Below the pieces are notes generated by a model. The model saw only the letters and a list, made by a program, of their open reading frames with translations. It ran no database searches and was not told where the DNA came from. Made by a program: the position numbers and the translations under genes. Positions 1 through 64,000 of a stretch of DNA of 64,000 bases are shown here, one piece after another; positions within the stretch are counted from its first letter, which is position 1, and each line of letters starts with the position of its first letter. The DNA is from Alphaproteobacteria bacterium (GTDB lineage Bacteria > Pseudomonadota > Alphaproteobacteria > UBA8366 > Aestuariispiraceae): assembly GCA_024743195.1 (NCBI GenBank), contig JANSXE010000008.1:62001-126000 (forward strand), given 5' to 3'.

Positions 1-177
1 ACGGACGCCCCGCAAGGCCGTCAGCGCGGAGATGTCGAGCACGCCCTCAGGCGGCCGCGGCCCGACCCGCGCCGGGAAATGATCCGTCCCGCCGGCCAGG
101 ACGGTCAGCGGTCGTTCCGCCAACAGCGCCAACGCCTCGTCCAGCCTGTGCGGCCGGTGGTGAACCGTTTCGGTCAT
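1..177 (-). CDS. xanthine dehydrogenase/CO dehydrogenase-type FAD-binding subunit (N-terminal fragment)
   Basis: Only the first 59 codons lie in the window; the gene runs off the left edge. The N-terminus reads MTETVHHRPHRLDEALALLA, followed by VLAGGTDHFPAR and VLDISAL. This is the usual opening of the FAD-binding (medium) subunit of molybdenum hydroxylases such as XdhA/CoxM, where the AGGTD loop contacts FAD. The protein would pass electrons from the 2Fe-2S subunit to NAD or another acceptor in a cytoplasmic hydroxylase. The substrate cannot be told from this fragment. A GTATAC-centred palindrome lies about 50 bases upstream of the start and may be its operator. Confidence 0.75.
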   Translation of the reverse strand, partial: MTETVHHRPHRLDEALALLAERPLTVLAGGTDHFPARVGPRPPEGVLDISALTALRGVR

Positions 178-667
178 CGCGCCGCTTACATCCCTGCCAT
201 ATCCGGCGCGGCTCGCGCCGAGAATTTGTTTGTATACGAATGAGTTTGCGGGAATTCCGATCCGTCGGCAAGAGGCGGCGGTGCCGCGCTTGTCGATCGA
301 CGCGCCGCCCGCGCGGCGGCGGCGCCGCGCATAGGTCGTAACCATTCCTTCACTTTTTCGCGCCATGGTCGCTTGCAGGATGAAGGCGCCGCTCAGACGG
401 GAATAGCGAGTCCTTCGCAATGCGCGGGTCGATTTGTGCGCTGCACTTTGGTAGACTTTGCCGCGCTACAGTAGTTTCGTCGAATAACGGGACGTTTCCT
501 AGAGGAGCCGTATCGACGTCACTGCGAACTCTCGCGCGTCTCTGGCGATCGTCGATTGCGGGGGATTTTACGGAGCGTTTCGGGTAGCCGCGTCGGCGCG
601 GCCTCGCATGGGGAATTGCTTCCCTGGCGCTTGACCACAGGGGACTGGGCGGTCGGAGTAACGGCCT
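178..667. other. intergenic region between divergent genes
   Basis: A 490-base stretch between the leftward dehydrogenase gene and the rightward GGDEF/EAL gene. Apart from the GTATAC palindrome at 229-240 I see no gene with a convincing ribosome binding site and no strong stem-loop. Both promoters presumably lie here. Confidence 0.5.
229..240. promoter_or_regulatory. GntR/FadR-type palindromic operator candidate
   Basis: The 12 bases TTTGTATACGAA form a near-perfect palindrome around GTATAC, matching in 10 of 12 positions. GntR regulators of the FadR group often bind sites of the form T-N-GTATAC-N-A. It lies 52 bases upstream of the ATG of the leftward dehydrogenase gene, a sensible place for repression. 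No GntR gene is in the window, so the assignment rests on the motif alone. Confidence 0.4.
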
Positions 668-2368
668 GTGCGGAAGGCGATGGACCGGAAGGGGGGCGCG
701 GGGGCGCCGCTCCAGGACGACGGGGTGCTGGGCGCCGCGCTCGCGGCTGCGGGCGACCTCGCCTATGTCTGGGACCTGACCGACGACCGGATCGCCTGGG
801 CCGGACAGGTTCACGAAATCTTCGGCCGCAACGCGGAACACGCCGTCGGCAACGGCGAGAGTTTCATCGAGCGCATCAACGCCGAAGATCTGGCGCGCCG
901 TCTGAAAGTGCTGAACGAGCATCTTTCGACCGGCGCCGTCTATGACTGCGAGTACCGCATTCGTCGGGACGACGGCTCCTTCATCTGGGTGCACGACCGC
1001 GGCGGGGCGACGCTGCAGCGGGACGGGGACCCGCTGAGGCTTTCCGGGACGCTGCGCGTGATCACGCGGCGCAAGCAGGCGGAGAGCCTGTTGGAGCATC
1101 GCGCGAATTTCGACGAGCTGACCGGGCATCTGAACAAGGCCCGGCTGCGCGAGGCGCTGCAGAGCGCCCTCGCCTACAATCAGCGTTACAAGGTGTCCGG
1201 CGGCTATCTGGCGATCGGCCTCGACAAGCTGTCCATGATCAACGACGGCTACGGGCATGAGACGGCGGACGCGGTCATCATCGCGGCCGGCCAACGCGTT
1301 GAGCGCTGCCTGCGGGTCACCGATGTGATCGGACGTATCGGCGGCGACCGGTTCGGCGTCGTCCTGGCGCAATGCGACGAGGCCGGTCTGGCGCGCACCG
1401 CGGAGAAGATCCTGGAAGTCTTCCGCGCCGCGCCGCTGGAGACGGCGGCGGGACCGGTTCGCTTGACCGTCTCCGTCGGCGGGGTGGCGATCCCGGGCTT
1501 CATCCGCACCGCCCAGGACGCCATGACCGGCGCCGAGAGCGCGCTGCAGGACGCCAAGGCGGCCGGCCGGAACTGCTTCGTCCCGTACGAGATGTCGGCC
1601 GAACAGCGCGACCGTCAGCGCCGCAACATCGAGATCGGCGAAGGCGTTCTGCGCGCGCTCGAGGACGATCGGATCGTGCTGGCCTATCAGCCGGTGGTCT
1701 GCGCGCGCAGCCGGGAGACGCGCTACTACGAAACGCTTCTGCGGATGTATGACGAGAACGGCGGCCTGCGCTCCGCCGGGGAGTTCGTGCCGGTGCTGGA
1801 GAAGTTGGGCCTGATCCGGCTTCTCGACCTGCGGGCCCTGGAACTGGCGGCGCGCGACCTGCGCCGGCATCCCGACGTGTCGCTTGCGGTCAACGTCTCC
1901 AGCATGACGGTGATCGACCCGTCCTGGATGCGCACCCTGGTCAGCCTGGTGAAGGGCGGGCGCTCGCTGGCCGAGCGGCTGACGGTCGAGATCACGGAGA
2001 CCGCGGCGCTGGAGGATTTCGACGTCACCGCCCGCTTCATCAGCAACGTGCGCGATCTCGGCTGCAAGGTGGCGCTCGACGATTTCGGCTCCGGCTACAC
2101 TTCGTTCCGGCATATGAAGTCGCTGACCGTGGACGTGGTGAAGATCGACGGCGCCTTCGTCACCGACATCGCCCGCAATCCGGACAACCAACTCTTCGTG
2201 CGCACGCTGCTGGGGCTGGCGGATGGTTTCGGCCTGAAGACCGTCGCCGAATGCATCGAAAGCGAAGAGGATGCGCGCATCCTCGCCGAGGAGGGCGCCG
2301 ACTTCCTGCAGGGCTGGCATCTGGGCCGGCCGGACGTCGCTCCCGCCTGGCGCAAGCCGCCCGTTTAG
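668..2368 (+). CDS. PAS-GGDEF-EAL protein, probable c-di-GMP phosphodiesterase
   Basis: 566 residues with no obvious membrane segment. A PAS fold occupies about residues 20-140, a GGDEF domain about 150-310 and an EAL domain about 320-560. The cyclase signature is degenerate (GGDRF in place of GGDEF), so synthesis is doubtful. The EAL domain reads ETL at the signature but keeps the metal-binding and catalytic set: the Glu of the signature, Asn in LAVNVSS, EITET, LDDFGSGY, the Lys of KIDG and the Glu of AECIE. The likely net activity is c-di-GMP hydrolysis tuned by the PAS domain, with the GGDEF part possibly a GTP sensor. The GTG start is chosen because GGAG sits 9 bases upstream; the ATG at 680 has its purine run too close. 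Confidence 0.85.
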   Translation: MRKAMDRKGGAGAPLQDDGVLGAALAAAGDLAYVWDLTDDRIAWAGQVHEIFGRNAEHAVGNGESFIERINAEDLARRLKVLNEHLSTGAVYDCEYRIRRDDGSFIWVHDRGGATLQRDGDPLRLSGTLRVITRRKQAESLLEHRANFDELTGHLNKARLREALQSALAYNQRYKVSGGYLAIGLDKLSMINDGYGHETADAVIIAAGQRVERCLRVTDVIGRIGGDRFGVVLAQCDEAGLARTAEKILEVFRAAPLETAAGPVRLTVSVGGVAIPGFIRTAQDAMTGAESALQDAKAAGRNCFVPYEMSAEQRDRQRRNIEIGEGVLRALEDDRIVLAYQPVVCARSRETRYYETLLRMYDENGGLRSAGEFVPVLEKLGLIRLLDLRALELAARDLRRHPDVSLAVNVSSMTVIDPSWMRTLVSLVKGGRSLAERLTVEITETAALEDFDVTARFISNVRDLGCKVALDDFGSGYTSFRHMKSLTVDVVKIDGAFVTDIARNPDNQLFVRTLLGLADGFGLKTVAECIESEEDARILAEEGADFLQGWHLGRPDVAPAWRKPPV

Positions 2369-2393
2369 ACGCCGCAGCGAGGCGTCGGCCGGC

Positions 2394-3068
2394 CTATTTC
2401 TTCTGCATCTCCTTGAGTTGGCGCTGCATCTCCGCCAACTGTTCCTGCAGCGATTCGACGCGCGCGGCGCGCTCGTCTTCGGCGTCGGCCGGGGCCGGGG
2501 CGGCGCCTTCCGGGCCGTCGCCGTCCGCGTTCGCGAAGGGGCTGAAGGCGCGCATGGCGCGCTCGAACATCTCCATGTTGCGCTTGCCCATCTCCTCCAA
2601 TTGGCCGAAGGGGAAGACCGCGCCCATGGCGTCTGTCATGTAGGCCCGCATCTTCTCCTGGTTCTCCGCGAAGGAGCGAATGGAGAAGTCGAGATATTGC
2701 GGCAGCATCATCTGCTGCATGTTGTCGCCGTAGAAGCTGATGAGCTGGCGCAGGAAGCTGATCGGCAGCAGGTTCTGCCCCGTCTTCGCCTCCTCCTCGA
2801 CGATGATCTGGGTGAGGACGGAGCGTGTGATGTCTTCGCCCGTCTTCGCGTCATAGACCGCGAAATCGACGCCTTCCTTCACCATGCCGCAGAGATGGTC
2901 CAGCGTGACGTAGCTGCTGGTGGCCGTGTTGTAGAGACGCCGGTTGGCGTATTTCTTGATGGTGATCGGTCCCTGATCGCCGCCCTTGGCGCCCGGCTTG
3001 GCTTTCGGCGCCGACCCGCCGGCGGATGCGGGCTCGCCCTTGTCTTCGTCGGCGTCTTCGTCGGCCAT
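2394..3068 (-). CDS. phaR: polyhydroxyalkanoate synthesis repressor PhaR
   Basis: 224 residues. An acidic, Ala-rich leader precedes the conserved PHB/PHA-accumulation DNA-binding domain (ITIKKYANRRLYNTATSSYV, about residues 29-90), then the PhaR core with LISFYGDNMQQMMLPQYLD and a C-terminal Glu/Gln coiled coil. PhaR binds nascent PHB granules and represses phasin and PHA genes when polymer is absent. The start at 3068 is preferred over an upstream ATG because GGGAG lies 8 bases before it and the residues further upstream are low-complexity. It is divergent from the PhaM-like/phaC pair, which supports the assignment. Confidence 0.93.
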   Translation of the reverse strand: MADEDADEDKGEPASAGGSAPKAKPGAKGGDQGPITIKKYANRRLYNTATSSYVTLDHLCGMVKEGVDFAVYDAKTGEDITRSVLTQIIVEEEAKTGQNLLPISFLRQLISFYGDNMQQMMLPQYLDFSIRSFAENQEKMRAYMTDAMGAVFPFGQLEEMGKRNMEMFERAMRAFSPFANADGDGPEGAAPAPADAEDERAARVESLQEQLAEMQRQLKEMQKK

Positions 3069-3363
3069 TGGTCTCGCTCCCGTTTCGGGCCCGCGTCCGG
3101 GGTCCGACCGCGCGCCTCCGCCCCGCGACGAGGTCCCCGCTCCGCGCGATCTCATAAGGCCATAGTGCACCGCGGAATTGAGCGGCGCAATAGCGCCTCC
3201 GGCGGGACGCCGGGGCGACCCGGCGCGGCCGGCGCGGCCGGCGCGGCCACCCTGGAGCCGGCGCCGCGCATGGTCTATAGTCCCGCCGAACCCGAGCCGG
3301 GCGACGCGCCCGGGCCGGCGCCGGGGCTTCCGGCGCAGCGAAGGCGGCGGACAGGGACGCTGA
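3069..3363. other. phaR / PhaM-like intergenic region with short tandem repeat
   Basis: A 295-base divergent promoter region. It holds three copies of the nonamer GGCGCGGCC at 3222-3248. No clear PhaR operator could be picked out by eye, and nothing here looks coding. Confidence 0.5.
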
Positions 3364-3984
3364 ATGGCGAGCGATCCGGGAAAGCCCGGCGAAGAATTGA
3401 GCGACCTTGCGGAGCGTTTCTTCGACCTCTGGCGCGAGCAACTGACCCTGATGGCGGACGACCCCGCCGCGGCGGAGGGCGCCGCCGCGCTCGCCCGCTT
3501 CTGGCAACCCTTCCTGTCGGCGGGCGCCGCGCCCTGGGGCGCGCCCGGGGCGTCCCCCTCCGCGTTGACGCCGGAGACTCTGGCGCAGGCCTTTGCGGGG
3601 CTGCAGGCCGCGGCTGCCGGATCTTCTGCGGGATCTTCTGCGGGATCCGCTGCGGGATATTCTGGGGGATCGAGCGATGACGGATCACTGCGCCCGCCGC
3701 CCGCCGGGTCCGGGAACGCGGATCGGTCCGCGCCCGCTGCCGCTGCACCTGATGAGCGCGATCGGCTGCTCCGTGAGCTCGATCGCCGCCTCCGTGGCCT
3801 TGAGGAGCGGCTCGACGCCTTGGAACGCGACGCTGGCCCCGGAGGCGCAGGCCCTCACTCGGGCGCTCGCGGATCTGGCGGAAAGGCGGGCGGCGGAAAG
3901 GCGGGCGGCGGAAAGGCGGGCGGCGGAAAGCGCGCCGCCGCAAGACGCGGGAAGGCGAAGCGACCCGACGCCCGACGCCGCTGA
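3364..3984 (+). CDS. PhaM/PhaE-like coiled-coil protein with Lys/Gly-rich tail
   Basis: 206 residues, not assigned to a family with certainty. The N-terminal 45 residues are helical (ELSDLAERFFDLWREQL). A Ser/Ala/Gly-rich linker made by a 12-base DNA repeat follows at about residues 86-102, then a heptad coiled coil (LLRELDRRLRGLEERLDALE, about 137-157). The basic tail contains GGKAG units and ends KRAAARRGKAKRPDARRR. The layout recalls granule proteins that bind synthase through a coiled coil and DNA through a histone-like tail (PhaF, PhaM), and also class III PhaE. It sits directly before a class III-like phaC, and its last 308 bases overlap that gene in another frame. The role as synthase partner is inferred. 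Confidence 0.6.
   Translation: MASDPGKPGEELSDLAERFFDLWREQLTLMADDPAAAEGAAALARFWQPFLSAGAAPWGAPGASPSALTPETLAQAFAGLQAAAAGSSAGSSAGSAAGYSGGSSDDGSLRPPPAGSGNADRSAPAAAAPDERDRLLRELDRRLRGLEERLDALERDAGPGGAGPHSGARGSGGKAGGGKAGGGKAGGGKRAAARRGKAKRPDARRR
3619..3666 (+). repeat. four 12-bp tandem repeats
   Basis: Units of the form GGATCTTCTGCG occur at 3619-3630, 3631-3642, 3643-3654 and 3655-3666, the last two diverged. They encode the SSAG/SAAG/YSG linker of the PhaM-like protein. The drifted end of the fourth unit, a run of five G at 3664-3668 then A, serves as the Shine-Dalgarno sequence of phaC. Confidence 0.9.
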
Positions 3985-5104
3985 AGCGCCGGACCGAGCG
4001 GCGGAGGCCGCGCGGGACGCGCTCTGGCGGGATTTCTCCGCGGCCGTCCAGGCCGCGGCGCTGGGCCGCCTGGACGCCATGCTGACGGGGATCGAGCGCT
4101 ATCGGCGCCACCCCTATCGGCGCGATCTCGATCCGCCGCCGGCGCTTTGGCGCGAAGGGTCGGCGGCGCTGCTGGATTTCCGGGGTCTGCGCGCCGGGCC
4201 TGCGACGGGCGCGGTCCTGCTGACGCCGTCGCTGGTCAATCGCGCCTATGTGCTAGACCTCTCCGCGGAATGCAGCCTGGCCCGGTGGCTCGCCGGGCGC
4301 GGGCTCGACGTCTTCGTGATGGATTGGGGCGCGCCGGGCCTCGAGGAACGGGGCTTCACGTTGGCCGACTATGTGGCGCGCCTCGGCCGCGCCGCGCATC
4401 GGGCGGCGGAGGCGGCGGGCCGTCCGGTTGGCCTTCTCGGCTATTGCATGGGCGGCTTGCTGGCCTTGCCGCTGGCGACCGGTTTTCTTGGACCGGCGCC
4501 GCCGATCGACCGGTTGGTCCTGATGGCGGCGCCCTGGGATTTTCATGCGGAGCAACCGGCCAAGGCGCGCTCCCTGGGCGCGCTCGCCGCGGCGTTCGAG
4601 CCGATGACGGCGGCGGTCGGGGTGCTGCCCGTCGACGTCATCCAGGCGCTGTTCGCGGCGCTCGACCCGTTTCTCGTCATGCGCAAATTCGCCGCCTTCG
4701 CGCGCATGGCGCCGGATGGGGCGCGGGCGCGCGGCTTCGTCGCGCTGGAGGATTGGTTGAACGACGGGGTGGCTCTGGCCGCGCCCGTGGCGCGGGACTG
4801 CCTCGCCGGTTGGTACGGCGAAAACCGGCCGGCCCGCGGGAGCTGGCGGCTCGGCGGATTCGCGGTCCGGCCGGAGGCGCTGGCCGTCCCGGCTTTGGCC
4901 CTGGCGCCCGCGGGCGACCGCATCGTGCCGCCCGCCTCGGCGCGCGCGCTGGCGCGCGACCTGGCGGCGACGGGACCCGGATGCCGCCTGATCGAGCCGC
5001 CGGTCGGCCATATCGGCATGATCGTGGCCCAACAGGCGCAGACTGCGGTCTGGGAGCCGGTGCGCGCCTTCCTGAGCGCAGCCGATCCGGCGCGCGCCGC
5101 CTGA
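3677..5104 (+). CDS. phaC: short (class III-like) poly(3-hydroxyalkanoate) synthase
   Basis: 475 residues with an alpha/beta-hydrolase fold. It polymerises (R)-3-hydroxyacyl-CoA into storage polyester at the granule surface. The lipase-like box is GYCMGG (about residue 256), with Cys as nucleophile in place of Ser. VFVMDWGAPG, ALAPAGDRIVPP (Asp) and PPVGHIGM (His) supply the rest of the expected triad region. Length and absence of the long class I N-terminus fit the short alphaproteobacterial synthases. The start at 3677 is chosen because a GGGGGA sequence lies 7 bases upstream and because the segment RPLPLHLM...LRSGSTPWN looks like the conserved N-terminus of this group. A later ATG at 4079 would remove it. 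The first 308 bases overlap the upstream gene out of frame. Confidence 0.85.
   Translation: MTDHCARRPPGPGTRIGPRPLPLHLMSAIGCSVSSIAASVALRSGSTPWNATLAPEAQALTRALADLAERRAAERRAAERRAAESAPPQDAGRRSDPTPDAAEAPDRAAEAARDALWRDFSAAVQAAALGRLDAMLTGIERYRRHPYRRDLDPPPALWREGSAALLDFRGLRAGPATGAVLLTPSLVNRAYVLDLSAECSLARWLAGRGLDVFVMDWGAPGLEERGFTLADYVARLGRAAHRAAEAAGRPVGLLGYCMGGLLALPLATGFLGPAPPIDRLVLMAAPWDFHAEQPAKARSLGALAAAFEPMTAAVGVLPVDVIQALFAALDPFLVMRKFAAFARMAPDGARARGFVALEDWLNDGVALAAPVARDCLAGWYGENRPARGSWRLGGFAVRPEALAVPALALAPAGDRIVPPASARALARDLAATGPGCRLIEPPVGHIGMIVAQQAQTAVWEPVRAFLSAADPARAA
3877..3930 (+). repeat. 15-bp tandem repeat shared by two reading frames
   Basis: Three full copies of GGCGGAAAGGCGGGC (3877-3891, 3892-3906, 3907-3921) and a partial fourth. 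In the frame of the PhaM-like gene they encode GGKAG units; in the phaC frame they encode RRAAE units. One expansion event has therefore lengthened two proteins at once. Confidence 0.9.
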
Positions 5105-5126
5105 TCCGATGCGCGACGCCTCGGCG

Positions 5127-5624
5127 CTAGCCGTCCCGTCGCACGTCCTCGAACGGGGCTCCGGTGATGCGGGCGAGCTGCGTCGGCGTCAGCCGGAACA
5201 CCGCATTGGGGGCGCCCGCCGCGGCCCAAATCTCCGCATGCGCCAGGAGATCGCGGTCAAGCAGCGCGATCGGGGCCTCCCGGTGGCCGGCCGGCGGGAC
5301 GCCGCCGATGGCGAAGCCGGTTCGCGCGCGCACGAAGTCGGCGTCGGCGCGGCCGATCGATTGGCCGATCAGGCCCGCAACCTTCTTCTCGTCGACCCGG
5401 TTTACGCCGCTGGCGACGACCAGAACCGGCCGATCGTCGCCTTCGGCCCGCAGGATGATCGATTTGGCGATCTGGGCGGGCGTGCAGCCGATGGCGGCGG
5501 CCGCGTCCTTCGCCGTGCGGGTGGAGGCGGGAAACTCCGCCACCTCCAGGTCGAGGCCGAAGGCGTCGAGCGCGGCCTGCAAGCGCTGCGGGCCGGACTT
5601 CTTGGGTGGGATGTCGTCGCCCAT
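5127..5624 (-). CDS. YbaK/ProX-family aminoacyl-tRNA deacylase
   Basis: 165 residues of a single YbaK/EbsC domain. Typical segments are [31 protein letters not shown] and a [12 protein letters not shown] loop. Proteins of this family hydrolyse mischarged tRNA (Cys-tRNA(Pro) or Ala-tRNA(Pro)) in the cytoplasm; the exact substrate cannot be set by eye. It is convergent with phaC across 22 bases, and its promoter lies toward the cyclase gene. Confidence 0.88.
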
Positions 5625-5917
5625 GCGGCCTCGCCCCTTTCCGTCATCAAGCGGTCGCGGAGTTTCCGCACCATCGTGGTTGCGAACCCGCTATACTATG
5701 GCGTGTCGGAGACGGCCAGTTTCGGGATCGTTCCCGGATGCGCCCGGACGGCGCGTGCTGTGGGGCGAGGGGGTGTGATGGACGGTCTAGCCCGGGCGAA
5801 GGGTGTCCTGCGCGCGGCGCATGCGTGCGTGCGGCGGTCAACACGCGCGCGCGCGGCCCATGCGACGGCCGTTTCCGGCGCTGCGTCCGGGCGCGCGCGG
5901 GCGCGGGAGGCCTAGCC
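5625..5917. other. divergent intergenic region
   Basis: A 293-base spacer between the leftward deacylase and rightward cyclase genes. Reading frames that cross it continue the cyclase frame upstream, but their codons are Arg/Ala-rich with no ribosome site. I take it as promoter DNA. Confidence 0.5.
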
Positions 5918-8038
5918 GTGGCCCGGTCCGTCTCCTTCGAGGTCTACTATCTGCAGAGCGGGCGTTGGCAGATCCACGCCCACTACGACCATTCCGAACG
6001 CGAAGAGGCGATCGAGGAGGCCAAGCGTCTCGACACCGGGCCGTTCCAGGCGGCCTGCGTGGTCCGCGAAACCTTCGACAGCGCCACGAACAGCTCGACC
6101 GAGTCGGTCATCTATCACACGCCCACCATGAAGGCGAAGCCGCCGGTGGACTCGATCACCTCCGGCGCGGCGGGGGGGGGCGGCAAGGCGGCGCCGGCGA
6201 AGGCCGCCGCTGCGAAGGCGGCGCCCGCGCGCCCTGCCGGCGATGCGCGCAAGAAACTGGAAGACGCGAAGAAGGAGCGCGCGGCGCGACTGTCCAAGCA
6301 CAAGCCCGCCGCCAAACCCGGCGGGAAAGCAAAGTCCGCCGCGCCGCGGGTCGAGGAGGCGGAGGAAGACGACGTCGATACGGCGCAGCTCGTGCTGCGC
6401 ATCGCGTTGGCCTTCTTTCTGGCCTGCCTCGTCGGCACCGGCGTCGGCGTGCTGGCCTTCTACGGGATCAAGGGGCTGGCCTCGCTCGGCATGGTGTTCG
6501 ACCGCACCATCAATCAGGCGATCCTGATCGGCGGTTGGGTGCTGGGCTGGGGCTTCGCCTTCTTCCCGATGCTGAAGCGGATCTTGGGCTCCGCCCAGGC
6601 CAAGCGGCGCGCCGCGGCTGCGGCCGCCGCCGGTTCGACGCTGGTCCAGCCCGCGCCGAAGCGCGCCGATCCGGCCGCGAGCGCCGCGGCCTCGGCCGCG
6701 ATCGCGGAGGACGCCGCGGCGGTTGCCCCCCCGCCATCCGACGCCCCGCCGGAGGCGACGGCGCCGCCGCCCGAGACGGAACGCAAGGAGCTCGCAGACC
6801 TTGCGGAAAGCCTCGCCGCCGATCTGGAGCCGGAACCTGAGCCCGGGCCGGAATCCGCGCCCGCGCCGGAAGCAGAGCCCGAACCGGAGCCCGAGCCCCA
6901 GTCCGAACCGGAGCCTGAGCCCGAGCCCGAGCCCGAACCCGAGCCCGAGCCGGAGCCTGGGCCTGAGCCTGCGGCCAAAACGGGCGTCGGCGCGGTGAGG
7001 GCCGGCCTGCAGGCCCTGGTGCGCGAGGCCCAGGCGCTGTTCGGCAAGCTTTTGACGCAGGATCACTATCTGCGCTTCGGTCTGATCCTGTTCCTGGCCG
7101 GCGCCGCCGAGACCTTCTCGCGGCGCGCCGGCGTGGCGCAGAAGCAGCTCGTCGATCTGTTGTCGGTGGAGATCGAGAATCTCGGCGCCTCGAAACAGCA
7201 TGCGCGCGGCTTCGCCGCCAATATCGACGAGTACCTGCTCGATCAGCGCTATTTCGACATGTATGCGGCCGGCCGCGCCGGGGGGTTGCGACTGTCGAAG
7301 GGCGACGGCGAGGCGTCGGGGCTCGAGCAGGCGGTGGAAACCTGGCGGCGCCCCGCCCCGGCGCAGCAGAGCGCGCAAGGCGGCGGTGAATCCGCCCGGG
7401 GCGAAGCGGCCGGCGGCCAGCCCGATTCCAAGCATTTCGACGAGACGCCGAAGAAAGACGGGGCCGCCGGGGACGGGGCGCACGGCTTCGTCGCGGTGCT
7501 GTTCACCGACATCGTCAATTCGACGGAGATGCAGCAGACCAAGGGCGATCGCTGGATGTACGATGTGGTCCGCGCCCACAACGATATCGTGCGCGAGGCG
7601 ATCGGCCGCTTCGGCGGGCGGGAGATCAAGCACACCGGCGACGGAATCATGGCGAGCTTTCCCGGCGTCGTGGGCGCCGCCGAGGCCTCGCTCGCGATGC
7701 AGGACGGCTTCATCCGCTTCAGCGAGATGATGCCCGACCTCGCCTTCGAGGTGCGCATCGGCCTGAGCGCGGGCGAGCCGATCCACGAGTCCGGCGATAT
7801 CTTCGGCACGCCGGTCAATCTGGCGGCGCGCGTCATGAGCAAGGCGGGCGCGCGGGAGATCGCCGTCTCCTCCATCGTGCGCGACATGTGCCAGGGCAAG
7901 CCGATGAAGTTCGAGGAGCTGGGCCGCTTCCAACTGAAGGGGTTCAAGGAGCCGCAGCCGATCTTCCGTCTCGCCCGGCCGCGCCGCCGTCCGACCGACG
8001 GGTCGGCGGGCGAACGCGCCGCCCAGTCCGCCGGCTGA
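5918..8038 (+). CDS. membrane-anchored class III adenylate/guanylate cyclase with Glu-Pro rod
   Basis: 706 residues. A small N-terminal domain ([20 protein letters not shown], residues 1-75) is followed by a Lys/Ala-rich linker (about 80-150), two membrane segments (about 158-183 and 198-222), and an Ala-rich stretch. A long Glu-Pro repeat (about 304-349) then precedes a second helical region and the catalytic domain (about 524-687). Catalytic features visible are [11 protein letters not shown] (metal Asp), [10 protein letters not shown] (second Asp), [12 protein letters not shown] and VNLAARV. It would make cAMP (or cGMP) at the inner face of the membrane. The GTG start is chosen because GGGAGG lies about 8 bases upstream and the residues from there are non-repetitive. 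It may be cotranscribed with the GNAT gene 19 bases downstream. Confidence 0.85.
6827..6970 (+). repeat. hexameric GAGCCC/GAACCC tandem repeat (Glu-Pro codons)
   Basis: A run of about two dozen imperfect hexamers inside the cyclase gene, encoding alternating Glu and Pro. Such runs form stiff extended rods and are prone to slippage, so copy number probably varies between strains. Confidence 0.85.
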
Positions 8039-8057
8039 CCGGCGCCGACCGCCCGCC

Positions 8058-8543
8058 ATGTCCCAAACCCATGTCCGACCGGCGAGCGACGCCGACCGTC
8101 CGACGCTGGAAGCCTTCATGGCCGCCCTGCAGGAGCATGAGCGCGCGCTGCATGACAGCCGCCTGCCGGGGGCGGCGATGGCGGCCGAGCATCTCGCCTA
8201 TCTTCTGGGAGAGGTCGCGGAGCATCAGGGCTGTTGCCTGATCGCCGAGCGGGGCGGGACCCCGATCGGCTTCCTGATCGGCGTCGTGGAGCGTCAGGCC
8301 GGGCGGTATCTGGCCGGCGGCTATGACGCGATGGGCCTGATCACGGACGTCTATCTGGTCGATGCGGCGCGCGGGACGGACGCGCTGGACGCCCTGCTCG
8401 CGGCGGCGGAGGCGCATTTCCGCGCGCTCGGAATCGACCGGCTGCTGCTGTTCCACCTCGAGGAGAACGCGCCCGCCGCCCGCGCCTACGCCAAGCGCGG
8501 CTTCGCGCCCTATGAGCGCGTGCTGATCAAGCGGATCGGGTGA
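8058..8543 (+). CDS. GNAT-family N-acetyltransferase
   Basis: 161 residues. The order of elements fits a GNAT fold: an N-terminal VRPASDADRPTLEAFM, a central strand with GTPIGFLIGVV, the acetyl-CoA-binding region near LITDVYLVDAARGTDALDALL, and a C-terminal ENAPAARAYAKRGFAPYERV typical of these enzymes. The acceptor substrate is unknown. It follows the cyclase gene by 19 bases on the same strand and converges on metZ. Confidence 0.85.
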   Translation: MSQTHVRPASDADRPTLEAFMAALQEHERALHDSRLPGAAMAAEHLAYLLGEVAEHQGCCLIAERGGTPIGFLIGVVERQAGRYLAGGYDAMGLITDVYLVDAARGTDALDALLAAAEAHFRALGIDRLLLFHLEENAPAARAYAKRGFAPYERVLIKRIG

Positions 8544-8550
8544 GGGGGCG

Positions 8551-9768
8551 TCAGGCCAGCGCCCTGTCCAGGTCCGCGATCAGGTCCTCCAGCGTCTCCA
8601 ACCCGACCGACAGGCGGATCACCCCGTCGCTGATGCCGAGCCGCGCGCGCTCCTCCGCCGGGACGCGCTGATGCGTCGTCGTCGCCGGATGGGTGACGAG
8701 GCTCTTGGCGTCGCCCAGATTGTTCGAGATGTCGATCAGCCGGAGCGCGTTCAACGCCTTGAAGGCCGCCGGCTTGCCGCCGGCGAGCTCGAAACTGACC
8801 AGCGTGCCGAAGCCCGACATCTGGCGTTTCGCCAGATCGTGCTGCGGGAAGCTCACCAGCCCCGGATGCCAGACGCGGGTCACCGGGGCGCCCCGCGCCT
8901 CCAGCCAGCGCGCGATGGCGAGCGCGCTCTGGCATTGCCGCTCGACCCGAAGCGGCAGCGTCTCCAGCCCTTTCAGCATCACCCAGGCGTTGAAGGGGGA
9001 CAGGCTGGGGCCGGTGTGCCGGTAGAAGGGGACGAACCTGTCCTCGATGAAGGCTTTCGAGGCGAGCACCGCGCCGCCCAGGCAGCGCCCCTGGCCGTCG
9101 ATATGCTTGGTCGCGGAATAGACGACCACGTCCGCGCCGAGCGCCAGCGGGCGCTGCAGCAGCGGCGTCGCGAAGACGTTGTCGACCACCACGCGCGCGC
9201 CGGCCGCATGCGCCATCACGCTGACCGCGGCGAGGTCGACGAGCTCCAGCATGGGGTTCGACGGGGTTTCCAGGAAGACCGCCTGCGCGCCGTCCGCCAA
9301 GGCGTCGCGCCACTGGCCCGGATCGGCGCCGTCGACCAGCCGGCAGTCGATCCCGAAGCGCGGCAGGATCTCCGAGACCACGATCTTGCAGGAGCCGAAC
9401 AGCGCCCGGCTCGCCACCACCCGGTCGCCGGCCGAGAGCTGACAGGCAAGCGCCGAGAAGACGGCGGCCATGCCGCTCGCCGTCGCCCGGCAGGCCTCCG
9501 CCCCTTCGAGCTGCGCCAGACGCTCCTCGAAGACGGAGACGGTCGGGTTGCCGTAGCGCGAGTAGATGAAGGCGTCGTTCTCGCCCTTGAAGGCGGCTTC
9601 CGCCTGCTCCGCCGTCTCGTAGACATAGCCGGAGGTGAGGTAGAGCGCCTCGCTGGTCTCGCGGAAGGGCCCGCGCGTCTGGCCGCCGCGCACCAGCGCC
9701 GTCTCGCGGCCCCAGGCCGCGTCCTGCTCCCAGTCCGAACGTGCGGGAACGCCGTCCATGTCGCCCAT
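8551..9768 (-). CDS. metZ: O-succinylhomoserine sulfhydrylase
   Basis: 405 residues, a full-length Cys/Met-metabolism PLP enzyme. Motifs include YSRYGNPTVSVFEERLAQLE, VFLETPSNPMLELVDLAA and the PLP-binding YSATKHIDGQGR (Lys at about 221). The RCLGGAVLAS and DISNNLGDAKSLVTHPATTT segments match the MetZ branch. MetZ makes homocysteine directly from O-succinylhomoserine and sulfide in the cytoplasm. It lies 18 bases after the rhodanese gene, so the two probably form a sulfur-metabolism operon. No SAM-II riboswitch was recognised upstream. Confidence 0.92.
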   Translation of the reverse strand: MGDMDGVPARSDWEQDAAWGRETALVRGGQTRGPFRETSEALYLTSGYVYETAEQAEAAFKGENDAFIYSRYGNPTVSVFEERLAQLEGAEACRATASGMAAVFSALACQLSAGDRVVASRALFGSCKIVVSEILPRFGIDCRLVDGADPGQWRDALADGAQAVFLETPSNPMLELVDLAAVSVMAHAAGARVVVDNVFATPLLQRPLALGADVVVYSATKHIDGQGRCLGGAVLASKAFIEDRFVPFYRHTGPSLSPFNAWVMLKGLETLPLRVERQCQSALAIARWLEARGAPVTRVWHPGLVSFPQHDLAKRQMSGFGTLVSFELAGGKPAAFKALNALRLIDISNNLGDAKSLVTHPATTTHQRVPAEERARLGISDGVIRLSVGLETLEDLIADLDRALA

Positions 9769-9786
9769 CTCCGCCTGCGTCCCGTC

Positions 9787-10206
9787 TCAGCCCTGAATCC
9801 AGGGCAGGCCGGCGACCTTCCAGCCGCCGAGGGTCCCCCGGTGCTGATCGGCGTCCTTATCGCCCTCGAAGCCCTGCGCGATGTTGTAGCAGCGCGCGTA
9901 GCCCGCCTCGGTCATCGCGGTCGCCGCCGCCACCGAACGAACGCCGGACCGGCACAGGAACAGCACCGGCGCCTCCGGATCGGGGGCCGCCGCCATCGCC
10001 TGCTCCGCGAACGCCGGATTGGGCGCCCCGTCGGGGAAGCGCACCCACTCGCAGAACTGCGCGCGCTTGGCGAGCGGCGAGAGATCGGGCGCGCCGACAT
10101 ACTGCCATTCGGCCTGCGTGCGCACGTCGATCAGCACGGCCTCAGGCTCCGTTTCCAGCAGCTCCCAGGCCTCGGTCGGGGTCAGGTCTCCGGCGTAATC
10201 GGCCAT
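9787..10206 (-). CDS. rhodanese-like sulfurtransferase
   Basis: 139 residues, one rhodanese domain. It has EAVLIDVRTQAEWQYVGAP near the N-terminus and the active-site loop LCRSGVRS (persulfide Cys) near residue 95. It would carry sulfane sulfur in the cytoplasm. It is the first gene of a two-gene unit with metZ, which suggests that sulfur transfer or sulfide handling is linked to methionine synthesis. This placement is common in alphaproteobacteria. Confidence 0.9.
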   Translation of the reverse strand: MADYAGDLTPTEAWELLETEPEAVLIDVRTQAEWQYVGAPDLSPLAKRAQFCEWVRFPDGAPNPAFAEQAMAAAPDPEAPVLFLCRSGVRSVAAATAMTEAGYARCYNIAQGFEGDKDADQHRGTLGGWKVAGLPWIQG

Positions 10207-10305
10207 CGCGTCGCGCGCTCCTCGCTGTTGTGCGTCGCCGCTCTTACGCCAATTTCACACAAGAGAAAAGGGGAAATTGCGAGAGGCCCCGGCCGGACGC
10301 CGACC

Positions 10306-10512
10306 TCAATAATGCGGCGGCTTCTCGCGCTCGGCGCCGACGGCGCGCTCCACCGCCTCGCCCATGTCGCGCAGCCGGCGTTCGGCGGCGGCGAGGCGGG
10401 CCTGCAGCCGGTCGATCTCGCGCGCCTGCGCGGCGGCGACGTCGGACAGCTCCTCCGCCGTCCGCTCGAGATAGGCGAGCCGGATTTCCAACTCCTCGGT
10501 CCGATCGGTCAC
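10306..10512 (-). CDS. slyX: SlyX-family small coiled-coil protein
   Basis: 68 residues, almost one continuous helix (EELEIRLAYLERTAEELSDV) with heptads, and the typical C-terminus EKPPHY of SlyX. Function in the family is unclear. The GTG at 10512 is preferred to an upstream ATG because GGAGGG lies about 6 bases before it and the family opens just ahead of the first heptad. Confidence 0.8.
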   Translation of the reverse strand: MTDRTEELEIRLAYLERTAEELSDVAAAQAREIDRLQARLAAAERRLRDMGEAVERAVGAEREKPPHY

Positions 10513-10578
10513 GACCGCCCTCCTGCCATACGAAAACGCCCCGCGCAGCGTATGCGTCGGGGCGTTCCCGGGAAACAT

Positions 10579-10654
<76 letters not shown>

Positions 10655-10720
10655 GCGGGGCGCGCGCGGCCCGCTCGGGGCCGCGGCGCGGGCGGGTATA
10701 TAGCGGCTCGCCTGCGCCTT

Positions 10721-10746
10721 GCCAACCCTTCTGGCCAACCCTTCTG
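10721..10746. repeat. 13-bp direct tandem repeat
   Basis: GCCAACCCTTCTG occurs twice back to back just downstream of rodA and upstream of the tRNA-Lys gene. No T-run or stem marks it as a terminator. Confidence 0.85.
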
Positions 10747-10752
10747 GGCCGC

Positions 10753-11904
10753 TCAACCGGAATCGGACCAGCGTCGGCCGATGCGGGTGTCGCGATGGAC
10801 GTAGACGTTCATCAGGAGCCCGAGACCGAGCATCACCGTCAGCATCGCCGTACCGCCGTAGCTCACCAGCGGCAGCGGCACGCCGACCACCGGGATCACC
10901 CCCATCACCATGGCGATGTTGATGAAGACGTAGAGCGAGAAGGTGGTCGTCACCCCCATGCCGAGGAGGCGCGCGAACTGGCTGCGCGCGCGCACGGCGA
11001 TGGCGAAGCCGTAGATCATGATCAGCGCGTAGAGCCCGATCAGCGCCGCCCCGCCGACCAGGCCGAACTCCTCCGCCAGCATGGTGAAGATGAAGTCGGT
11101 CTGCTTCTCGGGCAGGAAATTCAGATGGCTCTGGGTGCCGCTCATGAAGCCCTTGCCGGTCATGCCGCCGGAGCCCATGGCGATCTTGGACTGCAGGATG
11201 TGGTAGCCGGAGCCCAGCGGGTCGCGCTCCGGGTCGAGGAAGGTGAGGATGCGTTTCTTCTGGTACTCGTGCAGGAAGCTCCAGGCGACCGGCAGGCTGG
11301 CGAGCGCGCCCATCCCGACGAGCGCGAACTTCCACAGCCGCACCCCCGCCAGGAAGAACAGCACCGCCGAGCCCACCGCCAGCATGATCGCGGTGCCGAG
11401 ATCCGGCTGGCGCAGGATCAGCACCACCGGGGCTGCGACCAACAAGACCGGCGTGATCAGCGGCGCGACGCGGCCCACATCGTCGACATTCAGCGTGTGG
11501 AAATAGCGCGCGAGCGCCAGCACCATTGCGATCTTCATGATTTCGGACGGCTGGAGCTGGATCACGCGCAGGTCGATCCAGCGCTGCGCCCCCATGCCGA
11601 TGTCGCCGGCGACCTCCACCGCGACCAGCAGCACCAGGGCGATCGCGTAGATCGCGTAGGCGTAGCGCATCCACAGGCGGATATCGATCAGGGCGACCAC
11701 CAGCATCGCGCCGACGCCGACGCCGAAGCGCACCGCATGGCGCGAGGCCCAGGGGTCCCATTCGCCGTTGGCGGCGGAATAGAGCATGGCCACGCCCACG
11801 CCCGCGCAGGCGGAGACCAGCAGCAACAGTCCCCAGTTCACCTGCCAGAACTTCTGCCCGAGCGTCAGTTCCGGGGCCCGCAATTCGCCGTGGCGCACCC
11901 GCAT
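10753..11904 (-). CDS. rodA: rod-shape peptidoglycan glycosyltransferase RodA
   Basis: 383 residues of the SEDS family with about ten membrane spans. Conserved signatures are QLQPSEIMKIAMVLALARYF, LRQPDLGTAI, RILTFLDPERDPLGSGYHILQ, EKQTDFIFTMLAEEFG and PLPLVSYGGTA near the C-terminus. RodA polymerises lipid II in the lateral wall with its partner PBP2. The start overlaps the stop of mrdA by one base (TGATG), which implies translational coupling. Last gene of the mre-mrd operon. Confidence 0.95.
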   Translation of the reverse strand: MRVRHGELRAPELTLGQKFWQVNWGLLLLVSACAGVGVAMLYSAANGEWDPWASRHAVRFGVGVGAMLVVALIDIRLWMRYAYAIYAIALVLLVAVEVAGDIGMGAQRWIDLRVIQLQPSEIMKIAMVLALARYFHTLNVDDVGRVAPLITPVLLVAAPVVLILRQPDLGTAIMLAVGSAVLFFLAGVRLWKFALVGMGALASLPVAWSFLHEYQKKRILTFLDPERDPLGSGYHILQSKIAMGSGGMTGKGFMSGTQSHLNFLPEKQTDFIFTMLAEEFGLVGGAALIGLYALIMIYGFAIAVRARSQFARLLGMGVTTTFSLYVFINIAMVMGVIPVVGVPLPLVSYGGTAMLTVMLGLGLLMNVYVHRDTRIGRRWSDSG

Positions 11905-13805
11905 CAGCCCGCCCCCTCGCCGCGCGCCGGCAGGTCCGGCGCGTCGCCTGCGTCCGAGATGGCCCGACCTTCGATGCGCAGGACCTCTTCGAGCACATCC
12001 CGGGCGATCGGCGCCGCCGCCGTCGAGCCGCCGCCGCCATGCTCGACCACGACGGAGACCACATAGCGCGGGTCGTGCGCCGGCGCGTAGCCGGCGAAGA
12101 GCGCATGGTCGCGCAGCCGCCAGGCGATCTCGTCGTCGTCGCGCATGCCGGCGTCGCGCTCGGCCTGGGTGATGCGGCGGACCTGGCTGGTGCCGGTCTT
12201 GCCGCCCATCTCCGCCTCGACGCCGCGCAGGCGCGAGGCGCGCGCGGTGCCGCGCTCGCCGTTGACGGCCGCGTCCATCGCCTCGCGCATCACGGCGAGA
12301 TGCGCTTCGGGGATCCCCACGTCCGGAAAGGTCGCGCGCTCGCGCGGGCGGACGACGGCGTCTTCATAGTGGTTGAGGGTGAGGTGCGGCGTCACCGCCT
12401 TGCCGCCGTTCACCAGCCGCGCGGTCGAGACCGCCAGTTGCAGCGGCGTGGTCAGCACATAGCCCTGGCCGATGCCGACAACCAGCGATTCCCCCATATG
12501 CCAAGGCTGGCCGAGCGCGGCGCGCTTCCAGGCGCGGGTCGGAATCAGGCCGGCGCGTTCCCCGACCAGATCGATGCCGGTGCGTTCGCCCAGCCCCAGG
12601 CGCTTGGCCATGGCCGCGATGCGGTCCACGCCGACGCGGCGCGCCACGTCGTAGAACCAGACGTCGCAGCTCTCCTCGATGGCGGAGACCATGTCCATCT
12701 CGCCATGACCCCAGCGCTTCCAGCAATGGAAGCGCCGGTCGCCGAGCTCCATATAGCCGGGGCAGAACACCCGATGATCGCGGCTGACGCCGTTTTCCAG
12801 CGCCGCCAGCGCCACCGTCATCTTAAAGACCGAGCCCGGCGAATACTGGCCGGCGATCGCCTTGTTGGTGAGCGGATGGTAGGGGTTGTTGACGAGCGCG
12901 CGCCATTCCTCCGTGCGCAGCCCCTCGCTGAAGGCGTTCGGATCGTAGGAGGGAATCGAGACGAGCGCGCGCACGGCGCCGGTATGCACGTCCATCACCA
13001 CGACCGAGGCCGCCTTCTCTCCCTTCAGCCGCTCGCCGATGAAGTCCTGCAGGCGCATGTCGAGGGTGAGGCGCACCTCGTGCCCGGGCTGGCCCTCCTG
13101 GCGGCGCAACTCGCGGATCACGCGGCCCAGCGCGTTGACCTCCACCTGGCTCGTCCCGGCGGCCCCGCGCAGCGCCTGATCATAGGCCTTCTCGATGCCG
13201 TTCTTGCCGATGCGGAAGCCGGGCAACTCCAGAAGCGGGTCCTCGCTCGCCGCCAGCTCCTTCTCCGAGACCGCGCCGACATAGCCGATGACATGCGCCA
13301 TGTTGGGACCGTACGGGTAATGGCGGGTCTGACCGACGTCGATATTGACCCCGGGCAGTTCGGGCGCGTTGACGCCGATGCGGCTGACTTCCTCCCAGGA
13401 GAGATTCTCGCGCACGGTGATGGGGACGAAAGCGCGGCGGCGCTTGACCTCGCGCAGCACGCGCTTGAGGTCGTGGTCCGGCAGGTCGATCAGGCGGGAG
13501 AGCTTGACCAGCGTCGCCTCGACGCCGCCGGCGTCCTTCGCCTGTTCCGGCACGAGGACAAGACGGTAGTTCTGGATGTTGATCGCCAGATAGTCGCCGT
13601 TCCGGTCGGTGATGAAGCCGCGCGGCGGCGGCAGCAGCCGGAAGTTGATCCGGTTCTCCTCCGCCAGCATCTTGTAGCGCTCGGACTCGACCACCTGCAG
13701 GTAATAGAGCCGTGCGCCGAGCCCTCCGAGCAGCAGCATCTTGCCGCCGAGCAGCAGCGCCGCCCGGCGGTTGAAGAGCTTGGATCGGGTCTTCTCGGGC
13801 TTCAT
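11904..13805 (-). CDS. mrdA: penicillin-binding protein 2 (transpeptidase)
   Basis: 633 residues. An N-terminal membrane anchor (AALLLGGKMLLLGGLGARLY) is followed by the PBP dimerisation domain and the transpeptidase domain. The catalytic motifs are present: SVFK with the acylated Ser at about 325, the SCD version of SxN in EESCDVWFYD, and GGKTGTS with Lys at about 536. It cross-links peptidoglycan laid down by RodA during elongation. It has the expected place between mreD and rodA. Confidence 0.95.
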   Translation of the reverse strand: MKPEKTRSKLFNRRAALLLGGKMLLLGGLGARLYYLQVVESERYKMLAEENRINFRLLPPPRGFITDRNGDYLAINIQNYRLVLVPEQAKDAGGVEATLVKLSRLIDLPDHDLKRVLREVKRRRAFVPITVRENLSWEEVSRIGVNAPELPGVNIDVGQTRHYPYGPNMAHVIGYVGAVSEKELAASEDPLLELPGFRIGKNGIEKAYDQALRGAAGTSQVEVNALGRVIRELRRQEGQPGHEVRLTLDMRLQDFIGERLKGEKAASVVVMDVHTGAVRALVSIPSYDPNAFSEGLRTEEWRALVNNPYHPLTNKAIAGQYSPGSVFKMTVALAALENGVSRDHRVFCPGYMELGDRRFHCWKRWGHGEMDMVSAIEESCDVWFYDVARRVGVDRIAAMAKRLGLGERTGIDLVGERAGLIPTRAWKRAALGQPWHMGESLVVGIGQGYVLTTPLQLAVSTARLVNGGKAVTPHLTLNHYEDAVVRPRERATFPDVGIPEAHLAVMREAMDAAVNGERGTARASRLRGVEAEMGGKTGTSQVRRITQAERDAGMRDDDEIAWRLRDHALFAGYAPAHDPRYVVSVVVEHGGGGSTAAAPIARDVLEEVLRIEGRAISDAGDAPDLPARGEGAG

Positions 13806-13830
13806 CGAGCCTCCACCCGGCGCGCGCGTT

Positions 13831-14361
13831 TCAATGCTCCGGCGCCGGCAGCACCCGGTGCGTCGCGATAAACAGCGCCGCCGCGGCCGGATAGACCACC
13901 GCGGTCAGCATCAGGGCGAACAGCGCCGGCTGCGGATCGATCGGTCCGCCGCGCAGCGCCGACATCAGCAGCCATTCCAGCGTCATAACGCCCGCCGCGA
14001 CCAACATAAAGCCCCACCAGACGACTCCGAAGCTCTTGCCGTGGAAGAAACGTCGCTGCGAGACCACGAGACCGTAGGCCGTCAACATCGTGAAGGCGTG
14101 CACGCCGATCGGCGCCCCTGTCAGCACGTCCTCGAGCAGCCCGAGGACGAACACCGCAGCCGCCGGCAGCAGGTCCGGCCGATAGATCGCCCAGTAATAG
14201 ACGCTCATTAGCATGAGGGGCGGCGCGATGTGGCTCCAGCCCGGAATCTTGGTCGGCATCACCGAGAGCAGGATCAGCAGCAGCGTGATGACGCCCGGGG
14301 CCAGCGACCGGGCGAAATTGTCGAGCCGGGTCCAGGGCGTGACGCGGGCGCTCCAGGCCAT
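13831..14361 (-). CDS. mreD: rod-shape-determining membrane protein MreD
   Basis: 176 residues with five or six hydrophobic spans (VITLLLILLSVMPTKIPGW, MLMSVYYWAIYRPDLLP, VFVLGLLEDVLTGAPIGVHA). The GLLEDVLTGAPIG segment is typical of MreD. It is an inner-membrane part of the elongasome. It follows mreC by 16 bases and precedes mrdA by 25. Confidence 0.88.
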   Translation of the reverse strand: MAWSARVTPWTRLDNFARSLAPGVITLLLILLSVMPTKIPGWSHIAPPLMLMSVYYWAIYRPDLLPAAAVFVLGLLEDVLTGAPIGVHAFTMLTAYGLVVSQRRFFHGKSFGVVWWGFMLVAAGVMTLEWLLMSALRGGPIDPQPALFALMLTAVVYPAAAALFIATHRVLPAPEH

Positions 14362-14377
14362 GATGCGCCGCCCTCCC

Positions 14378-15298
14378 TCAGCCGCCGGCGCCGGCCGGCT
14401 CCGCGACCGACCCGGCCTTGCGGGCGGCGGGCCTGTCCGACGGGTCGCCGAGGATCCCGCCCAAGCCGAAATCCATCAACTGGACGAACTCCAGGCTGTC
14501 CGGGTCGGCGAAGGGCGCAATGCGCACCCCGGCCTCGCCGACGGAGATCACCCGGCCGACCGGCACGCCGGGCGGGAAGGCGCCGCCATGGCCGGAGGTG
14601 ACCACGCGCTGGCCGACGGCGAGGTCGGAATTCGCCGAGAGATAGATCAGCCGCGGCTGCTGGCTGTTGTCGCCGGCCAGGATCGCGCGCACGCGCGTCT
14701 CTTCGATCACCACGGGGATGCGGCTGTTCAGGTCGGTGATCAGCAGCACCCGGGAGGAGCGCTCGCCGACTTCAGCGACGCGCCCGATGAGCCCCGCGCC
14801 GGACACCGCAGCCTGCCCCTTCGCCACCCCGCGATCGGACCCGACATTCAGCAACAGGGCGCGCACGAACGACCCGCCGAAGCCGATCACGCGGCCGGTG
14901 ACGTAGCGGTCCACATCGTCGCGCCGGAAATTGAGCAGGCTTCTGAGCTGCGCGTTCTCATGCTCGAGGGCGCGGGCTACGCCGCGCCATTGCTGCAGGC
15001 GCGCGTTCTCGAGTTGCAGGCGCTCGTTCTCCGCCCGGATCGCCAGCAGTTCGCGCCCCTCCTCGACGGCCGATTCAGCCGCTGTCATGGGGCGCGACAT
15101 CACGTCGAGAATGGGTGCGGCGGCGTCGGTGACCGCGGTGCGGGCGCGCTCGAAGATCTGCGGGTCGGTCTTGCCCCAGAGCATCAGGCCGATGGCGCCG
15201 GCGAGCAGCACGAGAAAGGCCGAACGCTGCGCCAGCGTGCGCAGCGGCTGGGCGAAACGAAGCGCGTAGCCGGACCTCTCGTTCACAGCGGCGCCCAT
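14378..15298 (-). CDS. mreC: rod-shape-determining protein MreC
   Basis: 306 residues. One N-terminal membrane segment (SAFLVLLAGAIGLMLW) and a coiled coil (ERLQLENARLQQWRGVARAL) precede the periplasmic beta-domains. These carry GRVIGFGGSFVRALLLNVGS, VSGAGLIGRVAEVGERSSRV and VGQRVVTSGHGGAFPPGVPVG, all characteristic of MreC. It scaffolds PBP2 and links the cytoskeletal filament to wall synthesis. It has a short Ala/Gly-rich C-terminus after the DFGLGG segment. Confidence 0.93.
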   Translation of the reverse strand: MGAAVNERSGYALRFAQPLRTLAQRSAFLVLLAGAIGLMLWGKTDPQIFERARTAVTDAAAPILDVMSRPMTAAESAVEEGRELLAIRAENERLQLENARLQQWRGVARALEHENAQLRSLLNFRRDDVDRYVTGRVIGFGGSFVRALLLNVGSDRGVAKGQAAVSGAGLIGRVAEVGERSSRVLLITDLNSRIPVVIEETRVRAILAGDNSQQPRLIYLSANSDLAVGQRVVTSGHGGAFPPGVPVGRVISVGEAGVRIAPFADPDSLEFVQLMDFGLGGILGDPSDRPAARKAGSVAEPAGAGG

Positions 15299-15387
15299 CC
15301 TCCCGCGAGTTCGAACCGGCCGCCCCGCCGGCCGGATCCCGAGCCCCCGAGGACCCGCGGCGGGCTTTCACCGCGGCGCGGCCCCAG

Positions 15388-17182
<1,795 letters not shown>

Positions 17183-19315
17183 ATGAGCCTGTGGAGTCGA
17201 CTGCCCCTGACCGCCAAGATCGTTGTCCCGCTGCTCCTGCTCCTCACCGGGGGGTTGGCGCTCGCCGGCGCCGTCACCGCCGAGCGAACCGGCGCGATCG
17301 TCGAGCGCCTCTCCGCCGACAAGGGCGTGGAAATCTCGGAAAAGGCCGCAGCCCTGGTTCGGGCGCGGCTGGATGGGGCCTTCGACGTCGCGCGCTCGTT
17401 GCGCGGCGGCCTTCAGGGGCTGATGGTCGAGAGCGCCTCCGGCGCCCCGCCGAGCCGCGAAGCCGCGCTCAATTTGCTGAAGGGCGTCCTGGCGGAGCAC
17501 CCGGACATCCTGGGCGTCTCCACCGGCTGGGAGCCGGACGCCTTCGACGGCCGCGACAGTTGGTTCAAGGGCGCCGACGGGCATGACGACACGGGGCGTT
17601 TCGTGCCCTATGTCGCCGTTTCGGGGGACGAGATCACCGTCGAGCCTTTGGCGGACTACGATACGCCGGGTGCGGGCGACTACTACCTGCTCGCCAAGCA
17701 GACGGGCGCGCCGCAATTGCTGGAGCCCTATCGCTATACCGTCGCCGGCGAGGAGCGGCTGATCACCACCGTGACCGAGCCGATTTTCCGCGACGGCGCT
17801 TTCGTCGGCGTGGTGACGGTCGACGTGGCGCTCGACGCGCTCAATGCAAGGATCGGCGAGATCCGTCCCTATGGGACGGGCTATGCGGCGATCCTCTCCA
17901 ATCAGGGCGTCTGGGTGACGGAGGCGGAGGCTGCGGAACTCGGCGCCTCCGCCCTGGAGACGCACCCCGACTTCGCGCCGATCCTGCCGGACGTCGCCGC
18001 CGGACGCCGGGCCGAGCTTTCGGGGTTCTCCGAGACGCTGCAGACGGAGGTGCGCCGCCTCTTCATGCCGGTCGCGGCCGGCGGCGTCGACCACCCGTGG
18101 AGCGTCGTGGTGACCCTGCCCCGCGACAAGGTTCTGGAGCCGGTGGAGGAGGCGGTCGCCCTGATTGCGAAGGTCTTCCTCGCCTTGACCCTGCTGCTCG
18201 GGGTGAGCGTCGCGGGCGGCTTGACCCTCTCGGCGGCGCGTCCGGTGAAGCGGCTGGCGCGCACGGTCGATGCGCTCGCCGGCGACGCGCTCGAAACGGA
18301 CGTGCCCTATCAGGCGCGCGGCGACGAGCTGGGCGTCATGGCGCGCGCCATCGAAACCTTCCGCACCGGCCTGATCGAGAACCGGAGCCTGCGCGAGGAT
18401 CAGGCGCGCGCCGAACGGGAGCGGCTGGCCCGCGAGAAGCGCGCGGAGGCGGAGGCGGAGACTGCGCGTCAGGCGACGCTGCGCGGGATCGCGGAGGATC
18501 TGGAGCGCTCGATCGGCGAGGTGGTGGAGGCGCTCTCCTCGGCCGCGACGGAACTGCAGGCCTCCTCGACCAGCATGACCGACGCGGCCACCGACGCGGC
18601 CCAGCAGACGGCCGGCGCGGCGGCGTCGGTCGAGCAGGCGTCGAACAACGTCACCGTGGTCGCCAGCGCGTCGGAGGAGCTCTCCGCCTCGATCCGCGAG
18701 ATCAGCCAGCAGGTCGGCGAGGCGTCGACCATCTCCACGGCCGCCGTCGACAAGGTGCGCCGAACCGGCGAGACCGTGCGCGATCTGGCGAAGTCGGCCG
18801 AGACGATCGGCGGCGTGATCGACCTGATCACCGACATCGCGGAGCAGACCAACCTCCTGGCCCTCAACGCGACGATCGAAGCCGCCCGGGCCGGGGAGGC
18901 CGGCAAGGGGTTCGCGGTCGTCGCCCAGGAGGTGAAGTCGCTGGCCGAACAGACCGCGAAGGCGACCGAGCGGATCTCGAAGCAGATCCGCGGCATGCAG
19001 GGGAACACCCAATCCGCGGTCGCCGCGATGCAAGACGTGCAGGGGACGATCATGCAGATCAACGATGCGGCCGGCGCCATCGCCTCGGCGGTGGAGCAGC
19101 AGTCGTCGGCGACGCAGGAAATCTCCAGCAACGCCAACCAGGCGGCGTCGGGAGCGAGCGAGGCGGCGAGCGGCATCGGCCGCGTCCAGGCCGCCGCCTC
19201 GGAAGTGGGCGAGATCGCCGGCGGGGTCAAGCGCGCCTCCGACGATCTGGCCGGGCAGGCGGAGACGCTGCGCGGCGAGGTCGCCGGCTTCGTGCGCCGC
19301 ATCCGCGGCGAGTGA
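17183..19315 (+). CDS. methyl-accepting chemotaxis protein, dCache sensor
   Basis: 710 residues. Membrane segments at about 11-33 and 324-351 bracket a periplasmic double-Cache domain; the segments VSTGWEPDAFDGRDSWFKGA and DYYLLAKQTGAPQLLEPY are typical of dCache_1. A HAMP domain follows at about 353-405, then a methyl-accepting signalling domain with the hairpin tip DIAEQTNLLALNATIEAARA at about 550-570. There is no CheR-binding pentapeptide at the C-terminus, which ends RRIRGE. It signals to CheA/CheW for taxis; the ligand is probably a small organic or amino acid but is unknown. The start has GGAGG 7 bases upstream. Confidence 0.92.
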   Translation: MSLWSRLPLTAKIVVPLLLLLTGGLALAGAVTAERTGAIVERLSADKGVEISEKAAALVRARLDGAFDVARSLRGGLQGLMVESASGAPPSREAALNLLKGVLAEHPDILGVSTGWEPDAFDGRDSWFKGADGHDDTGRFVPYVAVSGDEITVEPLADYDTPGAGDYYLLAKQTGAPQLLEPYRYTVAGEERLITTVTEPIFRDGAFVGVVTVDVALDALNARIGEIRPYGTGYAAILSNQGVWVTEAEAAELGASALETHPDFAPILPDVAAGRRAELSGFSETLQTEVRRLFMPVAAGGVDHPWSVVVTLPRDKVLEPVEEAVALIAKVFLALTLLLGVSVAGGLTLSAARPVKRLARTVDALAGDALETDVPYQARGDELGVMARAIETFRTGLIENRSLREDQARAERERLAREKRAEAEAETARQATLRGIAEDLERSIGEVVEALSSAATELQASSTSMTDAATDAAQQTAGAAASVEQASNNVTVVASASEELSASIREISQQVGEASTISTAAVDKVRRTGETVRDLAKSAETIGGVIDLITDIAEQTNLLALNATIEAARAGEAGKGFAVVAQEVKSLAEQTAKATERISKQIRGMQGNTQSAVAAMQDVQGTIMQINDAAGAIASAVEQQSSATQEISSNANQAASGASEAASGIGRVQAAASEVGEIAGGVKRASDDLAGQAETLRGEVAGFVRRIRGE

Positions 19316-19343
19316 CGGGCGGCCTCCGGGGCTCCAAACGATC

Positions 19344-19371
19344 GGGGCGCCTCCCGCGCGGGAGGCGCCCC
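19344..19371. terminator. bidirectional hairpin between convergent genes
   Basis: A perfect 28-base palindrome (arms GGGGCGCCTCCCGC and its complement) lies between the ends of the chemoreceptor and ilvC genes. A weak T-run follows only on the minus side. Just beyond it, at about 19382-19412, GGTCGGGCC-type repeats run up to ilvC. Confidence 0.7.
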
Positions 19372-19420
19372 GGTTCGTCGTCCGGTCGGGCCGGTCGGGC
19401 CGGTCGGGCCGGTCGGCCGG

Positions 19421-21296
<1,876 letters not shown>

Positions 21297-21397
21297 GGAA
21301 TCCTCCTGTGTGATCCGGTTTCGTCAGGAGGCGAAGGTTCCAGAGATCGGCCGCGTCCCGCATCACCCCATAGGGTGACAGAAGGCCGAAGGGAGCC

Positions 21398-22516
21398 TCA
21401 GACGGCGATCAGGAAGCGGGCCAGTTCGGCCTGGCTGGAGACGGCCAGCTTCTCGAAGATTCGCTTGCGGTGGGTGTTCAGCGTGTTCCGGCTGACGCCA
21501 AGCCGGGACTGCACCGCCGCCGGCTGTTGCCCGTGCGCGAGCAGCGCCGCGACCTGCGCCTCCGTCGGGGTGAGCCCGAACAGCGCCTGAAGTTCGAGCC
21601 CCGTGAGCCGTACGCCGCGGTCCGGGTCGGACACGAGCGTTACGTAGGCGCTGCTGGAGCCCGCGATCCACGGATGCCGCCCCTTGAGCGGCAACAACTG
21701 AACGACGTAGTCGGCGCGGCCCGAGGCGCGGCGGGCCCGGATCGCGTCCGGAGGAGGGTCGCCGCACCTCGCATCGCCCCGCGCCCAGGCGCCCAGCGCT
21801 CTGCGGTACTGGGCCTGCGCCCTTGGGCACGAGAACTCGACCTGGCCGGCGCGCAGCGAGAGCCCGTCGGCCGCGCTCAGCATCTTCTGCGCCGCCGCGT
21901 TCTCGAAGGAAACCTGACCCGTGCGGTCTTGCAGAAAGACCGCGACTGGCAGCAGGTTCAGCGCGTCTCGCGCGGTCTCGCAGTGCAAATCCATGTCCTG
22001 GAACAGCGCCTGGATGCGCACGCAGTTTCGGATGTGGGCGCGGAACAACTCCGCACGGCGGAAATCCTCCTGCTCGGCATGGCCCTGCGCGCGGGAGAAC
22101 TGCAGGGTCGCGATCGCCGAGCGATCTTCGCCGAGATCGAAGGTATAGGCCAGATAGTAGGGATCGCCGCCCTTGCGCTGCAAGAAGTCGTAGTAGGGGT
22201 GGCGGCGAATCTCCGCTTCGCTTGAATGCAGATAGGTATAGTAGAAGGGCCGGCCCGGATTGCGATTGAAATAGGCGAGGCCGGGATCGATCTGGGCGTA
22301 TTCGGCGCTGTACTCCGCCAGCAACTCGGGCGGGATGCCGACACTGACCGAGAAGGGGATCGTCATCGACCGGTGGTCGAGCACGAAAAGATTGTACCCG
22401 TTGCCGCCCAGGAAGTCGGTCAATCGACCGAGCGCATCCGACCACTCCGCATGGCCCAGCGCCGCGTCGTACAGCGACTGGACGGTGCTTAGAAGCTCGC
22501 GCTCGCTCTCCCCCAT
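21398..22516 (-). CDS. LuxR-type helix-turn-helix regulator with N-terminal sensor
   Basis: 372 residues. The C-terminus (about 310-372) is a LuxR/GerE HTH: LFGLTPTEAQVAALLAHGQQ, VQSRLGVSRNTLNTHRKRIF. A PAS-like segment (LLPVAVFLQDRTGQVSFENAAA, about 185-280) and an N-terminal region with many aromatic residues precede it. There is no phospho-receiver domain, so regulation is probably by ligand. It may control the lipoprotein gene 100 bases downstream or distant genes; the sequence does not say which. Confidence 0.85.
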   Translation of the reverse strand: MGESERELLSTVQSLYDAALGHAEWSDALGRLTDFLGGNGYNLFVLDHRSMTIPFSVSVGIPPELLAEYSAEYAQIDPGLAYFNRNPGRPFYYTYLHSSEAEIRRHPYYDFLQRKGGDPYYLAYTFDLGEDRSAIATLQFSRAQGHAEQEDFRRAELFRAHIRNCVRIQALFQDMDLHCETARDALNLLPVAVFLQDRTGQVSFENAAAQKMLSAADGLSLRAGQVEFSCPRAQAQYRRALGAWARGDARCGDPPPDAIRARRASGRADYVVQLLPLKGRHPWIAGSSSAYVTLVSDPDRGVRLTGLELQALFGLTPTEAQVAALLAHGQQPAAVQSRLGVSRNTLNTHRKRIFEKLAVSSQAELARFLIAV

Positions 22517-22600
22517 CTCCTCCCCCGGTTGTCGAGAGACCCTTTGACCCGACCGTCTCAGAAACCGGTCCTGTTACGCAAGGCGCTCGTGCATCGGCCG

Positions 22601-22635
22601 CCCGGCTCTCCGCCATCGCTTCGGCCGGCATGACG
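22601..22635 (+). repeat. partial diverged copy of the inverted-repeat element
   Basis: Begins CCCGGCTCTCCGC and ends with a diverged CCGGCCGGCATGACG. It matches most of 22898-22932, the right arm of the long inverted repeat, with several substitutions. Confidence 0.7.
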
Positions 22636-22732
22636 CAGGCGCCGCTCGACAGGGCCGGGAGCCCTCCTCAAGGTGGGGCTTCAAGGGTTGGAACAGGGCG
22701 GGTAGCCCTCGTCCTGAGCAGCCGCCGGAAGG

Positions 22733-22759
22733 CGGACCATTTCCCGAAAAACCGGCGCG
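22733..22759 (+). repeat. dispersed 27-bp repeat, copy 2
   Basis: Identical over 27 bases to 20484-20510 and in the same orientation. It sits inside another palindromic element whose ends are near 22708 and 22795, so it may have been inserted there. Confidence 0.9.
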
Positions 22760-22820
22760 CGCCCGCGGCGGCCGCGCCCTTCGAGACGGCGCATCGGAGC
22801 TGCGCGTCGAGCCATTGCAT

Positions 22821-22932
22821 CGTCGTCCCGGACGGCCGTCAGGGCGAGCCGGGACCCAGGTGCGGCAAGCGCCAAGCCTGTGCGCGCCGCCCTGGCTCCC
22901 GGCTCTCCGCTCCGCTCCGGCCGGGATGACGG
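22821..22932. repeat. long intergenic inverted repeat
   Basis: Outer arms GTCGTCCCGG / CCGGGATGAC and inner arms GAGCCGGGACCCAGG / CCTGGCTCCCGGCTC (one mismatch) make a roughly 110-base stem-loop. This matches the style of the intergenic palindromes scattered through many alphaproteobacterial genomes. Confidence 0.8.
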
Positions 22933-23034
22933 CGGTCGGGCGCCCGTCGCCGTCGTTCCGTGCGGCTCTTGCCTCCCCCGTCGACCCGGACGGGGCCGAA
23001 CTCGCCTTCGTGCGCTTTTGAGGCGCGGGGGCCG

Positions 23035-24846
23035 CTAGGCCTTCTCCCCGTAGAGCGCCTCCAGGGCGGGGCCGTATTCGCGGCGGATGACGTGCCGGCG
23101 GATCTTCATCGACGGGGTCAGCATGCCGTTCTCGACCGAGAAGGGGGCGTCGGCGATCTGGACGCGGCGCACCTTCTCGATGACGGAGAGCTGCTTGTTC
23201 GCCCGGTCGATTGCGGCCGCGACCGCCTTGTGCAGGTCGGGGTCGTCATGCAGCGCCTCGAGCGTATGCGCCGGTTTCCCCTGCTCGCGCGCCCATTGGG
23301 TCAGCCAGTCCGGATCGGGCGCGACCAGGGCCACCAGATGCGGGCGCTTGTCGCCATGCACCATGGCCTGAAGGATCTCGGGCTCCAGGCACAGCACGCC
23401 CTCCACCCGCTGGGGCGAGACGTTGTCGCCGCCGGAATTGACGATGATGTCCTTCTTGCGGTCGGTGATCTTCAGGAAGCCGTCCGCGTCCTGCTCACCC
23501 ACGTCGCCGGTGTGCAGCCAGCCGTCCTTGACCGTCTCTGCGGTCTTCTCCGGCTGGTTCCAATAGCCCAGCATGACGAGCTCGCCCCGCACCAGGATCT
23601 CGCCGTCCTCGGCGATCTTCACCTCCACCCCTTCGAGCGGCGGGCCGACGGTCAGGAGCTTGTTCTTGTGCGGCAGGTTGACCGAGACGACGGGCGCGGC
23701 CTCCGTCTGGCCGTAGCCCTGCAGCACCTCCATCCCCAGCGCGATGAAGAACTTGCCGACGTCGTAGTTGAGCGGCGCCCCGCCGGAGACGAAGGCCTTC
23801 AGCCGGCCGCCGAAGCGCTCGCGCACCTTGCGCCGGACCATCTTGTCGAGCAGCGGATCGAGCATCCGGTCGGCGAGCGTCAGCGTCTCCGGCGCGTCGT
23901 AGGTCTTGCCGCCGATGTCGACCGCCTTGTGCAGCAGCTTTTCCTTCAGGCCGCCCGCTTGCGCGGCGCCGTGCAGGATGCGCCCGCGGATCGATTCATA
24001 GAGCCGCGGCACCGCGGTCATGATGGTGGGGCGCACCTCCGCGATGTTCTGGATCAGCTTGTCCAGCCCTTCGGCGTAATAGACCTGGGCGCCGATCGCC
24101 ATGGGCACGAACTGGCCGACCGTGTGCTCGTAGGAATGGCTGAGCGGCAGGAAGGAGAGGAACACTTCCTCGCCCTCTTCGAGGCCGGGGAGCGTGCGCA
24201 GGAAATGATCCGCCCCCATCACGTTGCACAGCATGTTGGCGTGGCTCAGCATCACCCCCATCGGCGCGCCGCCGGTCCCGGAGGTGTAGATGATGCAGGC
24301 CATCTCGTCCCGCTCCGGCTCGAGCGCCTTGCGCTCCGCCGCCGCACGGACCTCCGCGCCGCCATGCTCGTCGAGCAGGGCGTCGAAGGAATGCACCGCG
24401 ATCCCGGCCGGCGCGTCGGGCAGGGGCTCCATCGCGATCACGGTCTTGACCCCGACCCGCTCGCAGGCCGGCAGCAGCCGTTCGGCGAGCTGCGCCGTCG
24501 AGACGATCGCGACAGAGGCGCCGGAATCCGACAGGATATGGACGTGGTTCTCGACCGTGTTGGTCGTGTAGGCGGGCACCGTGACGCCGCGCGCGATCAT
24601 CACGCCCAGATCCGCGATCAGCCATTCGGGCCGGTTCTCCGCCACCAGCGCCACCCGGTCGCCGGGTTGCACGCCCACCGCCTCGAGGGCGGCGGCGAAG
24701 GCGGCGACGCGGTCGGCGGCCTCCGTCCAGCTCCAGGCGCGCCAGTCGCCCTGGCGTTTGGCGAACAGGTACGGCCTGTCCTCGAACTGCTTGGCCTGCC
24801 GGAAGAAGAGGTCCGGCAGGGTCTTCACCGCCTTGTAATCGATCAT
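23035..24846 (-). CDS. AMP-forming long-chain acyl-CoA synthetase
   Basis: 603 residues of the ANL superfamily, with the FadD15/FAA1-like arrangement. Motifs: the P-loop region IIYTSGTGGAPMGVMLSHAN, FLPLSHSYEHT, QGYGQTEAAPV, DGWLHTGDVGEQDADGF and ITDRKKDIIVNSGGDNVSP. It activates fatty acids to acyl-AMP and acyl-CoA at the membrane. In the P-loop the usual Lys (TGxPKG) is replaced by Met. This Lys is not the essential C-terminal one, but its loss is uncommon. A single gene by its spacing, possibly with its own promoter at 24847-25041. Confidence 0.9.
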   Translation of the reverse strand: MIDYKAVKTLPDLFFRQAKQFEDRPYLFAKRQGDWRAWSWTEAADRVAAFAAALEAVGVQPGDRVALVAENRPEWLIADLGVMIARGVTVPAYTTNTVENHVHILSDSGASVAIVSTAQLAERLLPACERVGVKTVIAMEPLPDAPAGIAVHSFDALLDEHGGAEVRAAAERKALEPERDEMACIIYTSGTGGAPMGVMLSHANMLCNVMGADHFLRTLPGLEEGEEVFLSFLPLSHSYEHTVGQFVPMAIGAQVYYAEGLDKLIQNIAEVRPTIMTAVPRLYESIRGRILHGAAQAGGLKEKLLHKAVDIGGKTYDAPETLTLADRMLDPLLDKMVRRKVRERFGGRLKAFVSGGAPLNYDVGKFFIALGMEVLQGYGQTEAAPVVSVNLPHKNKLLTVGPPLEGVEVKIAEDGEILVRGELVMLGYWNQPEKTAETVKDGWLHTGDVGEQDADGFLKITDRKKDIIVNSGGDNVSPQRVEGVLCLEPEILQAMVHGDKRPHLVALVAPDPDWLTQWAREQGKPAHTLEALHDDPDLHKAVAAAIDRANKQLSVIEKVRRVQIADAPFSVENGMLTPSMKIRRHVIRREYGPALEALYGEKA

Positions 24847-25041
24847 CGAGCGCCCCCGAGCGTCGTCCCAGTCCCAACCCAGTTCGCCGCCGCCGAGGCT
24901 CCGCGCTTAACGCTAGGCGGTATTCCCGGGCGCCGTCCTTGACGGCGACGCCCGGCCCGGCCGGCTTCCCGCACGCGCGCGATTGCCCGCGCCGCGCGTC
25001 GCCTCTATATGGCGACGATAGGCAAGAGGAGACAAGACGTG

Positions 25042-26853
25042 ATGGCCCGCACAGCCGCCGAAAAAGCCGCCGCCGCCCCGAAAACCGACGCGGACGGCCT
25101 GCCGCTCTGGGATCTGAGCGATCTCTACCCGGGCGACGACTCCCCTGAACTCGCCCGCGATTTCGAGCGCGCGGAGCAGGACGCGAGCGAGTTCGCCGCC
25201 GCCTTCAAGGGCAAGATCGCCGATCTGGACGCCGCGGCCTTGGCGGACGCCGTTCAGGCCTTCGAGCGCCTGGAGGAGGTGCTGGGCCGGATCATGAGCT
25301 ACGCCCAGCTTCGCCACGCTGGAAACGTCAGCGACCCGAAGGTCGGCCAGTTCTACCAGAACGCCAGCGAGCGGGTGACGGCGATTTCGACCACGCTGCT
25401 CTTCTTCACGCTGGAGCTGCGGCGGATGGAGGAGGCGACGCTCGAGGCCCGGTGCGCCGAGAGCGAAGATCTGGCGCGCTACCGTCCCTGGCTGCGCGAC
25501 CTCCGCGCCTTCCGGGAGCATCAGCTTTCCGACGAGCTCGAAACCCTGCTGCACGAAAAGCACGTCGCCGGCCGCGCCGCCTGGATTCGGCTGTTCGACG
25601 AGACGCTGGCCGCCCTGCGCTTCCCCTATCGCGGCGATCATCTGACCAACACCGAGGTGTTGCATCTCCTGAGCGACAGGGACGAAGGCGTGCGCAAGGA
25701 CGCCGCGCTCACGCTCGGCCGCACGCTGGGAGAGAACGCCTCGCTCTTCGGACTCCTCACCAACACGCTGGCCAAGGACAAGGAGATCGAGGACCGCTGG
25801 CGCGGTTTCGCGCGGCCGGTCTCCAGCCGCAACCTCGCGAACCTGGTCGAGGACGAGGTGGTCGACGCGCTGGTCGAGGCGGTGCGCGCCGCCTATCCGA
25901 AGCTCTCGCACCGCTACTATCGCCTGAAGGCGCGCTGGATGGGGCGGGAGACCCTGGACTACTGGGACCGCCTCGCCCCGCCGCCGGAGGACGACGACCG
26001 CACGATCGCCTGGGACGAGGCGCGCGAGACGGTGCTGGCCGCCTATCGGCGCTTCGACCCGCAGATGGCCGAGCTCGGCGCACGCTTCTTCGAGCGCGGT
26101 TGGATCGACGCCCCGCCGCGGCCGGGCAAGTCGGGCGGCGCCTTCGCCCACCCGACGGTGCCGAGCGCGCATCCCTATCTGCTGCTCAACTTCCAGGGCA
26201 AGGTGCGCGACGTGATGACGCTGGCGCACGAACTGGGCCACGGCGTCCATCAGGTGCTGGCCGCCGACCAGGGGCTGCTGATGGCCGACACGCCGCTGAC
26301 GCTGGCGGAGACGGCCTCCGTCTTCGGCGAGATGCTGACCTTCCGGTCGATGCTGGCCGACACCACGGATCCCGGCAGGCGGCGCGCCCTGCTGGCGCAC
26401 AAGATCGAGGACATGATCAACACGGTCGTGCGCCAGATCGCCTTCTACGAGTTCGAGCGCCGCATCCATGACGAGCGCCGCGCGGGCGAACTCACCACCG
26501 AACGGATCGGCGAAATCTGGATGGACTGCAGCCGCGAGAGCCTGGGCGACGTCTTCCGCTTCGGGCCGGAATACGCCAACTATTGGGCCTATATCCCGCA
26601 CTTCATCCATTCGCCCTTCTACGTCTACGCCTACGCCTTCGGCGACTGTTTGGTGAACTCGCTCTACGCCCTCTACGAGGACGGCCATCCCGCCTTCCAG
26701 CAGAAGTATCTGGAGATGCTGGCCGCCGGCGGCGCGCGCCGGCACAAGGAGCTGCTGGCGCCCTTCGGGCTCGACGCCGCGGATCCGGCCTTCTGGTCGC
26801 GGGGGCTCGGCGTCCTCGAAAGCTTCATCGACGAGTTGGAGGCGACGTTCTAA
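25042..26853 (+). CDS. pepF: oligoendopeptidase F, M3 family
   Basis: 603 residues. The zinc motif HELGH is at about 396-400 within VMTLAHELGHGVHQVLAADQ. Downstream are the third ligand region LAETASVFGEMLTF and the substrate loop FIHSPFYVYAYAFGDCLVNS, both typical of M3B enzymes. It hydrolyses cytoplasmic oligopeptides. The ATG at 25042 follows GAGGAG by 10 bases and is preferred to the ATG at 25009, which has no ribosome site. It shares a divergent promoter region with the acyl-CoA ligase gene. Confidence 0.93.
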   Translation: MARTAAEKAAAAPKTDADGLPLWDLSDLYPGDDSPELARDFERAEQDASEFAAAFKGKIADLDAAALADAVQAFERLEEVLGRIMSYAQLRHAGNVSDPKVGQFYQNASERVTAISTTLLFFTLELRRMEEATLEARCAESEDLARYRPWLRDLRAFREHQLSDELETLLHEKHVAGRAAWIRLFDETLAALRFPYRGDHLTNTEVLHLLSDRDEGVRKDAALTLGRTLGENASLFGLLTNTLAKDKEIEDRWRGFARPVSSRNLANLVEDEVVDALVEAVRAAYPKLSHRYYRLKARWMGRETLDYWDRLAPPPEDDDRTIAWDEARETVLAAYRRFDPQMAELGARFFERGWIDAPPRPGKSGGAFAHPTVPSAHPYLLLNFQGKVRDVMTLAHELGHGVHQVLAADQGLLMADTPLTLAETASVFGEMLTFRSMLADTTDPGRRRALLAHKIEDMINTVVRQIAFYEFERRIHDERRAGELTTERIGEIWMDCSRESLGDVFRFGPEYANYWAYIPHFIHSPFYVYAYAFGDCLVNSLYALYEDGHPAFQQKYLEMLAAGGARRHKELLAPFGLDAADPAFWSRGLGVLESFIDELEATF

Positions 26854-26900
26854 AGTCCCCCCCGATTTGAGGATTGACGCCGATTTGGGGGGAGACGCAC

Positions 26901-27764
26901 ATGCCTGAGGGCGCAGGCCAGCTGCCGCTGGAGGTTCTGCGCGCCCGGCCGCCGGAGGGAGCGCCGGCGCGCGCCGCGCCGGTTGTGTTCGTGCACGGCG
27001 CCTTCGCCGGCGCCTGGTGCTGGGCGGAAAGCTATCTGCATCGTTTCGCCGCGGCGGGCTACGAGGCGACCGCCTTTTCCTTCCGCGGTCACGGCGACAG
27101 CGGCGGGCGCGAGCGCATTCACAGCTTCTCCATCGACGACTACGCGAAGGATCTCGCGGCGATCGTCGCCGACTGCGCGACGCCGCCGGTGGTGATCGCC
27201 CATTCGATGGGCGGGTTCGTCGCCATGCGCTGGCTCGAGCGGGCGTTGGCCGACCGGGAGCGCGCGCCCGTCGCCGGTCTGGCTCTGATGGCGAGCGTGC
27301 CGCCCGGCGGCCTCTGGGGGCCGAGCCTCAGCCTGATGGCCTTCCAGCCGACGCTTTTCTTCGAATTGGCCATGGTGCAGGCCGGCAATCAGAGCTGGAT
27401 GAGCCTGGATACGGTCAACCGCGCGCTGTTCAATCCCGAAACCCCGCGCGAGGCGGCCAAGGCCTATCACGCGCGGCTCAGCCTGGAGAGCCAGCAGGCG
27501 GTGCTGGAGATGCAGGGCGGCCTGCGCGTCGATGCGAGCCGTCTGCGCGGCCGGCTGCCGATCCAGGTGTTGGGGGCTCAGCACGATACGCTGATCCCGC
27601 CCGCCTTCGTGCGCGCTGCGGCGCGCGAGCTCGGGGTCCGGGCCGAGATCGTCCCCGGGGTCGGCCACGGCATGATGCTGGGCGCGCATGCGGATCGCGC
27701 GGCGGAGCGGATTTTCGATTGGATCGACGCTCTGGCCGGGCGCCCGGAGCGCGAAGGCCTTTGA
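26901..27764 (+). CDS. alpha/beta-fold hydrolase
   Basis: 287 residues. An oxyanion segment VVFVHGAFAGAWCW, the nucleophile elbow VIAHSMGGFVAM (Ser near 103), an acid in VLGAQHDTLIPP and His in VPGVGHGMMLG form a complete catalytic triad. The substrate is unknown; esterase or lipase-like activity is typical. The start has a GGGGGGAG sequence 7 bases upstream. It lies 47 bases after pepF and 71 before the ABC1 kinase gene, on the same strand. Confidence 0.88.
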   Translation: MPEGAGQLPLEVLRARPPEGAPARAAPVVFVHGAFAGAWCWAESYLHRFAAAGYEATAFSFRGHGDSGGRERIHSFSIDDYAKDLAAIVADCATPPVVIAHSMGGFVAMRWLERALADRERAPVAGLALMASVPPGGLWGPSLSLMAFQPTLFFELAMVQAGNQSWMSLDTVNRALFNPETPREAAKAYHARLSLESQQAVLEMQGGLRVDASRLRGRLPIQVLGAQHDTLIPPAFVRAAARELGVRAEIVPGVGHGMMLGAHADRAAERIFDWIDALAGRPEREGL

Positions 27765-27835
27765 TCCGGTTCCGCGCGGCCTACCTATAAGGCGGCGAGA
27801 CGCGCTTCACAGGATCGAACGGCGGGCCGGCGTAG

Positions 27836-29170
27836 ATGACGGACGAGAAAACCCTTTACGGACAGGCCAAACGCTACGCCCGCGTGGGCACGGCGATGGC
27901 CGGGATCGGCGCGCGGCTGGGCGCGTCGCGCTATCTGGGCCGCAAGCTCGACAACACGAAATACGCCGAAGAGCTGACCCAGGCGCTGGGCGGCCTCAAG
28001 GGCCCGGTGATGAAGGTGGCGCAGATTCTGGCCACCATCCCGGACGCGATCCCGAAGGAGTATGCGGACGAGCTGCGCCAGCTCCAGACCAATGCTCCGC
28101 CGATGGGCTTCCCCTTCGTGCGCCGGCGCATGAAAGCGGAGTTGGGGGCGGCCTGGGAGAGCCGCTTCGAGAGCTTCGAACGCGACGCCGCGCACGCCGC
28201 CTCGCTGGGCCAGGTGCACCGCGCCCTGCTGACCGACGGCGCCCGCGTCGCCTGCAAGCTGCAATATCCGGAAATGAGCTCCGCCATCGAGGCGGACCTG
28301 CGCCAGCTGAAGCTCGTCTTCTCGATCTACCACCGCTACGACAACGCCATCTCGACCCGCCAGATCCACGCGGAGCTGTCCGAGCGCCTGCGCGAGGAGT
28401 TGGACTACGCCCGCGAGGCCCGCGCCATCGCGCTCTACGCCCACATGCTGCGCGAAGAGCCGCTGGTCACCGTGCCGGAGACCGTGCCGGACCTCTGCAC
28501 CAAGCGGCTCTTGACCATGCGCTGGCTCGACGGGCGGGCGCTGCTGGATTTCCGAGAGGCCGATCTGGAGACCCGCAACGCGATCGCGACGGCCATGTTC
28601 CGCGCCTGGTACACGCCGTTCTATTACTACGGCGTGATCCATGGCGACCCGCATCTGGGGAACTATTCGGTGCGCGACGATCTCGGGATCAACCTGCTGG
28701 ATTTCGGCTGCATCCGCGTGTTCCCGCCGCGATTCGTCGAAGGGGTGATCGAACTCTACCACGCTCTGGACGAGGACGACCGCGATCGGGCGGTGTACGC
28801 GTACGAGTGTTGGGGCTTCGACAACCTCGACCACGACACGCTCGAGGTGCTGAACATCTGGGCCCGGTTCCTCTACAAGCCGCTGATGGAGGACAAGATC
28901 CAGAAGATCCAGGACCAGGAGACCGGGCGCTACGGCGCGGAGGTCGCCGCAAAGGTCCACAAGGAGTTGAAGCGCGTGGGCGGTGTCGAGCCGCCGCGCG
29001 AGTTCGTCCTGATGGATCGCGCGGCGATCGGGCTCGGCTCCGTCTTCATGCATCTCAAGGCGGAGATCAACTGGCACCGCATGTTCCACGACCTGATCGC
29101 CGACTTCGATCCGGCCCGCCTGACGGCGCGTCAGGCCGACGCGCTCGCGGTCGCGCAACTGGACGGGTGA
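27836..29170 (+). CDS. ABC1/UbiB-family atypical kinase
   Basis: 444 residues. Elements of the family: the KxGQ-like motif here read as GPVMKVAQ, the Ala-rich loop AAHAASLGQVHRA, the invariant Lys in RVACKLQYPEM, the catalytic HGDPHLGNY and the metal-binding DFGCIRVFPP. No hydrophobic C-terminal anchors like those of UbiB are seen. The Gly of KxGQ is Ala. That change recurs in a cytoplasmic alphaproteobacterial subgroup from memory, and ubiquinone involvement is not assured. It might act on lipids or on quinone-pathway proteins. Confidence 0.85.
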   Translation: MTDEKTLYGQAKRYARVGTAMAGIGARLGASRYLGRKLDNTKYAEELTQALGGLKGPVMKVAQILATIPDAIPKEYADELRQLQTNAPPMGFPFVRRRMKAELGAAWESRFESFERDAAHAASLGQVHRALLTDGARVACKLQYPEMSSAIEADLRQLKLVFSIYHRYDNAISTRQIHAELSERLREELDYAREARAIALYAHMLREEPLVTVPETVPDLCTKRLLTMRWLDGRALLDFREADLETRNAIATAMFRAWYTPFYYYGVIHGDPHLGNYSVRDDLGINLLDFGCIRVFPPRFVEGVIELYHALDEDDRDRAVYAYECWGFDNLDHDTLEVLNIWARFLYKPLMEDKIQKIQDQETGRYGAEVAAKVHKELKRVGGVEPPREFVLMDRAAIGLGSVFMHLKAEINWHRMFHDLIADFDPARLTARQADALAVAQLDG

Positions 29171-29477
29171 GGCCGCTGAAGGCGTACGGCGCGTACACCT
29201 TGACTCCCGCAGCTTAAGCATGTTTTGTCTCCTGCCCCTTGGCGGCTTGGGGGCAAAGACCTAGTGTCTTGAGCATCAAACGGCCGCACGCCGATGGGGA
29301 TCAAGGATCGGCGAGCGGCTGGCGCATGGGGCCGGGTCGGCCCCGACCTTTCGACGGACGAAGCTGGTTTCGAGACGCACTTCGATCGCGCCGGCGCGCG
29401 CAATTCGGCCGCCGGCGTGGAGACCAACAGGCAGATGAGGGACGGGGCGCCGACGGGCCTCGCGAAGCGAACGCACC
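29171..29477. other. intergenic region upstream of pnt genes
   Basis: 307 bases. A short stem-loop GGGGCC-GGGTC-GGCCCC at about 29327-29343 is followed by CGACCTTT and might end upstream transcription or shape the pnt leader. No other feature is seen. Confidence 0.4.
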
Positions 29478-30872
29478 ATGAAGATCGCCATTCTCAAGGA
29501 GCGGCGCGCGCATGAGAAGCGCGTCGCCGCCTCCCCCGACAGCGTCAAGAAATTCACCGATCTGGGCTGCGAGGTCGTCGTCGAAAGCGGAGCCGGCGAC
29601 GCGGCCGCGCTGCACGACGCGGCCTTCAAGGAGGCCGGGGCGACGATCGCGAAAGACGCCGCCGCGGCGCTCAAGGGCGCGGACGTCGCGCTCAAGGTCC
29701 AGCGGCCGATGGATGACGAGTTGTCGCTGTTCGCGAAGGGCCAGACGCTGATCTGCCAAGCCAACGCGCTGATCGAAACCGATCTCGTCGGCAAGTTGGC
29801 GGAGCGGGGCGTGCGGTTGTTCGCGATGGAGCTCGTGCCGCGCATCACCCGCGCCCAGTCGATGGACATCCTCTCAAGCCAGGCGAATATGGCCGGCTAC
29901 AAGGCGGTCCTGGACGCGCTTGAGCACTTCCCGCGGGCCATGCCGATGATGTCGACCGCCGCGGGCCGCGTGAACCCGGCCAACGTGTTCGTCATGGGCG
30001 TCGGCGTCGCGGGGCTGCAGGCGATCGCGACGGCCAAGCGCCTGGGCTCGGTGGTCTTCGCGACCGACGTGCGGCCCGACACCAAGGAGCAGGTCGAATC
30101 GCTGGGCGGCAAGTTCGTCGCGGTCGAGAATGAGGAGTTCCTCGAGGCGCAGTCCGAGGGCGGCTACGCCAAGGAGATGTCCGACGACTACAAGAAGCAG
30201 CAGGCGGCGCTGATCGCCGAGCAGATCCAGAAGATGGACATCGTCATCACCACTGCGCAGATCCCGGGCCGCAAGGCCCCGGTGCTGGTGACCGAGGAGC
30301 ACGTGAAGTCGATGAAGCCGGGCGCGGTGATCGTCGATCTGGCGGCCGAAAGCGGCGGCAACTGCCCGCTGACGGAGTTCGGCAAGGTCGTCGAGAAGCA
30401 CGGCGTGATCCTGATCGGCCATCCCAACGTGCCGAGCCGTCTGGCCGAGGCGACGAGCCAGCTCTTCGCCCGCAACCTGTTGAACTTCCTGACCCCGATG
30501 ATCGACAAGGAGACCAAGCAGCTCTCCATCGACCGGGAGGATCAGATCGTCATCGGCACGCTGGTCTGCGAGGACGGCAAGGTCGTCCACGAGCGCGTCG
30601 CCGACGCCGCCAAGGGCGCCGGGGCCAATAAGGCCGGCGCGAAGAAGGCGGCGGCCAAGAAGGGCGGCGCCAAGAAGGGCGGGGCCAAGAAGGCCGGCGC
30701 CAAGAAGGCCGGCGCGAAGAAGGCGGCGGCCAAGCAGGCGGAACCCAAACAGGCGGAACCCAGGCAGGCGGAGGCCGCCGAGCCGGCGCCCGCCGCATCG
30801 CAGGCCGCGACCCCGGCCGAGGGCGACAAGCCGGCCGAGCCCGGCGCCGCGGACAGCAAGCAGGAGGGCTGA
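29478..30872 (+). CDS. pntAA: proton-translocating transhydrogenase, NAD-binding alpha-1 subunit, with Lys/Ala-rich tail
   Basis: 464 residues. The first 375 match PntAA: MKIAILKERRAHEKRVAASP, the NAD-binding core (VFVMGVGVAGLQAIATAKRL) and the mobile loop near the active site, followed by DREDQIVIGTLVCEDGKVV. It binds NAD(H) in the cytoplasm and exchanges hydride with PntB while protons cross the membrane, feeding NADPH. The family usually ends at about 380 residues. Here some 85 more follow, made of repeated five-residue K-A-G-A-K type units and then an acidic Ala/Pro/Glu run. The gene is first of pntAA-AB-B, with 4 bases to pntAB. Confidence 0.93.
   Translation: MKIAILKERRAHEKRVAASPDSVKKFTDLGCEVVVESGAGDAAALHDAAFKEAGATIAKDAAAALKGADVALKVQRPMDDELSLFAKGQTLICQANALIETDLVGKLAERGVRLFAMELVPRITRAQSMDILSSQANMAGYKAVLDALEHFPRAMPMMSTAAGRVNPANVFVMGVGVAGLQAIATAKRLGSVVFATDVRPDTKEQVESLGGKFVAVENEEFLEAQSEGGYAKEMSDDYKKQQAALIAEQIQKMDIVITTAQIPGRKAPVLVTEEHVKSMKPGAVIVDLAAESGGNCPLTEFGKVVEKHGVILIGHPNVPSRLAEATSQLFARNLLNFLTPMIDKETKQLSIDREDQIVIGTLVCEDGKVVHERVADAAKGAGANKAGAKKAAAKKGGAKKGGAKKAGAKKAGAKKAAAKQAEPKQAEPRQAEAAEPAPAASQAATPAEGDKPAEPGAADSKQEG
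30609..30780 (+). repeat. 15-bp tandem repeat inside pntAA
   Basis: About ten imperfect copies of a unit like GGCGCCAAGAAGGCC, shifting at the end to GCGGAACCCAAACAG type units. It encodes the Lys/Ala/Gly tail and then QAEPK units. Confidence 0.9.
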
Positions 30873-30876
30873 GGCG

Positions 30877-31299
30877 ATGGACCAGCAGCAGCTTTTGGAG
30901 CAGGCGCAAAGCCTGCAGGAGCAGGCCCGGGCGCTCGCCGAGAAGGCCGGGACCCTCGCCGAACAGGCGGCGACGCTCGCCGGGCCCGCGGCCGAGGCCG
31001 CGGCGGCGACCGGCGGCACGCCGTTCATCGTTCTGTTCACCGCCTTCGTGCTGGCCTGCTTCGTGGGCTACTACGTGGTCTGGTCGGTGACGCCGGCGCT
31101 GCACTCGCCGCTGATGGGCGTCACCAACGCGATTTCCTCGGTCATCATCGTCGGCGCGCTCATCGCCGCCGGCCCGGCCGAGATGAACATTTCCAAGGTC
31201 TTCGGCTTCCTGGCGATCGTGCTCGCCAGCGTGAACATCTTCGGCGGCTTCCTGGTGACCAACCGGATGCTGGGGATGTTCAAGAAGAAGCAGAAGTAA
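30877..31299 (+). CDS. pntAB: transhydrogenase membrane subunit alpha-2
   Basis: 140 residues. About 48 N-terminal residues form an amphipathic Gln/Ala/Leu heptad helix (LLEQAQSLQEQARALAEKAG). Three or four membrane spans follow, with the conserved VVWSVTPALHSPLMGVTNAI and IFGGFLVTNRMLGMFKKK. It forms part of the proton channel with PntB. The extended N-terminal helix lies next to the site where PntAA docks. Confidence 0.93.
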   Translation: MDQQQLLEQAQSLQEQARALAEKAGTLAEQAATLAGPAAEAAAATGGTPFIVLFTAFVLACFVGYYVVWSVTPALHSPLMGVTNAISSVIIVGALIAAGPAEMNISKVFGFLAIVLASVNIFGGFLVTNRMLGMFKKKQK

Positions 31300-31326
31300 C
31301 GGCGGACAGGGAAAGGAGCCGACCCC

Positions 31327-32718
31327 ATGGCATGGGCTGGATTCGCATATCTCGTCGCCGCCGTGTGCTTCATCATGGCGCTCCGGGGCTTGAGCCATCC
31401 GGAGACCGCGCGCAACGGCAACAAATTCGGCATGGCGGGCATGGCGATCGCCGTGATCACCACCATCGCGATGCCGAGCGTGCTCAGCTACGAGTGGATC
31501 ATCGCCGGCATCCTGATCGGCGGCGCGATCGGAACCGTGATCGCGCAGCGCATCGTGATGACCGCGCTGCCGCAACTCGTCGCCGCCTTCCACAGTCTGG
31601 TGGGTCTGGCGGCGGTGTTCGTGGCCGCGGCTGCGTTCTATAATCCCGAGGCCTATAACATCGGCTCTTCGGGCAGCATCGCGGTCGCCTCGCTCATCGA
31701 GATGAGCCTCGGCACCGCGATCGGCGCCATCACCTTCACCGGCTCGGTCGTCGCCTTCGGCAAGCTGCAGGGGATCTTCGGCTCCAAGCCGCTGGTCTTC
31801 TCCGGGCAGCACATGCTGAACGCCGGGCTGGGCATCCTGCTGCTGGTGCTGGTGATTTGGTTCTGCGCGACGGAGGCGCCCTGGCTGTTCTGGGCCATCG
31901 TGCTGCTGAGCTTCGCCATCGGCCTGCTGTTGATCCTGCCGATCGGCGGGGCGGACATGCCGGTCGTCGTCTCGATGCTGAACAGCTATTCCGGCTGGGC
32001 GGCCTGCGGCATCGGCTTCACGCTGGCCAATACGGCGCTGATCATCACCGGCGCGCTGGTCGGCGCGTCGGGCGCGATCCTCAGCTACATCATGTGCAAG
32101 GGGATGAACCGCTCGATCTTCAACGTGATCCTGGGCGGTTTCGGCGGCGAGACCGCGACCGGCGGCGGCGGCGGCGACGACGACCGTCCGGTCAAGGCCG
32201 GCGCGGCCGAGGACGCGGCCTTCATGATGAAGCAGTCCGACAGCGTCATCATCGTTCCCGGCTACGGCATGGCGGTGGCCCAGGCGCAGCACGCGCTGCG
32301 CGAGATGGCCGACCTGCTGAAGGCCCAGGGCGTCGAGGTCCGCTACGCCATCCACCCGGTCGCCGGCCGCATGCCCGGGCACATGAACGTGCTGCTGGCG
32401 GAGGCCAACGTGCCCTATGACGAGGTCTTCGAGCTGGAGGAGATCAACCGCGACTTCTCCTCCACCGACGTCGCCTTCGTCATCGGCGCCAACGACGTGA
32501 CCAACCCGGCGGCCAAGACCGACAAGACCTCGCCGATCTACGGCATGCCGATCCTCAATGTCGAGGATGCGGGTCAGGTGCTGTTCGTGAAGCGCTCCAT
32601 GTCGTCGGGCTACGCCGGCGTGCAGAACGAGCTGTTTTTCCGCGACAACACGACCATGCTGTTCGGCGACGCCAAGAAGATGTGCGAGGACATCGTCAAG
32701 GCGCTGGAGGCGAACTGA
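31327..32718 (+). CDS. pntB: transhydrogenase beta subunit (membrane and NADP-binding)
   Basis: 463 residues. Eight or nine membrane helices (about 1-270) are followed by a Gly-rich hinge and the NADP(H)-binding domain III: VIIVPGYGMAVAQAQHALRE, IHPVAGRMPGHMNVLLAEAN, FVIGANDVTNPAAKTD and VEDAGQVLFVKRSM. It completes the transhydrogenase. It lies 27 bases after pntAB, and a strong terminator follows 28 bases after its stop. Confidence 0.97.
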   Translation: MAWAGFAYLVAAVCFIMALRGLSHPETARNGNKFGMAGMAIAVITTIAMPSVLSYEWIIAGILIGGAIGTVIAQRIVMTALPQLVAAFHSLVGLAAVFVAAAAFYNPEAYNIGSSGSIAVASLIEMSLGTAIGAITFTGSVVAFGKLQGIFGSKPLVFSGQHMLNAGLGILLLVLVIWFCATEAPWLFWAIVLLSFAIGLLLILPIGGADMPVVVSMLNSYSGWAACGIGFTLANTALIITGALVGASGAILSYIMCKGMNRSIFNVILGGFGGETATGGGGGDDDRPVKAGAAEDAAFMMKQSDSVIIVPGYGMAVAQAQHALREMADLLKAQGVEVRYAIHPVAGRMPGHMNVLLAEANVPYDEVFELEEINRDFSSTDVAFVIGANDVTNPAAKTDKTSPIYGMPILNVEDAGQVLFVKRSMSSGYAGVQNELFFRDNTTMLFGDAKKMCEDIVKALEAN

Positions 32719-32746
32719 CGCGGCTCGGTCTGTGTCAGGCGGATGC

Positions 32747-32787
32747 GAAACGGGCGGAGCCGGCGACGGCTCCGCCCGTTTCCTTTT
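32747..32787 (+). terminator. Rho-independent terminator of the pnt operon
   Basis: A perfect 15-base stem, GAAACGGGCGGAGCC (32747-32761) with GGCTCCGCCCGTTTC (32768-32782), has a 6-base loop. It is followed by CTTTT. Confidence 0.93.
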
Positions 32788-32899
32788 GATCTCGATCATG
32801 GCGGCGGCGCCGACGAGCGCCCAGGGTCGCTCGCTGGGGCGCTGCGTCGTTCGGGCGCCGTCCCCGCGCACCCTCGAACCGCAGGGAAGGGCAATCGAT

Positions 32900-33136
32900 A
32901 TGAGCGCCTTCATCACGCATCTGTTGGACCGCCTGCCGGAATTTGGCGACCGCCTCCGCGAGGCCCTGGAGACCAACAGCGGCCTCGAGGAGGCCGCCCG
33001 CGCCCACCACGAGGTCTGCGACGAGATCGAAAGCGGCCGGGTCGACGAGCCGGGCGAGGTGGAGCGCCTGAAGCATCGCCGCGCGCTGCTGGAGGAGGAG
33101 ATCGTCCGCATGCTGGGCGCCGGCGGCCGCGTCTGA
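32900..33136 (+). CDS. small YdcH-like (DUF465-type) protein
   Basis: 78 residues, entirely helical. The pattern LEEAARAHHEVCDEIESGRV, EVERLKHRRALLEEEIVRML resembles the YdcH/DUF465 hairpin (a His-containing first helix, then a LK...L..EI second helix). Function in that family is unknown. The ATG at 32900 has GGGAAGGG about 8 bases upstream. It lies between the pnt terminator and the membrane protein gene, 25 bases before the latter. Confidence 0.65.
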   Translation: MSAFITHLLDRLPEFGDRLREALETNSGLEEAARAHHEVCDEIESGRVDEPGEVERLKHRRALLEEEIVRMLGAGGRV

Positions 33137-33161
33137 AGCCGGCCGGAACCCCGCACCCGCC

Positions 33162-34457
33162 ATGGAGCCGGACGCCCTGCCGCCGATCGTCGAGCCGATG
33201 CTGCCGCTGGCGGTGTCGCTGGCGCTTGGCCTGCTGATCGGGCTGGAGCGCGGCTGGTCGACGCGCGCGGTGGAAGCCGGCGGGCGCGTCGCCGGCGTGC
33301 GCACCTATGGGCTGATCGGACTCCTGGGCGGCGTCTGCGGCCTGATCTCGGAGAAGCCGGCGCTGATCTTCGCGGGCCTGAGCTTCGCCGCGTTGACCGC
33401 GCTCCTCATCTCGGCGCACATCCAGGCCGTCCGGCGCACGAACGAGATCGGGATCACCAGCGTCGTCGCCTCGCTGCTGACCTTCGCCTTCGGGGCGGCG
33501 ACCACGCTGGACTACATGATCGAGGCGGCGGCCGCCGCCGTGGTGACCGCGCTGGTCCTCGGCTCCAAGCGCCCGATGCACCGGTGGGTGCAGGCGCTGG
33601 ACGAGAAGGAGCTTCGGGCCGGCATCATGCTGCTGGTCATTTCCGTCGTCGTGCTGCCGATCCTGCCGAATCGCGGCTTCGGGCCCTGGCAGGCGCTCAA
33701 CCCGTTCGAGATCTGGTGGATGGTGGTGCTGATCGCCGCCATCTCCTTCATCGGTTATTTCGCCATGCGCATCGCGGGGCCCGGCAAGGGCGCGGCGCTG
33801 ACCGGCCTGTTGGCGGGACTCGCCTCCTCGACCGCGCTGACGCTGCATTTCTCGCGGCTCGGCCGCTCGCGGCCCGAGTCGCGCGACGCGCTGGCCGTGG
33901 GGGTGCTGCTGGCCTGCGGCACCATGTTCCCGCGCATGATCGTGGTCACGGGGATCCTGAATCGCGACCTGTTGCCGCTCGTCGCGCCGGCCGGCGCCGC
34001 GATGGCGCTGGTGACCTATGGCGGCGCGGCGGCGCTGTGGCTGCGGCTGCGCCGGAAGGCGCCGCCGACGACGGAGGGCGCCCGGCTGACCAATCCGCTC
34101 GAGTTGAAGGCGGCGATCTTCTTCGGCGGCCTGCTGGCCTTGGTGATGCTTGCGGCGGAAGGGCTCGAACGCGGCTTCGGCGGCGCCGGCGTGCTGGCGT
34201 TGGCCGCCGTCTCCGGCGTGTCCGACGTGGACGCGATCACGCTGACCCTGTCGAACCGCGCCCAGGACGCCGCGACGATGACGATCTCCGCCATCGGCAT
34301 CGTGCTGGCCGGCTCCGTGAACAGTCTGGTGAAGGCGGGCATGGCCTTCGCGGTCGGCGGCCCCGGCGTCGGCGCCCGGGCGGCGATTCCGCTGGCCCTG
34401 GCGGCGGCGATCGGGCTCGCCGCGGTCTGGCTCACGGTCGGCGGGATGTCGCCCTGA
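33162..34457 (+). CDS. MgtC/SapB and DUF4010 membrane protein
   Basis: 431 residues with about a dozen hydrophobic segments. The N-terminal third is MgtC/SapB-like: LALGLLIGLERGW, VRTYGLIGLLGGVCGL and an intramembrane Arg/Asn pair (VRRTNEIGITSVVASLLTF). The rest matches the DUF4010 pattern, with LLAGLASSTALTLHFSRL and SGVSDVDAITLTLSNRA. Its role is not established; related proteins affect Mg2+ or turgor homeostasis. It converges on the AraC-type gene across 18 bases. Confidence 0.88.
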   Translation: MEPDALPPIVEPMLPLAVSLALGLLIGLERGWSTRAVEAGGRVAGVRTYGLIGLLGGVCGLISEKPALIFAGLSFAALTALLISAHIQAVRRTNEIGITSVVASLLTFAFGAATTLDYMIEAAAAAVVTALVLGSKRPMHRWVQALDEKELRAGIMLLVISVVVLPILPNRGFGPWQALNPFEIWWMVVLIAAISFIGYFAMRIAGPGKGAALTGLLAGLASSTALTLHFSRLGRSRPESRDALAVGVLLACGTMFPRMIVVTGILNRDLLPLVAPAGAAMALVTYGGAAALWLRLRRKAPPTTEGARLTNPLELKAAIFFGGLLALVMLAAEGLERGFGGAGVLALAAVSGVSDVDAITLTLSNRAQDAATMTISAIGIVLAGSVNSLVKAGMAFAVGGPGVGARAAIPLALAAAIGLAAVWLTVGGMSP

Positions 34458-34475
34458 CCGGCGCTGCGGGAGGCG

Positions 34476-35549
34476 TTACTCGGCGACGACCTGCGCCTCG
34501 TCGCCGAGCTCGAAATCCGATACGTCGCCATGGGCGTCGGCTTCGCCGGCGGCGCGCACTTCAGGGGGCACGCCGGGACCGCGGCGCTCGGCGCGCGGCG
34601 TGCGCCCGAACATGTCCCGGTAGCACTTCGAGAAGTGCGAGGCCGAGGTGAAGCCGCTGGCGAAGGCGACCTCCGTGACCGGCATGGTGGTCTGGGTGAG
34701 CAGCGTGCGCGCCCGGTTGAGCCGGAGCTTCAGATAGTAGCGCGCCGGGCTGGTGTTGAGGTAGCGCCGGAACAGCCGCTCCAACTGCCGGCGGGACAGG
34801 CCGACGCGCTCGGCGATCTCGTCGCGGCTGAGCGCCTCTTCGGTGTTCTTCTCCATCTCCGCGATGGCGCGGATCAGCTTCGGGTGGCTGATGCGCAGCC
34901 GGGCCTGGAGCGGCAGGCGCTGGTCGTCGCTGCCTTCGCGCATGCGCTCATGCATGAACTGCTCGGAGACGGAGGAGGCGAGTTCCGGCCCGTGCGCCGC
35001 GCCGATCTCGCTCAGCATCATGTCGAGCGCCGCGACGCCGCCGGCGCAGGTGAAGCGGTCGCGGTCGATCTCGAAGAGTTCCGCGCGCACGTCGAGGTCC
35101 GGAAACTCCTCCAGGAAGCTGTCGATGTTCTCCCAATGCAGCGTGCAGCGATAACCGTTCAACAGCCCGGCGTGCGCGAGCACATGCGCGCCGGTGCAGA
35201 TCGCGCCGATATGCGCGCCCTCCCGCGCCCAGCGGCGCAGCCAGCCGAACACCGCATTGTCCTTGTAGACATGCGCGTCCAAGCCGGAGCACAGGATCAC
35301 ATTGCCTGGCGCGCGCTCGTAGTCGGCGACCGAGCGCGCCGCGGCCACCGGGATGCCGTTGGAGGCGACCACCGGCTCGCCGCCGCGGCTCGCCACCTCC
35401 CATTCATAGAGCGTCTTGCCGCTGACATAGTTCGCCAGACGCAGCGGCTCGACGACGCTGGTGAAGGCGATCATGGAGAAATTGGGAATCAGCACGAGCG
35501 TCAGCCGGTCCGGCCCGCCGCCCGTGCTCTTGAACATCCGTTCGACCAT
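34476..35549 (-). CDS. GlxA-family AraC-type regulator, probable controller of the sarcosine oxidase operon
   Basis: 357 residues. A DJ-1/PfpI-like domain (about 15-190; LVLIPNFSMIAFTSVVEPLR, CTGAHVLAHAGLLNGYRCTL with the nucleophile-position Cys) precedes a double HTH of AraC type (about 225-320; GLSRRQLERLFRRYLNTSP and ASGFTSASHFSKCYRDMFG). The C-terminus is acidic. Relatives of this layout, such as GbdR, sense glycine betaine or dimethylglycine and activate catabolic genes. It is divergent from soxBDAG, and direct TGTCGC repeats 21 bases apart lie between. The start at 35549 is favoured over ATG at 35537; neither has a strong ribosome site. Confidence 0.87.
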   Translation of the reverse strand: MVERMFKSTGGGPDRLTLVLIPNFSMIAFTSVVEPLRLANYVSGKTLYEWEVASRGGEPVVASNGIPVAAARSVADYERAPGNVILCSGLDAHVYKDNAVFGWLRRWAREGAHIGAICTGAHVLAHAGLLNGYRCTLHWENIDSFLEEFPDLDVRAELFEIDRDRFTCAGGVAALDMMLSEIGAAHGPELASSVSEQFMHERMREGSDDQRLPLQARLRISHPKLIRAIAEMEKNTEEALSRDEIAERVGLSRRQLERLFRRYLNTSPARYYLKLRLNRARTLLTQTTMPVTEVAFASGFTSASHFSKCYRDMFGRTPRAERRGPGVPPEVRAAGEADAHGDVSDFELGDEAQVVAE

Positions 35550-36050
35550 ACCGACCAACCCCGCCGCAGCATCGACGGCCCGCTCGCGCGCGGCGCCGCC
35601 ATTTGACCAAGCCGGTCGCTTCTTGTCAGGCCGCGACACGGCGGGAGCGCCCTTTGCGGGTCTATCCCCTTGAAGCGGCGATATGAACGCCGTCCGGACC
35701 GTGCGTCGTCTCTTGCAGGTAAGCGACATCGCTCTATGCGACGGCGCGCCTGCGCTTGTCAAACGCTTCCCGAAGCGCTCGGATCCGCACCGCGCGCGGC
35801 GTCGCGCGGCAAAACCCCAGGGAACCCGGGGAATTCGGGGCTCCGGTTCCCGCGTCTGCGACATGGCGTGTCGCGGAACCAAGAATAGCTGTCGCCGCCT
35901 CAATAGGACGGCGCCCCGCTTTGCCCTAGACGGATGATCCGGGGTGACGGCGGGCCGCAGGGGCCGCGCGACGCCCCCTTCAACGCGGGTCCCGGCGCGC
36001 CGGCCGGGCGACCGGGCTCCGACAACAGGCGGATGGGCGACGCGCGGGTC
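35550..36050. other. divergent promoter region, regulator / soxBDAG
   Basis: 501 bases. Besides the TGTCGC/GCGACA half-sites I see no gene. The soxB reading frame is open upstream of its start, but those residues are Gly/Pro/Arg-rich and not like the family. Confidence 0.5.
35858..35895 (+). promoter_or_regulatory. TGTCGC half-sites, candidate operator for soxBDAG
   Basis: TGTCGC occurs at 35869-35874 and 35890-35895, starts 21 bases apart (two helical turns), and in inverted form GCGACA at 35858-35863. Further GCGACA copies lie at 35633-35638 and 35723-35728. AraC-type proteins bind direct repeats with this spacing. It is 155 bases upstream of soxB. Confidence 0.4.
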
Positions 36051-37295
36051 ATGACCAAATACTCGATTTTCTCGCTGGTGCGGAACGCGCTCAGCTATCA
36101 TCAGAACTGGCAGCGCGCCTGGCGCAGCCCGGACCCCAAGCCGGATTATGACGTCGTCATCGTCGGCGGCGGCGGGCACGGGTTGGCGACCGCCTATTAT
36201 CTCGCCAAGGAATGCGGGATCACCAATGTCGCGGTGATCGAGAAGGGCTGGCTCGGCGGCGGCAATACGGGGCGCAACACCACGATCGTGCGCTCCAACT
36301 ATCTTTGGGACGAATCGGCCGCGCTCTATGATCACGCGGTCAGGCTCTGGGAGACCATGAGCCGGGACCTGAACTACAACGTCATGTTCTCCCAGCGCGG
36401 CCTCCTGCACCTCGCCCACAATGTGCACGACATGCAGGAGATCGGCCGGCGCGGCCACGCGATCAAGCTGAACGGCATCGACAGCGAGTTCATCTCCCCC
36501 GCCCAGGTGAAGGAGATGGTGCCCTTCATCAATCTGGAGTGCCGCTATCCGGTGATGGGCGCGCTGTTGCAGCGGCGCGGCGGCACGGCGCGACACGACG
36601 CGGTGGCCTGGGGTTATGCGCGGGCCTGCGACCAGATGGGCGTCGACATCATCCAGAACTGCGCCGTCACCGGCTTCAAGGTCGAGGGCGGCGTGGTGAA
36701 GGGGGTCGAGACCAGCCGCGGCTTCATCGGCGCCAAGAAGGTGGGCGTCGTCGCGGCCGGCCACAGCTCGGTCCTGGCCGAGATGGCGGGCTTCCGCATG
36801 CCGCTGGAGAGCTTTCCGCTGCAGGCCTTCGTCTCCGAACCGCTGAAGCCGGTGATCGACGTGGTCGTCATGTCGAACGCGATCCACGCCTATATCAGCC
36901 AGTCCGACAAGGGCGAGTTGGTGATCGGCGGGTCGGGCGACCCCTATATCAGCTACTCCCAGCGCGGCAGCTTCGACCAGATCGAACATGTGGCGGGCCC
37001 GGTGGTGGAGCTCTACCCGATCTTCAGCCGCGTGCGCATGATGCGGCAATGGGGCGGCATCACGGACGTCACCGTCGACCGCTCGCCGATCCTTACCAAG
37101 ACGCCGGTCGAGAACCTGTTCTTCAATTGCGGCTGGGGCACCGGCGGCTTCAAGGCGACGCCGGGGTCGGGCCATGTCTTCGCGCACTCCATCGCCAAGG
37201 GCGAGATGCATCCGATCGCGGCGCCCTTCTCGATGGACCGCTTCTTCACCGGCGCGCTGATCGACGAAGCGGCCGCCGCCGCCGTCGCGCACTGA
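36051..37295 (+). CDS. soxB: sarcosine oxidase beta subunit
   Basis: 414 residues. An FAD-binding Rossmann segment ([20 protein letters not shown]) near residue 32 and the covalent-flavin region around [20 protein letters not shown] are both diagnostic, as is the C-terminal [20 protein letters not shown]. With SoxA, D and G it oxidises sarcosine to glycine, H2O2 and, with tetrahydrofolate, methylene-THF. The start [15 protein letters not shown] matches where the family begins. First gene of soxB-D-A-G, with 16 bases to soxD. Confidence 0.95.
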
Positions 37296-37311
37296 GGGAA
37301 GGGCCGAAGCC

Positions 37312-37662
37312 ATGCTGATCATCAAATGCCCGTGGTGCGGCGATCGCGAGCAGATCGAGTTCTCCGCCGGCGGCGAAGCGCACATCGCGCGACCCGAAGA
37401 CCCGGCCGCGCTCTCGGACGAGGAATGGGGCGCCTACATCTACGTCCGCAAGAACCCTAAGGGCGTTCATTTTGAGCGCTGGGTGCACAGCCACGGCTGC
37501 GGCAAGTGGTTCAACGCGGTGCGTCACACGGTGACCGACGTTTTCTGGGACAGCTACAAGATGGGCGAGGCGCCGCCGACGCCGCCCGCCGACTGGGACG
37601 GCGCGACGACCCGCGCGCAATATGAGGCGAAGACCGGCCAGCCCGGCGGAGAGCAGGCATGA
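37312..37662 (+). CDS. soxD: sarcosine oxidase delta subunit
   Basis: 116 residues. The zinc ligands are visible as CPWCGDR near the start and HSHGCGKWF in the middle, and ALSDEEWGAYIYVRKNPKG is typical. This small subunit holds zinc and joins the alpha and beta subunits. Its stop overlaps the soxA start (ATGA), so translation is coupled. Confidence 0.95.
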   Translation: MLIIKCPWCGDREQIEFSAGGEAHIARPEDPAALSDEEWGAYIYVRKNPKGVHFERWVHSHGCGKWFNAVRHTVTDVFWDSYKMGEAPPTPPADWDGATTRAQYEAKTGQPGGEQA

Positions 37663-40600
37663 GCGAGAGCCGACGCATTCCCGGCAAGGGCCGCATCGAC
37701 CGCAGCAAGCCGCTGAGCTTCACCTGGAACGGCAAGAGCTATCGCGGCTACCGCGGCGACACGCTCGCCTCCGCGCTGTTGGCCAACGGCGTCACTCTGA
37801 TCGGCCGCTCCTTCAAGTACCACCGGCCGCGCGGGATCATGACCGCGGGGTCGGAGGAGCCGAACGCCGTCGTGCAGCTCGAAGAGGGCGCGCGGACCGA
37901 GCCCAACAGCCGCGCGACCGTGGTGGAGCTGTATGACGGTCTCTCCGCCAAGGCTCAGAACTGCTGGCCCTCGGTCGAGTTCGACATCGGCGCGATCAAC
38001 GCCAGGCTCTCCCGCTTCTTTCCGGCCGGCTTCTACTACAAGACCTTCATGTGGCCGGCGAAGTTCTGGGAGCCGGTCTACGAGAAGGTGATCCGCAAGG
38101 CGGCCGGCATGGGCGTCTCCCCCATGGCGGAGGACCCGGACAGCTACGCCCAGCACTTCGCCCACTGCGACGTGCTGATCGCCGGCGGCGGCCCGGCGGG
38201 CCTCGCCGCGGCGCTGGCGGCGGGCCGCACCGGCGCGCGGGTGATCCTGGCCGACGAGGGGCCGGAGTTCGGCGGCGCGCTGCTCGGCGACGACGCGGAA
38301 ATCGGCGGCAAGCCGGCGCTCGACTGGGTGGCGGAGACGGTCGCCGAGCTGCAGGCCACGCCCGAGGTGACGCTGCTGCCGCGCACCACGGTCGTCGCCT
38401 ATTACGACCACAACTTCCTGACCGCCTGCGAGCGGGTGACGGACCATCTGGGCCCGCAAGCGGACGACGCCGTTCCGCGCCAGCGGTTCTGGAAGATCCG
38501 CGCGAAGCAGACCGTGCTGGCCCAGGGCTCGATCGAGCGGCCCTTGCTGTTCGCGGACAATGACCGGCCGGGGGTGATGCTGGCGTCGGCGGCGCGCACC
38601 TACATGAACCGCTTCGGCGTTCTGCCCGGCCGCGAGATCGTGGTCTTCACCGGCAATGACGGCGCCTACAAGACGGCGCTCGACGCCAAGGCGGCGGGCG
38701 CGAAGGTCGAGATCGTCGATCTGCGCCCGGAGCCCGCAGGCCCGCTGGTCGACAAGGCCCGCGCCCAGGGGATCGAGATCCACGCCGGCTGCGGGATCAC
38801 CGGCACGCGCGGAAGCAAGGCGCTGCATGGCTGCGAGATCGCGACGCTTTCCGCCGACGGCAAGGAGCTCGAGGGCGCGCCCTTCTCCGTCTCCTGCGAC
38901 GTGATCGCGGTCTCCGGCGGTTGGAACCCGACCGTGCATCTCTTCAGCCAGGCGCGCGGCAAGCTCGACTGGGACGCCGAGGCGCATTGCTTCGTCCCCG
39001 GCCAATGCCATCAGGCGACGCGCTCCGCCGGGGCCGGGAACGGGACCTTCGACCTTGCCGGCTGCCTGGCGGAGGGGCTCGCCGCCGGCGCGGCGGCGGC
39101 GGCCGACGCGGGCTTCGGCGACGGCGCTGCGCCCGAGCCGCCCGCGGTCGAGTTGCAGGAGGAGGGGCCGGCGCGCCAGCTCTGGATCGTGCCCTCCGAC
39201 CGGCCGTTGGGACACGGCAAGAAGCACTTCCACGACCACCAGAACGACGTGACGGCCGCCGACATCCATCTGGCGGCGCGCGAAGGCTATGTCTCGGTCG
39301 AGCATCTGAAGCGCTACACCACCACCGGCATGGGCACCGATCAGGGCAAGACCTCCAACGTCAATGCGCTGGCCGTGATGGCGGAGATCCGCAACGCCCA
39401 GATCCCGGAGGTCGGGACCACGACCTTCCGCCCGCCCTACGTGCCTGTGGCCTTCGGAACGGTCACCGGCCAGAACCGGCGCGATCTGTTCCTGCAGGAG
39501 CGCACCACGCCGATGCACCCGGCGCACGTCGCCAACGGCGCGGTGTTCGAGGATGTCGGCGACTGGAAGCGCCCCTGGTACTTCCCCAAGCCGGGCGAGG
39601 ACATGGAGGACGCGGTCCAGCGCGAGTGTCGCCAAGCGCGCGAGGCCTGCGGCCTGCTCGACGCCTCCACGCTCGGCAAGATCGACATCCAGGGGGCGGA
39701 TGCGGCCGAGTTCCTGAACCGGGTCTACACCAACAAGTGGGATCAGTTGAAGGTCGGCCGCGCCCGCTACGGGCTGATGCTGAACGAGCACGGCATGGTC
39801 TTCGACGACGGCGTGACCACGCGGCTGGGCGAAAATCATTTCCACATGACCACGACCACCGGCGGCGCCGCGCGCGTGCTCGGCTGGCTCGAGGAGTGGC
39901 TGCAGACCGAATGGCCGGGGATGAAGGTCTACTGCACCTCGGTCACGGAGCAGTGGGCGGTCGCGACGATCACCGGCCCCAACGCCAAGGCGCTGATGGC
40001 CGACCTGACCGACGACATCGACGTCGAGCCGGACGCCTTCCCCTTCATGTCCTTCAAGACGGGTGCGGTTGCCGGCGCGCCGGCGCGCGTCTATCGGATC
40101 AGCTTCACCGGCGATCTGGCCTATGAGATCAACGTGCCGGCGCGCTACGGCCTCTCGGTCTGGACGACGATCCTGGAGCGCGGGCGCAAGCACGGCCTCG
40201 TTCCCTACGGCACCGAGACCATGCACGTGCTGCGCGCCGAGAAGGGTTTCATCATCGTCGGCCAGGACACGGACGGCACGGTGACGCCGATGGATCTCGG
40301 CATGGACTGGATCGTCTCCAAGAAGAAGCCGGACTTCCTCGGCCGGCGCTCGCACTTCCGCTCCGATACGGCGCGCGAGGGGCGCAAGCAACTCGTCGGC
40401 GTCCTGACGGAGGACCCGAAGGTGGTGCTGCCGGAAGGCGCGCATCTGGTGGAGAAGGCGGCCAAGCCGCCGGTTCCGATGCTGGGTCACGTCACCTCCA
40501 GCTATATGAGCCCGAATGTCGGCCGCTCCATCGCGCTGGCCTTGATCAAGGACGGCCGCAACCGCATCGGCGAGACGCTGGAGGCGCCGATGATGGACGG

Positions 40601-40673
40601 CCAGACGGTGCACCGGGTGACGCTGACGGAGCCGGTGTTCTTCGACAAGGAAGGGGTGCGGAGCAATGGCTGA
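37659..40673 (+). CDS. soxA: sarcosine oxidase alpha subunit
   Basis: 1004 residues, full length. Order: an N-terminal 2Fe-2S-like fold segment (SFTWNGKSYRGYRGDTLASA) and the NAD-binding domain with VLIAGGGPAGLAAALAAGRT near residue 170. The folate-binding aminomethyltransferase half runs from about 600 (REACGLLDASTLGKIDIQGA, SFTGDLAYEINVP, GTETMHVLRAEKGFIIVGQD). It binds NAD and tetrahydrofolate and channels the methyl group away as methylene-THF. It overlaps soxG by 8 bases. Confidence 0.96.
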   Translation: MSESRRIPGKGRIDRSKPLSFTWNGKSYRGYRGDTLASALLANGVTLIGRSFKYHRPRGIMTAGSEEPNAVVQLEEGARTEPNSRATVVELYDGLSAKAQNCWPSVEFDIGAINARLSRFFPAGFYYKTFMWPAKFWEPVYEKVIRKAAGMGVSPMAEDPDSYAQHFAHCDVLIAGGGPAGLAAALAAGRTGARVILADEGPEFGGALLGDDAEIGGKPALDWVAETVAELQATPEVTLLPRTTVVAYYDHNFLTACERVTDHLGPQADDAVPRQRFWKIRAKQTVLAQGSIERPLLFADNDRPGVMLASAARTYMNRFGVLPGREIVVFTGNDGAYKTALDAKAAGAKVEIVDLRPEPAGPLVDKARAQGIEIHAGCGITGTRGSKALHGCEIATLSADGKELEGAPFSVSCDVIAVSGGWNPTVHLFSQARGKLDWDAEAHCFVPGQCHQATRSAGAGNGTFDLAGCLAEGLAAGAAAAADAGFGDGAAPEPPAVELQEEGPARQLWIVPSDRPLGHGKKHFHDHQNDVTAADIHLAAREGYVSVEHLKRYTTTGMGTDQGKTSNVNALAVMAEIRNAQIPEVGTTTFRPPYVPVAFGTVTGQNRRDLFLQERTTPMHPAHVANGAVFEDVGDWKRPWYFPKPGEDMEDAVQRECRQAREACGLLDASTLGKIDIQGADAAEFLNRVYTNKWDQLKVGRARYGLMLNEHGMVFDDGVTTRLGENHFHMTTTTGGAARVLGWLEEWLQTEWPGMKVYCTSVTEQWAVATITGPNAKALMADLTDDIDVEPDAFPFMSFKTGAVAGAPARVYRISFTGDLAYEINVPARYGLSVWTTILERGRKHGLVPYGTETMHVLRAEKGFIIVGQDTDGTVTPMDLGMDWIVSKKKPDFLGRRSHFRSDTAREGRKQLVGVLTEDPKVVLPEGAHLVEKAAKPPVPMLGHVTSSYMSPNVGRSIALALIKDGRNRIGETLEAPMMDGQTVHRVTLTEPVFFDKEGVRSNG

Positions 40674-41310
40674 ACCGGGCGTCACGCAACAGACCGCCGC
40701 CGCGCCGGCCGACGCGGCCGGCCTCGACGGCCCGGCCGCGCGTTCGCCGCTCGCCGGTCTGCTCGGTCCGATGGGCGGGCCGGTCACGATCGAGGAGCAT
40801 CCGCTGCTCGCCAAGATCTCCCTGCGCGGCGACGCCGCAGACCCGGCCTTCCTCGCCGGCGCGGAGGCGGCGCTCGGTCTTGCGCTCCCGACCGAGCCCT
40901 TGAGCTTCGTCGCGGACGACGCCGTGCGCATCCATTGGATCGCCTACGATCATTGGATGATCTACGGCGCGGAGGGGACGGAGCACGACCTGCTGGCCGC
41001 CCTGGCGGGGCGGCTCGATGCGCTGCACCACGCCGCCGTCGACGTCTCCGACTATTACACGGTGATCCGCGTCTCCGGCGCCAAGGCCCGGGCGCTGCTG
41101 CAGAAAGGGAGTCCGGTCGATCTGCACCCGCGCGCCTTCTGGCCGGGCAAGTGCACAGGGACGGTCTTCCACCACGCCGCCGTCTTCCTCGCCCAGACGG
41201 CGGAGCTGGAGGACGGCGGCGCGACCTACGACCTGCAGATCCGCTGGTCCTTCGCCCGCTATCTCTGGGACTACCTCGTTGACGGCGCGCGCGAGTGGCG
41301 GGCCGCCTGA
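40666..41310 (+). CDS. soxG: sarcosine oxidase gamma subunit
   Basis: 214 residues of the aminomethyltransferase-like fold found in SoxG. Typical segments are ITIEEHPLLAKISLRG-like, DVSDYYTVIRVSGAKARALL, GSPVDLHPRAFWPGKCTGTV and IRWSFARYLWDYLVDGAREW. It is the last gene of the operon, and its start lies within the soxA end. A palindromic element 8 bases after its stop may end transcription. Confidence 0.94.
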   Translation: MAEPGVTQQTAAAPADAAGLDGPAARSPLAGLLGPMGGPVTIEEHPLLAKISLRGDAADPAFLAGAEAALGLALPTEPLSFVADDAVRIHWIAYDHWMIYGAEGTEHDLLAALAGRLDALHHAAVDVSDYYTVIRVSGAKARALLQKGSPVDLHPRAFWPGKCTGTVFHHAAVFLAQTAELEDGGATYDLQIRWSFARYLWDYLVDGAREWRAA

Positions 41311-41317
41311 GCCGCCT

Positions 41318-41363
41318 TTCCCCTCACCCTCCCGCGGCGCGGACGCGCCGTGGGAGGGTGAGG
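41318..41363. repeat. 46-base intergenic hairpin element
   Basis: CCCCTCACCCTCCC (41318-41331) pairs with GGGAGGGTGAGGGG (41350-41363), and an inner CGGCGCG/CGCGCCG stem closes over a two-base loop. There is no T-run. The C-rich segment is partly repeated at about 41396-41430 (CCCTCCCCCCGGCCCTCTCC and a following GGGGAGCGGGAG). It lies just past soxG and before crtI. It is both a likely dispersed repeat and a possible transcription barrier. Confidence 0.8.
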
Positions 41364-41534
41364 GGGCGGCCGCGCCACCCAGAGCGGCGCTTCGCCCCCT
41401 CCCCCCGGCCCTCTCCCGAGGGGAGCGGGAGAAGCCCGCCCGATCCGCCGCGTCCCTTCGCCTCTACCCACTGCGCCGACGGCTGTTATAGTGGCGGCCA
41501 GGACGGACCAGGAAACCGATCCCAGGGAGGTCGA

Positions 41535-43073
41535 ATGCCGGACGCATCCATGAGCCCACGCCCCCATGCGGTGGTGATCGGCGCGGGCGTGGGCGGGCTC
41601 GCCGCCGCGATCCGGCTGGGCGCGCGCGGCTACGCCGTCACGGTTCTGGACAAGCTCGACAAGCCTGGGGGGCGCGCCTACGTCTTCGAGCAGGACGGTT
41701 TCCAGTTCGACGCCGGCCCCACCATCATCACCGCGCCCTATCTGTTCGAGGAGCTCTGGACGCTGTGCGGCAAGCGCATGGCGGATCATGTGACGCTCGT
41801 CCCGATGGACCCCTTCTACAAGATCCGCTTCGACGACGGCCGCGTCTTCACCTATCGCGGCGACATGGAGGCGATGCGCGAAGAGGTCGCGCGCTTCGAG
41901 CCGAACGACGTGGCGGGCTTCGACCGCTTCATGAAGGCGAGCGAGCGGATCTACCAGACCGCCTTCGAGAAGCTGGCCGACCAGCCCTTCAACAGCCTGC
42001 GCTTCACCGCCGGCGAGTTGGTGGAGATGGTGCGCCTCGGCGGTCATCGCTCGGTCTACGCCACGGTGTCGAAGTATCTGAGCCACCCGTTGCTGCGGCT
42101 GACCTTCAGCTTCCACCCGCTTTTGATCGGCGGCAATCCGTTCAGCGCCACCGCCTACTATTGCCTGATCGCGCATCTGGAGAAGAAGCACGGCGTGCAT
42201 TTCGCGATGGGCGGCACCGGCGCGCTGGTCCGCGGCATGGCCGACCTGATCGAAGGTCAGGGCAACCGCGTCCGATACGGCGTCGAGGTCGAGCGGATCG
42301 AGGTCGAGGACGGCCGGGCCGCCGGCGTGCGGCTAGCCGACGGGGAGCGGGTGGCGGCGGACCTCGTGATCTCCAACGCCGATTCGGCCTGGACCTACGG
42401 CAAGCTGCTGGCCGACGCGCCGCGCAAACGGTGGAGCGACGCCAAGCTCTCCCGGGCCAGCTATTCCATGGGCCTTTTCGTCTGGTACTTCGGCACGAAC
42501 CGCCGCTTCGACGATGTCGACCACCACACCATGGTGATGGGGCCGCGCTATCGGGAGCTGCTGCGGGACATCTTCGAGCGCAAGCATCTGGCCGAGGACT
42601 TTTCTCTCTATCTGCACCGGCCGACGGCGACCGACCCCTCGCTGGCGCCCGCCGGCGGCGACGCCTTCTACGCGCTGGTCCCCGTCCCCAATTTGCAGAG
42701 CGGGACCGACTGGACGGTTGAGGGCGAGCGGTTCCGCGCCCGCGTCCAGAAGCGGCTGGAGGAGACCATGCTGCCCGGCCTGGGCGAGGCGATCGTGAGC
42801 TCGCGCATCATGACGCCGCTCGATTTCCAGGATCGGCTGCTGTCGGTCGAAGGGGCCGGCTTCTCGCTGGAGCCGAAGCTGTTCCAGAGCGCCTGGTTCC
42901 GCCCGCACAATCTCAGCGAAGAGGTGGAGAACCTCTATCTCGTCGGGGCCGGCACCCATCCGGGCGCGGGCCTGCCGGGCGTCCTGTGCTCCGCGCGGGT
43001 GCTGGATCGGGTGATCCCCGGACTCGCCGAGACCGGGGCGGAGGCGGGCGGGGAGGCGCCGGCGCATGCTTGA
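41535..43073 (+). CDS. crtI: phytoene desaturase
   Basis: 512 residues. The N-terminal FAD loop VVIGAGVGGLAAAIRLGARG and the C-terminal GAGTHPGAGLPGVLCSARV are hallmarks of CrtI. LDKLDKPGGRAYVFEQDGFQ and MGGTGALVRGMADLI also fit. It introduces double bonds into phytoene at the membrane to give neurosporene or lycopene. The ATG at 41535 is taken because GGGAGG lies 4 bases upstream; the ATG at 41550 has no ribosome site. Start of the photosynthesis cluster; its stop overlaps crtB by 8 bases. Confidence 0.95.
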   Translation: MPDASMSPRPHAVVIGAGVGGLAAAIRLGARGYAVTVLDKLDKPGGRAYVFEQDGFQFDAGPTIITAPYLFEELWTLCGKRMADHVTLVPMDPFYKIRFDDGRVFTYRGDMEAMREEVARFEPNDVAGFDRFMKASERIYQTAFEKLADQPFNSLRFTAGELVEMVRLGGHRSVYATVSKYLSHPLLRLTFSFHPLLIGGNPFSATAYYCLIAHLEKKHGVHFAMGGTGALVRGMADLIEGQGNRVRYGVEVERIEVEDGRAAGVRLADGERVAADLVISNADSAWTYGKLLADAPRKRWSDAKLSRASYSMGLFVWYFGTNRRFDDVDHHTMVMGPRYRELLRDIFERKHLAEDFSLYLHRPTATDPSLAPAGGDAFYALVPVPNLQSGTDWTVEGERFRARVQKRLEETMLPGLGEAIVSSRIMTPLDFQDRLLSVEGAGFSLEPKLFQSAWFRPHNLSEEVENLYLVGAGTHPGAGLPGVLCSARVLDRVIPGLAETGAEAGGEAPAHA

Positions 43074-44169
43074 GCAGGCCGGGTCCGAGCAGTCGATCCC
43101 GCGCGGGCCCTACTGGGGCGACTTCGCCTCGCCCGCGGACCGGCGGGCCTGCCGCGCGCTGATTCGGCACGGCTCGCGCAGCTTTTTCACGGCCTCGCTG
43201 CTGCTGCCCAAGGGGGTGCGGGAGCCGGCCTACGCCTTCTACGCCTTCTGCCGGCTGGCCGACGATCTGGTCGATCTCGCGCCGGAGGAGACGGAGGCGC
43301 TGTCGATCCTGTCGGCGCGGCTCGACGGGGTCTATGGCGGCCGGCCGGCGGACGAGCCCGCCGACCGGGCGCTCGCCGACGTCGTCCGGCGCTACGGCGT
43401 CCCGCGCGACCTGATGGACGCCCTGCTGGAAGGATTCGCCTGGGACCGGGCGGGGCGACGCTTCCAGACGCTGGGGGAGGTCTACGACTATTCGGCGCGG
43501 GTCGCCGGCTCCGTCGGCGCCGTAATGGCGGTGCTGATGGGCGCGCGCGCGGCGGGGACGCTGGCGCGGGCCTGCGATCTGGGCGTCGCCATGCAGCTCA
43601 CCAACATCGCCCGCGACGTGGGCGAGGACGCCGCGGCGGGCCGCCTCTATCTGCCGATCGATTGGCTGCAGGAGGAGGGCGTCGACCCGGACGCCTTCCT
43701 GGCGGCGCCGCGCTTCACCCCGGCGCTGGGGCGTGTGACGGCGAAGCTTTTGGACGCGGCCGCCGATCTCTACCGCCGCGCCGAGCCGGGGGTCGCGGAG
43801 TTGCCCGGCGCCTGCCGGCCGGCGATCCAGGCGGCCCGGCTGATCTATGCCGAGATCGGCGCCGAAATCGCCGCCGCCGGCTACGATTCCATCACCCGCC
43901 GCGCCGTCGTCGGCAAGCGGCGCAAGCTCGCCCTGGTGGCCCGCGCCGCGACGGGGGCGAGCCGCCTGAAGCCCGAGGATATCGCCGACGCCGCCCACCC
44001 GCCGGCGCTGGCGGAGACCCAGTTCCTGGTGCGCGCCGCCGCGCTGCAGGGCGCGCCACCCCTGGTCGAAGGCGGTTTAGAGGCTAGATTCGCCTTCATG
44101 ATCGACCTGTTCAAGCGGCTGGAGGAGCGCGACCGCGCACTCGCCGCGACCCGTCAGGCCGACGGCTGA
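43066..44169 (+). CDS. crtB: phytoene synthase
   Basis: 367 residues. The two prenyl-diphosphate Asp motifs are ADDLVD near residue 66 and ARDVGED near 180. SRSFFTASLLLPKGVREPAY and RLYLPIDWLQEEGV are typical. It condenses two geranylgeranyl diphosphates to phytoene. Coupled to crtI by overlap; tspO follows after 22 bases. Confidence 0.95.
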   Translation: MLEQAGSEQSIPRGPYWGDFASPADRRACRALIRHGSRSFFTASLLLPKGVREPAYAFYAFCRLADDLVDLAPEETEALSILSARLDGVYGGRPADEPADRALADVVRRYGVPRDLMDALLEGFAWDRAGRRFQTLGEVYDYSARVAGSVGAVMAVLMGARAAGTLARACDLGVAMQLTNIARDVGEDAAAGRLYLPIDWLQEEGVDPDAFLAAPRFTPALGRVTAKLLDAAADLYRRAEPGVAELPGACRPAIQAARLIYAEIGAEIAAAGYDSITRRAVVGKRRKLALVARAATGASRLKPEDIADAAHPPALAETQFLVRAAALQGAPPLVEGGLEARFAFMIDLFKRLEERDRALAATRQADG

Positions 44170-44191
44170 CGCTTTCTGGAAGGCGACCGAG

Positions 44192-44659
44192 ATGGACTAT
44201 TGGAGCCTCGCCGTCTTCGGCCTGGCGAACTTCGCCGCCGCCTGCTCCGGCGCATTCTTCAAGCCGGACGCCTGGTACTTCGCTCTGCGGAAGCCGAGCT
44301 GGCAGCCGCCCGGTTGGCTGTTCGCGCCGGCCTGGACGATCCTCTACGGCATGAACGCGGCCGCCGGCTGGCGCGTCTGGGAGGCGGCGGGGCCGGGCGA
44401 AGCGACGCTTCCGATGGCGGTCTACGCGGTGCAGCTCGTCGCCAATGCGCTCTGGTCGGCGCTCTTCTTCGGGATGCGCCGGATGGACCTCGCCTTCGTG
44501 GACGTGATCGCGCTCTGGCTCACGGTGGCGGCGACGATGGCGGTGTTCCATCCGGTCGACCCGTTGGCCGCCTGGCTGCTGATCCCCTATCTGCTGTGGG
44601 TCAGCTTCGCCGGCCTGTTGAACCTGACCGTCTGGCGGCTCAACCGCGAAGCCGCCTGA
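44192..44659 (+). CDS. tspO: TspO/MBR-family tryptophan-rich sensory protein
   Basis: 155 residues with five predicted membrane helices. Conserved: WYFALRKPSWQPPGWLFAPA, WTILYGMNAAAGWRVW, ALWSALFFGMRRMDLAFVDV and the C-terminal YLLWVSFAGLLNLTVWRLN. TspO binds porphyrins; in Rhodobacter sphaeroides it lowers expression of photosynthesis genes in response to oxygen. Its place behind crtB within the cluster is shared with other purple bacteria. Confidence 0.93.
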   Translation: MDYWSLAVFGLANFAAACSGAFFKPDAWYFALRKPSWQPPGWLFAPAWTILYGMNAAAGWRVWEAAGPGEATLPMAVYAVQLVANALWSALFFGMRRMDLAFVDVIALWLTVAATMAVFHPVDPLAAWLLIPYLLWVSFAGLLNLTVWRLNREAA

Positions 44660-44678
44660 CCGGCTGGGGGGACGCCAA

Positions 44679-44846
44679 ATGTCCGACATGGGTGCGCTTA
44701 AGCTCTTCGAGGCGATCCTGATCATCGTCGGCGTTCTCGGATTCGCCGTCTACCAGCTCGTCTCCGTCCGCCGCTCCCTCAAACGCGACCGCGAAAAGCG
44801 CGCCGCGGAAGGCCAATCCACTGACCGCAACCGCTTCGGCGGGTGA
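44679..44846 (+). CDS. 55-residue single-span membrane protein
   Basis: The ATG at 44679 has GGGGGGA about 6 bases upstream. The product starts MSDMGALKLFEAILIIVGVL, has one hydrophobic helix (about residues 8-28) and ends in a basic cytoplasmic tail rich in Arg, Lys and Glu. The start is 19 bases after the tspO stop, so it is probably in the crtI-crtB-tspO unit. Small proteins of this kind (GFAVYQLVSVRRSLKR-like) are seen in alphaproteobacteria without assigned role. Family not recognised. Confidence 0.65.
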   Translation: MSDMGALKLFEAILIIVGVLGFAVYQLVSVRRSLKRDREKRAAEGQSTDRNRFGG

Positions 44847-44945
44847 GCGTCCGGCGCCGCCATCTTCCTTCAGGCGCCTGACAGATTTGATAGAATGGAC
44901 AAATCGCCGCTCCGCCGCCTTATTCAGGGAAGGAGGCGATGAGCC

Positions 44946-45340
44946 ATGACGTCCGACACCGGAAGCGAGCCGACCGATTTCCTACTGACCGAGGCGGAAG
45001 AGCGCGCCGTTCGCGAGAATGCAGCGCTCGTGTCCGCGTTGGCGAAGCTTGGAGCCGGCAGACGGTCTATAACTGGCTCGAGGCCGGCAAACTCCTCGGC
45101 TGGCGCAAGACCAAGGCGCGGCGCTACATCCCGGCGGAGCAGATCCTCGGCCCCGGCCATGTGGTCCCCGGACGTGAGGACGTGCTGACCGAAATCGAGG
45201 ATCCGGAAATCGCCTGGGCCTTCCTGACCCAGGATCGGCCCTTCGAGGAGACGACGGCGCGGCCGATCGCGCTGCTGAAGGCGGGACGCGTGGCCGTGGT
45301 CGTGGGCGCGGCCAAGGGCTACGGCGCCTCGGCGACCTGA
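44946..45340 (+). pseudogene. frameshifted Xre/MbcA/ParS-type antitoxin
   Basis: The ATG at 44946 has AGGAGG 9 bases upstream and opens MTSDTGSEPTDFLLTEAEER, but homology jumps to another frame near 45047-45056. There it continues SRQTVYNWLEAGKLLGWRKT, an HTH, then EDPEIAWAFLTQDRPF and ALLKAGRVAVVVGAAKGYG, the pattern of the MbcA/ParS toxin-binding domain. One missing base (or two extra) explains the shift. The intact protein would bind a RES toxin and its own promoter. A sequencing error at this spot would also give this picture. Confidence 0.7.
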
Positions 45341-45348
45341 CGGGCCGG

Positions 45349-45726
45349 CCGCATGGGGGAGGCGCCGTTCCGCGCAGGATCGACCGAGCCGAAATCGAGG
45401 ACCGCAGCGTCGTCCGGTTCCGCGCCGAGCACCTCGTGCTGCTCGACATGACGGGCGTCGCGCCCGCGCGGATCGGCGTCCCGACGGACGCCTTCCGCGC
45501 CCGCCCTCACGCCGCCGGGCGCGCCTTCGGCGAAGCCGTCCGAACGCATTTGCCGGAGGTGAAGGCGATCCTCTGGCCGTCGCGCTTCACGCTGGCGGAC
45601 AATGTCGCGCTGTTCGAGGGCCGGGGAGCGGCCCTGAGCCTGACGCGCACCTCGCCCCTGATCGACGAGGAGGCGATGGCGGACATCCTGGAGAGCTTAG
45701 CGATCACGCCGGTCGACGAAAGCTGA
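45349..45726 (+). pseudogene. RES-domain toxin remnant lacking its N-terminus
   Basis: In-frame residues end in VKAILWPSRFTLADNVALFE and DEEAMADILESLAITPVD, which resemble the C-terminal part of RES-domain (NAD-consuming) toxins. The expected N-terminal half, with the GGRWN-type motif, is missing: only about 30 codons separate the antitoxin stop from the C-terminal region. An internal ATG at 45436 could start a short product but without the catalytic start. It is likely inactive. Confidence 0.6.
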
Positions 45727-45739
45727 GGCCCCGCCCCCC

Positions 45740-46774
45740 TCACCCCCGCCGCGGCATGCGGAAGGGCAGCAGGGTTTGGACCCAGCGGGCGTCGAAGCGG
45801 GTCAGCGACAGGCTTTCATGCATGGCGCGGGTCGGCTGGCCGTCGATCCGCTGATCGACGAGCGAGCGCACGTAGAAGGGCGAATCGACCAGCGTCGCCG
45901 CAATCTTCGGCGCAGCGCCCGCATCCGAGCGCGCCGCGCGCGCGACGCCCCACAGGCACGACGGCAGCGCCTGACGCGGCGGCGCCTCGACCTCCCGCAC
46001 CCTTCCGTCGGGCGCAATGGCGAGCGCGAGCGGCTGCGGCGCCGCGTCAACAACGAGCGGGTCATAGAAGATCGCCGCCCCGCGCCCGCCCGGCAGCGGC
46101 GCGCGCGACCAATCCCATTCGGTGAAGCGGCGCTCCAGCGGCTCCGTGCCCCAATTGGAGTCGAGATAGCCGTGACCGCGCCAAGCGACCGCCGGGCGCT
46201 CGAAGGCGACCTCGATCTCCGCGGTCGGTCCGATCGGCCGCCAGCGGTGGCGGCCGCCGCTTTCCAGCGCGAAGCTCTCCGCCGTCGACGCGCTGGGCCG
46301 CAGGCGGATGCGGCCCTTGAGAGCGCGCGGGACGGGGACGGCGATCTCCTCGATCTCCGCCGTCAGAAGCCCATCTTCCCAGACGAGGCTGCTGGGGCCG
46401 ACGCGGAAATGCCCGACGCCGCGGTCGAGCGCGCCCCGCCCGCGCTCGGTCATCGCCCAACGCGGGCCGGGGCCGCCGGCGCCGCCCTCGGGCCGGTAGA
46501 GCGCGACATTGATCGAAACGTGATTCTCCGGATCGGCGCGCCCGGCCCCGCGGCGGCGGGCGGCGGCGTAGTAGGGCGAGAAGACGCTGCCCACGAAGGC
46601 GATCAGGCTGATCGCGAAGCGCCCGTCGTCGCTCACCCCGTCGAGATACCACCAGATATAGCCGCCGGGCGGGACCGGCGCGTCGAAGCGCGGCCCCCGC
46701 CCCGGGTCGGCGCCGGCGAAGGGCGCAGCGGGCGCGCCGGGAACGGGCGCCTCCGTCGTCTCCACGCCGTTCAT
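45740..46774 (-). CDS. crtC: carotenoid 1,2-hydratase (hydroxyneurosporene synthase)
   Basis: 344 residues. Typical CrtC segments: GGYIWWYLDGVSDDGRFAIS, FSPYYAAARRRGAGRADPEN, HVSINVALYRPEG, WAMTERGRGAL and YLDSNWGTEPLERRFTEWDW. It adds water across the C-1,2 bond of acyclic carotenes, the step before methoxylation by CrtF. The ATG at 46774 has GGGAGG about 10 bases upstream. An earlier ATG at 46822 would lie inside a PpsR-type operator and has no such site. Divergent from crtE. Confidence 0.92.
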   Translation of the reverse strand: MNGVETTEAPVPGAPAAPFAGADPGRGPRFDAPVPPGGYIWWYLDGVSDDGRFAISLIAFVGSVFSPYYAAARRRGAGRADPENHVSINVALYRPEGGAGGPGPRWAMTERGRGALDRGVGHFRVGPSSLVWEDGLLTAEIEEIAVPVPRALKGRIRLRPSASTAESFALESGGRHRWRPIGPTAEIEVAFERPAVAWRGHGYLDSNWGTEPLERRFTEWDWSRAPLPGGRGAAIFYDPLVVDAAPQPLALAIAPDGRVREVEAPPRQALPSCLWGVARAARSDAGAAPKIAATLVDSPFYVRSLVDQRIDGQPTRAMHESLSLTRFDARWVQTLLPFRMPRRG

Positions 46775-46816
46775 CGACTGCTGCCTCCCGCGGTCTTTTC
46801 GGACGTCCGGCCGGTT

Positions 46817-46859
46817 TGTCATTGAAACCTGACGCTACTAGTGTCTATTATACCTTACA
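46817..46859. promoter_or_regulatory. tandem PpsR/CrtJ-type palindromes between crtC and crtE
   Basis: A perfect TGT-N12-ACA occurs at 46842-46859 and a near match TGT-N12-ACG at 46817-46834, 7 bases apart. PpsR/CrtJ bind pairs of such sites and repress photosynthesis genes in air and light. The pair can serve both divergent genes. Confidence 0.75.
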
Positions 46860-46991
46860 CCTGGACTTGTCCATGCGACGGCGGCCCGTTCGCGCAGATC
46901 AGGGCGACGTCCGGGGGCGACGTCCTGGGGCGATAGTCGGGGCCGTCGACCCGGGAGGAAAGACGACCCGGGAGGAAAAGGGAGAGGCGTC

Positions 46992-47894
46992 ATGGCGACG
47001 ACCGAACAGTTGTCCGCCCGCATCGAATCAACGCTCGGCCGCGCGCTCAGCCGCGCCGGGCAGCCCGGCGCCCCGCCGCAGCTGGCCGAGGCCATGCGCT
47101 ATGCGGTGTTCCCGGGCGGCGCGCGGATCCGACCCAATCTTTGCCTGGCGGTGGCCGCCTCCTGCGGCGACGACCAGCCGCGGCTGGCGAATTCGGCCGC
47201 CGCGGCGATTGAACTGCTGCATTGCGCCTCGCTGGTGCATGACGATCTGCCGTGCTTCGACGACGCGCCGATCCGGCGCGGCAAACCGTCGGTGCATCGC
47301 GCCTATGGGGAGCCGCTCGCCGTGCTCGCGGGCGACGCGCTGATCGTTCTCGCCTTCGAGACGCTGTCGTCGGCGCTGCTCGACGCGCCGGCGCGCGCGG
47401 CCCACCTTCTGCGCATCACCGCAGGCTCCGTCGGCATGCCCTTCGGCATCGTGGCGGGCCAGGCTTGGGAATCGGAAACCGACGCGATCCTGGCCGACTA
47501 TCAGCGCGCCAAGACGGGGTCGCTCTTCGCGGCCGCGACGGAAGCGGGCGCGGTGGCGGCCGGCGGCGACAGCACCCTGTGGCGCATCGTCGGCGAACGG
47601 CTGGGCGAAGCCTATCAGGTGGCGGACGACATTCAGGACGTGGTCGGCGACGCCGCGAAGATGGGCAAGCCGACGGGCGTCGACGCGACCTACGCGCGGC
47701 CGAACGCGGTGGCGCAGCACGGGCTGGACGGCGCGACGCGCCACCTGAAGCAGCTCGTCTGCGATGCGGTCGAATCGGTCCCGCCCTGCGCCGGCCAGGC
47801 GATGCTCCAGCAGATGATCCTGAAGGAATCGAAACGCTTCGCCCCGCCGCCGACGCCGAAGCGCGCCGGGCAGAGCGCGGCCAGCATCGCCTAG
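46992..47894 (+). CDS. crtE: geranylgeranyl diphosphate synthase
   Basis: 300 residues of the trans-isoprenyl synthase family. The first Asp-rich motif is LVHDDLPCFDDAPIRRGKPS, the second YQVADDIQDVVGDAAKMGKP. It makes the C20 precursor for both carotenoids and the phytyl tail of bacteriochlorophyll. A good AGGGAGAGG lies 5 bases upstream of the ATG. crtF follows after 10 bases. Confidence 0.94.
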   Translation: MATTEQLSARIESTLGRALSRAGQPGAPPQLAEAMRYAVFPGGARIRPNLCLAVAASCGDDQPRLANSAAAAIELLHCASLVHDDLPCFDDAPIRRGKPSVHRAYGEPLAVLAGDALIVLAFETLSSALLDAPARAAHLLRITAGSVGMPFGIVAGQAWESETDAILADYQRAKTGSLFAAATEAGAVAAGGDSTLWRIVGERLGEAYQVADDIQDVVGDAAKMGKPTGVDATYARPNAVAQHGLDGATRHLKQLVCDAVESVPPCAGQAMLQQMILKESKRFAPPPTPKRAGQSAASIA

Positions 47895-47904
47895 AGCACC
47901 CCGG

Positions 47905-49029
47905 ATGGCCGGCGTCAGCCTGCGCGACCGCTGGCGGTCGCTGCGAACCCGGCTATTGAGCGATCCCGAGTTCCAGCGCCGTGCGACGGCCTTTCCGTTG
48001 ACGCGGCCGCTCGCGTGGCTCGGCGCCCGGCGCAGCTTCGACCTCGTGGCGGGCTTCGTCTACTCCCAGACCCTGCACGCCCTGCTGGCGCTCGGCTTGC
48101 TCGAGCGGCTGCAGCGCGATCCGATGAGCTTGGAGGAGATCGCGGAGGCGGCCGCATTGGAGCCGGCGGCGGCGCTGCGCCTGATGAAGGCGGCGGACGC
48201 CGTCGACCTTACCGAACGGCGCGACGACGGACGCTGGGGTCTGGGCGCGGACGGCGCGGCCCTGGCCGGCAATCCGGGCGCGCGCGCCATGATCCGGCAT
48301 CATCACGCTCTTTATCGCGATCTCGCGGACCCGATCGCGCTGCTCCGGGGCGAGGTTAAGGAAACCGAACTCGGCAAGTTCTGGCGCTACGCGCGCGAAG
48401 CCGACGGGGGGCGCCTCAAGACCGAAGACGTCGAGGACTACAGCCGCCTGATGGCGGAATCCCAGTCGCTCGTGGCCAACGACATACTGGCCGCCTACCC
48501 GATGGAGCGGCACAGCCGGATCCTCGATGTCGGCGGCGGCGACGGGACCTTCCTGTCGGCGGTCGCCGGGCGCTATCCGCAGGCGGATCTCACGCTGTTC
48601 GACCTGCCGGCGGTGAGCGAGGTCGCGCGCCGGCGCCTGGCCGACCGCGGGCTCGCCGACCGCGTCTCGGTCGTCGGCGGGGATTTCGCCCAGGACGCCC
48701 TGCCGGCCGGCCGCGATCTGATCACCCTGGTGCGCATCCTGCACGACCATGAGGACGACAAGGTCCTGACCCTGTTGAGCGCCTGCCGGGAGGCGCTGGC
48801 CGAGGGCGGCGCCCTGCTGATCGCCGAACCGATGTCGGGGACCCGAGGCGGCGCGCGGATCGCCGACGCCTATTTCGGATTCTACCTGCTGGCGATGGGA
48901 ACGGGCCGCGCGCGCACCCCGCAGGAGTACGCCGGGATGCTGGAGAGCGTCGGCTTTCGGATCATCACGCCGCTGTCCACGCGCAATCCCCTGATGACCC
49001 GCGTCCTGGTCGCCCGGGTGCGCGCCTGA
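47905..49029 (+). CDS. crtF: hydroxycarotenoid O-methyltransferase
   Basis: 374 residues. An N-terminal dimerisation/winged-helix region (HALLALGLLERLQRDPMSLEEI) is followed by the SAM-binding loop RILDVGGGDGTFLSAVAGRY at about residue 205 and the catalytic region VRILHDHEDDKVLTLLSACR. It methylates the 1-hydroxyl made by CrtC (demethylspheroidene or rhodopin-type substrates), giving spheroidene or spirilloxanthin-series pigments. CrtD, needed for full spirilloxanthin, is not in the window. Confidence 0.92.
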   Translation: MAGVSLRDRWRSLRTRLLSDPEFQRRATAFPLTRPLAWLGARRSFDLVAGFVYSQTLHALLALGLLERLQRDPMSLEEIAEAAALEPAAALRLMKAADAVDLTERRDDGRWGLGADGAALAGNPGARAMIRHHHALYRDLADPIALLRGEVKETELGKFWRYAREADGGRLKTEDVEDYSRLMAESQSLVANDILAAYPMERHSRILDVGGGDGTFLSAVAGRYPQADLTLFDLPAVSEVARRRLADRGLADRVSVVGGDFAQDALPAGRDLITLVRILHDHEDDKVLTLLSACREALAEGGALLIAEPMSGTRGGARIADAYFGFYLLAMGTGRARTPQEYAGMLESVGFRIITPLSTRNPLMTRVLVARVRA

Positions 49030-49065
49030 AGGACCCGGCGCCCTCGGAATTCCTTCCAAACTGAC

Positions 49066-49109
49066 TGTACGTTTTACTTGACACTTTTTGGCGTCAAGCT
49101 ACACTGACA
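49066..49109. promoter_or_regulatory. tandem PpsR/CrtJ-type palindromes upstream of bchC
   Basis: TGT-N12-ACA at 49066-49083 (perfect) and CGT-N12-ACA at 49092-49109 (one mismatch), separated by 8 bases, as in the bchC promoters of Rhodobacter. They lie about 100 to 140 bases before the bchC start. Confidence 0.75.
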
Positions 49110-49207
49110 TTCATTGAACCAGCCCTTGAAGACGGCTGGCGTCGCGCCGGATGGGCCGCGAAACGATGGCGTAACAGGGACTCCCGGGCGGACCGGGAGG
49201 GCGCGCA

Positions 49208-50149
49208 ATGCAAACCGAAGCGGTAGTCTTTCACGAACCGAAGAAGCTCAGCGTCGAGACGCTTGAGCTGACGCCGCCGACGGCGGCGGACGCGGTCGTC
49301 GACGTCGCTTGGAGCGGCGTCAGCACGGGCACCGAACGGTTGCTCTGGTCCGGCACGATGCCGGCCTTCCCCGGCATGGGCTACCCCCTTGTTCCCGGAT
49401 ACGAATCGGTCGGCGAAGTGGTTGAGGCCGGTCCGGAAAGCGGCCTTGAGGTCGGCCAGACCGTCTTCGTGCCCGGCGCCACCTGCTACGGCGAGGTCCG
49501 CGGCCTGTTCGGCGGCACGGCGAAACGCCTTGTAACGGCCGGCGCGCGCACCGCCCCCATCGACAAGGGCCTCGGCCGCGACGGGGTGCTGATGGCGCTC
49601 GCCGCGACGGCGCAGCACGCCATCGCCGCCGGCGCGGAGGCGCCGGACCTGATCGTCGGACACGGCGTTCTGGGCCGTCTGCTCGCGCGCCTGGCGGTCG
49701 CCGCCGGCGGCGCGCCCACCGTGTGGGAGACCAACCCGGTCCGCGCCGGCGGCGCCGACGGGTACGGCTACGGCGTCGCCCACCCGGACGAGGACGAACG
49801 GCGCGATTACCGCGCGATTTACGACGTGAGCGGCGACGGATCGCTCCTGGATACGCTGATCGGACGGCTGGCGCATGGCGGCGAGGTGGTCCTCGCCGGC
49901 TTCTACAGCGCGCCCCTCAGCTTCACCTTCCCGCCGGCCTTCATGCGCGAGGCGCGTCTGCGCGTCGCGGCCGAATGGCGCCGTCCCGATCTGGACGCGG
50001 TCGGCGGGTTGATTGCGGACGGGCGCCTGTCGCTCGCCGACCTGCTTACGCATCACCGCCCGGCGAATGAGGCGGACGAGGCGTACCGGACCGCCTTCGG
50101 CGATCCGGCGTGCCTAAAAATGATCTTGGATTGGAGGGTCGCGTCATGA
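49208..50149 (+). CDS. bchC: bacteriochlorophyllide a dehydrogenase (BchC)
   Basis: 313 residues, a zinc-less alcohol-dehydrogenase-like fold. [60 protein letters not shown] and [20 protein letters not shown] are characteristic of BchC. It oxidises the 3-hydroxyethyl group of bacteriochlorin to acetyl, the last ring modification before phytylation. GGGAGGG lies 6 bases upstream. bchX overlaps at ATGA. Confidence 0.95.
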
Positions 50150-51165
50150 CGAAAATCGACAAGCCGACGCCGAACGCCGACGCGCAGACTCAGCTCAGCG
50201 AGAGCCTGCGCCACGAAGCGTCGCAAGACCCGGATCCGGTGCACACCGGGCCGGTCACCAAGGAAACCCAGATCATCGCCATCTACGGCAAGGGCGGGAT
50301 CGGCAAGAGCTTCACGCTCTCGAACCTGAGCTACATGCTGGCCCAGCAGGGCAAGCGGGTGCTGCTGATCGGCTGCGATCCGAAGAGCGACACGACCTCG
50401 CTGCTGTTTGGCGGCAAGAGCTGCCCGACCATCATCGAGACCGGCTCGAAGAAGAAGGCGGCCGGCGAAGAGGTCCGCATCGAGGACGTCTGCTTCAAGC
50501 GCGACGGCGTCTTCGCGATGGAGCTCGGCGGGCCGGAGGTCGGCCGCGGCTGCGGCGGACGCGGCATCATCCACGGCTTCGAGACGCTCGAGAATCTCGG
50601 CTTCCACGACTGGGACTTCGACTACGTGCTGCTCGACTTCCTGGGCGACGTGGTCTGCGGCGGCTTCGGCCTGCCGATCGCCCGCGACATGTGTCAGAAG
50701 GTCGTGGTCGTCGGCTCGAACGATCTGCAGTCGCTCTATGTGGCGAACAACGTCTGCTCGGCGGTGCAGTACTTCCGCAAAATGGGCGGCAATGTCGGCG
50801 TCGCCGGCATCGTGGTGAACAAGGACGACGGCACCGGCGAGGCGCAGGCTTTCGCGGAGGCGGTCGACATCCCCGTCCTGGCCGCGATCCCCGCCGACGA
50901 GGATCTGCGCCGCAAGAGCGCCAACTACCAGATCGTCGGCACGCCCGACGGTCCCTGGGGCTCGCTGTTCGCGGAACTGGCGAGCAACCTGCAGACCGCC
51001 CCGCCGCTGCAGCCGTCGCCGCTGTCGCAGGAGGACCTTCTGGGCCTGTTCGACAGCGACACGGTCGGCCGCAACGTCGTGCTCGAACCCGCCAACGCCG
51101 CCGACATGCGCGGCGGCAAGCTGGTCGAGAAGCGCTCCCTCGAAGTCGTCTACGACGCCGTCTGA
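50146..51165 (+). CDS. bchX: chlorophyllide a reductase iron protein
   Basis: 339 residues, NifH-like. The P-loop is [20 protein letters not shown]; the 4Fe-4S Cys residues are in [13 protein letters not shown] and [14 protein letters not shown]. It passes electrons with ATP hydrolysis to BchYZ for the 7,8-bond reduction of chlorophyllide. The start is coupled to bchC and has GGAGGG 7 bases upstream; the ATG at 50110 is rejected because it has none. Confidence 0.97.
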
Positions 51166-51179
51166 GCGGGGAGCGGGCC

Positions 51180-52841
51180 ATGACAGACCGACAGACGGAT
51201 CAGGAAAGAGGCGCAGGCCCCGACGCGGAGGCCGAGATCCTCTACGACGACAGCGCCGACGCCCCGATGGACAACGAGGGGCGGGCGGACGCCGCCGACC
51301 CGGCGCCGGCCGGCGCCGCGGAGGCGGTGAACGCCGCCGCCACGCCGGAGGGCGCGGGCGACGGCCTCGGCTGTCACGCCGGCGCCGACACGCTGCGCGA
51401 GGCGGCGGCCGCCGCCGGCAAGTCCGAGGTGCTGGAGCAATACGCCCAGGACTACCCCACCGGCCCGCACGACAAGCCGCAGAGCATGTGCCCGGCCTTC
51501 GGGTCCTTGCGCGTGGGCCTGCGCATGAAGCGGACCGCGACGGTGCTGTGCGGCTCCGCGTGCTGCGTCTACGGCCTGACCTTCACCTCGCATTTCTACG
51601 GCGCGCGCCGCTCGGTCGGCTACGTGCCCTTCAATTCGGAGACGCTGGTCACCGGCAAGCTGTTCGAGGATCTGCGCGACGCGGTCCACGAACTGGCCGA
51701 TCCGGAGCGCTACGACGCGGTCGTGGTGACCAATCTCTGCGTGCCTACGGCCTCGGGCGTGCCGCTGCGCCTGTTGCCGGACGAGATCAACGGCGTGCGG
51801 ATCATCGGCATCGACGTGCCCGGCTTCGGCGTCCCGACCCATGCGGAGGCGAAGGACGTGCTTGCGGGCGCGATGTTGAAGTTCGCCCGAGAGGAAGCCG
51901 AACAGGGGCCGGTCCAGGCCCCGGCGCAGGGCGTTTCGGAGACGCCGACGGTCACGCTGCTGGGCGAGATGTTCCCGGTCGATCCGGTCGGGATCAACCA
52001 GATGCTCGCGCCCCTGGGCCTGGCGGCCGGGCCGGTGGTGCCGACCCGGGAATGGCGCGAGCTCTACGCCGCGCTCGACGGCTCGGCGGTCGCCGCGATC
52101 CACCCCTTCTACACCAGCGCGATCCGCGAGTTCGAGGCGGCCGGCCGGCCGGTCGTCGGCTCCGCGCCTGTTGGCCATGACGGAACCGCGGCGTGGCTCG
52201 ACGGGATCGCCAAGGCGCTGAACGTCGACCCGAAGGTGCTGGACGCGGCGAAGGCGCAGATCCTGCCGCCGATCGCCGAGGCGCTGAACGCGACGCCGAT
52301 CAAGGGGCGCATCACGCTGTCCGGCTACGAAGGATCGGAGCTGCTGGTCGCGCGTCTGCTGGTCGAGAGCGGAGCGGAGGTGCGCTATGTCGGCTCCGCC
52401 TGCCCGCAGACCAAATGGTCCGATCCCGATCGGGAATGGCTGGAGGCGCACGGCGTCCGGGTCAATTTCCGCGCGTCGCTGGAGGAGGACATCGCGGCGG
52501 TCGAGGAGTTCGAGCCCGACCTCGCCATCGGCACCACGCCGGTCGTCCAGCACGCGAAGGAGAAGGCGATCCCGTCGCTGTACTTCACCAATCTGATCTC
52601 GGCGCGCCCGCTTATGGGGGCGGCCGGGGCGGGCTCGCTCGCCCAGGTGATCAACGGGGCGCTGGGCAACAAGGCCCGCTTCGACCGGATGAGCGCTTTC
52701 TTCGACGGCGTCGGCGGCGTCGGCGCGGAGCACAGCGCCGGCGTCTGGGAGACCACCCCGAAGGACGAGCCGGGCTTCCGGAAGAAGTACGCGAAGAAGC
52801 TGAAGCGTCTCGCGCAGCCGGAGGAGGGGATCGGATGCTGA
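51180..52841 (+). CDS. bchY: chlorophyllide a reductase subunit Y
   Basis: 553 residues. The NifD-like core begins at about residue 60 with [20 protein letters not shown] and contains [14 protein letters not shown] and [20 protein letters not shown], whose Cys help hold the 4Fe-4S cluster. The first 60 residues are an acidic, Ala-rich extension not needed for the fold, so this protein is somewhat longer than usual. GGGGAG precedes the ATG by 6 bases. It overlaps bchZ by 7 bases. Confidence 0.95.
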
Positions 52842-54295
52842 TTCAGGATCACGATCGCGCCGGCGGCTATTGGGGCGCCGTCTACGTCTTCACGGCGATC
52901 AAGGGCCTGCAGGTCATCATCGACGGCCCGGTCGGCTGCGAGAACCTGCCCGTGACCTCGGTGCTGCACTACACCGACGGGCTGCCGCCGCACGAGTTGC
53001 CGATCGTGGTGACGGGCCTGGCCGAGGAGGAGCTTGGCAAGACCGGCACCGAGGATTCGATGCGCCGCGCGCATCAGGTGCTGAACCATGACGAGCCCTC
53101 GGTCGTCGTCACCGGCTCGATCGCAGAGATGATCGGCGGCGGCGTCACGCCGGAGGGCACCGGCATTCAGCGCTTCCTGCCGCGCACCATCGACGAGGAC
53201 CAGTGGCAGAGCGCCGACCGCGCGCTGCTGTGGCTGTGGACGCAGTACGGCGCGAAGAACGGCAAGGCCCCGAAGGCCCGCGCCAAGCGCGAGGGCGAGA
53301 AGCCCAAGGTCAACATCATCGGCCCGGCCTACGGCATGTTCAACATGCCCTCCGATCTGGCGGAAATCCGCCGTCTGGTCGAGGGGATCGGCGCCGAGGT
53401 CAACATGGTGATGCCGCTGGGCAGCCACCTGGCCAACGTGCCGCGTCTGGTCGACGCCGAGGTCAACATCTGCATGTACCGCGAATACGGCCGGCTGCTC
53501 TGCGAGGCGCTGGACAAGCCCTACCTGCAGGCGCCGATCGGGCTGGAGAGCACGACGAAGTTCCTGCGCACGCTGGGCGAGCTGCTGGAGCTCGACCCCG
53601 AGCCCTTCATCGAGCGCGAGAAGCACACCACGATCAAGCCGCTGTGGGATCTCTGGCGCTCGGTCACCCAGGACTTCTTCGGCACGGCCAGCTTCGCGAT
53701 CGTCGCCGGCGAGACCTACGCCCGCGGCATCCGGAACTATCTGGAGGCGGATCTGGGGCTGCCCTGCACCTTCTCCTACATGCGCTCGGCCGGGAAGAAG
53801 CCGGACAACGAGCAGGTGCGGCAGGACGTGCACACCAAGACGCCGCTGCTGCTGTTCGGCAGCTACAACGAACGCATGTACCTGGCCGAGCTGGGGCCGA
53901 ACCGGGCGATCTACATCCCGGCCTCCTTCCCGGGCACGGCGATCCGGCGGCACACCGGCACGCCCTTCATGGGCTACGCCGGCGCCACCTACCTGCTGCA
54001 GGAAGTCTGCAACGGGCTGTTCGACGCGCTGTTCCACATCCTGCCGCTCGGCTCGGACATGGACCGGGTCGAGGCGACGCCTTCGCGGCTGCATCGCGAA
54101 CTGCCCTGGGACGCGGACGCGACCGCGGCCTTCGAGCGCATTCTGGAGACCCAGCCGGTGCTGACCCGCATCTCTGCCGCCAAGCGTCTGCGCGACGCGG
54201 CCGAAAGCGAGGCGCGGACCGCCGGTCTGACGCAAGTCGACAAGGGCTGCCTGGACCGGGCGCGCCTGACCATCATCGAAGGGAGAGCCGCATGA
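52835..54295 (+). CDS. bchZ: chlorophyllide a reductase subunit Z
   Basis: 486 residues. [40 protein letters not shown] (cluster Cys), [20 protein letters not shown] and [20 protein letters not shown] match BchZ. With BchY it forms the NifDK-like catalytic part of the enzyme. Start chosen at 52835, with GAGGAGGGG 5 bases upstream. The puf genes follow on the same strand without a terminator, as in other purple bacteria, so transcripts may run on into pufQ. Confidence 0.95.
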
Positions 54296-54346
54296 GGCGC
54301 GCTCCCCCTTCACCGAGAGACCCAACCACGGACAGGAGGATTGGGC

Positions 54347-54595
54347 ATGACGCTTAGCATCGACAACGGCGCAGCCCCGACGGGGCACGAGACGCCGCAC
54401 GATCGAGCGGATTCGCTCCAGTACCGGCTGCTGTTGGCCGTCTGCTTCACGGCCTTCCTGGCCGCGGCGCTGGCGAGCCGGCTGATGCTCTGGCGCTGGC
54501 GGCTGTTCGGCGGCGCCGGGTGGGAAAGCCGCTCGGTCTTCGACGAGGCGCTGAAGCGGGCCCACGCGACGGCGCCCTACGCCTTCATGTGCTGA
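54347..54595 (+). CDS. pufQ: PufQ
   Basis: 82 residues. One hydrophobic helix (RLLLAVCFTAFLAAALASRL, about residues 27-46) is followed by a short C-terminal segment FDEALKRAHATAPYAFMC that fits the PufQ family. PufQ is needed for normal bacteriochlorophyll formation, perhaps as a carrier. It lies 51 bases after bchZ and just before pufB, its usual place. ACAGGAGGA lies 6 bases before the ATG. Recognised from length, position and general pattern; similarity is only moderate. Confidence 0.75.
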   Translation: MTLSIDNGAAPTGHETPHDRADSLQYRLLLAVCFTAFLAAALASRLMLWRWRLFGGAGWESRSVFDEALKRAHATAPYAFMC

Positions 54596-54596
54596 C

Positions 54597-54641
54597 GGCG
54601 CGCGGCCGCCGGTCCGGACGGACCGGCGGGCGGCGCGCGCC
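54597..54641 (+). other. stem-loop between pufQ and pufB
   Basis: A perfect 10-base stem CGCCGGTCCG / CGGACCGGCG (54607-54616 with 54619-54628) is extended by GGCGCGC (54597-54603) pairing with GCGCGCC (54635-54641). No T-run follows, so mRNA processing or stability is more likely than termination. Confidence 0.65.
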
Positions 54642-54784
54642 TCGGCGCATCACCGAGTTCCGCGGTTCGGGGGGACCCGAGGGCGGAATACCCCGTCGCG
54701 GCGGCGGAAACGTCGGCGTGGCGGCCCTGGCCGCACAGGGTGTTTGCGGTAACGGCCGAAAGGCCAGTCAATGGAGGGTTGTCC

Positions 54785-54997
54785 ATGGCTGACACACCAT
54801 CAGGCATGACCCCCGAGGAAGCCAAGGAGTTCCACGGCCTGTTCATGATGGGGTTCATCGTGTTCACCGTGGTCGCCATCATCGCGCATTTCCTTGCGTG
54901 GCAGTGGCGTCCTTGGATTCCGGGACCCGAGGGTTATGCGTCCCTGACGGACGGCGTGAATATGGCGGTCAGCTATATCACGTCGCACATCGGATAG
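54785..54997 (+). CDS. pufB: light-harvesting 1 beta polypeptide
   Basis: 70 residues. The N-terminal polar domain (TPEEAKEFHGLFMMGFIVF) and single membrane helix with the bacteriochlorophyll-ligand His in AIIAHFLAWQWRPW are diagnostic. It pairs with PufA to form the LH1 ring around the reaction centre. GGAGGG lies 6 bases before the ATG. About 13 residues longer at the C-terminus than the shortest family members. Confidence 0.97.
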   Translation: MADTPSGMTPEEAKEFHGLFMMGFIVFTVVAIIAHFLAWQWRPWIPGPEGYASLTDGVNMAVSYITSHIG

Positions 54998-55009
54998 GAG
55001 GAGCAAGAC

Positions 55010-55207
55010 ATGTGGCGACTTTGGCTGCTGTTCGATCCGCGTCGCGCGCTCGTCGCCGTCGCGGCCTTCCTGTTCGCGCTGGCTCTGCTGATTCACTTCA
55101 TTCTGCTGAGCACCGACCGGTTCAACTGGTTGGAAGGCGCGGCCGCCGATGCGGGCGCTCAGGTCCAGATGATCGAGCCGTCTCCGACGGACGTGAAACT
55201 GGTCTGA
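55010..55207 (+). CDS. pufA: light-harvesting 1 alpha polypeptide
   Basis: 65 residues. [20 protein letters not shown] and [20 protein letters not shown] contain the ligand His and the Trp that binds the bacteriochlorophyll acetyl group. The C-terminal extension is acidic and Pro-rich. A strong GGAGGA lies 8 bases before the start, fitting the high expression needed. Two competing stem-loops lie just after the stop. Confidence 0.98.
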
Positions 55208-55218
55208 GGCCTGTCGAC

Positions 55219-55318
55219 GGGTGCATCGGCCGGGGTTGAACCCCGGCCGACCCCCGGGGGCGTCCGCTGCGGCGCGGCGCGCCCCGGGCCGGCGGGATCC
55301 GCCCCGGCCGATGCATCC
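55219..55318 (+). other. pufA-pufL intercistronic region with alternative stem-loops
   Basis: A compact hairpin pairs TCGGCCGGGG (55226-55235) with CCCCGGCCGA (55241-55250) around a short TTGAA loop. The same left arm can pair over 17 bases (one G-U) with 55302-55318, from 55219-55235, enclosing further GC-rich stems. The two folds exclude each other. In Rhodobacter, hairpins at this place protect pufBA mRNA and set the LH1 to RC ratio. Confidence 0.75.
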
Positions 55319-55476
55319 TTCTCTTCTTCCGGCGCGCCCGGCGCCCGCCCCGATGCGACGGTGGGCAAGGCGAGGGCAAGACCGCCGGAACCGCGGGCGC
55401 GGGACGATGCGCCCCGGAGCGCAAGGTTTCGCACGCACATGGTTTCGATCGACGTCGCACAGAGGAGGCCCTGACC

Positions 55477-56301
55477 ATGGCCATGCTCAATTTTGAACGA
55501 AAGTACCGCATTCGCGGAGGGACTCTACTCGGCGGCGACCTCTTCGATTTCTGGGTGGGGCCCTTCTATGTCGGGTTCTTCGGGGTCACGACGATCTTCT
55601 TCTCCTTTCTCGGAACCGCGCTGATCCTCTATGGCGCGGCGATCGGGCCGACCTGGAACGTCTGGCAGATCAACATCGCGCCGCCGGCGCTGGAGTACGG
55701 CCTCGCCTTCGCGCCCCTGAAGGAGGGGGGGCTTTGGCAGCTGATAACGATATGCGCCGTCGGCGCCTTCGTCTCCTGGGCGCTGCGCGAGGCGGAGATC
55801 TGCCGCAAGCTCGGCATGGGCTATCACGTGCCGATCGCCTTCGGGGTCGCGATCTTCGCCTATGTGACGCTGGTGGTGATCCGCCCGGTTCTTCTGGGCG
55901 CCTGGGGGCACGGCTTCCCCTACGGCATCCTCAGCCACCTCGATTGGGTGTCGAATGTCGGCTACCAGTATCTGCACTTCCACTACAACCCGGCGCACAT
56001 GCTGGCGGTGTCGTTCTTCTTCACGACCACGCTGGCGCTGTCGCTGCACGGGGCGCTGGTGCTGTCGGCGACCAACCCGAAAAAGGGCGAGCCGGTGAAG
56101 ACCGCCGAGCATGAGAACGCCTTCTTCCGCGACGCCATCGGCTACTCGATCGGCACGCTGGGCATTCACCGGCTGGGGCTGTTCCTGGCGCTGTCGGCCG
56201 GCTTCTGGAGCGCGGTCTGCATCGTCATCAGCGGACCCTTCTGGACCCGCGGCTGGCCCGAGTGGTGGAACTGGTGGCTCAGCCTGCCGATTTGGAGCTG
56301 A
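55477..56301 (+). CDS. pufL: photosynthetic reaction centre L subunit
   Basis: 274 residues, five membrane helices. The segments [40 protein letters not shown] and [11 protein letters not shown] carry special-pair and iron-ligand His. With PufM and the H subunit it holds the bacteriochlorophylls, pheophytins and quinones for light-driven electron transfer. GAGGAGG is found 8 bases before the start; pufM follows after 11 bases. Confidence 0.98.
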
Positions 56302-56312
56302 GGGGAAAGACC

Positions 56313-57290
56313 ATGGCTGAATACCAGAACATCTTCACCCGGGTGCAGGTTCACGGGAACCCCGACATGGGCGTTCCCCTGCCGCCCCGCGGCATCTGGC
56401 CGCGCGGCGACAAGACCGGCCTCAGCTATCTCGCGGGCAAGATCGGCGACGCGCAGATCGGCCCCTTCTATCTGGGCTTCCTGGGCTTCACCTCGCTGAT
56501 CGCCGGCGGCATCGCCATCGTGATCATGGGGCTGAACATGTGGGCCTCGGTCGGGTGGGACCCGGTCGAGTTCGTCCGTCTGCTGCCCTGGCTCGCCCTG
56601 GAGCCGCCGAAGGCGGAGTACGGCCTCTCCATCCCGCCGCTCGCGGAGGGCGGCTGGTGGCTGATGGCGGGCTTCTTCCTGACGCTCTCCATCCTGCTCT
56701 GGTGGATGCGCATGTACAGCCGGGCGCGCGCGCTCGGCATGGGCACGCACGTCGCCTGGGCCTTCGCATCCGCCATCTGGCTCTATCTGGTGCTCGGGCT
56801 GATCCGCCCGGTGCTGATGGGCAGTTGGGCGGAGGCGGTGCCGTTCGGGATCTTCCCGCATCTCGACTGGACGGCGGCTTTCTCGATCCGCTACGGCAAT
56901 CTGTTCTACAACCCGTTCCACATGCTCTCGATCGTGTTCCTCTACGGCTCGACGCTGCTGTTCGCAATGCACGGCGCGACGATCCTGGCGGTGAGCCGCT
57001 TCGGGGGCGACCGGGAGATCGAACAGATCGTCGATCGCGGCACGGCGTCGGAGCGCGCGGCGCTCTTCTGGCGCTGGACCATGGGCTTCAACGCCACCAT
57101 GGAGTCGATCCATCGCTGGGCCTGGTGGTTCGCGGTGCTGACCCCGCTGACCGGCGGCATCGGCATCCTGCTCACCGGGACCGTGGTCGACAACTGGTAC
57201 CTGTGGGGCGTTAAGCACGGCATCGCACCGGCCTATCCGGCGGTGTTCGACGCGCCGATCGTTGATCCGGCGCCGATGAACGGGGGTTGA
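56313..57290 (+). CDS. pufM: photosynthetic reaction centre M subunit
   Basis: 325 residues. [40 protein letters not shown] and [20 protein letters not shown] are typical of PufM, including His ligands and the quinone-pocket Trp. GAGGGGAA precedes the ATG. It ends with a short extension after the fifth helix, and pufC begins two bases after its stop. Confidence 0.98.
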
Positions 57291-57292
57291 CC

Positions 57293-58342
57293 ATGATTGA
57301 AGGACTGAAGGCCGGCTTGGCCCTGATCGGCGTCGTCGCGGTCTCCCTGCTGACCATCGCGATGCTCATAACCTTCGAGCGCCCGCCGATCGACAGCACC
57401 CAGATCGGCTATGACGGGGTCGGCATGGTGGACCATGTCAATCCCCGCCTCGAGGAGGAGGTGCAGGCCCGCAACGAGCCGCCCTTCTCCCTCGGCGCCG
57501 TCCCGCCGGGCGGACGCCCCGCCGGCGAGGCCTATGAGAACGTCCAGGTCCTCGCCGATCTCTCCGAGGACCAGTTCAACCACCTGATGGTCGGCATCAC
57601 CAACTGGGTCTCCCCGGAAGAGGGCTGCGCCTACTGCCACAATCTGGAGAACCTCGCCTCCGACGAGCTCTACACCAAGGTCGTCTCGCGGCGCATGATC
57701 CAGATGACGATGACCATCAACTCGGAGTATTCGGACCATGTCGGCCAGACGGGGGTGAACTGCTACACCTGCCACCGCGGCAACAATGTGCCCGAGTATC
57801 TCTGGGTCGAGGAGGACGGGCCGAAGGCCATGGCGGGCGTCTCCGCCAGCCGCCAGGATCAGAACGTGCCGACCCGGATCGCCGGCTACTCCACCATGCC
57901 CTACACGGCGCTGGAGACGCTGCTGACCGAACCAGGCGCCAATATCCGGGTGGCCACCCAGTCGGCGCTCCCCTTCGTGCGCGAGGCCGGGGCCGCGCCG
58001 CCGCCCGACATCAAGGACACGGAGGTCACCTACTCCCTGATGATGAACATGTCGCAGGGTCTGGGCGTGAACTGCACCTACTGCCACAACAGCCGGAACT
58101 GGTCGAGCTGGGAGCAAAGCACCCCGATGCGGGTCACCGCCTGGCACGGCATCCAGATGGCGCAGGACATCAACGCCAACTACCTGATCCCGCTGCAGCC
58201 GGTGCTGCCGGAAAACCGGCTCGGTCCGGCCGGCGACGCGCCGAAGGCGAACTGCGAGACCTGCCACCAGGGCTTGGCTCTGCCGATGAACGGCGCGCCG
58301 ATGCTGGAGGATCATCCGGAGCTCGGCGAAAGCTACAAATAG
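57293..58342 (+). CDS. pufC: reaction-centre tetrahaem cytochrome c subunit
   Basis: 349 residues. Four CXXCH haem sites (CAYCH, CYTCH, CTYCH, CETCH) and the Met-containing axial-ligand helices (VSRRMIQMTMTINSEYSDHV, YSLMMNMSQGLGVNCTYCHN) identify PufC. It sits in the periplasm on the reaction centre and re-reduces the special pair. The N-terminal hydrophobic segment (LALIGVVAVSLLTIAMLITF, about 10-29) has no lipobox Cys, so the protein is probably held by an uncleaved helix and not by lipid as in Blastochloris. Last gene of the cluster here, followed by a terminator. Confidence 0.96.
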   Translation: MIEGLKAGLALIGVVAVSLLTIAMLITFERPPIDSTQIGYDGVGMVDHVNPRLEEEVQARNEPPFSLGAVPPGGRPAGEAYENVQVLADLSEDQFNHLMVGITNWVSPEEGCAYCHNLENLASDELYTKVVSRRMIQMTMTINSEYSDHVGQTGVNCYTCHRGNNVPEYLWVEEDGPKAMAGVSASRQDQNVPTRIAGYSTMPYTALETLLTEPGANIRVATQSALPFVREAGAAPPPDIKDTEVTYSLMMNMSQGLGVNCTYCHNSRNWSSWEQSTPMRVTAWHGIQMAQDINANYLIPLQPVLPENRLGPAGDAPKANCETCHQGLALPMNGAPMLEDHPELGESYK

Positions 58343-58370
58343 CGATTCCCTGTACCCCATCCACCCCACT

Positions 58371-58406
58371 GGCGGGACGGGCGAAAGCCCTCCCGCCTAT
58401 TTTTTG
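58371..58406 (+). terminator. Rho-independent terminator after pufC
   Basis: GGCGGGACGGGC (58371-58382) pairs with GCCCTCCCGCC (58387-58397), leaving one unpaired or mismatched position, around a GAAA tetraloop. TATTTTTTG follows. It marks the end of the puf transcript. Confidence 0.93.
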
Positions 58407-58491
58407 CCCGACTGCTGGGGGTTAACCCAATTCTGGCTGATTCCAACCCGGGAGGGGCGTCCTCATGGGTCGGAATCATCGAGAGTTGGTG

Positions 58492-60786
58492 TTACTCCGC
58501 GGCCCGTCCGTCGCCGCGCGTCAGGGCGTCGACGTCCCATCGCCGGCCGGTGCGCAGAAGATCCGCGGCCGCGTCTTCGTCCAACGGCCTGGAGAACAGG
58601 AAGCCCTGGCCGTACTCCAGGCCGAGTTCGCGCAGCCGCTTGAGCTGGACCGCGTTCTCCACCCCCTCCGCGATCACGTCCATGCCGAGCGTATGGGCCA
58701 GCACCGCGATGGTGCGGATGATTTCGAGGTTCTCCCGCTTCTCCTCCATCGAGACGATGAAGGATCGGTCGATCTTCAGCGTGTCGAACGGAAAGCGGTG
58801 GAGATAGCTGAGCGACGAATAGCCGGTCCCGAAATCGTCGATCGACAGCGTGACGCCGAGATCCTTGAGCTCCATCAGCGTGCGCGCCGTCGCCTCCGGA
58901 TTGTGCATGATCATGCTCTCCGTGACCTCGAGCTTGAGGCGGCTTCCGGGCAGGCCGGTGCGGGCCAGCATCAGCTCGATGTCGCGCACCAGGTCGGGAT
59001 CCTGCAACTGCCGGCCGGAGAGATTGACCGAGATGACGCCGGGCGCGCCGGCCCCGAACTCGCGCATCCAGGCGCGCATGCGCTTGCAGGACTTGCGCAG
59101 CGCATGCGCGCCGATCGCGGTGATCAGGCCGGTGTCCTCGGCGGGCGGGATGAAATCGCCCGGCACGACGACGCCCCGGTCCGGATGGCGCCAGCGGGCC
59201 AGCGTCTCGAACCCCGCCACGGCGCCGTCCGAGAACCGGACGATCGGCTGATAGACCAGTTCGATCTCGTCGCGCTCGACCGCCCGGCGCAGGTCGGACT
59301 CGAACTGCAGCTGCGAAATCGCGCGGGTCTGCATGGCCGGGTCGAAGACCGCATAACTCGACTGGCCGCGGTCCTTGGCGCGGTACATCGCGATGTCGGC
59401 CGCGCGCAGCATGTCCTCCGCCCGCTCGAATCCGGCCGAGGGCAACGACACCCCGATGCACACGGAGGTGAAGATCTCCTGCCCGCGCAGATGGAAGGCG
59501 GCCGCGAGGTCGGACTGCAGCCAATGCACGCTTTCCAGCGCGTCCGCCTCGCTCTCCACGCCGGTCAGCAGAACGCCGAACTCGTCGCTCGCCAGACGCG
59601 CCAGGGTGTCGCCGGGTTTCAGCCCGACCTCCAACCGTCGGGCGACGTCGATCAGCAATTCGTCGCCGACCTCGTGCCCCAGCGAATCGTTGATCACCTT
59701 GAACCGATCCAGATCGAGGAACAGGACGGCGAAGCCCTCGCCCTGCGCGCCGGCGCCGTTCTCCAGCCGCCGACGCTGCAGCGTCTGTTCGATCCGGTCG
59801 AGCAGCAGGGCGCGGTTCGGCAGGCCTGTGACCGAATCGTAGAGCGCGTCGTGGATCAGCTTCTCCTCCGCGCGCTTGCGCTCGGAGACGTCGCTCATCG
59901 ATCCGACCAGGCGGCGCGGCCGGCCGGTCGCCTCGTCGCGCACCAGCAGTCCCGTCGCCGACACCCAGACATATTCATTGTCCGAATGGAGCATGCGGAA
60001 CTCGGCGGTGAAATGCTCGCTATGGCCGTCCAGATAGCTCTGGAGCGCCGCCTGCAGGGCGTCCACTTCGCGCGGGTGCACCCGATCGAACCAGTCCGAC
60101 GCGGCGCCCGACACCAGATCGGCGGTGAGGCCCAACATGCCCCGCCAGCGCGGCGAATAGTAGACGCGGTCCGTCGTCAGGTCCCAATCCCAGATGCCGT
60201 CGGCGGCGCCCTTGGCGGCGAGCGCATAGCGCTCCTCCGAGAGCCGCAGGGCGTCCTCCGCGCGCTTGCGTTCGCTGACGTCCGAGAAGGTCGTCACATA
60301 GCCGCCCTGCGGCAACGGACGACGCACGATCTCGTACCAGGCGCCGCTGCGGAAGCGCTCCACGGTCGGCCGGCCGTCGGCCGTGCGCAACAGGTCGAGG
60401 CGCGCCGCGATGCGCTCCTCCAGGGCGAACCCGTCCTCCGGCGTCTCCAAGACGCCGCTCTCGAACCCCCAGCGCAGCGCGTCCGCGACGGGAAGGCCCG
60501 GCTGCAGCCGGCCCTCCGGCATCTCCATCAATTCACGGTAGCGGCGATTCCAGGCGACGAGGCGAAGCTCGGCGTCGGTGACGGCGATGGCTTCGGCCAT
60601 GTAGTCCAGCGCGCGCTGCAGAACCACGGGATCAGGGTCGGTGTCCGCCGCCGGGGCCGGAGCCGGGGCCGGCCCGGCGCGATCCGGCCCGCGCCGTCGG
60701 GCGAGCGCCGCGCCGATCGCCGCCCCCGCCAGACCGGCCGCGGCGGCTGCGATCGCCGCGATCGCGCCGCTTTCGCTGATGGCCAT
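58492..60786 (-). CDS. membrane PAS-PAS-GGDEF-EAL protein
   Basis: 764 residues. An Ala-rich N-terminal helix (about 6-30) probably sits in the membrane. Two PAS domains follow (about 55-170 and 180-300; the second includes DGIWDWDLTTDRVYYSPRWR and VSATGLLVRDEATG), then GGDEF (about 320-480) and EAL (about 495-745). The GGDEF signature reads ASDEF, so cyclase activity is doubtful. The EAL motif reads ETL, with other catalytic residues kept (LEVTES, IDDFGTGYSS, KIDRSF, AEGVEN). It is convergent with pufC across the terminator and could sense light, oxygen or redox. The start at 60786 is the likeliest, since the longer frame upstream lacks a ribosome site. Confidence 0.85.
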   Translation of the reverse strand: MAISESGAIAAIAAAAAGLAGAAIGAALARRRGPDRAGPAPAPAPAADTDPDPVVLQRALDYMAEAIAVTDAELRLVAWNRRYRELMEMPEGRLQPGLPVADALRWGFESGVLETPEDGFALEERIAARLDLLRTADGRPTVERFRSGAWYEIVRRPLPQGGYVTTFSDVSERKRAEDALRLSEERYALAAKGAADGIWDWDLTTDRVYYSPRWRGMLGLTADLVSGAASDWFDRVHPREVDALQAALQSYLDGHSEHFTAEFRMLHSDNEYVWVSATGLLVRDEATGRPRRLVGSMSDVSERKRAEEKLIHDALYDSVTGLPNRALLLDRIEQTLQRRRLENGAGAQGEGFAVLFLDLDRFKVINDSLGHEVGDELLIDVARRLEVGLKPGDTLARLASDEFGVLLTGVESEADALESVHWLQSDLAAAFHLRGQEIFTSVCIGVSLPSAGFERAEDMLRAADIAMYRAKDRGQSSYAVFDPAMQTRAISQLQFESDLRRAVERDEIELVYQPIVRFSDGAVAGFETLARWRHPDRGVVVPGDFIPPAEDTGLITAIGAHALRKSCKRMRAWMREFGAGAPGVISVNLSGRQLQDPDLVRDIELMLARTGLPGSRLKLEVTESMIMHNPEATARTLMELKDLGVTLSIDDFGTGYSSLSYLHRFPFDTLKIDRSFIVSMEEKRENLEIIRTIAVLAHTLGMDVIAEGVENAVQLKRLRELGLEYGQGFLFSRPLDEDAAADLLRTGRRWDVDALTRGDGRAAE

Positions 60787-61119
60787 GAGGTTCCGGCGCT
60801 CCGCCCCAAATCTGACGCCCCGCCTGGACGCCGCCCCTAGAATGCACCAGCAAGCCGCCGATTGGTCAAGCGAGGTCCGTCGCGCGCTTGCGGCGGTAGA
60901 AGCGCGGGGCGCGCGGTTCGCCGCCATGTCGGCCAAGGACGGCGACGAGGCTGCGCGGCCGATGCACCGTTCTATACCGTCCTATGGAGAATCCGGCGCC
61001 GTCTCCGACGCAAGCCGCCGGCGCGCGCCGACTGGGGTCTGGCCGCCGCGCGGCCTGTGGGGTAAAGGTCCCACGGAACGGCCTGGCCCGGGTCATGATT
61101 GGCGGAAGACGCACCGACC
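60787..61119. other. divergent intergenic region
   Basis: 333 bases between the c-di-GMP gene and the dihydrouridine synthase gene. I see no gene, no strong stem-loop and no known operator. Confidence 0.5.
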
Positions 61120-62136
61120 ATGCGCGCAGATCCCTGCAGGAAACTCTCCGTCGCGCCGATGATGGACTGGACGGACCGGTACGACCGGTTCTTCCTGCGC
61201 CTCATCACGCGCCGCACGCTGCTCTACACGGAGATGGTGACGGCCCCGGCGGTGCTGCACGGCGATCGGCGGCGGCTTCTCGACTTCGACGCGGCCGAGC
61301 ATCCGGTGGCCTGCCAGCTCGGCGGTTCGGACCCGGCGGAGCTCGCAGAGGCGGCGCGCATCGTCGAAGGCTTCGGCTATGACGAGATCAACCTGAATGT
61401 CGGCTGCCCGTCGGATCGGGTGCAGGACGGCCGCTTCGGCGCCTGCCTGATGGCGGAGCCTGAGCGGGTGCGCGAGTGCGTCGCGGCCATGCGGGCGGCG
61501 GTCGCCGTTCCGGTCACCGTCAAGTCGCGCATCGGGATCGACGGGCGGGAAAGCTATGCGGACCTGCTCGACTTCGTCGATACGGTCGCGCAAGCCGGCT
61601 GCGAGAGCTTCATCGTCCACGCCCGCATCGCGATCCTGGCGGGGCTCAGCCCGAAGGAGAATCGCGAAATCCCGCCCTTGAAGTACGATGTCGTGCGCCG
61701 CCTGAAGCAAGACCGCCCGCATCTGGAAATCGTCCTCAACGGCGGCGTGAAGAGCCTGGACGAGGCCGAGGCGCTCCTGGGCGGCGGCCCCGAAGGCGGT
61801 CTCGACGGCGTGATGATCGGCCGGGCGGCCTATCAGGACCCATACATGCTGGCCGAGGCGGACCGACGACTCTTCGCCGACATGTCCGCCGCGCCGAAGA
61901 GCCGCGGCGAGATCCTGGCGGAGCTGGCGCCCTATGTCCGCCGCCAACGGGCCGAGGGCGTCCCGCTGCACCATATCACCCGGCATATCCTGGGGCTCTT
62001 CAACGGGCTGCCGGGCGCGCGGAAATGGCGGCGCTATCTGTCGGAGAACGCCTATCGCGCCGACGCCGGCGCGGAGGTCATTGATCAGGCCGCCGCCCTC
62101 GTCCCCGACGAGGCGCTGCAGACGATCGGCGCGTGA
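61120..62136 (+). CDS. dusA: tRNA-dihydrouridine(20/20a) synthase
   Basis: 338 residues, FMN TIM-barrel. LSVAPMMDWTDRYDRFFLRL, NLNVGCPSDRVQDGRFGACL (catalytic Cys), VTVKSRIGID, FIVHARIAILAGLSPKENRE and LNGGVKSLDEA identify the DusA branch. It reduces uridines in the tRNA D-loop. The ATG at 61120 is taken as start; a TTG at 61099 would add seven residues. Confidence 0.94.
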   Translation: MRADPCRKLSVAPMMDWTDRYDRFFLRLITRRTLLYTEMVTAPAVLHGDRRRLLDFDAAEHPVACQLGGSDPAELAEAARIVEGFGYDEINLNVGCPSDRVQDGRFGACLMAEPERVRECVAAMRAAVAVPVTVKSRIGIDGRESYADLLDFVDTVAQAGCESFIVHARIAILAGLSPKENREIPPLKYDVVRRLKQDRPHLEIVLNGGVKSLDEAEALLGGGPEGGLDGVMIGRAAYQDPYMLAEADRRLFADMSAAPKSRGEILAELAPYVRRQRAEGVPLHHITRHILGLFNGLPGARKWRRYLSENAYRADAGAEVIDQAAALVPDEALQTIGA

Positions 62137-62146
62137 GCGCCGACGC

Positions 62147-62398
62147 CTAAAGCCTCCCCGCCTCCACCATGGCGCGGTAGAGCTGCTTCAGCACATCGGC
62201 CGGCCGGTAGCGGCCGGCCTGCATCGCCTCCTTGCCCGCTTCGATGGCCTCGGGCGCAGGCTCGAGGGGGACGACGGCGTAGCCCTCGCGCGTCAGCGCC
62301 TGCAGCACAGCGCGCGCCTGCTTGTCGTAGTCCTCGTTGAACCAGGACCGGTCGGCCTTCTTGATCGCCTGCGCGATCGCGGTTTTGATGGCGGCCAT
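62147..62398 (-). CDS. small protein of unknown function
   Basis: 83 residues, mostly helical: IKTAIAQAIKKADRSWFNED, YDKQARAVLQALTREGYAVV, then LKQLYRAMVEAGRL. No family recognised. Its codons are like those of the neighbours and it fills the space between dusA (convergent) and the VOC gene (divergent). No signal peptide or membrane segment. Confidence 0.6.
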   Translation of the reverse strand: MAAIKTAIAQAIKKADRSWFNEDYDKQARAVLQALTREGYAVVPLEPAPEAIEAGKEAMQAGRYRPADVLKQLYRAMVEAGRL

Positions 62399-62478
62399 GG
62401 GAGGCTCCTCGACGCGACGCTGGCGAGCGTGCTGCGATTCGCCCCCGGCCGGAAAGATAGGAGGCTGCGCCCGCCGCG

Positions 62479-62856
62479 ATGTTCGACCAGCAGGTCACCT
62501 TCCTCTACACCGCCGACATGGCGCGCGCCCGCGCCTTCTACGAGGAGGCGCTGGGGCTCGACTGCGTGCTGGTGCAGGAGGGCGGCTGCCGGATATACCG
62601 GACGGCGCCGAGCGCCTATCTCGGCCTCTGCACCGCGCGCGAGGGGCGCGCCGCGCACCCCGACGGCGTCATCCTCTGCCTGGTGGTCGACGATGTGGAC
62701 GGCTGGGCGGCGCGCCTCGAGGCGAAGGGGATCGCGCTGGAGAAGGCGCCGCAGGCCAACCCCGCCTTCGACATCTACCACCTGTTCCTGCGCGATCCCG
62801 ACGGCTATCTGATCGAAATCCAGCGCTTCGAGGACCCGGCCTGGCCGTGGGGCTGA
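62479..62856 (+). CDS. VOC-superfamily (glyoxalase/bleomycin-resistance-like) protein
   Basis: 125 residues with two beta-alpha-beta-beta-beta modules. TFLYTADMARARAFYEEALG opens the first, and YHLFLRDPDGYLIEIQRFED is the typical end with the metal-ligand Glu. Possible activities include dioxygenase, glyoxalase or resistance binding. The substrate is unknown. Stands alone between leftward genes. Confidence 0.88.
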   Translation: MFDQQVTFLYTADMARARAFYEEALGLDCVLVQEGGCRIYRTAPSAYLGLCTAREGRAAHPDGVILCLVVDDVDGWAARLEAKGIALEKAPQANPAFDIYHLFLRDPDGYLIEIQRFEDPAWPWG

Positions 62857-62902
62857 GCGGCGCAGGACCGCTGGCGGCGGGGCGCCTTGTCGGCGCCGCC
62901 CC

Positions 62903-64000
62903 CTACTGCCCCGCCACCGTCATGCCGTCGATGCGCACGGTCGGCGCGTTCGTCCCGTAGCGGAACGTGAGGTCGTCGGCCGCCGCCATCGCCCGGAACA
63001 TGTCCTTGAGGTTGCCGGCGATCGTCATCTCGCTGACCGGATAGGCGATCTCGCCCTTCTCGATCCAGAAGCCGGAGGCGCCGCGGCTGTAGTCGCCGGT
63101 GACGCCGTTCACGCCCATGCCCATCAGGCTGGTGACGTAGAAGCCGCTTTCGATCTCGCCGATCAGCGCCTCGGGCGAGACGGCGCCGGGTTCCAGGTAG
63201 AGATTGGTCGTGGTCGGGCTCGGCGGGCTGGCGGCGCCGCGGCTGGCGTGGCCCGTCGGCGCCAGATCAAGCTGGCGCGCCGTGCGCAGATCGAGCACCC
63301 AACTCTGCAGCACGCCGTCCTCGACCAGCGCCCGGCGGGTCGTCGCCAGCCCCTCCGCGTCGAAGGGCTTGGAGGCGAGGCCGCGCGGCCGGTGCGGATC
63401 GTCGATGACGGTCAGGCCGGCGCTCATCACCGCCTCGCCCATCCGGTCCTTCAGGAAGCTGGTGCCGCGGGCGATCGCCGTCCCGTTGATCGCGCCGGCG
63501 AGATGGCGCAGCAGGCTGTTCGCCACCCGGGGATGGAAGACGACGGGGCATTTGGTCGTCGGCCCCTTCTTCGGATTCAGCTTGGCGACGGCCTGCTCGC
63601 CGGCCTTGCGCCCGATCGCGGCGGGGTCCTCCAGATCGGCGCCGTAGACCTTGGAGGAGAAATCATAGTCGCTCTCCATCTCCACGCCCGCGCCGGCCAG
63701 CACCGAGACGCCGACGCCGTGGCGCGAATTCTCGTAGCCGCCGCGGAAGCCGTTGGCGGCGCCGAGCGCGATCGACCAGCGCGCCCAGCTCGCCTCCGCC
63801 CCTTCGGAGTTGCTGACGCCGGCGACGGCCAGCGCCGCCTCCTCGGCCGCGGCCGCGCGCTCGATCAGCGCCTCGGCCGGCGGCTCCACGGGGTCGCAGC
63901 CGTCGACCTCCGCGAAGGGCGGCTGGCCGAGTTGCGACGGATCGGCCAGCCCGCAGAAGGGATCGTCCGGCACGGTCTTCGCCATGGCGACCGCGCGCTC
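62903..64000 (-). CDS. pmbA: TldD/PmbA-family metalloprotease component (C-terminal part)
   Basis: The reading frame is open from the right edge; 366 codons of an expected roughly 450 are present, so only the N-terminus is missing. ARWSIALGAANGFRGGYENS, SGLTVIDDPHRPRGLASKPF-like, GFYVTSLMGMGVNGVTGDYS and GASGFWIEKGEIAYPVSEMT are the hallmarks of PmbA/TldE. This partner lacks the zinc HExxxH site of TldD and helps it process peptides or regulate cofactors. C-terminus ends MTVAGQ. Confidence 0.9.
   Translation of the reverse strand, partial: ERAVAMAKTVPDDPFCGLADPSQLGQPPFAEVDGCDPVEPPAEALIERAAAAEEAALAVAGVSNSEGAEASWARWSIALGAANGFRGGYENSRHGVGVSVLAGAGVEMESDYDFSSKVYGADLEDPAAIGRKAGEQAVAKLNPKKGPTTKCPVVFHPRVANSLLRHLAGAINGTAIARGTSFLKDRMGEAVMSAGLTVIDDPHRPRGLASKPFDAEGLATTRRALVEDGVLQSWVLDLRTARQLDLAPTGHASRGAASPPSPTTTNLYLEPGAVSPEALIGEIESGFYVTSLMGMGVNGVTGDYSRGASGFWIEKGEIAYPVSEMTIAGNLKDMFRAMAAADDLTFRYGTNAPTVRIDGMTVAGQ

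Follow-up and report, generated by a model that had tools for sequence, protein, structure and literature searches.

Organization of the phaC locus

The window analyzed in the present study, a stretch of 64,000 nucleotides of alphaproteobacterial DNA, contains the PHA synthase gene phaC and, on the same strand, an upstream reading frame that ends within phaC. We refer to this upstream frame as the hidden gene and to its product as the hidden protein. The features of the locus are summarized in Table 1. phaC lies in the +1 frame of the hidden ORF, its start codon is located 313 nt past the hidden ATG, and the third position of a phaC codon is the first position of a hidden codon. The preliminary description had noted a heptad helix and a basic tail in one frame of the overlap and a PhaC N-terminus, RPLPLHLM...SGSTPWN, in the other, and we found both.

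Table 1. Features of the hidden gene-phaC locus (positions within the window)
Feature	Position	Strand	Remarks and basis
phaR, divergent PHA synthesis regulator	2394..3068	-	Start taken at the ATG ending at 3068
TATAGT, -10-like box	3276..3281	+	88 nt ahead of the hidden ATG in the window
AGGGA, Shine-Dalgarno-like, hidden gene	3353..3357	+	6 nt ahead of the ATG; read from the sequence
Hidden upstream gene	3364..3984	+	ATG start, 206 aa; ORF and homologues in relatives
Hidden protein parts, N- to C-terminal			Helix with LAERFFDLWREQL; low-complexity linker; coiled coil; basic tail
GGGGGA, Shine-Dalgarno-like, phaC	3664..3669	+	7 nt spacing; read from the sequence
phaC, PHA synthase	3677..5104	+	ATG start, 475 aa
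Overlap of the hidden gene and phaC	3677..3984	+	308 nt; selection on both frames
PhaC N-terminal motif GPRPLPLHL	3725..3751	+	GPRP present in 186/225 loci; column counts
PhaC residues 21-44, predicted helix	3737..3808	+	AlphaFold2 model
Hidden-protein coiled coil, residues 129-156	3748..3831	+	AlphaFold2 model; heptad spacing, 186 loci
Hidden-protein basic tail, probably disordered	3844..3981	+	K+R fraction vs phaC-preserving shuffles
15-bp tandem repeat, 3.6 copies, within the overlap	3877..3930	+	TRF; translations

The divergent regulator gene matched TIGR01848 (143.9 bits; cut-off, 109.45) as well as PF07879 and PF05233. phaR was divergent and upstream in 153 of the 156 intact loci (defined below) with enough flanking DNA. 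An ORF on the minus strand (5127-5624) is convergent with phaC and adjoins its 3' end; we take its product to resemble a YbaK-type deacylase. phaA and phaB follow phaC in Azospirillum, but do not adjoin it in the window.

The 15-bp repeat is read as KAGGG in the hidden frame and as RRAAE in PhaC, so that it lengthens both proteins and breaks neither. This repeat may partly account for the above-median length of the overlap in the window. Right before the phaC start, hidden-only DNA carries a 12-bp repeat (3614-3671; 4.8 copies, 82% matches) that encodes a Ser/Gly/Ala run. A good ribosome site had been claimed for the phaC ATG at 3677. The site exists and is only moderate: GGGGGA counts as Shine-Dalgarno-like by the looser of two motif lists and not by the stricter one.

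The NCBIfam model nearest to the window PhaC was that of class III (TIGR01836), at 149.2 bits, which is under the cut-off of 365.3 bits. In a Foldseek comparison of the AlphaFold2 model of PhaC (m6a2ff4085fe7; mean pLDDT 92.4) with the PDB, the top 15 matches were all solved PHA synthases, the best being 9knj. C257, D414, and H445 were invariant in 42 aligned PhaC proteins; they are the Cys-Asp-His triad in the alpha/beta hydrolase fold, an assignment made in this analysis. The window PhaC belongs to an alphaproteobacterial subfamily of PHA synthases, to which class III is the nearest class. The window genome has one further PhaC-like match, on contig C3.

The helix of PhaC encoded within the overlap had block pLDDT values of 97 and 93 (residues 21-40) and 81 (residues 41-50). 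Ahead of GPRP, the only in-frame ATG, GTG, or TTG besides ATG 3677 is TTG 3593. Since GPRP lies downstream of 3677 and TTG 3593 is the sole alternative start, homology argues against a PhaC start at 4079. This late start was ruled out by the conserved GPRP N-terminus together with the shuffle test described below. Outside the class (398 genomes of the phylum sampled; E<=1e-50), PhaC matches aligned mostly from profile position 66, and those that began earlier read through a stop codon. Therefore, the N-terminal region of PhaC looks alphaproteobacterial in this sample.

Distribution of the overlap

A contig scan for PhaC yielded 80 loci. PhaC matches were present in 69 of 98 relatives (E<=0.001; some were of other PhaC types only) and in 126 of 289 genomes of the class (E<=1e-20; a few were canonical class III). 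The 241 loci found by PhaC similarity were reduced to 225 that were distinct and usable, 198 of which were anchored by a loose and 186 (window included) by a strict GPRP motif. Loci were regarded as intact when the hidden frame was open for at least 150 nt before GPRP and ended at least 106 nt after it. This register, with both frames open, was shared by 175 of the 186 GPRP loci, and these 175 intact loci were condensed to 131 non-redundant ones. The non-intact GPRP loci were L129, which reaches a contig end, and L171, L179, L182, L200, L209, L211, L212, L216, L223, and L227. Of the 50 loci outside the intact set, 14 had a match resembling the coil in the same relative frame.

We assigned a hidden start to 169 of the 175 intact loci (125 non-redundant) and a PhaC start to 172. 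ATG accounted for 167 of the 169 hidden starts, a proportion that is partly built in because the rule preferred ATG and a DLW-like motif. Measured between the PhaC start that we chose and the hidden stop, the overlap was 125-320 nt long (median 215; 172 loci); measured from GPRP to the same stop, it was 107-260 nt long (median 164; 175 loci). Alignments were made of 52 chosen hidden proteins (A1) and 42 chosen PhaC sequences (A2). The invariance of G17-P20 in A2 has no evidential value because its rows were picked for GPRP.

At one locus (L119; G012, C310), phaC is seemingly split over two frames, with a DLW motif and a coil upstream; this may be a pseudogene or a sequencing error. The phaC ORF of L006 is identical to that of L086 (G011, of the window's family); the record of L006 is titled Mesoflavibacter, and this MAG label looks wrong.

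Coding content of the two frames

We re-coded the overlap synonymously and scored the other frame. Averaged over 131 loci, 70% of the phaC-preserving shuffles had an open hidden frame across the 34-codon block. An open frame alone is therefore weak evidence in GC-rich genomes, and we set frame openness aside as evidence for the hidden gene. The frames were scored instead against profiles that left out loci with at least 70% identity over the block. When PhaC was preserved, the hidden profile score was matched by none of 300 shuffles in 117 of 131 loci; when the hidden protein was preserved, the PhaC score was matched by none of 300 in all 131.

The test was rerun with open shuffles only (up to 600) because the loci had been picked for GPRP and an open frame. 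With PhaC kept, the hidden score was beyond every open shuffle in 117 of 131 loci, and under 1% of them reached it in 123. The exceptions, with at least 1%, were eight loci (L051, L060, L068, L134, L135, L172, L190, and L224). With the hidden protein kept and the GPRP positions left out, no open shuffle reached the PhaC score in any of 129 loci, two others having under 30 open shuffles. In the first run, with 300 shuffles, the window locus (L001) gave 0/300 both ways, with z values of 3.9 (hidden) and 6.2 (PhaC), and similar results were obtained in AT-richer genomes (L131 [GC 0.40], L111, and L101). As the loci are related by descent, these figures are counts and not independent trials.

Overlap-aware substitution rates were calculated over 32 codons from 47 pairs, with each locus used once and pairs chosen on phaC-only identity. 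These rates are simple JC-corrected counts with only 29 SS sites. Across the whole block, dNN/dNS of the hidden frame was 0.61 (0.44-0.79) and dNN/dSN of phaC was 0.28 (0.19-0.38). The coil part gave 0.39 (0.27-0.53) and 0.34 (0.23-0.46), respectively, indicating purifying selection on both. In the linker part, the hidden frame was unconstrained at 1.51 (0.98-2.44) and PhaC strongly constrained at 0.23 (0.15-0.33). Third-position divergence at four- and six-fold codons for the same amino acid was 0.161 in the coil, 0.272 in the linker, and 0.330 in phaC alone. Pairs chosen by overlap identity, which is a biased choice, gave the same picture. In the hidden frame, most codons of GPRPLPLHL become xCx (A/P/S/T), which makes a cheap linker and leaves the hidden protein unconstrained there.

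The overlap is most probably conserved dual coding in many alphaproteobacterial relatives, which is rare in bacterial DNA. The preliminary description had proposed that two real genes use the same 308 nt in different frames, and the ORFs, their register, and selection agree with this proposal. It had asked whether PhaC is conserved before approximately residue 135 and whether the upstream frame is unbroken in relatives; GPRP was present in 186 of 225 loci, and the hidden frame was intact in 175 of the 186. Judged from the substitution rates, there is purifying selection on both frames, in the hidden frame on the coil part only. The statement that any mutation would affect both proteins was too strong, given the unconstrained linker.

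Loci without the hidden frame

With L129 set aside, ten of the GPRP loci have no hidden frame, and all ten scored under the 5-95% range of intact loci in that frame (20.2-71.4). In the PhaC frame, three were within the intact range of 44.9-86.2: L179 (68.9), L211 (48.4), and L212 (45.2). These three keep the hidden N-terminal motif and have a stop 10-28 nt ahead of GPRP. The other seven fell below the PhaC range, four at 19-40 and L216, L227, and L223 near or under zero.

We constructed a FastTree tree of 107 rows (half of the non-redundant set and a chosen list), many inner branches of which are weak. L171/L182, L179, L209, L200, and L128 were placed among overlap loci, which suggests losses of the hidden frame. 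L230, L228/L231, L138, L211/L212, and L136/L221/L226, all without the overlap, were near the base of the tree. In 9 of the 107 rows, the frame was open and the coil was absent by pattern. In family f16, eight of nine loci (L263 and L265-L271) have a short PhaC N-terminus and no long open hidden frame; the N-terminal motifs of this family are GPRPLPLFL, GPRPLPLFI, GPRPLPLFM, or APRPLPLFL.

Signals for transcription and translation

In 89 of 125 loci, the hidden ATG was preceded by a TATAAT-like box (at most one mismatch) that started 16-10 nt ahead of it. Random upstream positions gave 2.4 loci on average and no more than 8 in any of 200 draws, and the phaC start gave 0. In a wider range, the box was found in 90 of 125 loci vs 4.4 expected, and in 80 of 125 it was 12-14 nt before the hidden ATG. 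When every ATG within 700 nt upstream of GPRP was considered, a box preceded 102 of 834 in the hidden frame vs 6 of 509 and 3 of 357 in the two remaining frames; this test is independent of the hidden-start rule. A spacing of 10-16 nt fits a leaderless mRNA. In the window and at L003, the box was not at -12 to -14 but farther off.

Shine-Dalgarno-like sites were present at only 6% of hidden starts (125 loci). This result fits leaderless messages and would otherwise argue against translation. At phaC ATG candidates, such sites were present in 31% of 112 loci vs 12% at random positions. The hidden gene probably heads a leaderless mRNA in most of the relatives examined, and not in the window genome.

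Certain 7-mers, for example TGCTGCA (29 of 125 loci; 1.4 expected) and ATGCTGC (24; 0.9 expected), were enriched 130-18 nt upstream of the hidden gene in relatives. They are possibly the PhaR operator.

Properties of the hidden protein

The median length of the hidden protein was 151 aa (169 loci). In 52 aligned members, the consensus was LARRYLDLWQxQ for the N-terminal helix and LxELxRRLAALExRLAxLE for the coil. L15, A16, D33, and P34 were present in at least 90% of these members, in an N-terminus that lies outside the overlap; W23, D21, and L22 were also conserved, but the start-choice rule looked for them. Counted ungapped from GPRP in 186 loci, majority hydrophobic residues occurred at offsets 15, 18, 22, 25, 29, and 32, a 3-4-3-4-3 spacing. 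The AlphaFold2 model of the hidden protein (md1ab8ef5410c) had a mean pLDDT of 68, with values near 90 for a helix at residues 10-31 and low values in the tail. Block values over the coil were 77 (residues 121-130) and then 90, 97, and 82 up to residue 160. Thus, two structured parts, the PhaC helix and the hidden coil, are predicted from the same DNA. The mean K+R fraction of the tail was 0.310 vs 0.194 in phaC-preserving shuffles (118 of the 131 non-redundant loci taken in), and the tail was more basic than the null at p<0.05 in 59 of the 118. In L186, L252, L254, and L255 (family f159), a long Lys/Ser/Thr/Ala-rich linker precedes the coil, unlike in most hidden ORFs.

Searches with the 52 members did not reveal a Pfam or NCBIfam family of the hidden protein's own. 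A generic coiled-coil family, DUF7310, was touched by 27 of the 52 (best E 0.00071), and none of the 24 Pfam families matched at E<=0.1 was a phasin family. A PDB sequence search with the hidden protein gave weak or coiled-coil matches only, the best being a designed coiled coil (E 8.2e-6), and a Foldseek comparison of its model found no chain.

A profile search of 278 class genomes gave matches to the hidden protein in 102 at E<=1e-4; some of these genomes had supplied profile rows, and the match of the window gene is by construction because it is part of A1. All 79 strong matches (E<=4.2e-11; 77 genomes) were on the same strand and at most 1.3 kb upstream of phaC. Some weaker matches (down to 8.8e-5) sit away from phaC. 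In Azospirillum plasmid records that contain the hidden gene, phaC was the only feature annotated under it in seven of seven, and five of these tables list no gene between phaR and phaC (PLSDB tables, which are incomplete). The hidden gene appears to have been missed by annotation.

Discussion

We consider it highly probable that the locus represents genuine dual coding over a wide range of Alphaproteobacteria, with the hidden gene placed first on the phaC mRNA. A promoter between phaR and phaC would drive this mRNA. In the window, the distant box would give a leader of approximately 75 nt with a Shine-Dalgarno-like site, and in most relatives the message would be leaderless. Ribosomes would also initiate at the phaC start in the +1 frame, and the hidden frame would continue to its own stop 125-320 nt on. 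We infer the translation of both frames and the leaderless start from sequence features. The shared DNA would give rise to the N-terminal helix of PhaC and to the coiled coil and basic tail of the hidden protein. Translation of the synthase had been proposed to be tied to that of its likely partner; since phaC starts 308 nt ahead of the end of the hidden stop, the geometry is not that of the usual stop-start coupling.

By analogy, the hidden protein may work like PhaM or PhaE as a small synthase partner with a coiled coil and a basic tail. Its N-terminal helix may bind PhaC, its coil may oligomerize, and its tail may touch DNA or the granule. The arrangement resembles that of class III PhaE-PhaC (PF09712, TIGR01836), in which the small-subunit gene is directly upstream of a short PhaC. 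The PhaE proteins that we looked at end in a coiled coil, some with a Lys/Ala-rich tail, as does the hidden protein. PhaE is longer in the five class III loci (232-421 aa) than the median hidden protein. phaE and phaC are separate in three of these loci (3 nt apart in Rhizobium indicum and L242) and overlap by 4 nt in L245; in L244, the longest mechanical ORFs, with starts unassigned, overlap by 119 nt.

The PhaM gene lies elsewhere, not beside phaC. Passages of PMC9049629 describe PhaM of Cupriavidus necator as a synthase activator that provides a link to the nucleoid, with a DNA-binding C-terminal part containing PAKKA motifs. Tails of hidden proteins are often Lys/Arg/Ala-rich and may in this resemble PhaM as described. 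A difference is that PhaM partners a class I PhaC. The PhaM/PhaE-like character proposed in the preliminary description is borne out by the position before phaC and by the helix, coil, and basic-tail architecture, and not by the sequence: only 1 of 52 hidden proteins matched PF09712 (PhaE) at E<=0.1 (best 0.0021). Homology to PhaE was rejected after hhalign against five PhaE proteins gave a non-significant probability of 2.7%. A PF09712 search of 190 class genomes gave matches in four, and the window genome was not among them.

We rank the synthase partner first, and a granule-nucleoid linker or a regulator second. The overlap may be real and the hidden protein not a synthase partner, acting as a linker of granule and nucleoid without an effect on PhaC or as a regulator. 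This alternative is unlikely, but deserves consideration. The undetectable homology to PhaE, the basic tail, and the strong linkage to phaR as well as phaC are in its favor. However, all 79 strong matches are located before phaC, as is phaE in the five class III loci.

It is very unlikely that PhaC alone is real in the overlap and that the overlapping end of a hidden ORF, genuine upstream, is a by-product in GC-rich DNA. In its favor, the hidden frame would be open by chance in approximately 92 of the 131 loci, 11 of 186 loci lack an open frame (L129 at a contig end), several of them among overlap loci in the tree, and at least 1% of open shuffles match the hidden score in 8 of 131 loci. However, in 117 of 131 loci no open phaC-preserving shuffle matched that score, the hidden coil is constrained (0.39; 0.27-0.53), the tail is more basic than the null in half of the loci (59 of 118; p<0.05), and all ten loci without the hidden frame scored under the intact range in it.

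Programmed +1 frameshifting may join the two frames into one fusion protein, as would suit their common strand, +1 relation, and long common stretch. We regard this as even more improbable. The higher frequency of Shine-Dalgarno-like sites at phaC ATG candidates (0.31 of 112 loci vs 0.12 at random) and the variable distance of the hidden stop from GPRP (107-260 nt) argue against it.

The converse possibility is that the hidden gene alone is genuine within the overlap and that PhaC starts later, its apparent N-terminus being an artifact. The class III profile covers PhaC only from residue 156, and matches outside the class align mostly from position 66, as this would predict. However, with GPRP left out, the PhaC score was never reached by a hidden-preserving open shuffle (129 of 129 loci), the helix at residues 21-44 is predicted with pLDDT values mostly above 90, GPRPLPLF-type N-termini occur in family f16 in the absence of the hidden gene, and PGAP places the phaC start upstream of the motif in five Azospirillum records. 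We consider this possibility extremely remote. An RNA element in the phaC leader is of equally slight probability as the source of the conservation: in folding, the overlap did slightly better than shuffled sequences (z -1.6), but this value is weak (9 of 100 shuffles were at least as good), positions 3200-4200 had no Rfam match, the pattern follows heptads and the codon positions in two frames, and protein-level conservation is also seen in the hidden N-terminus, outside phaC.

When bacterial genes on one strand seem to overlap over a long stretch, this is usually put down to faulty annotation. Known cases include rpmH/rnpA in Thermus and comS in srfA, and in the present locus, as in such long overlaps, both frames of one strand would code. 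A 2008 survey of 715 co-directional overlaps of at least 60 bp judged none to be real, as stated in passages of PMC2478687. Unlike the overlaps in those passages, the present one is conserved and under selection in each of its two frames, as seen in many families within a single class. Passages of PMC2542354 explain the phase bias of overlaps by composition, which is why shuffle controls matter.

Titles and the beginnings of abstracts among open-access PMC articles gave no description of this overlap or, for this group, of a gene missing from annotation ahead of phaC. In passages of PMC4026134 and PMC9999600, the operon of Rhodospirillum rubrum is treated as phaC1-phaA-phaB. By our own reading, a phaC1 primer encodes VEDWLN, which is close to the EDWLN motif of the window PhaC family; we note this as a lead only. 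The R. rubrum phaC1 defined by published primers had no match among 277 loci. Phasins of A. brasilense were studied in PMC6761214, the passages of which do not mention the hidden gene.

We speculate that the two proteins constitute a widespread two-subunit PHA synthase in Alphaproteobacteria, which assembles as its subunits are made and in which the shared DNA encodes both sides of the interface. This broader proposal is doubtful at present. If it is correct, the small subunit would have gone unannotated because it is encoded by a leaderless first gene and its coil lies in the bases of the PhaC helix.

The overlap may be tested in many species; it offers natural cases without one frame and a constraint that is divided along the DNA. 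For Azospirillum and other PHB producers, the present results suggest that a protein next to the PHB synthase has been overlooked. Therefore, in vitro work on phaC alone, mutants, and heterologous expression may have lacked a subunit, and the choice of a phaC start that is too late may likewise have cost such work a subunit. Moreover, the deletion of a phaC "leader" would take out the hidden gene too.
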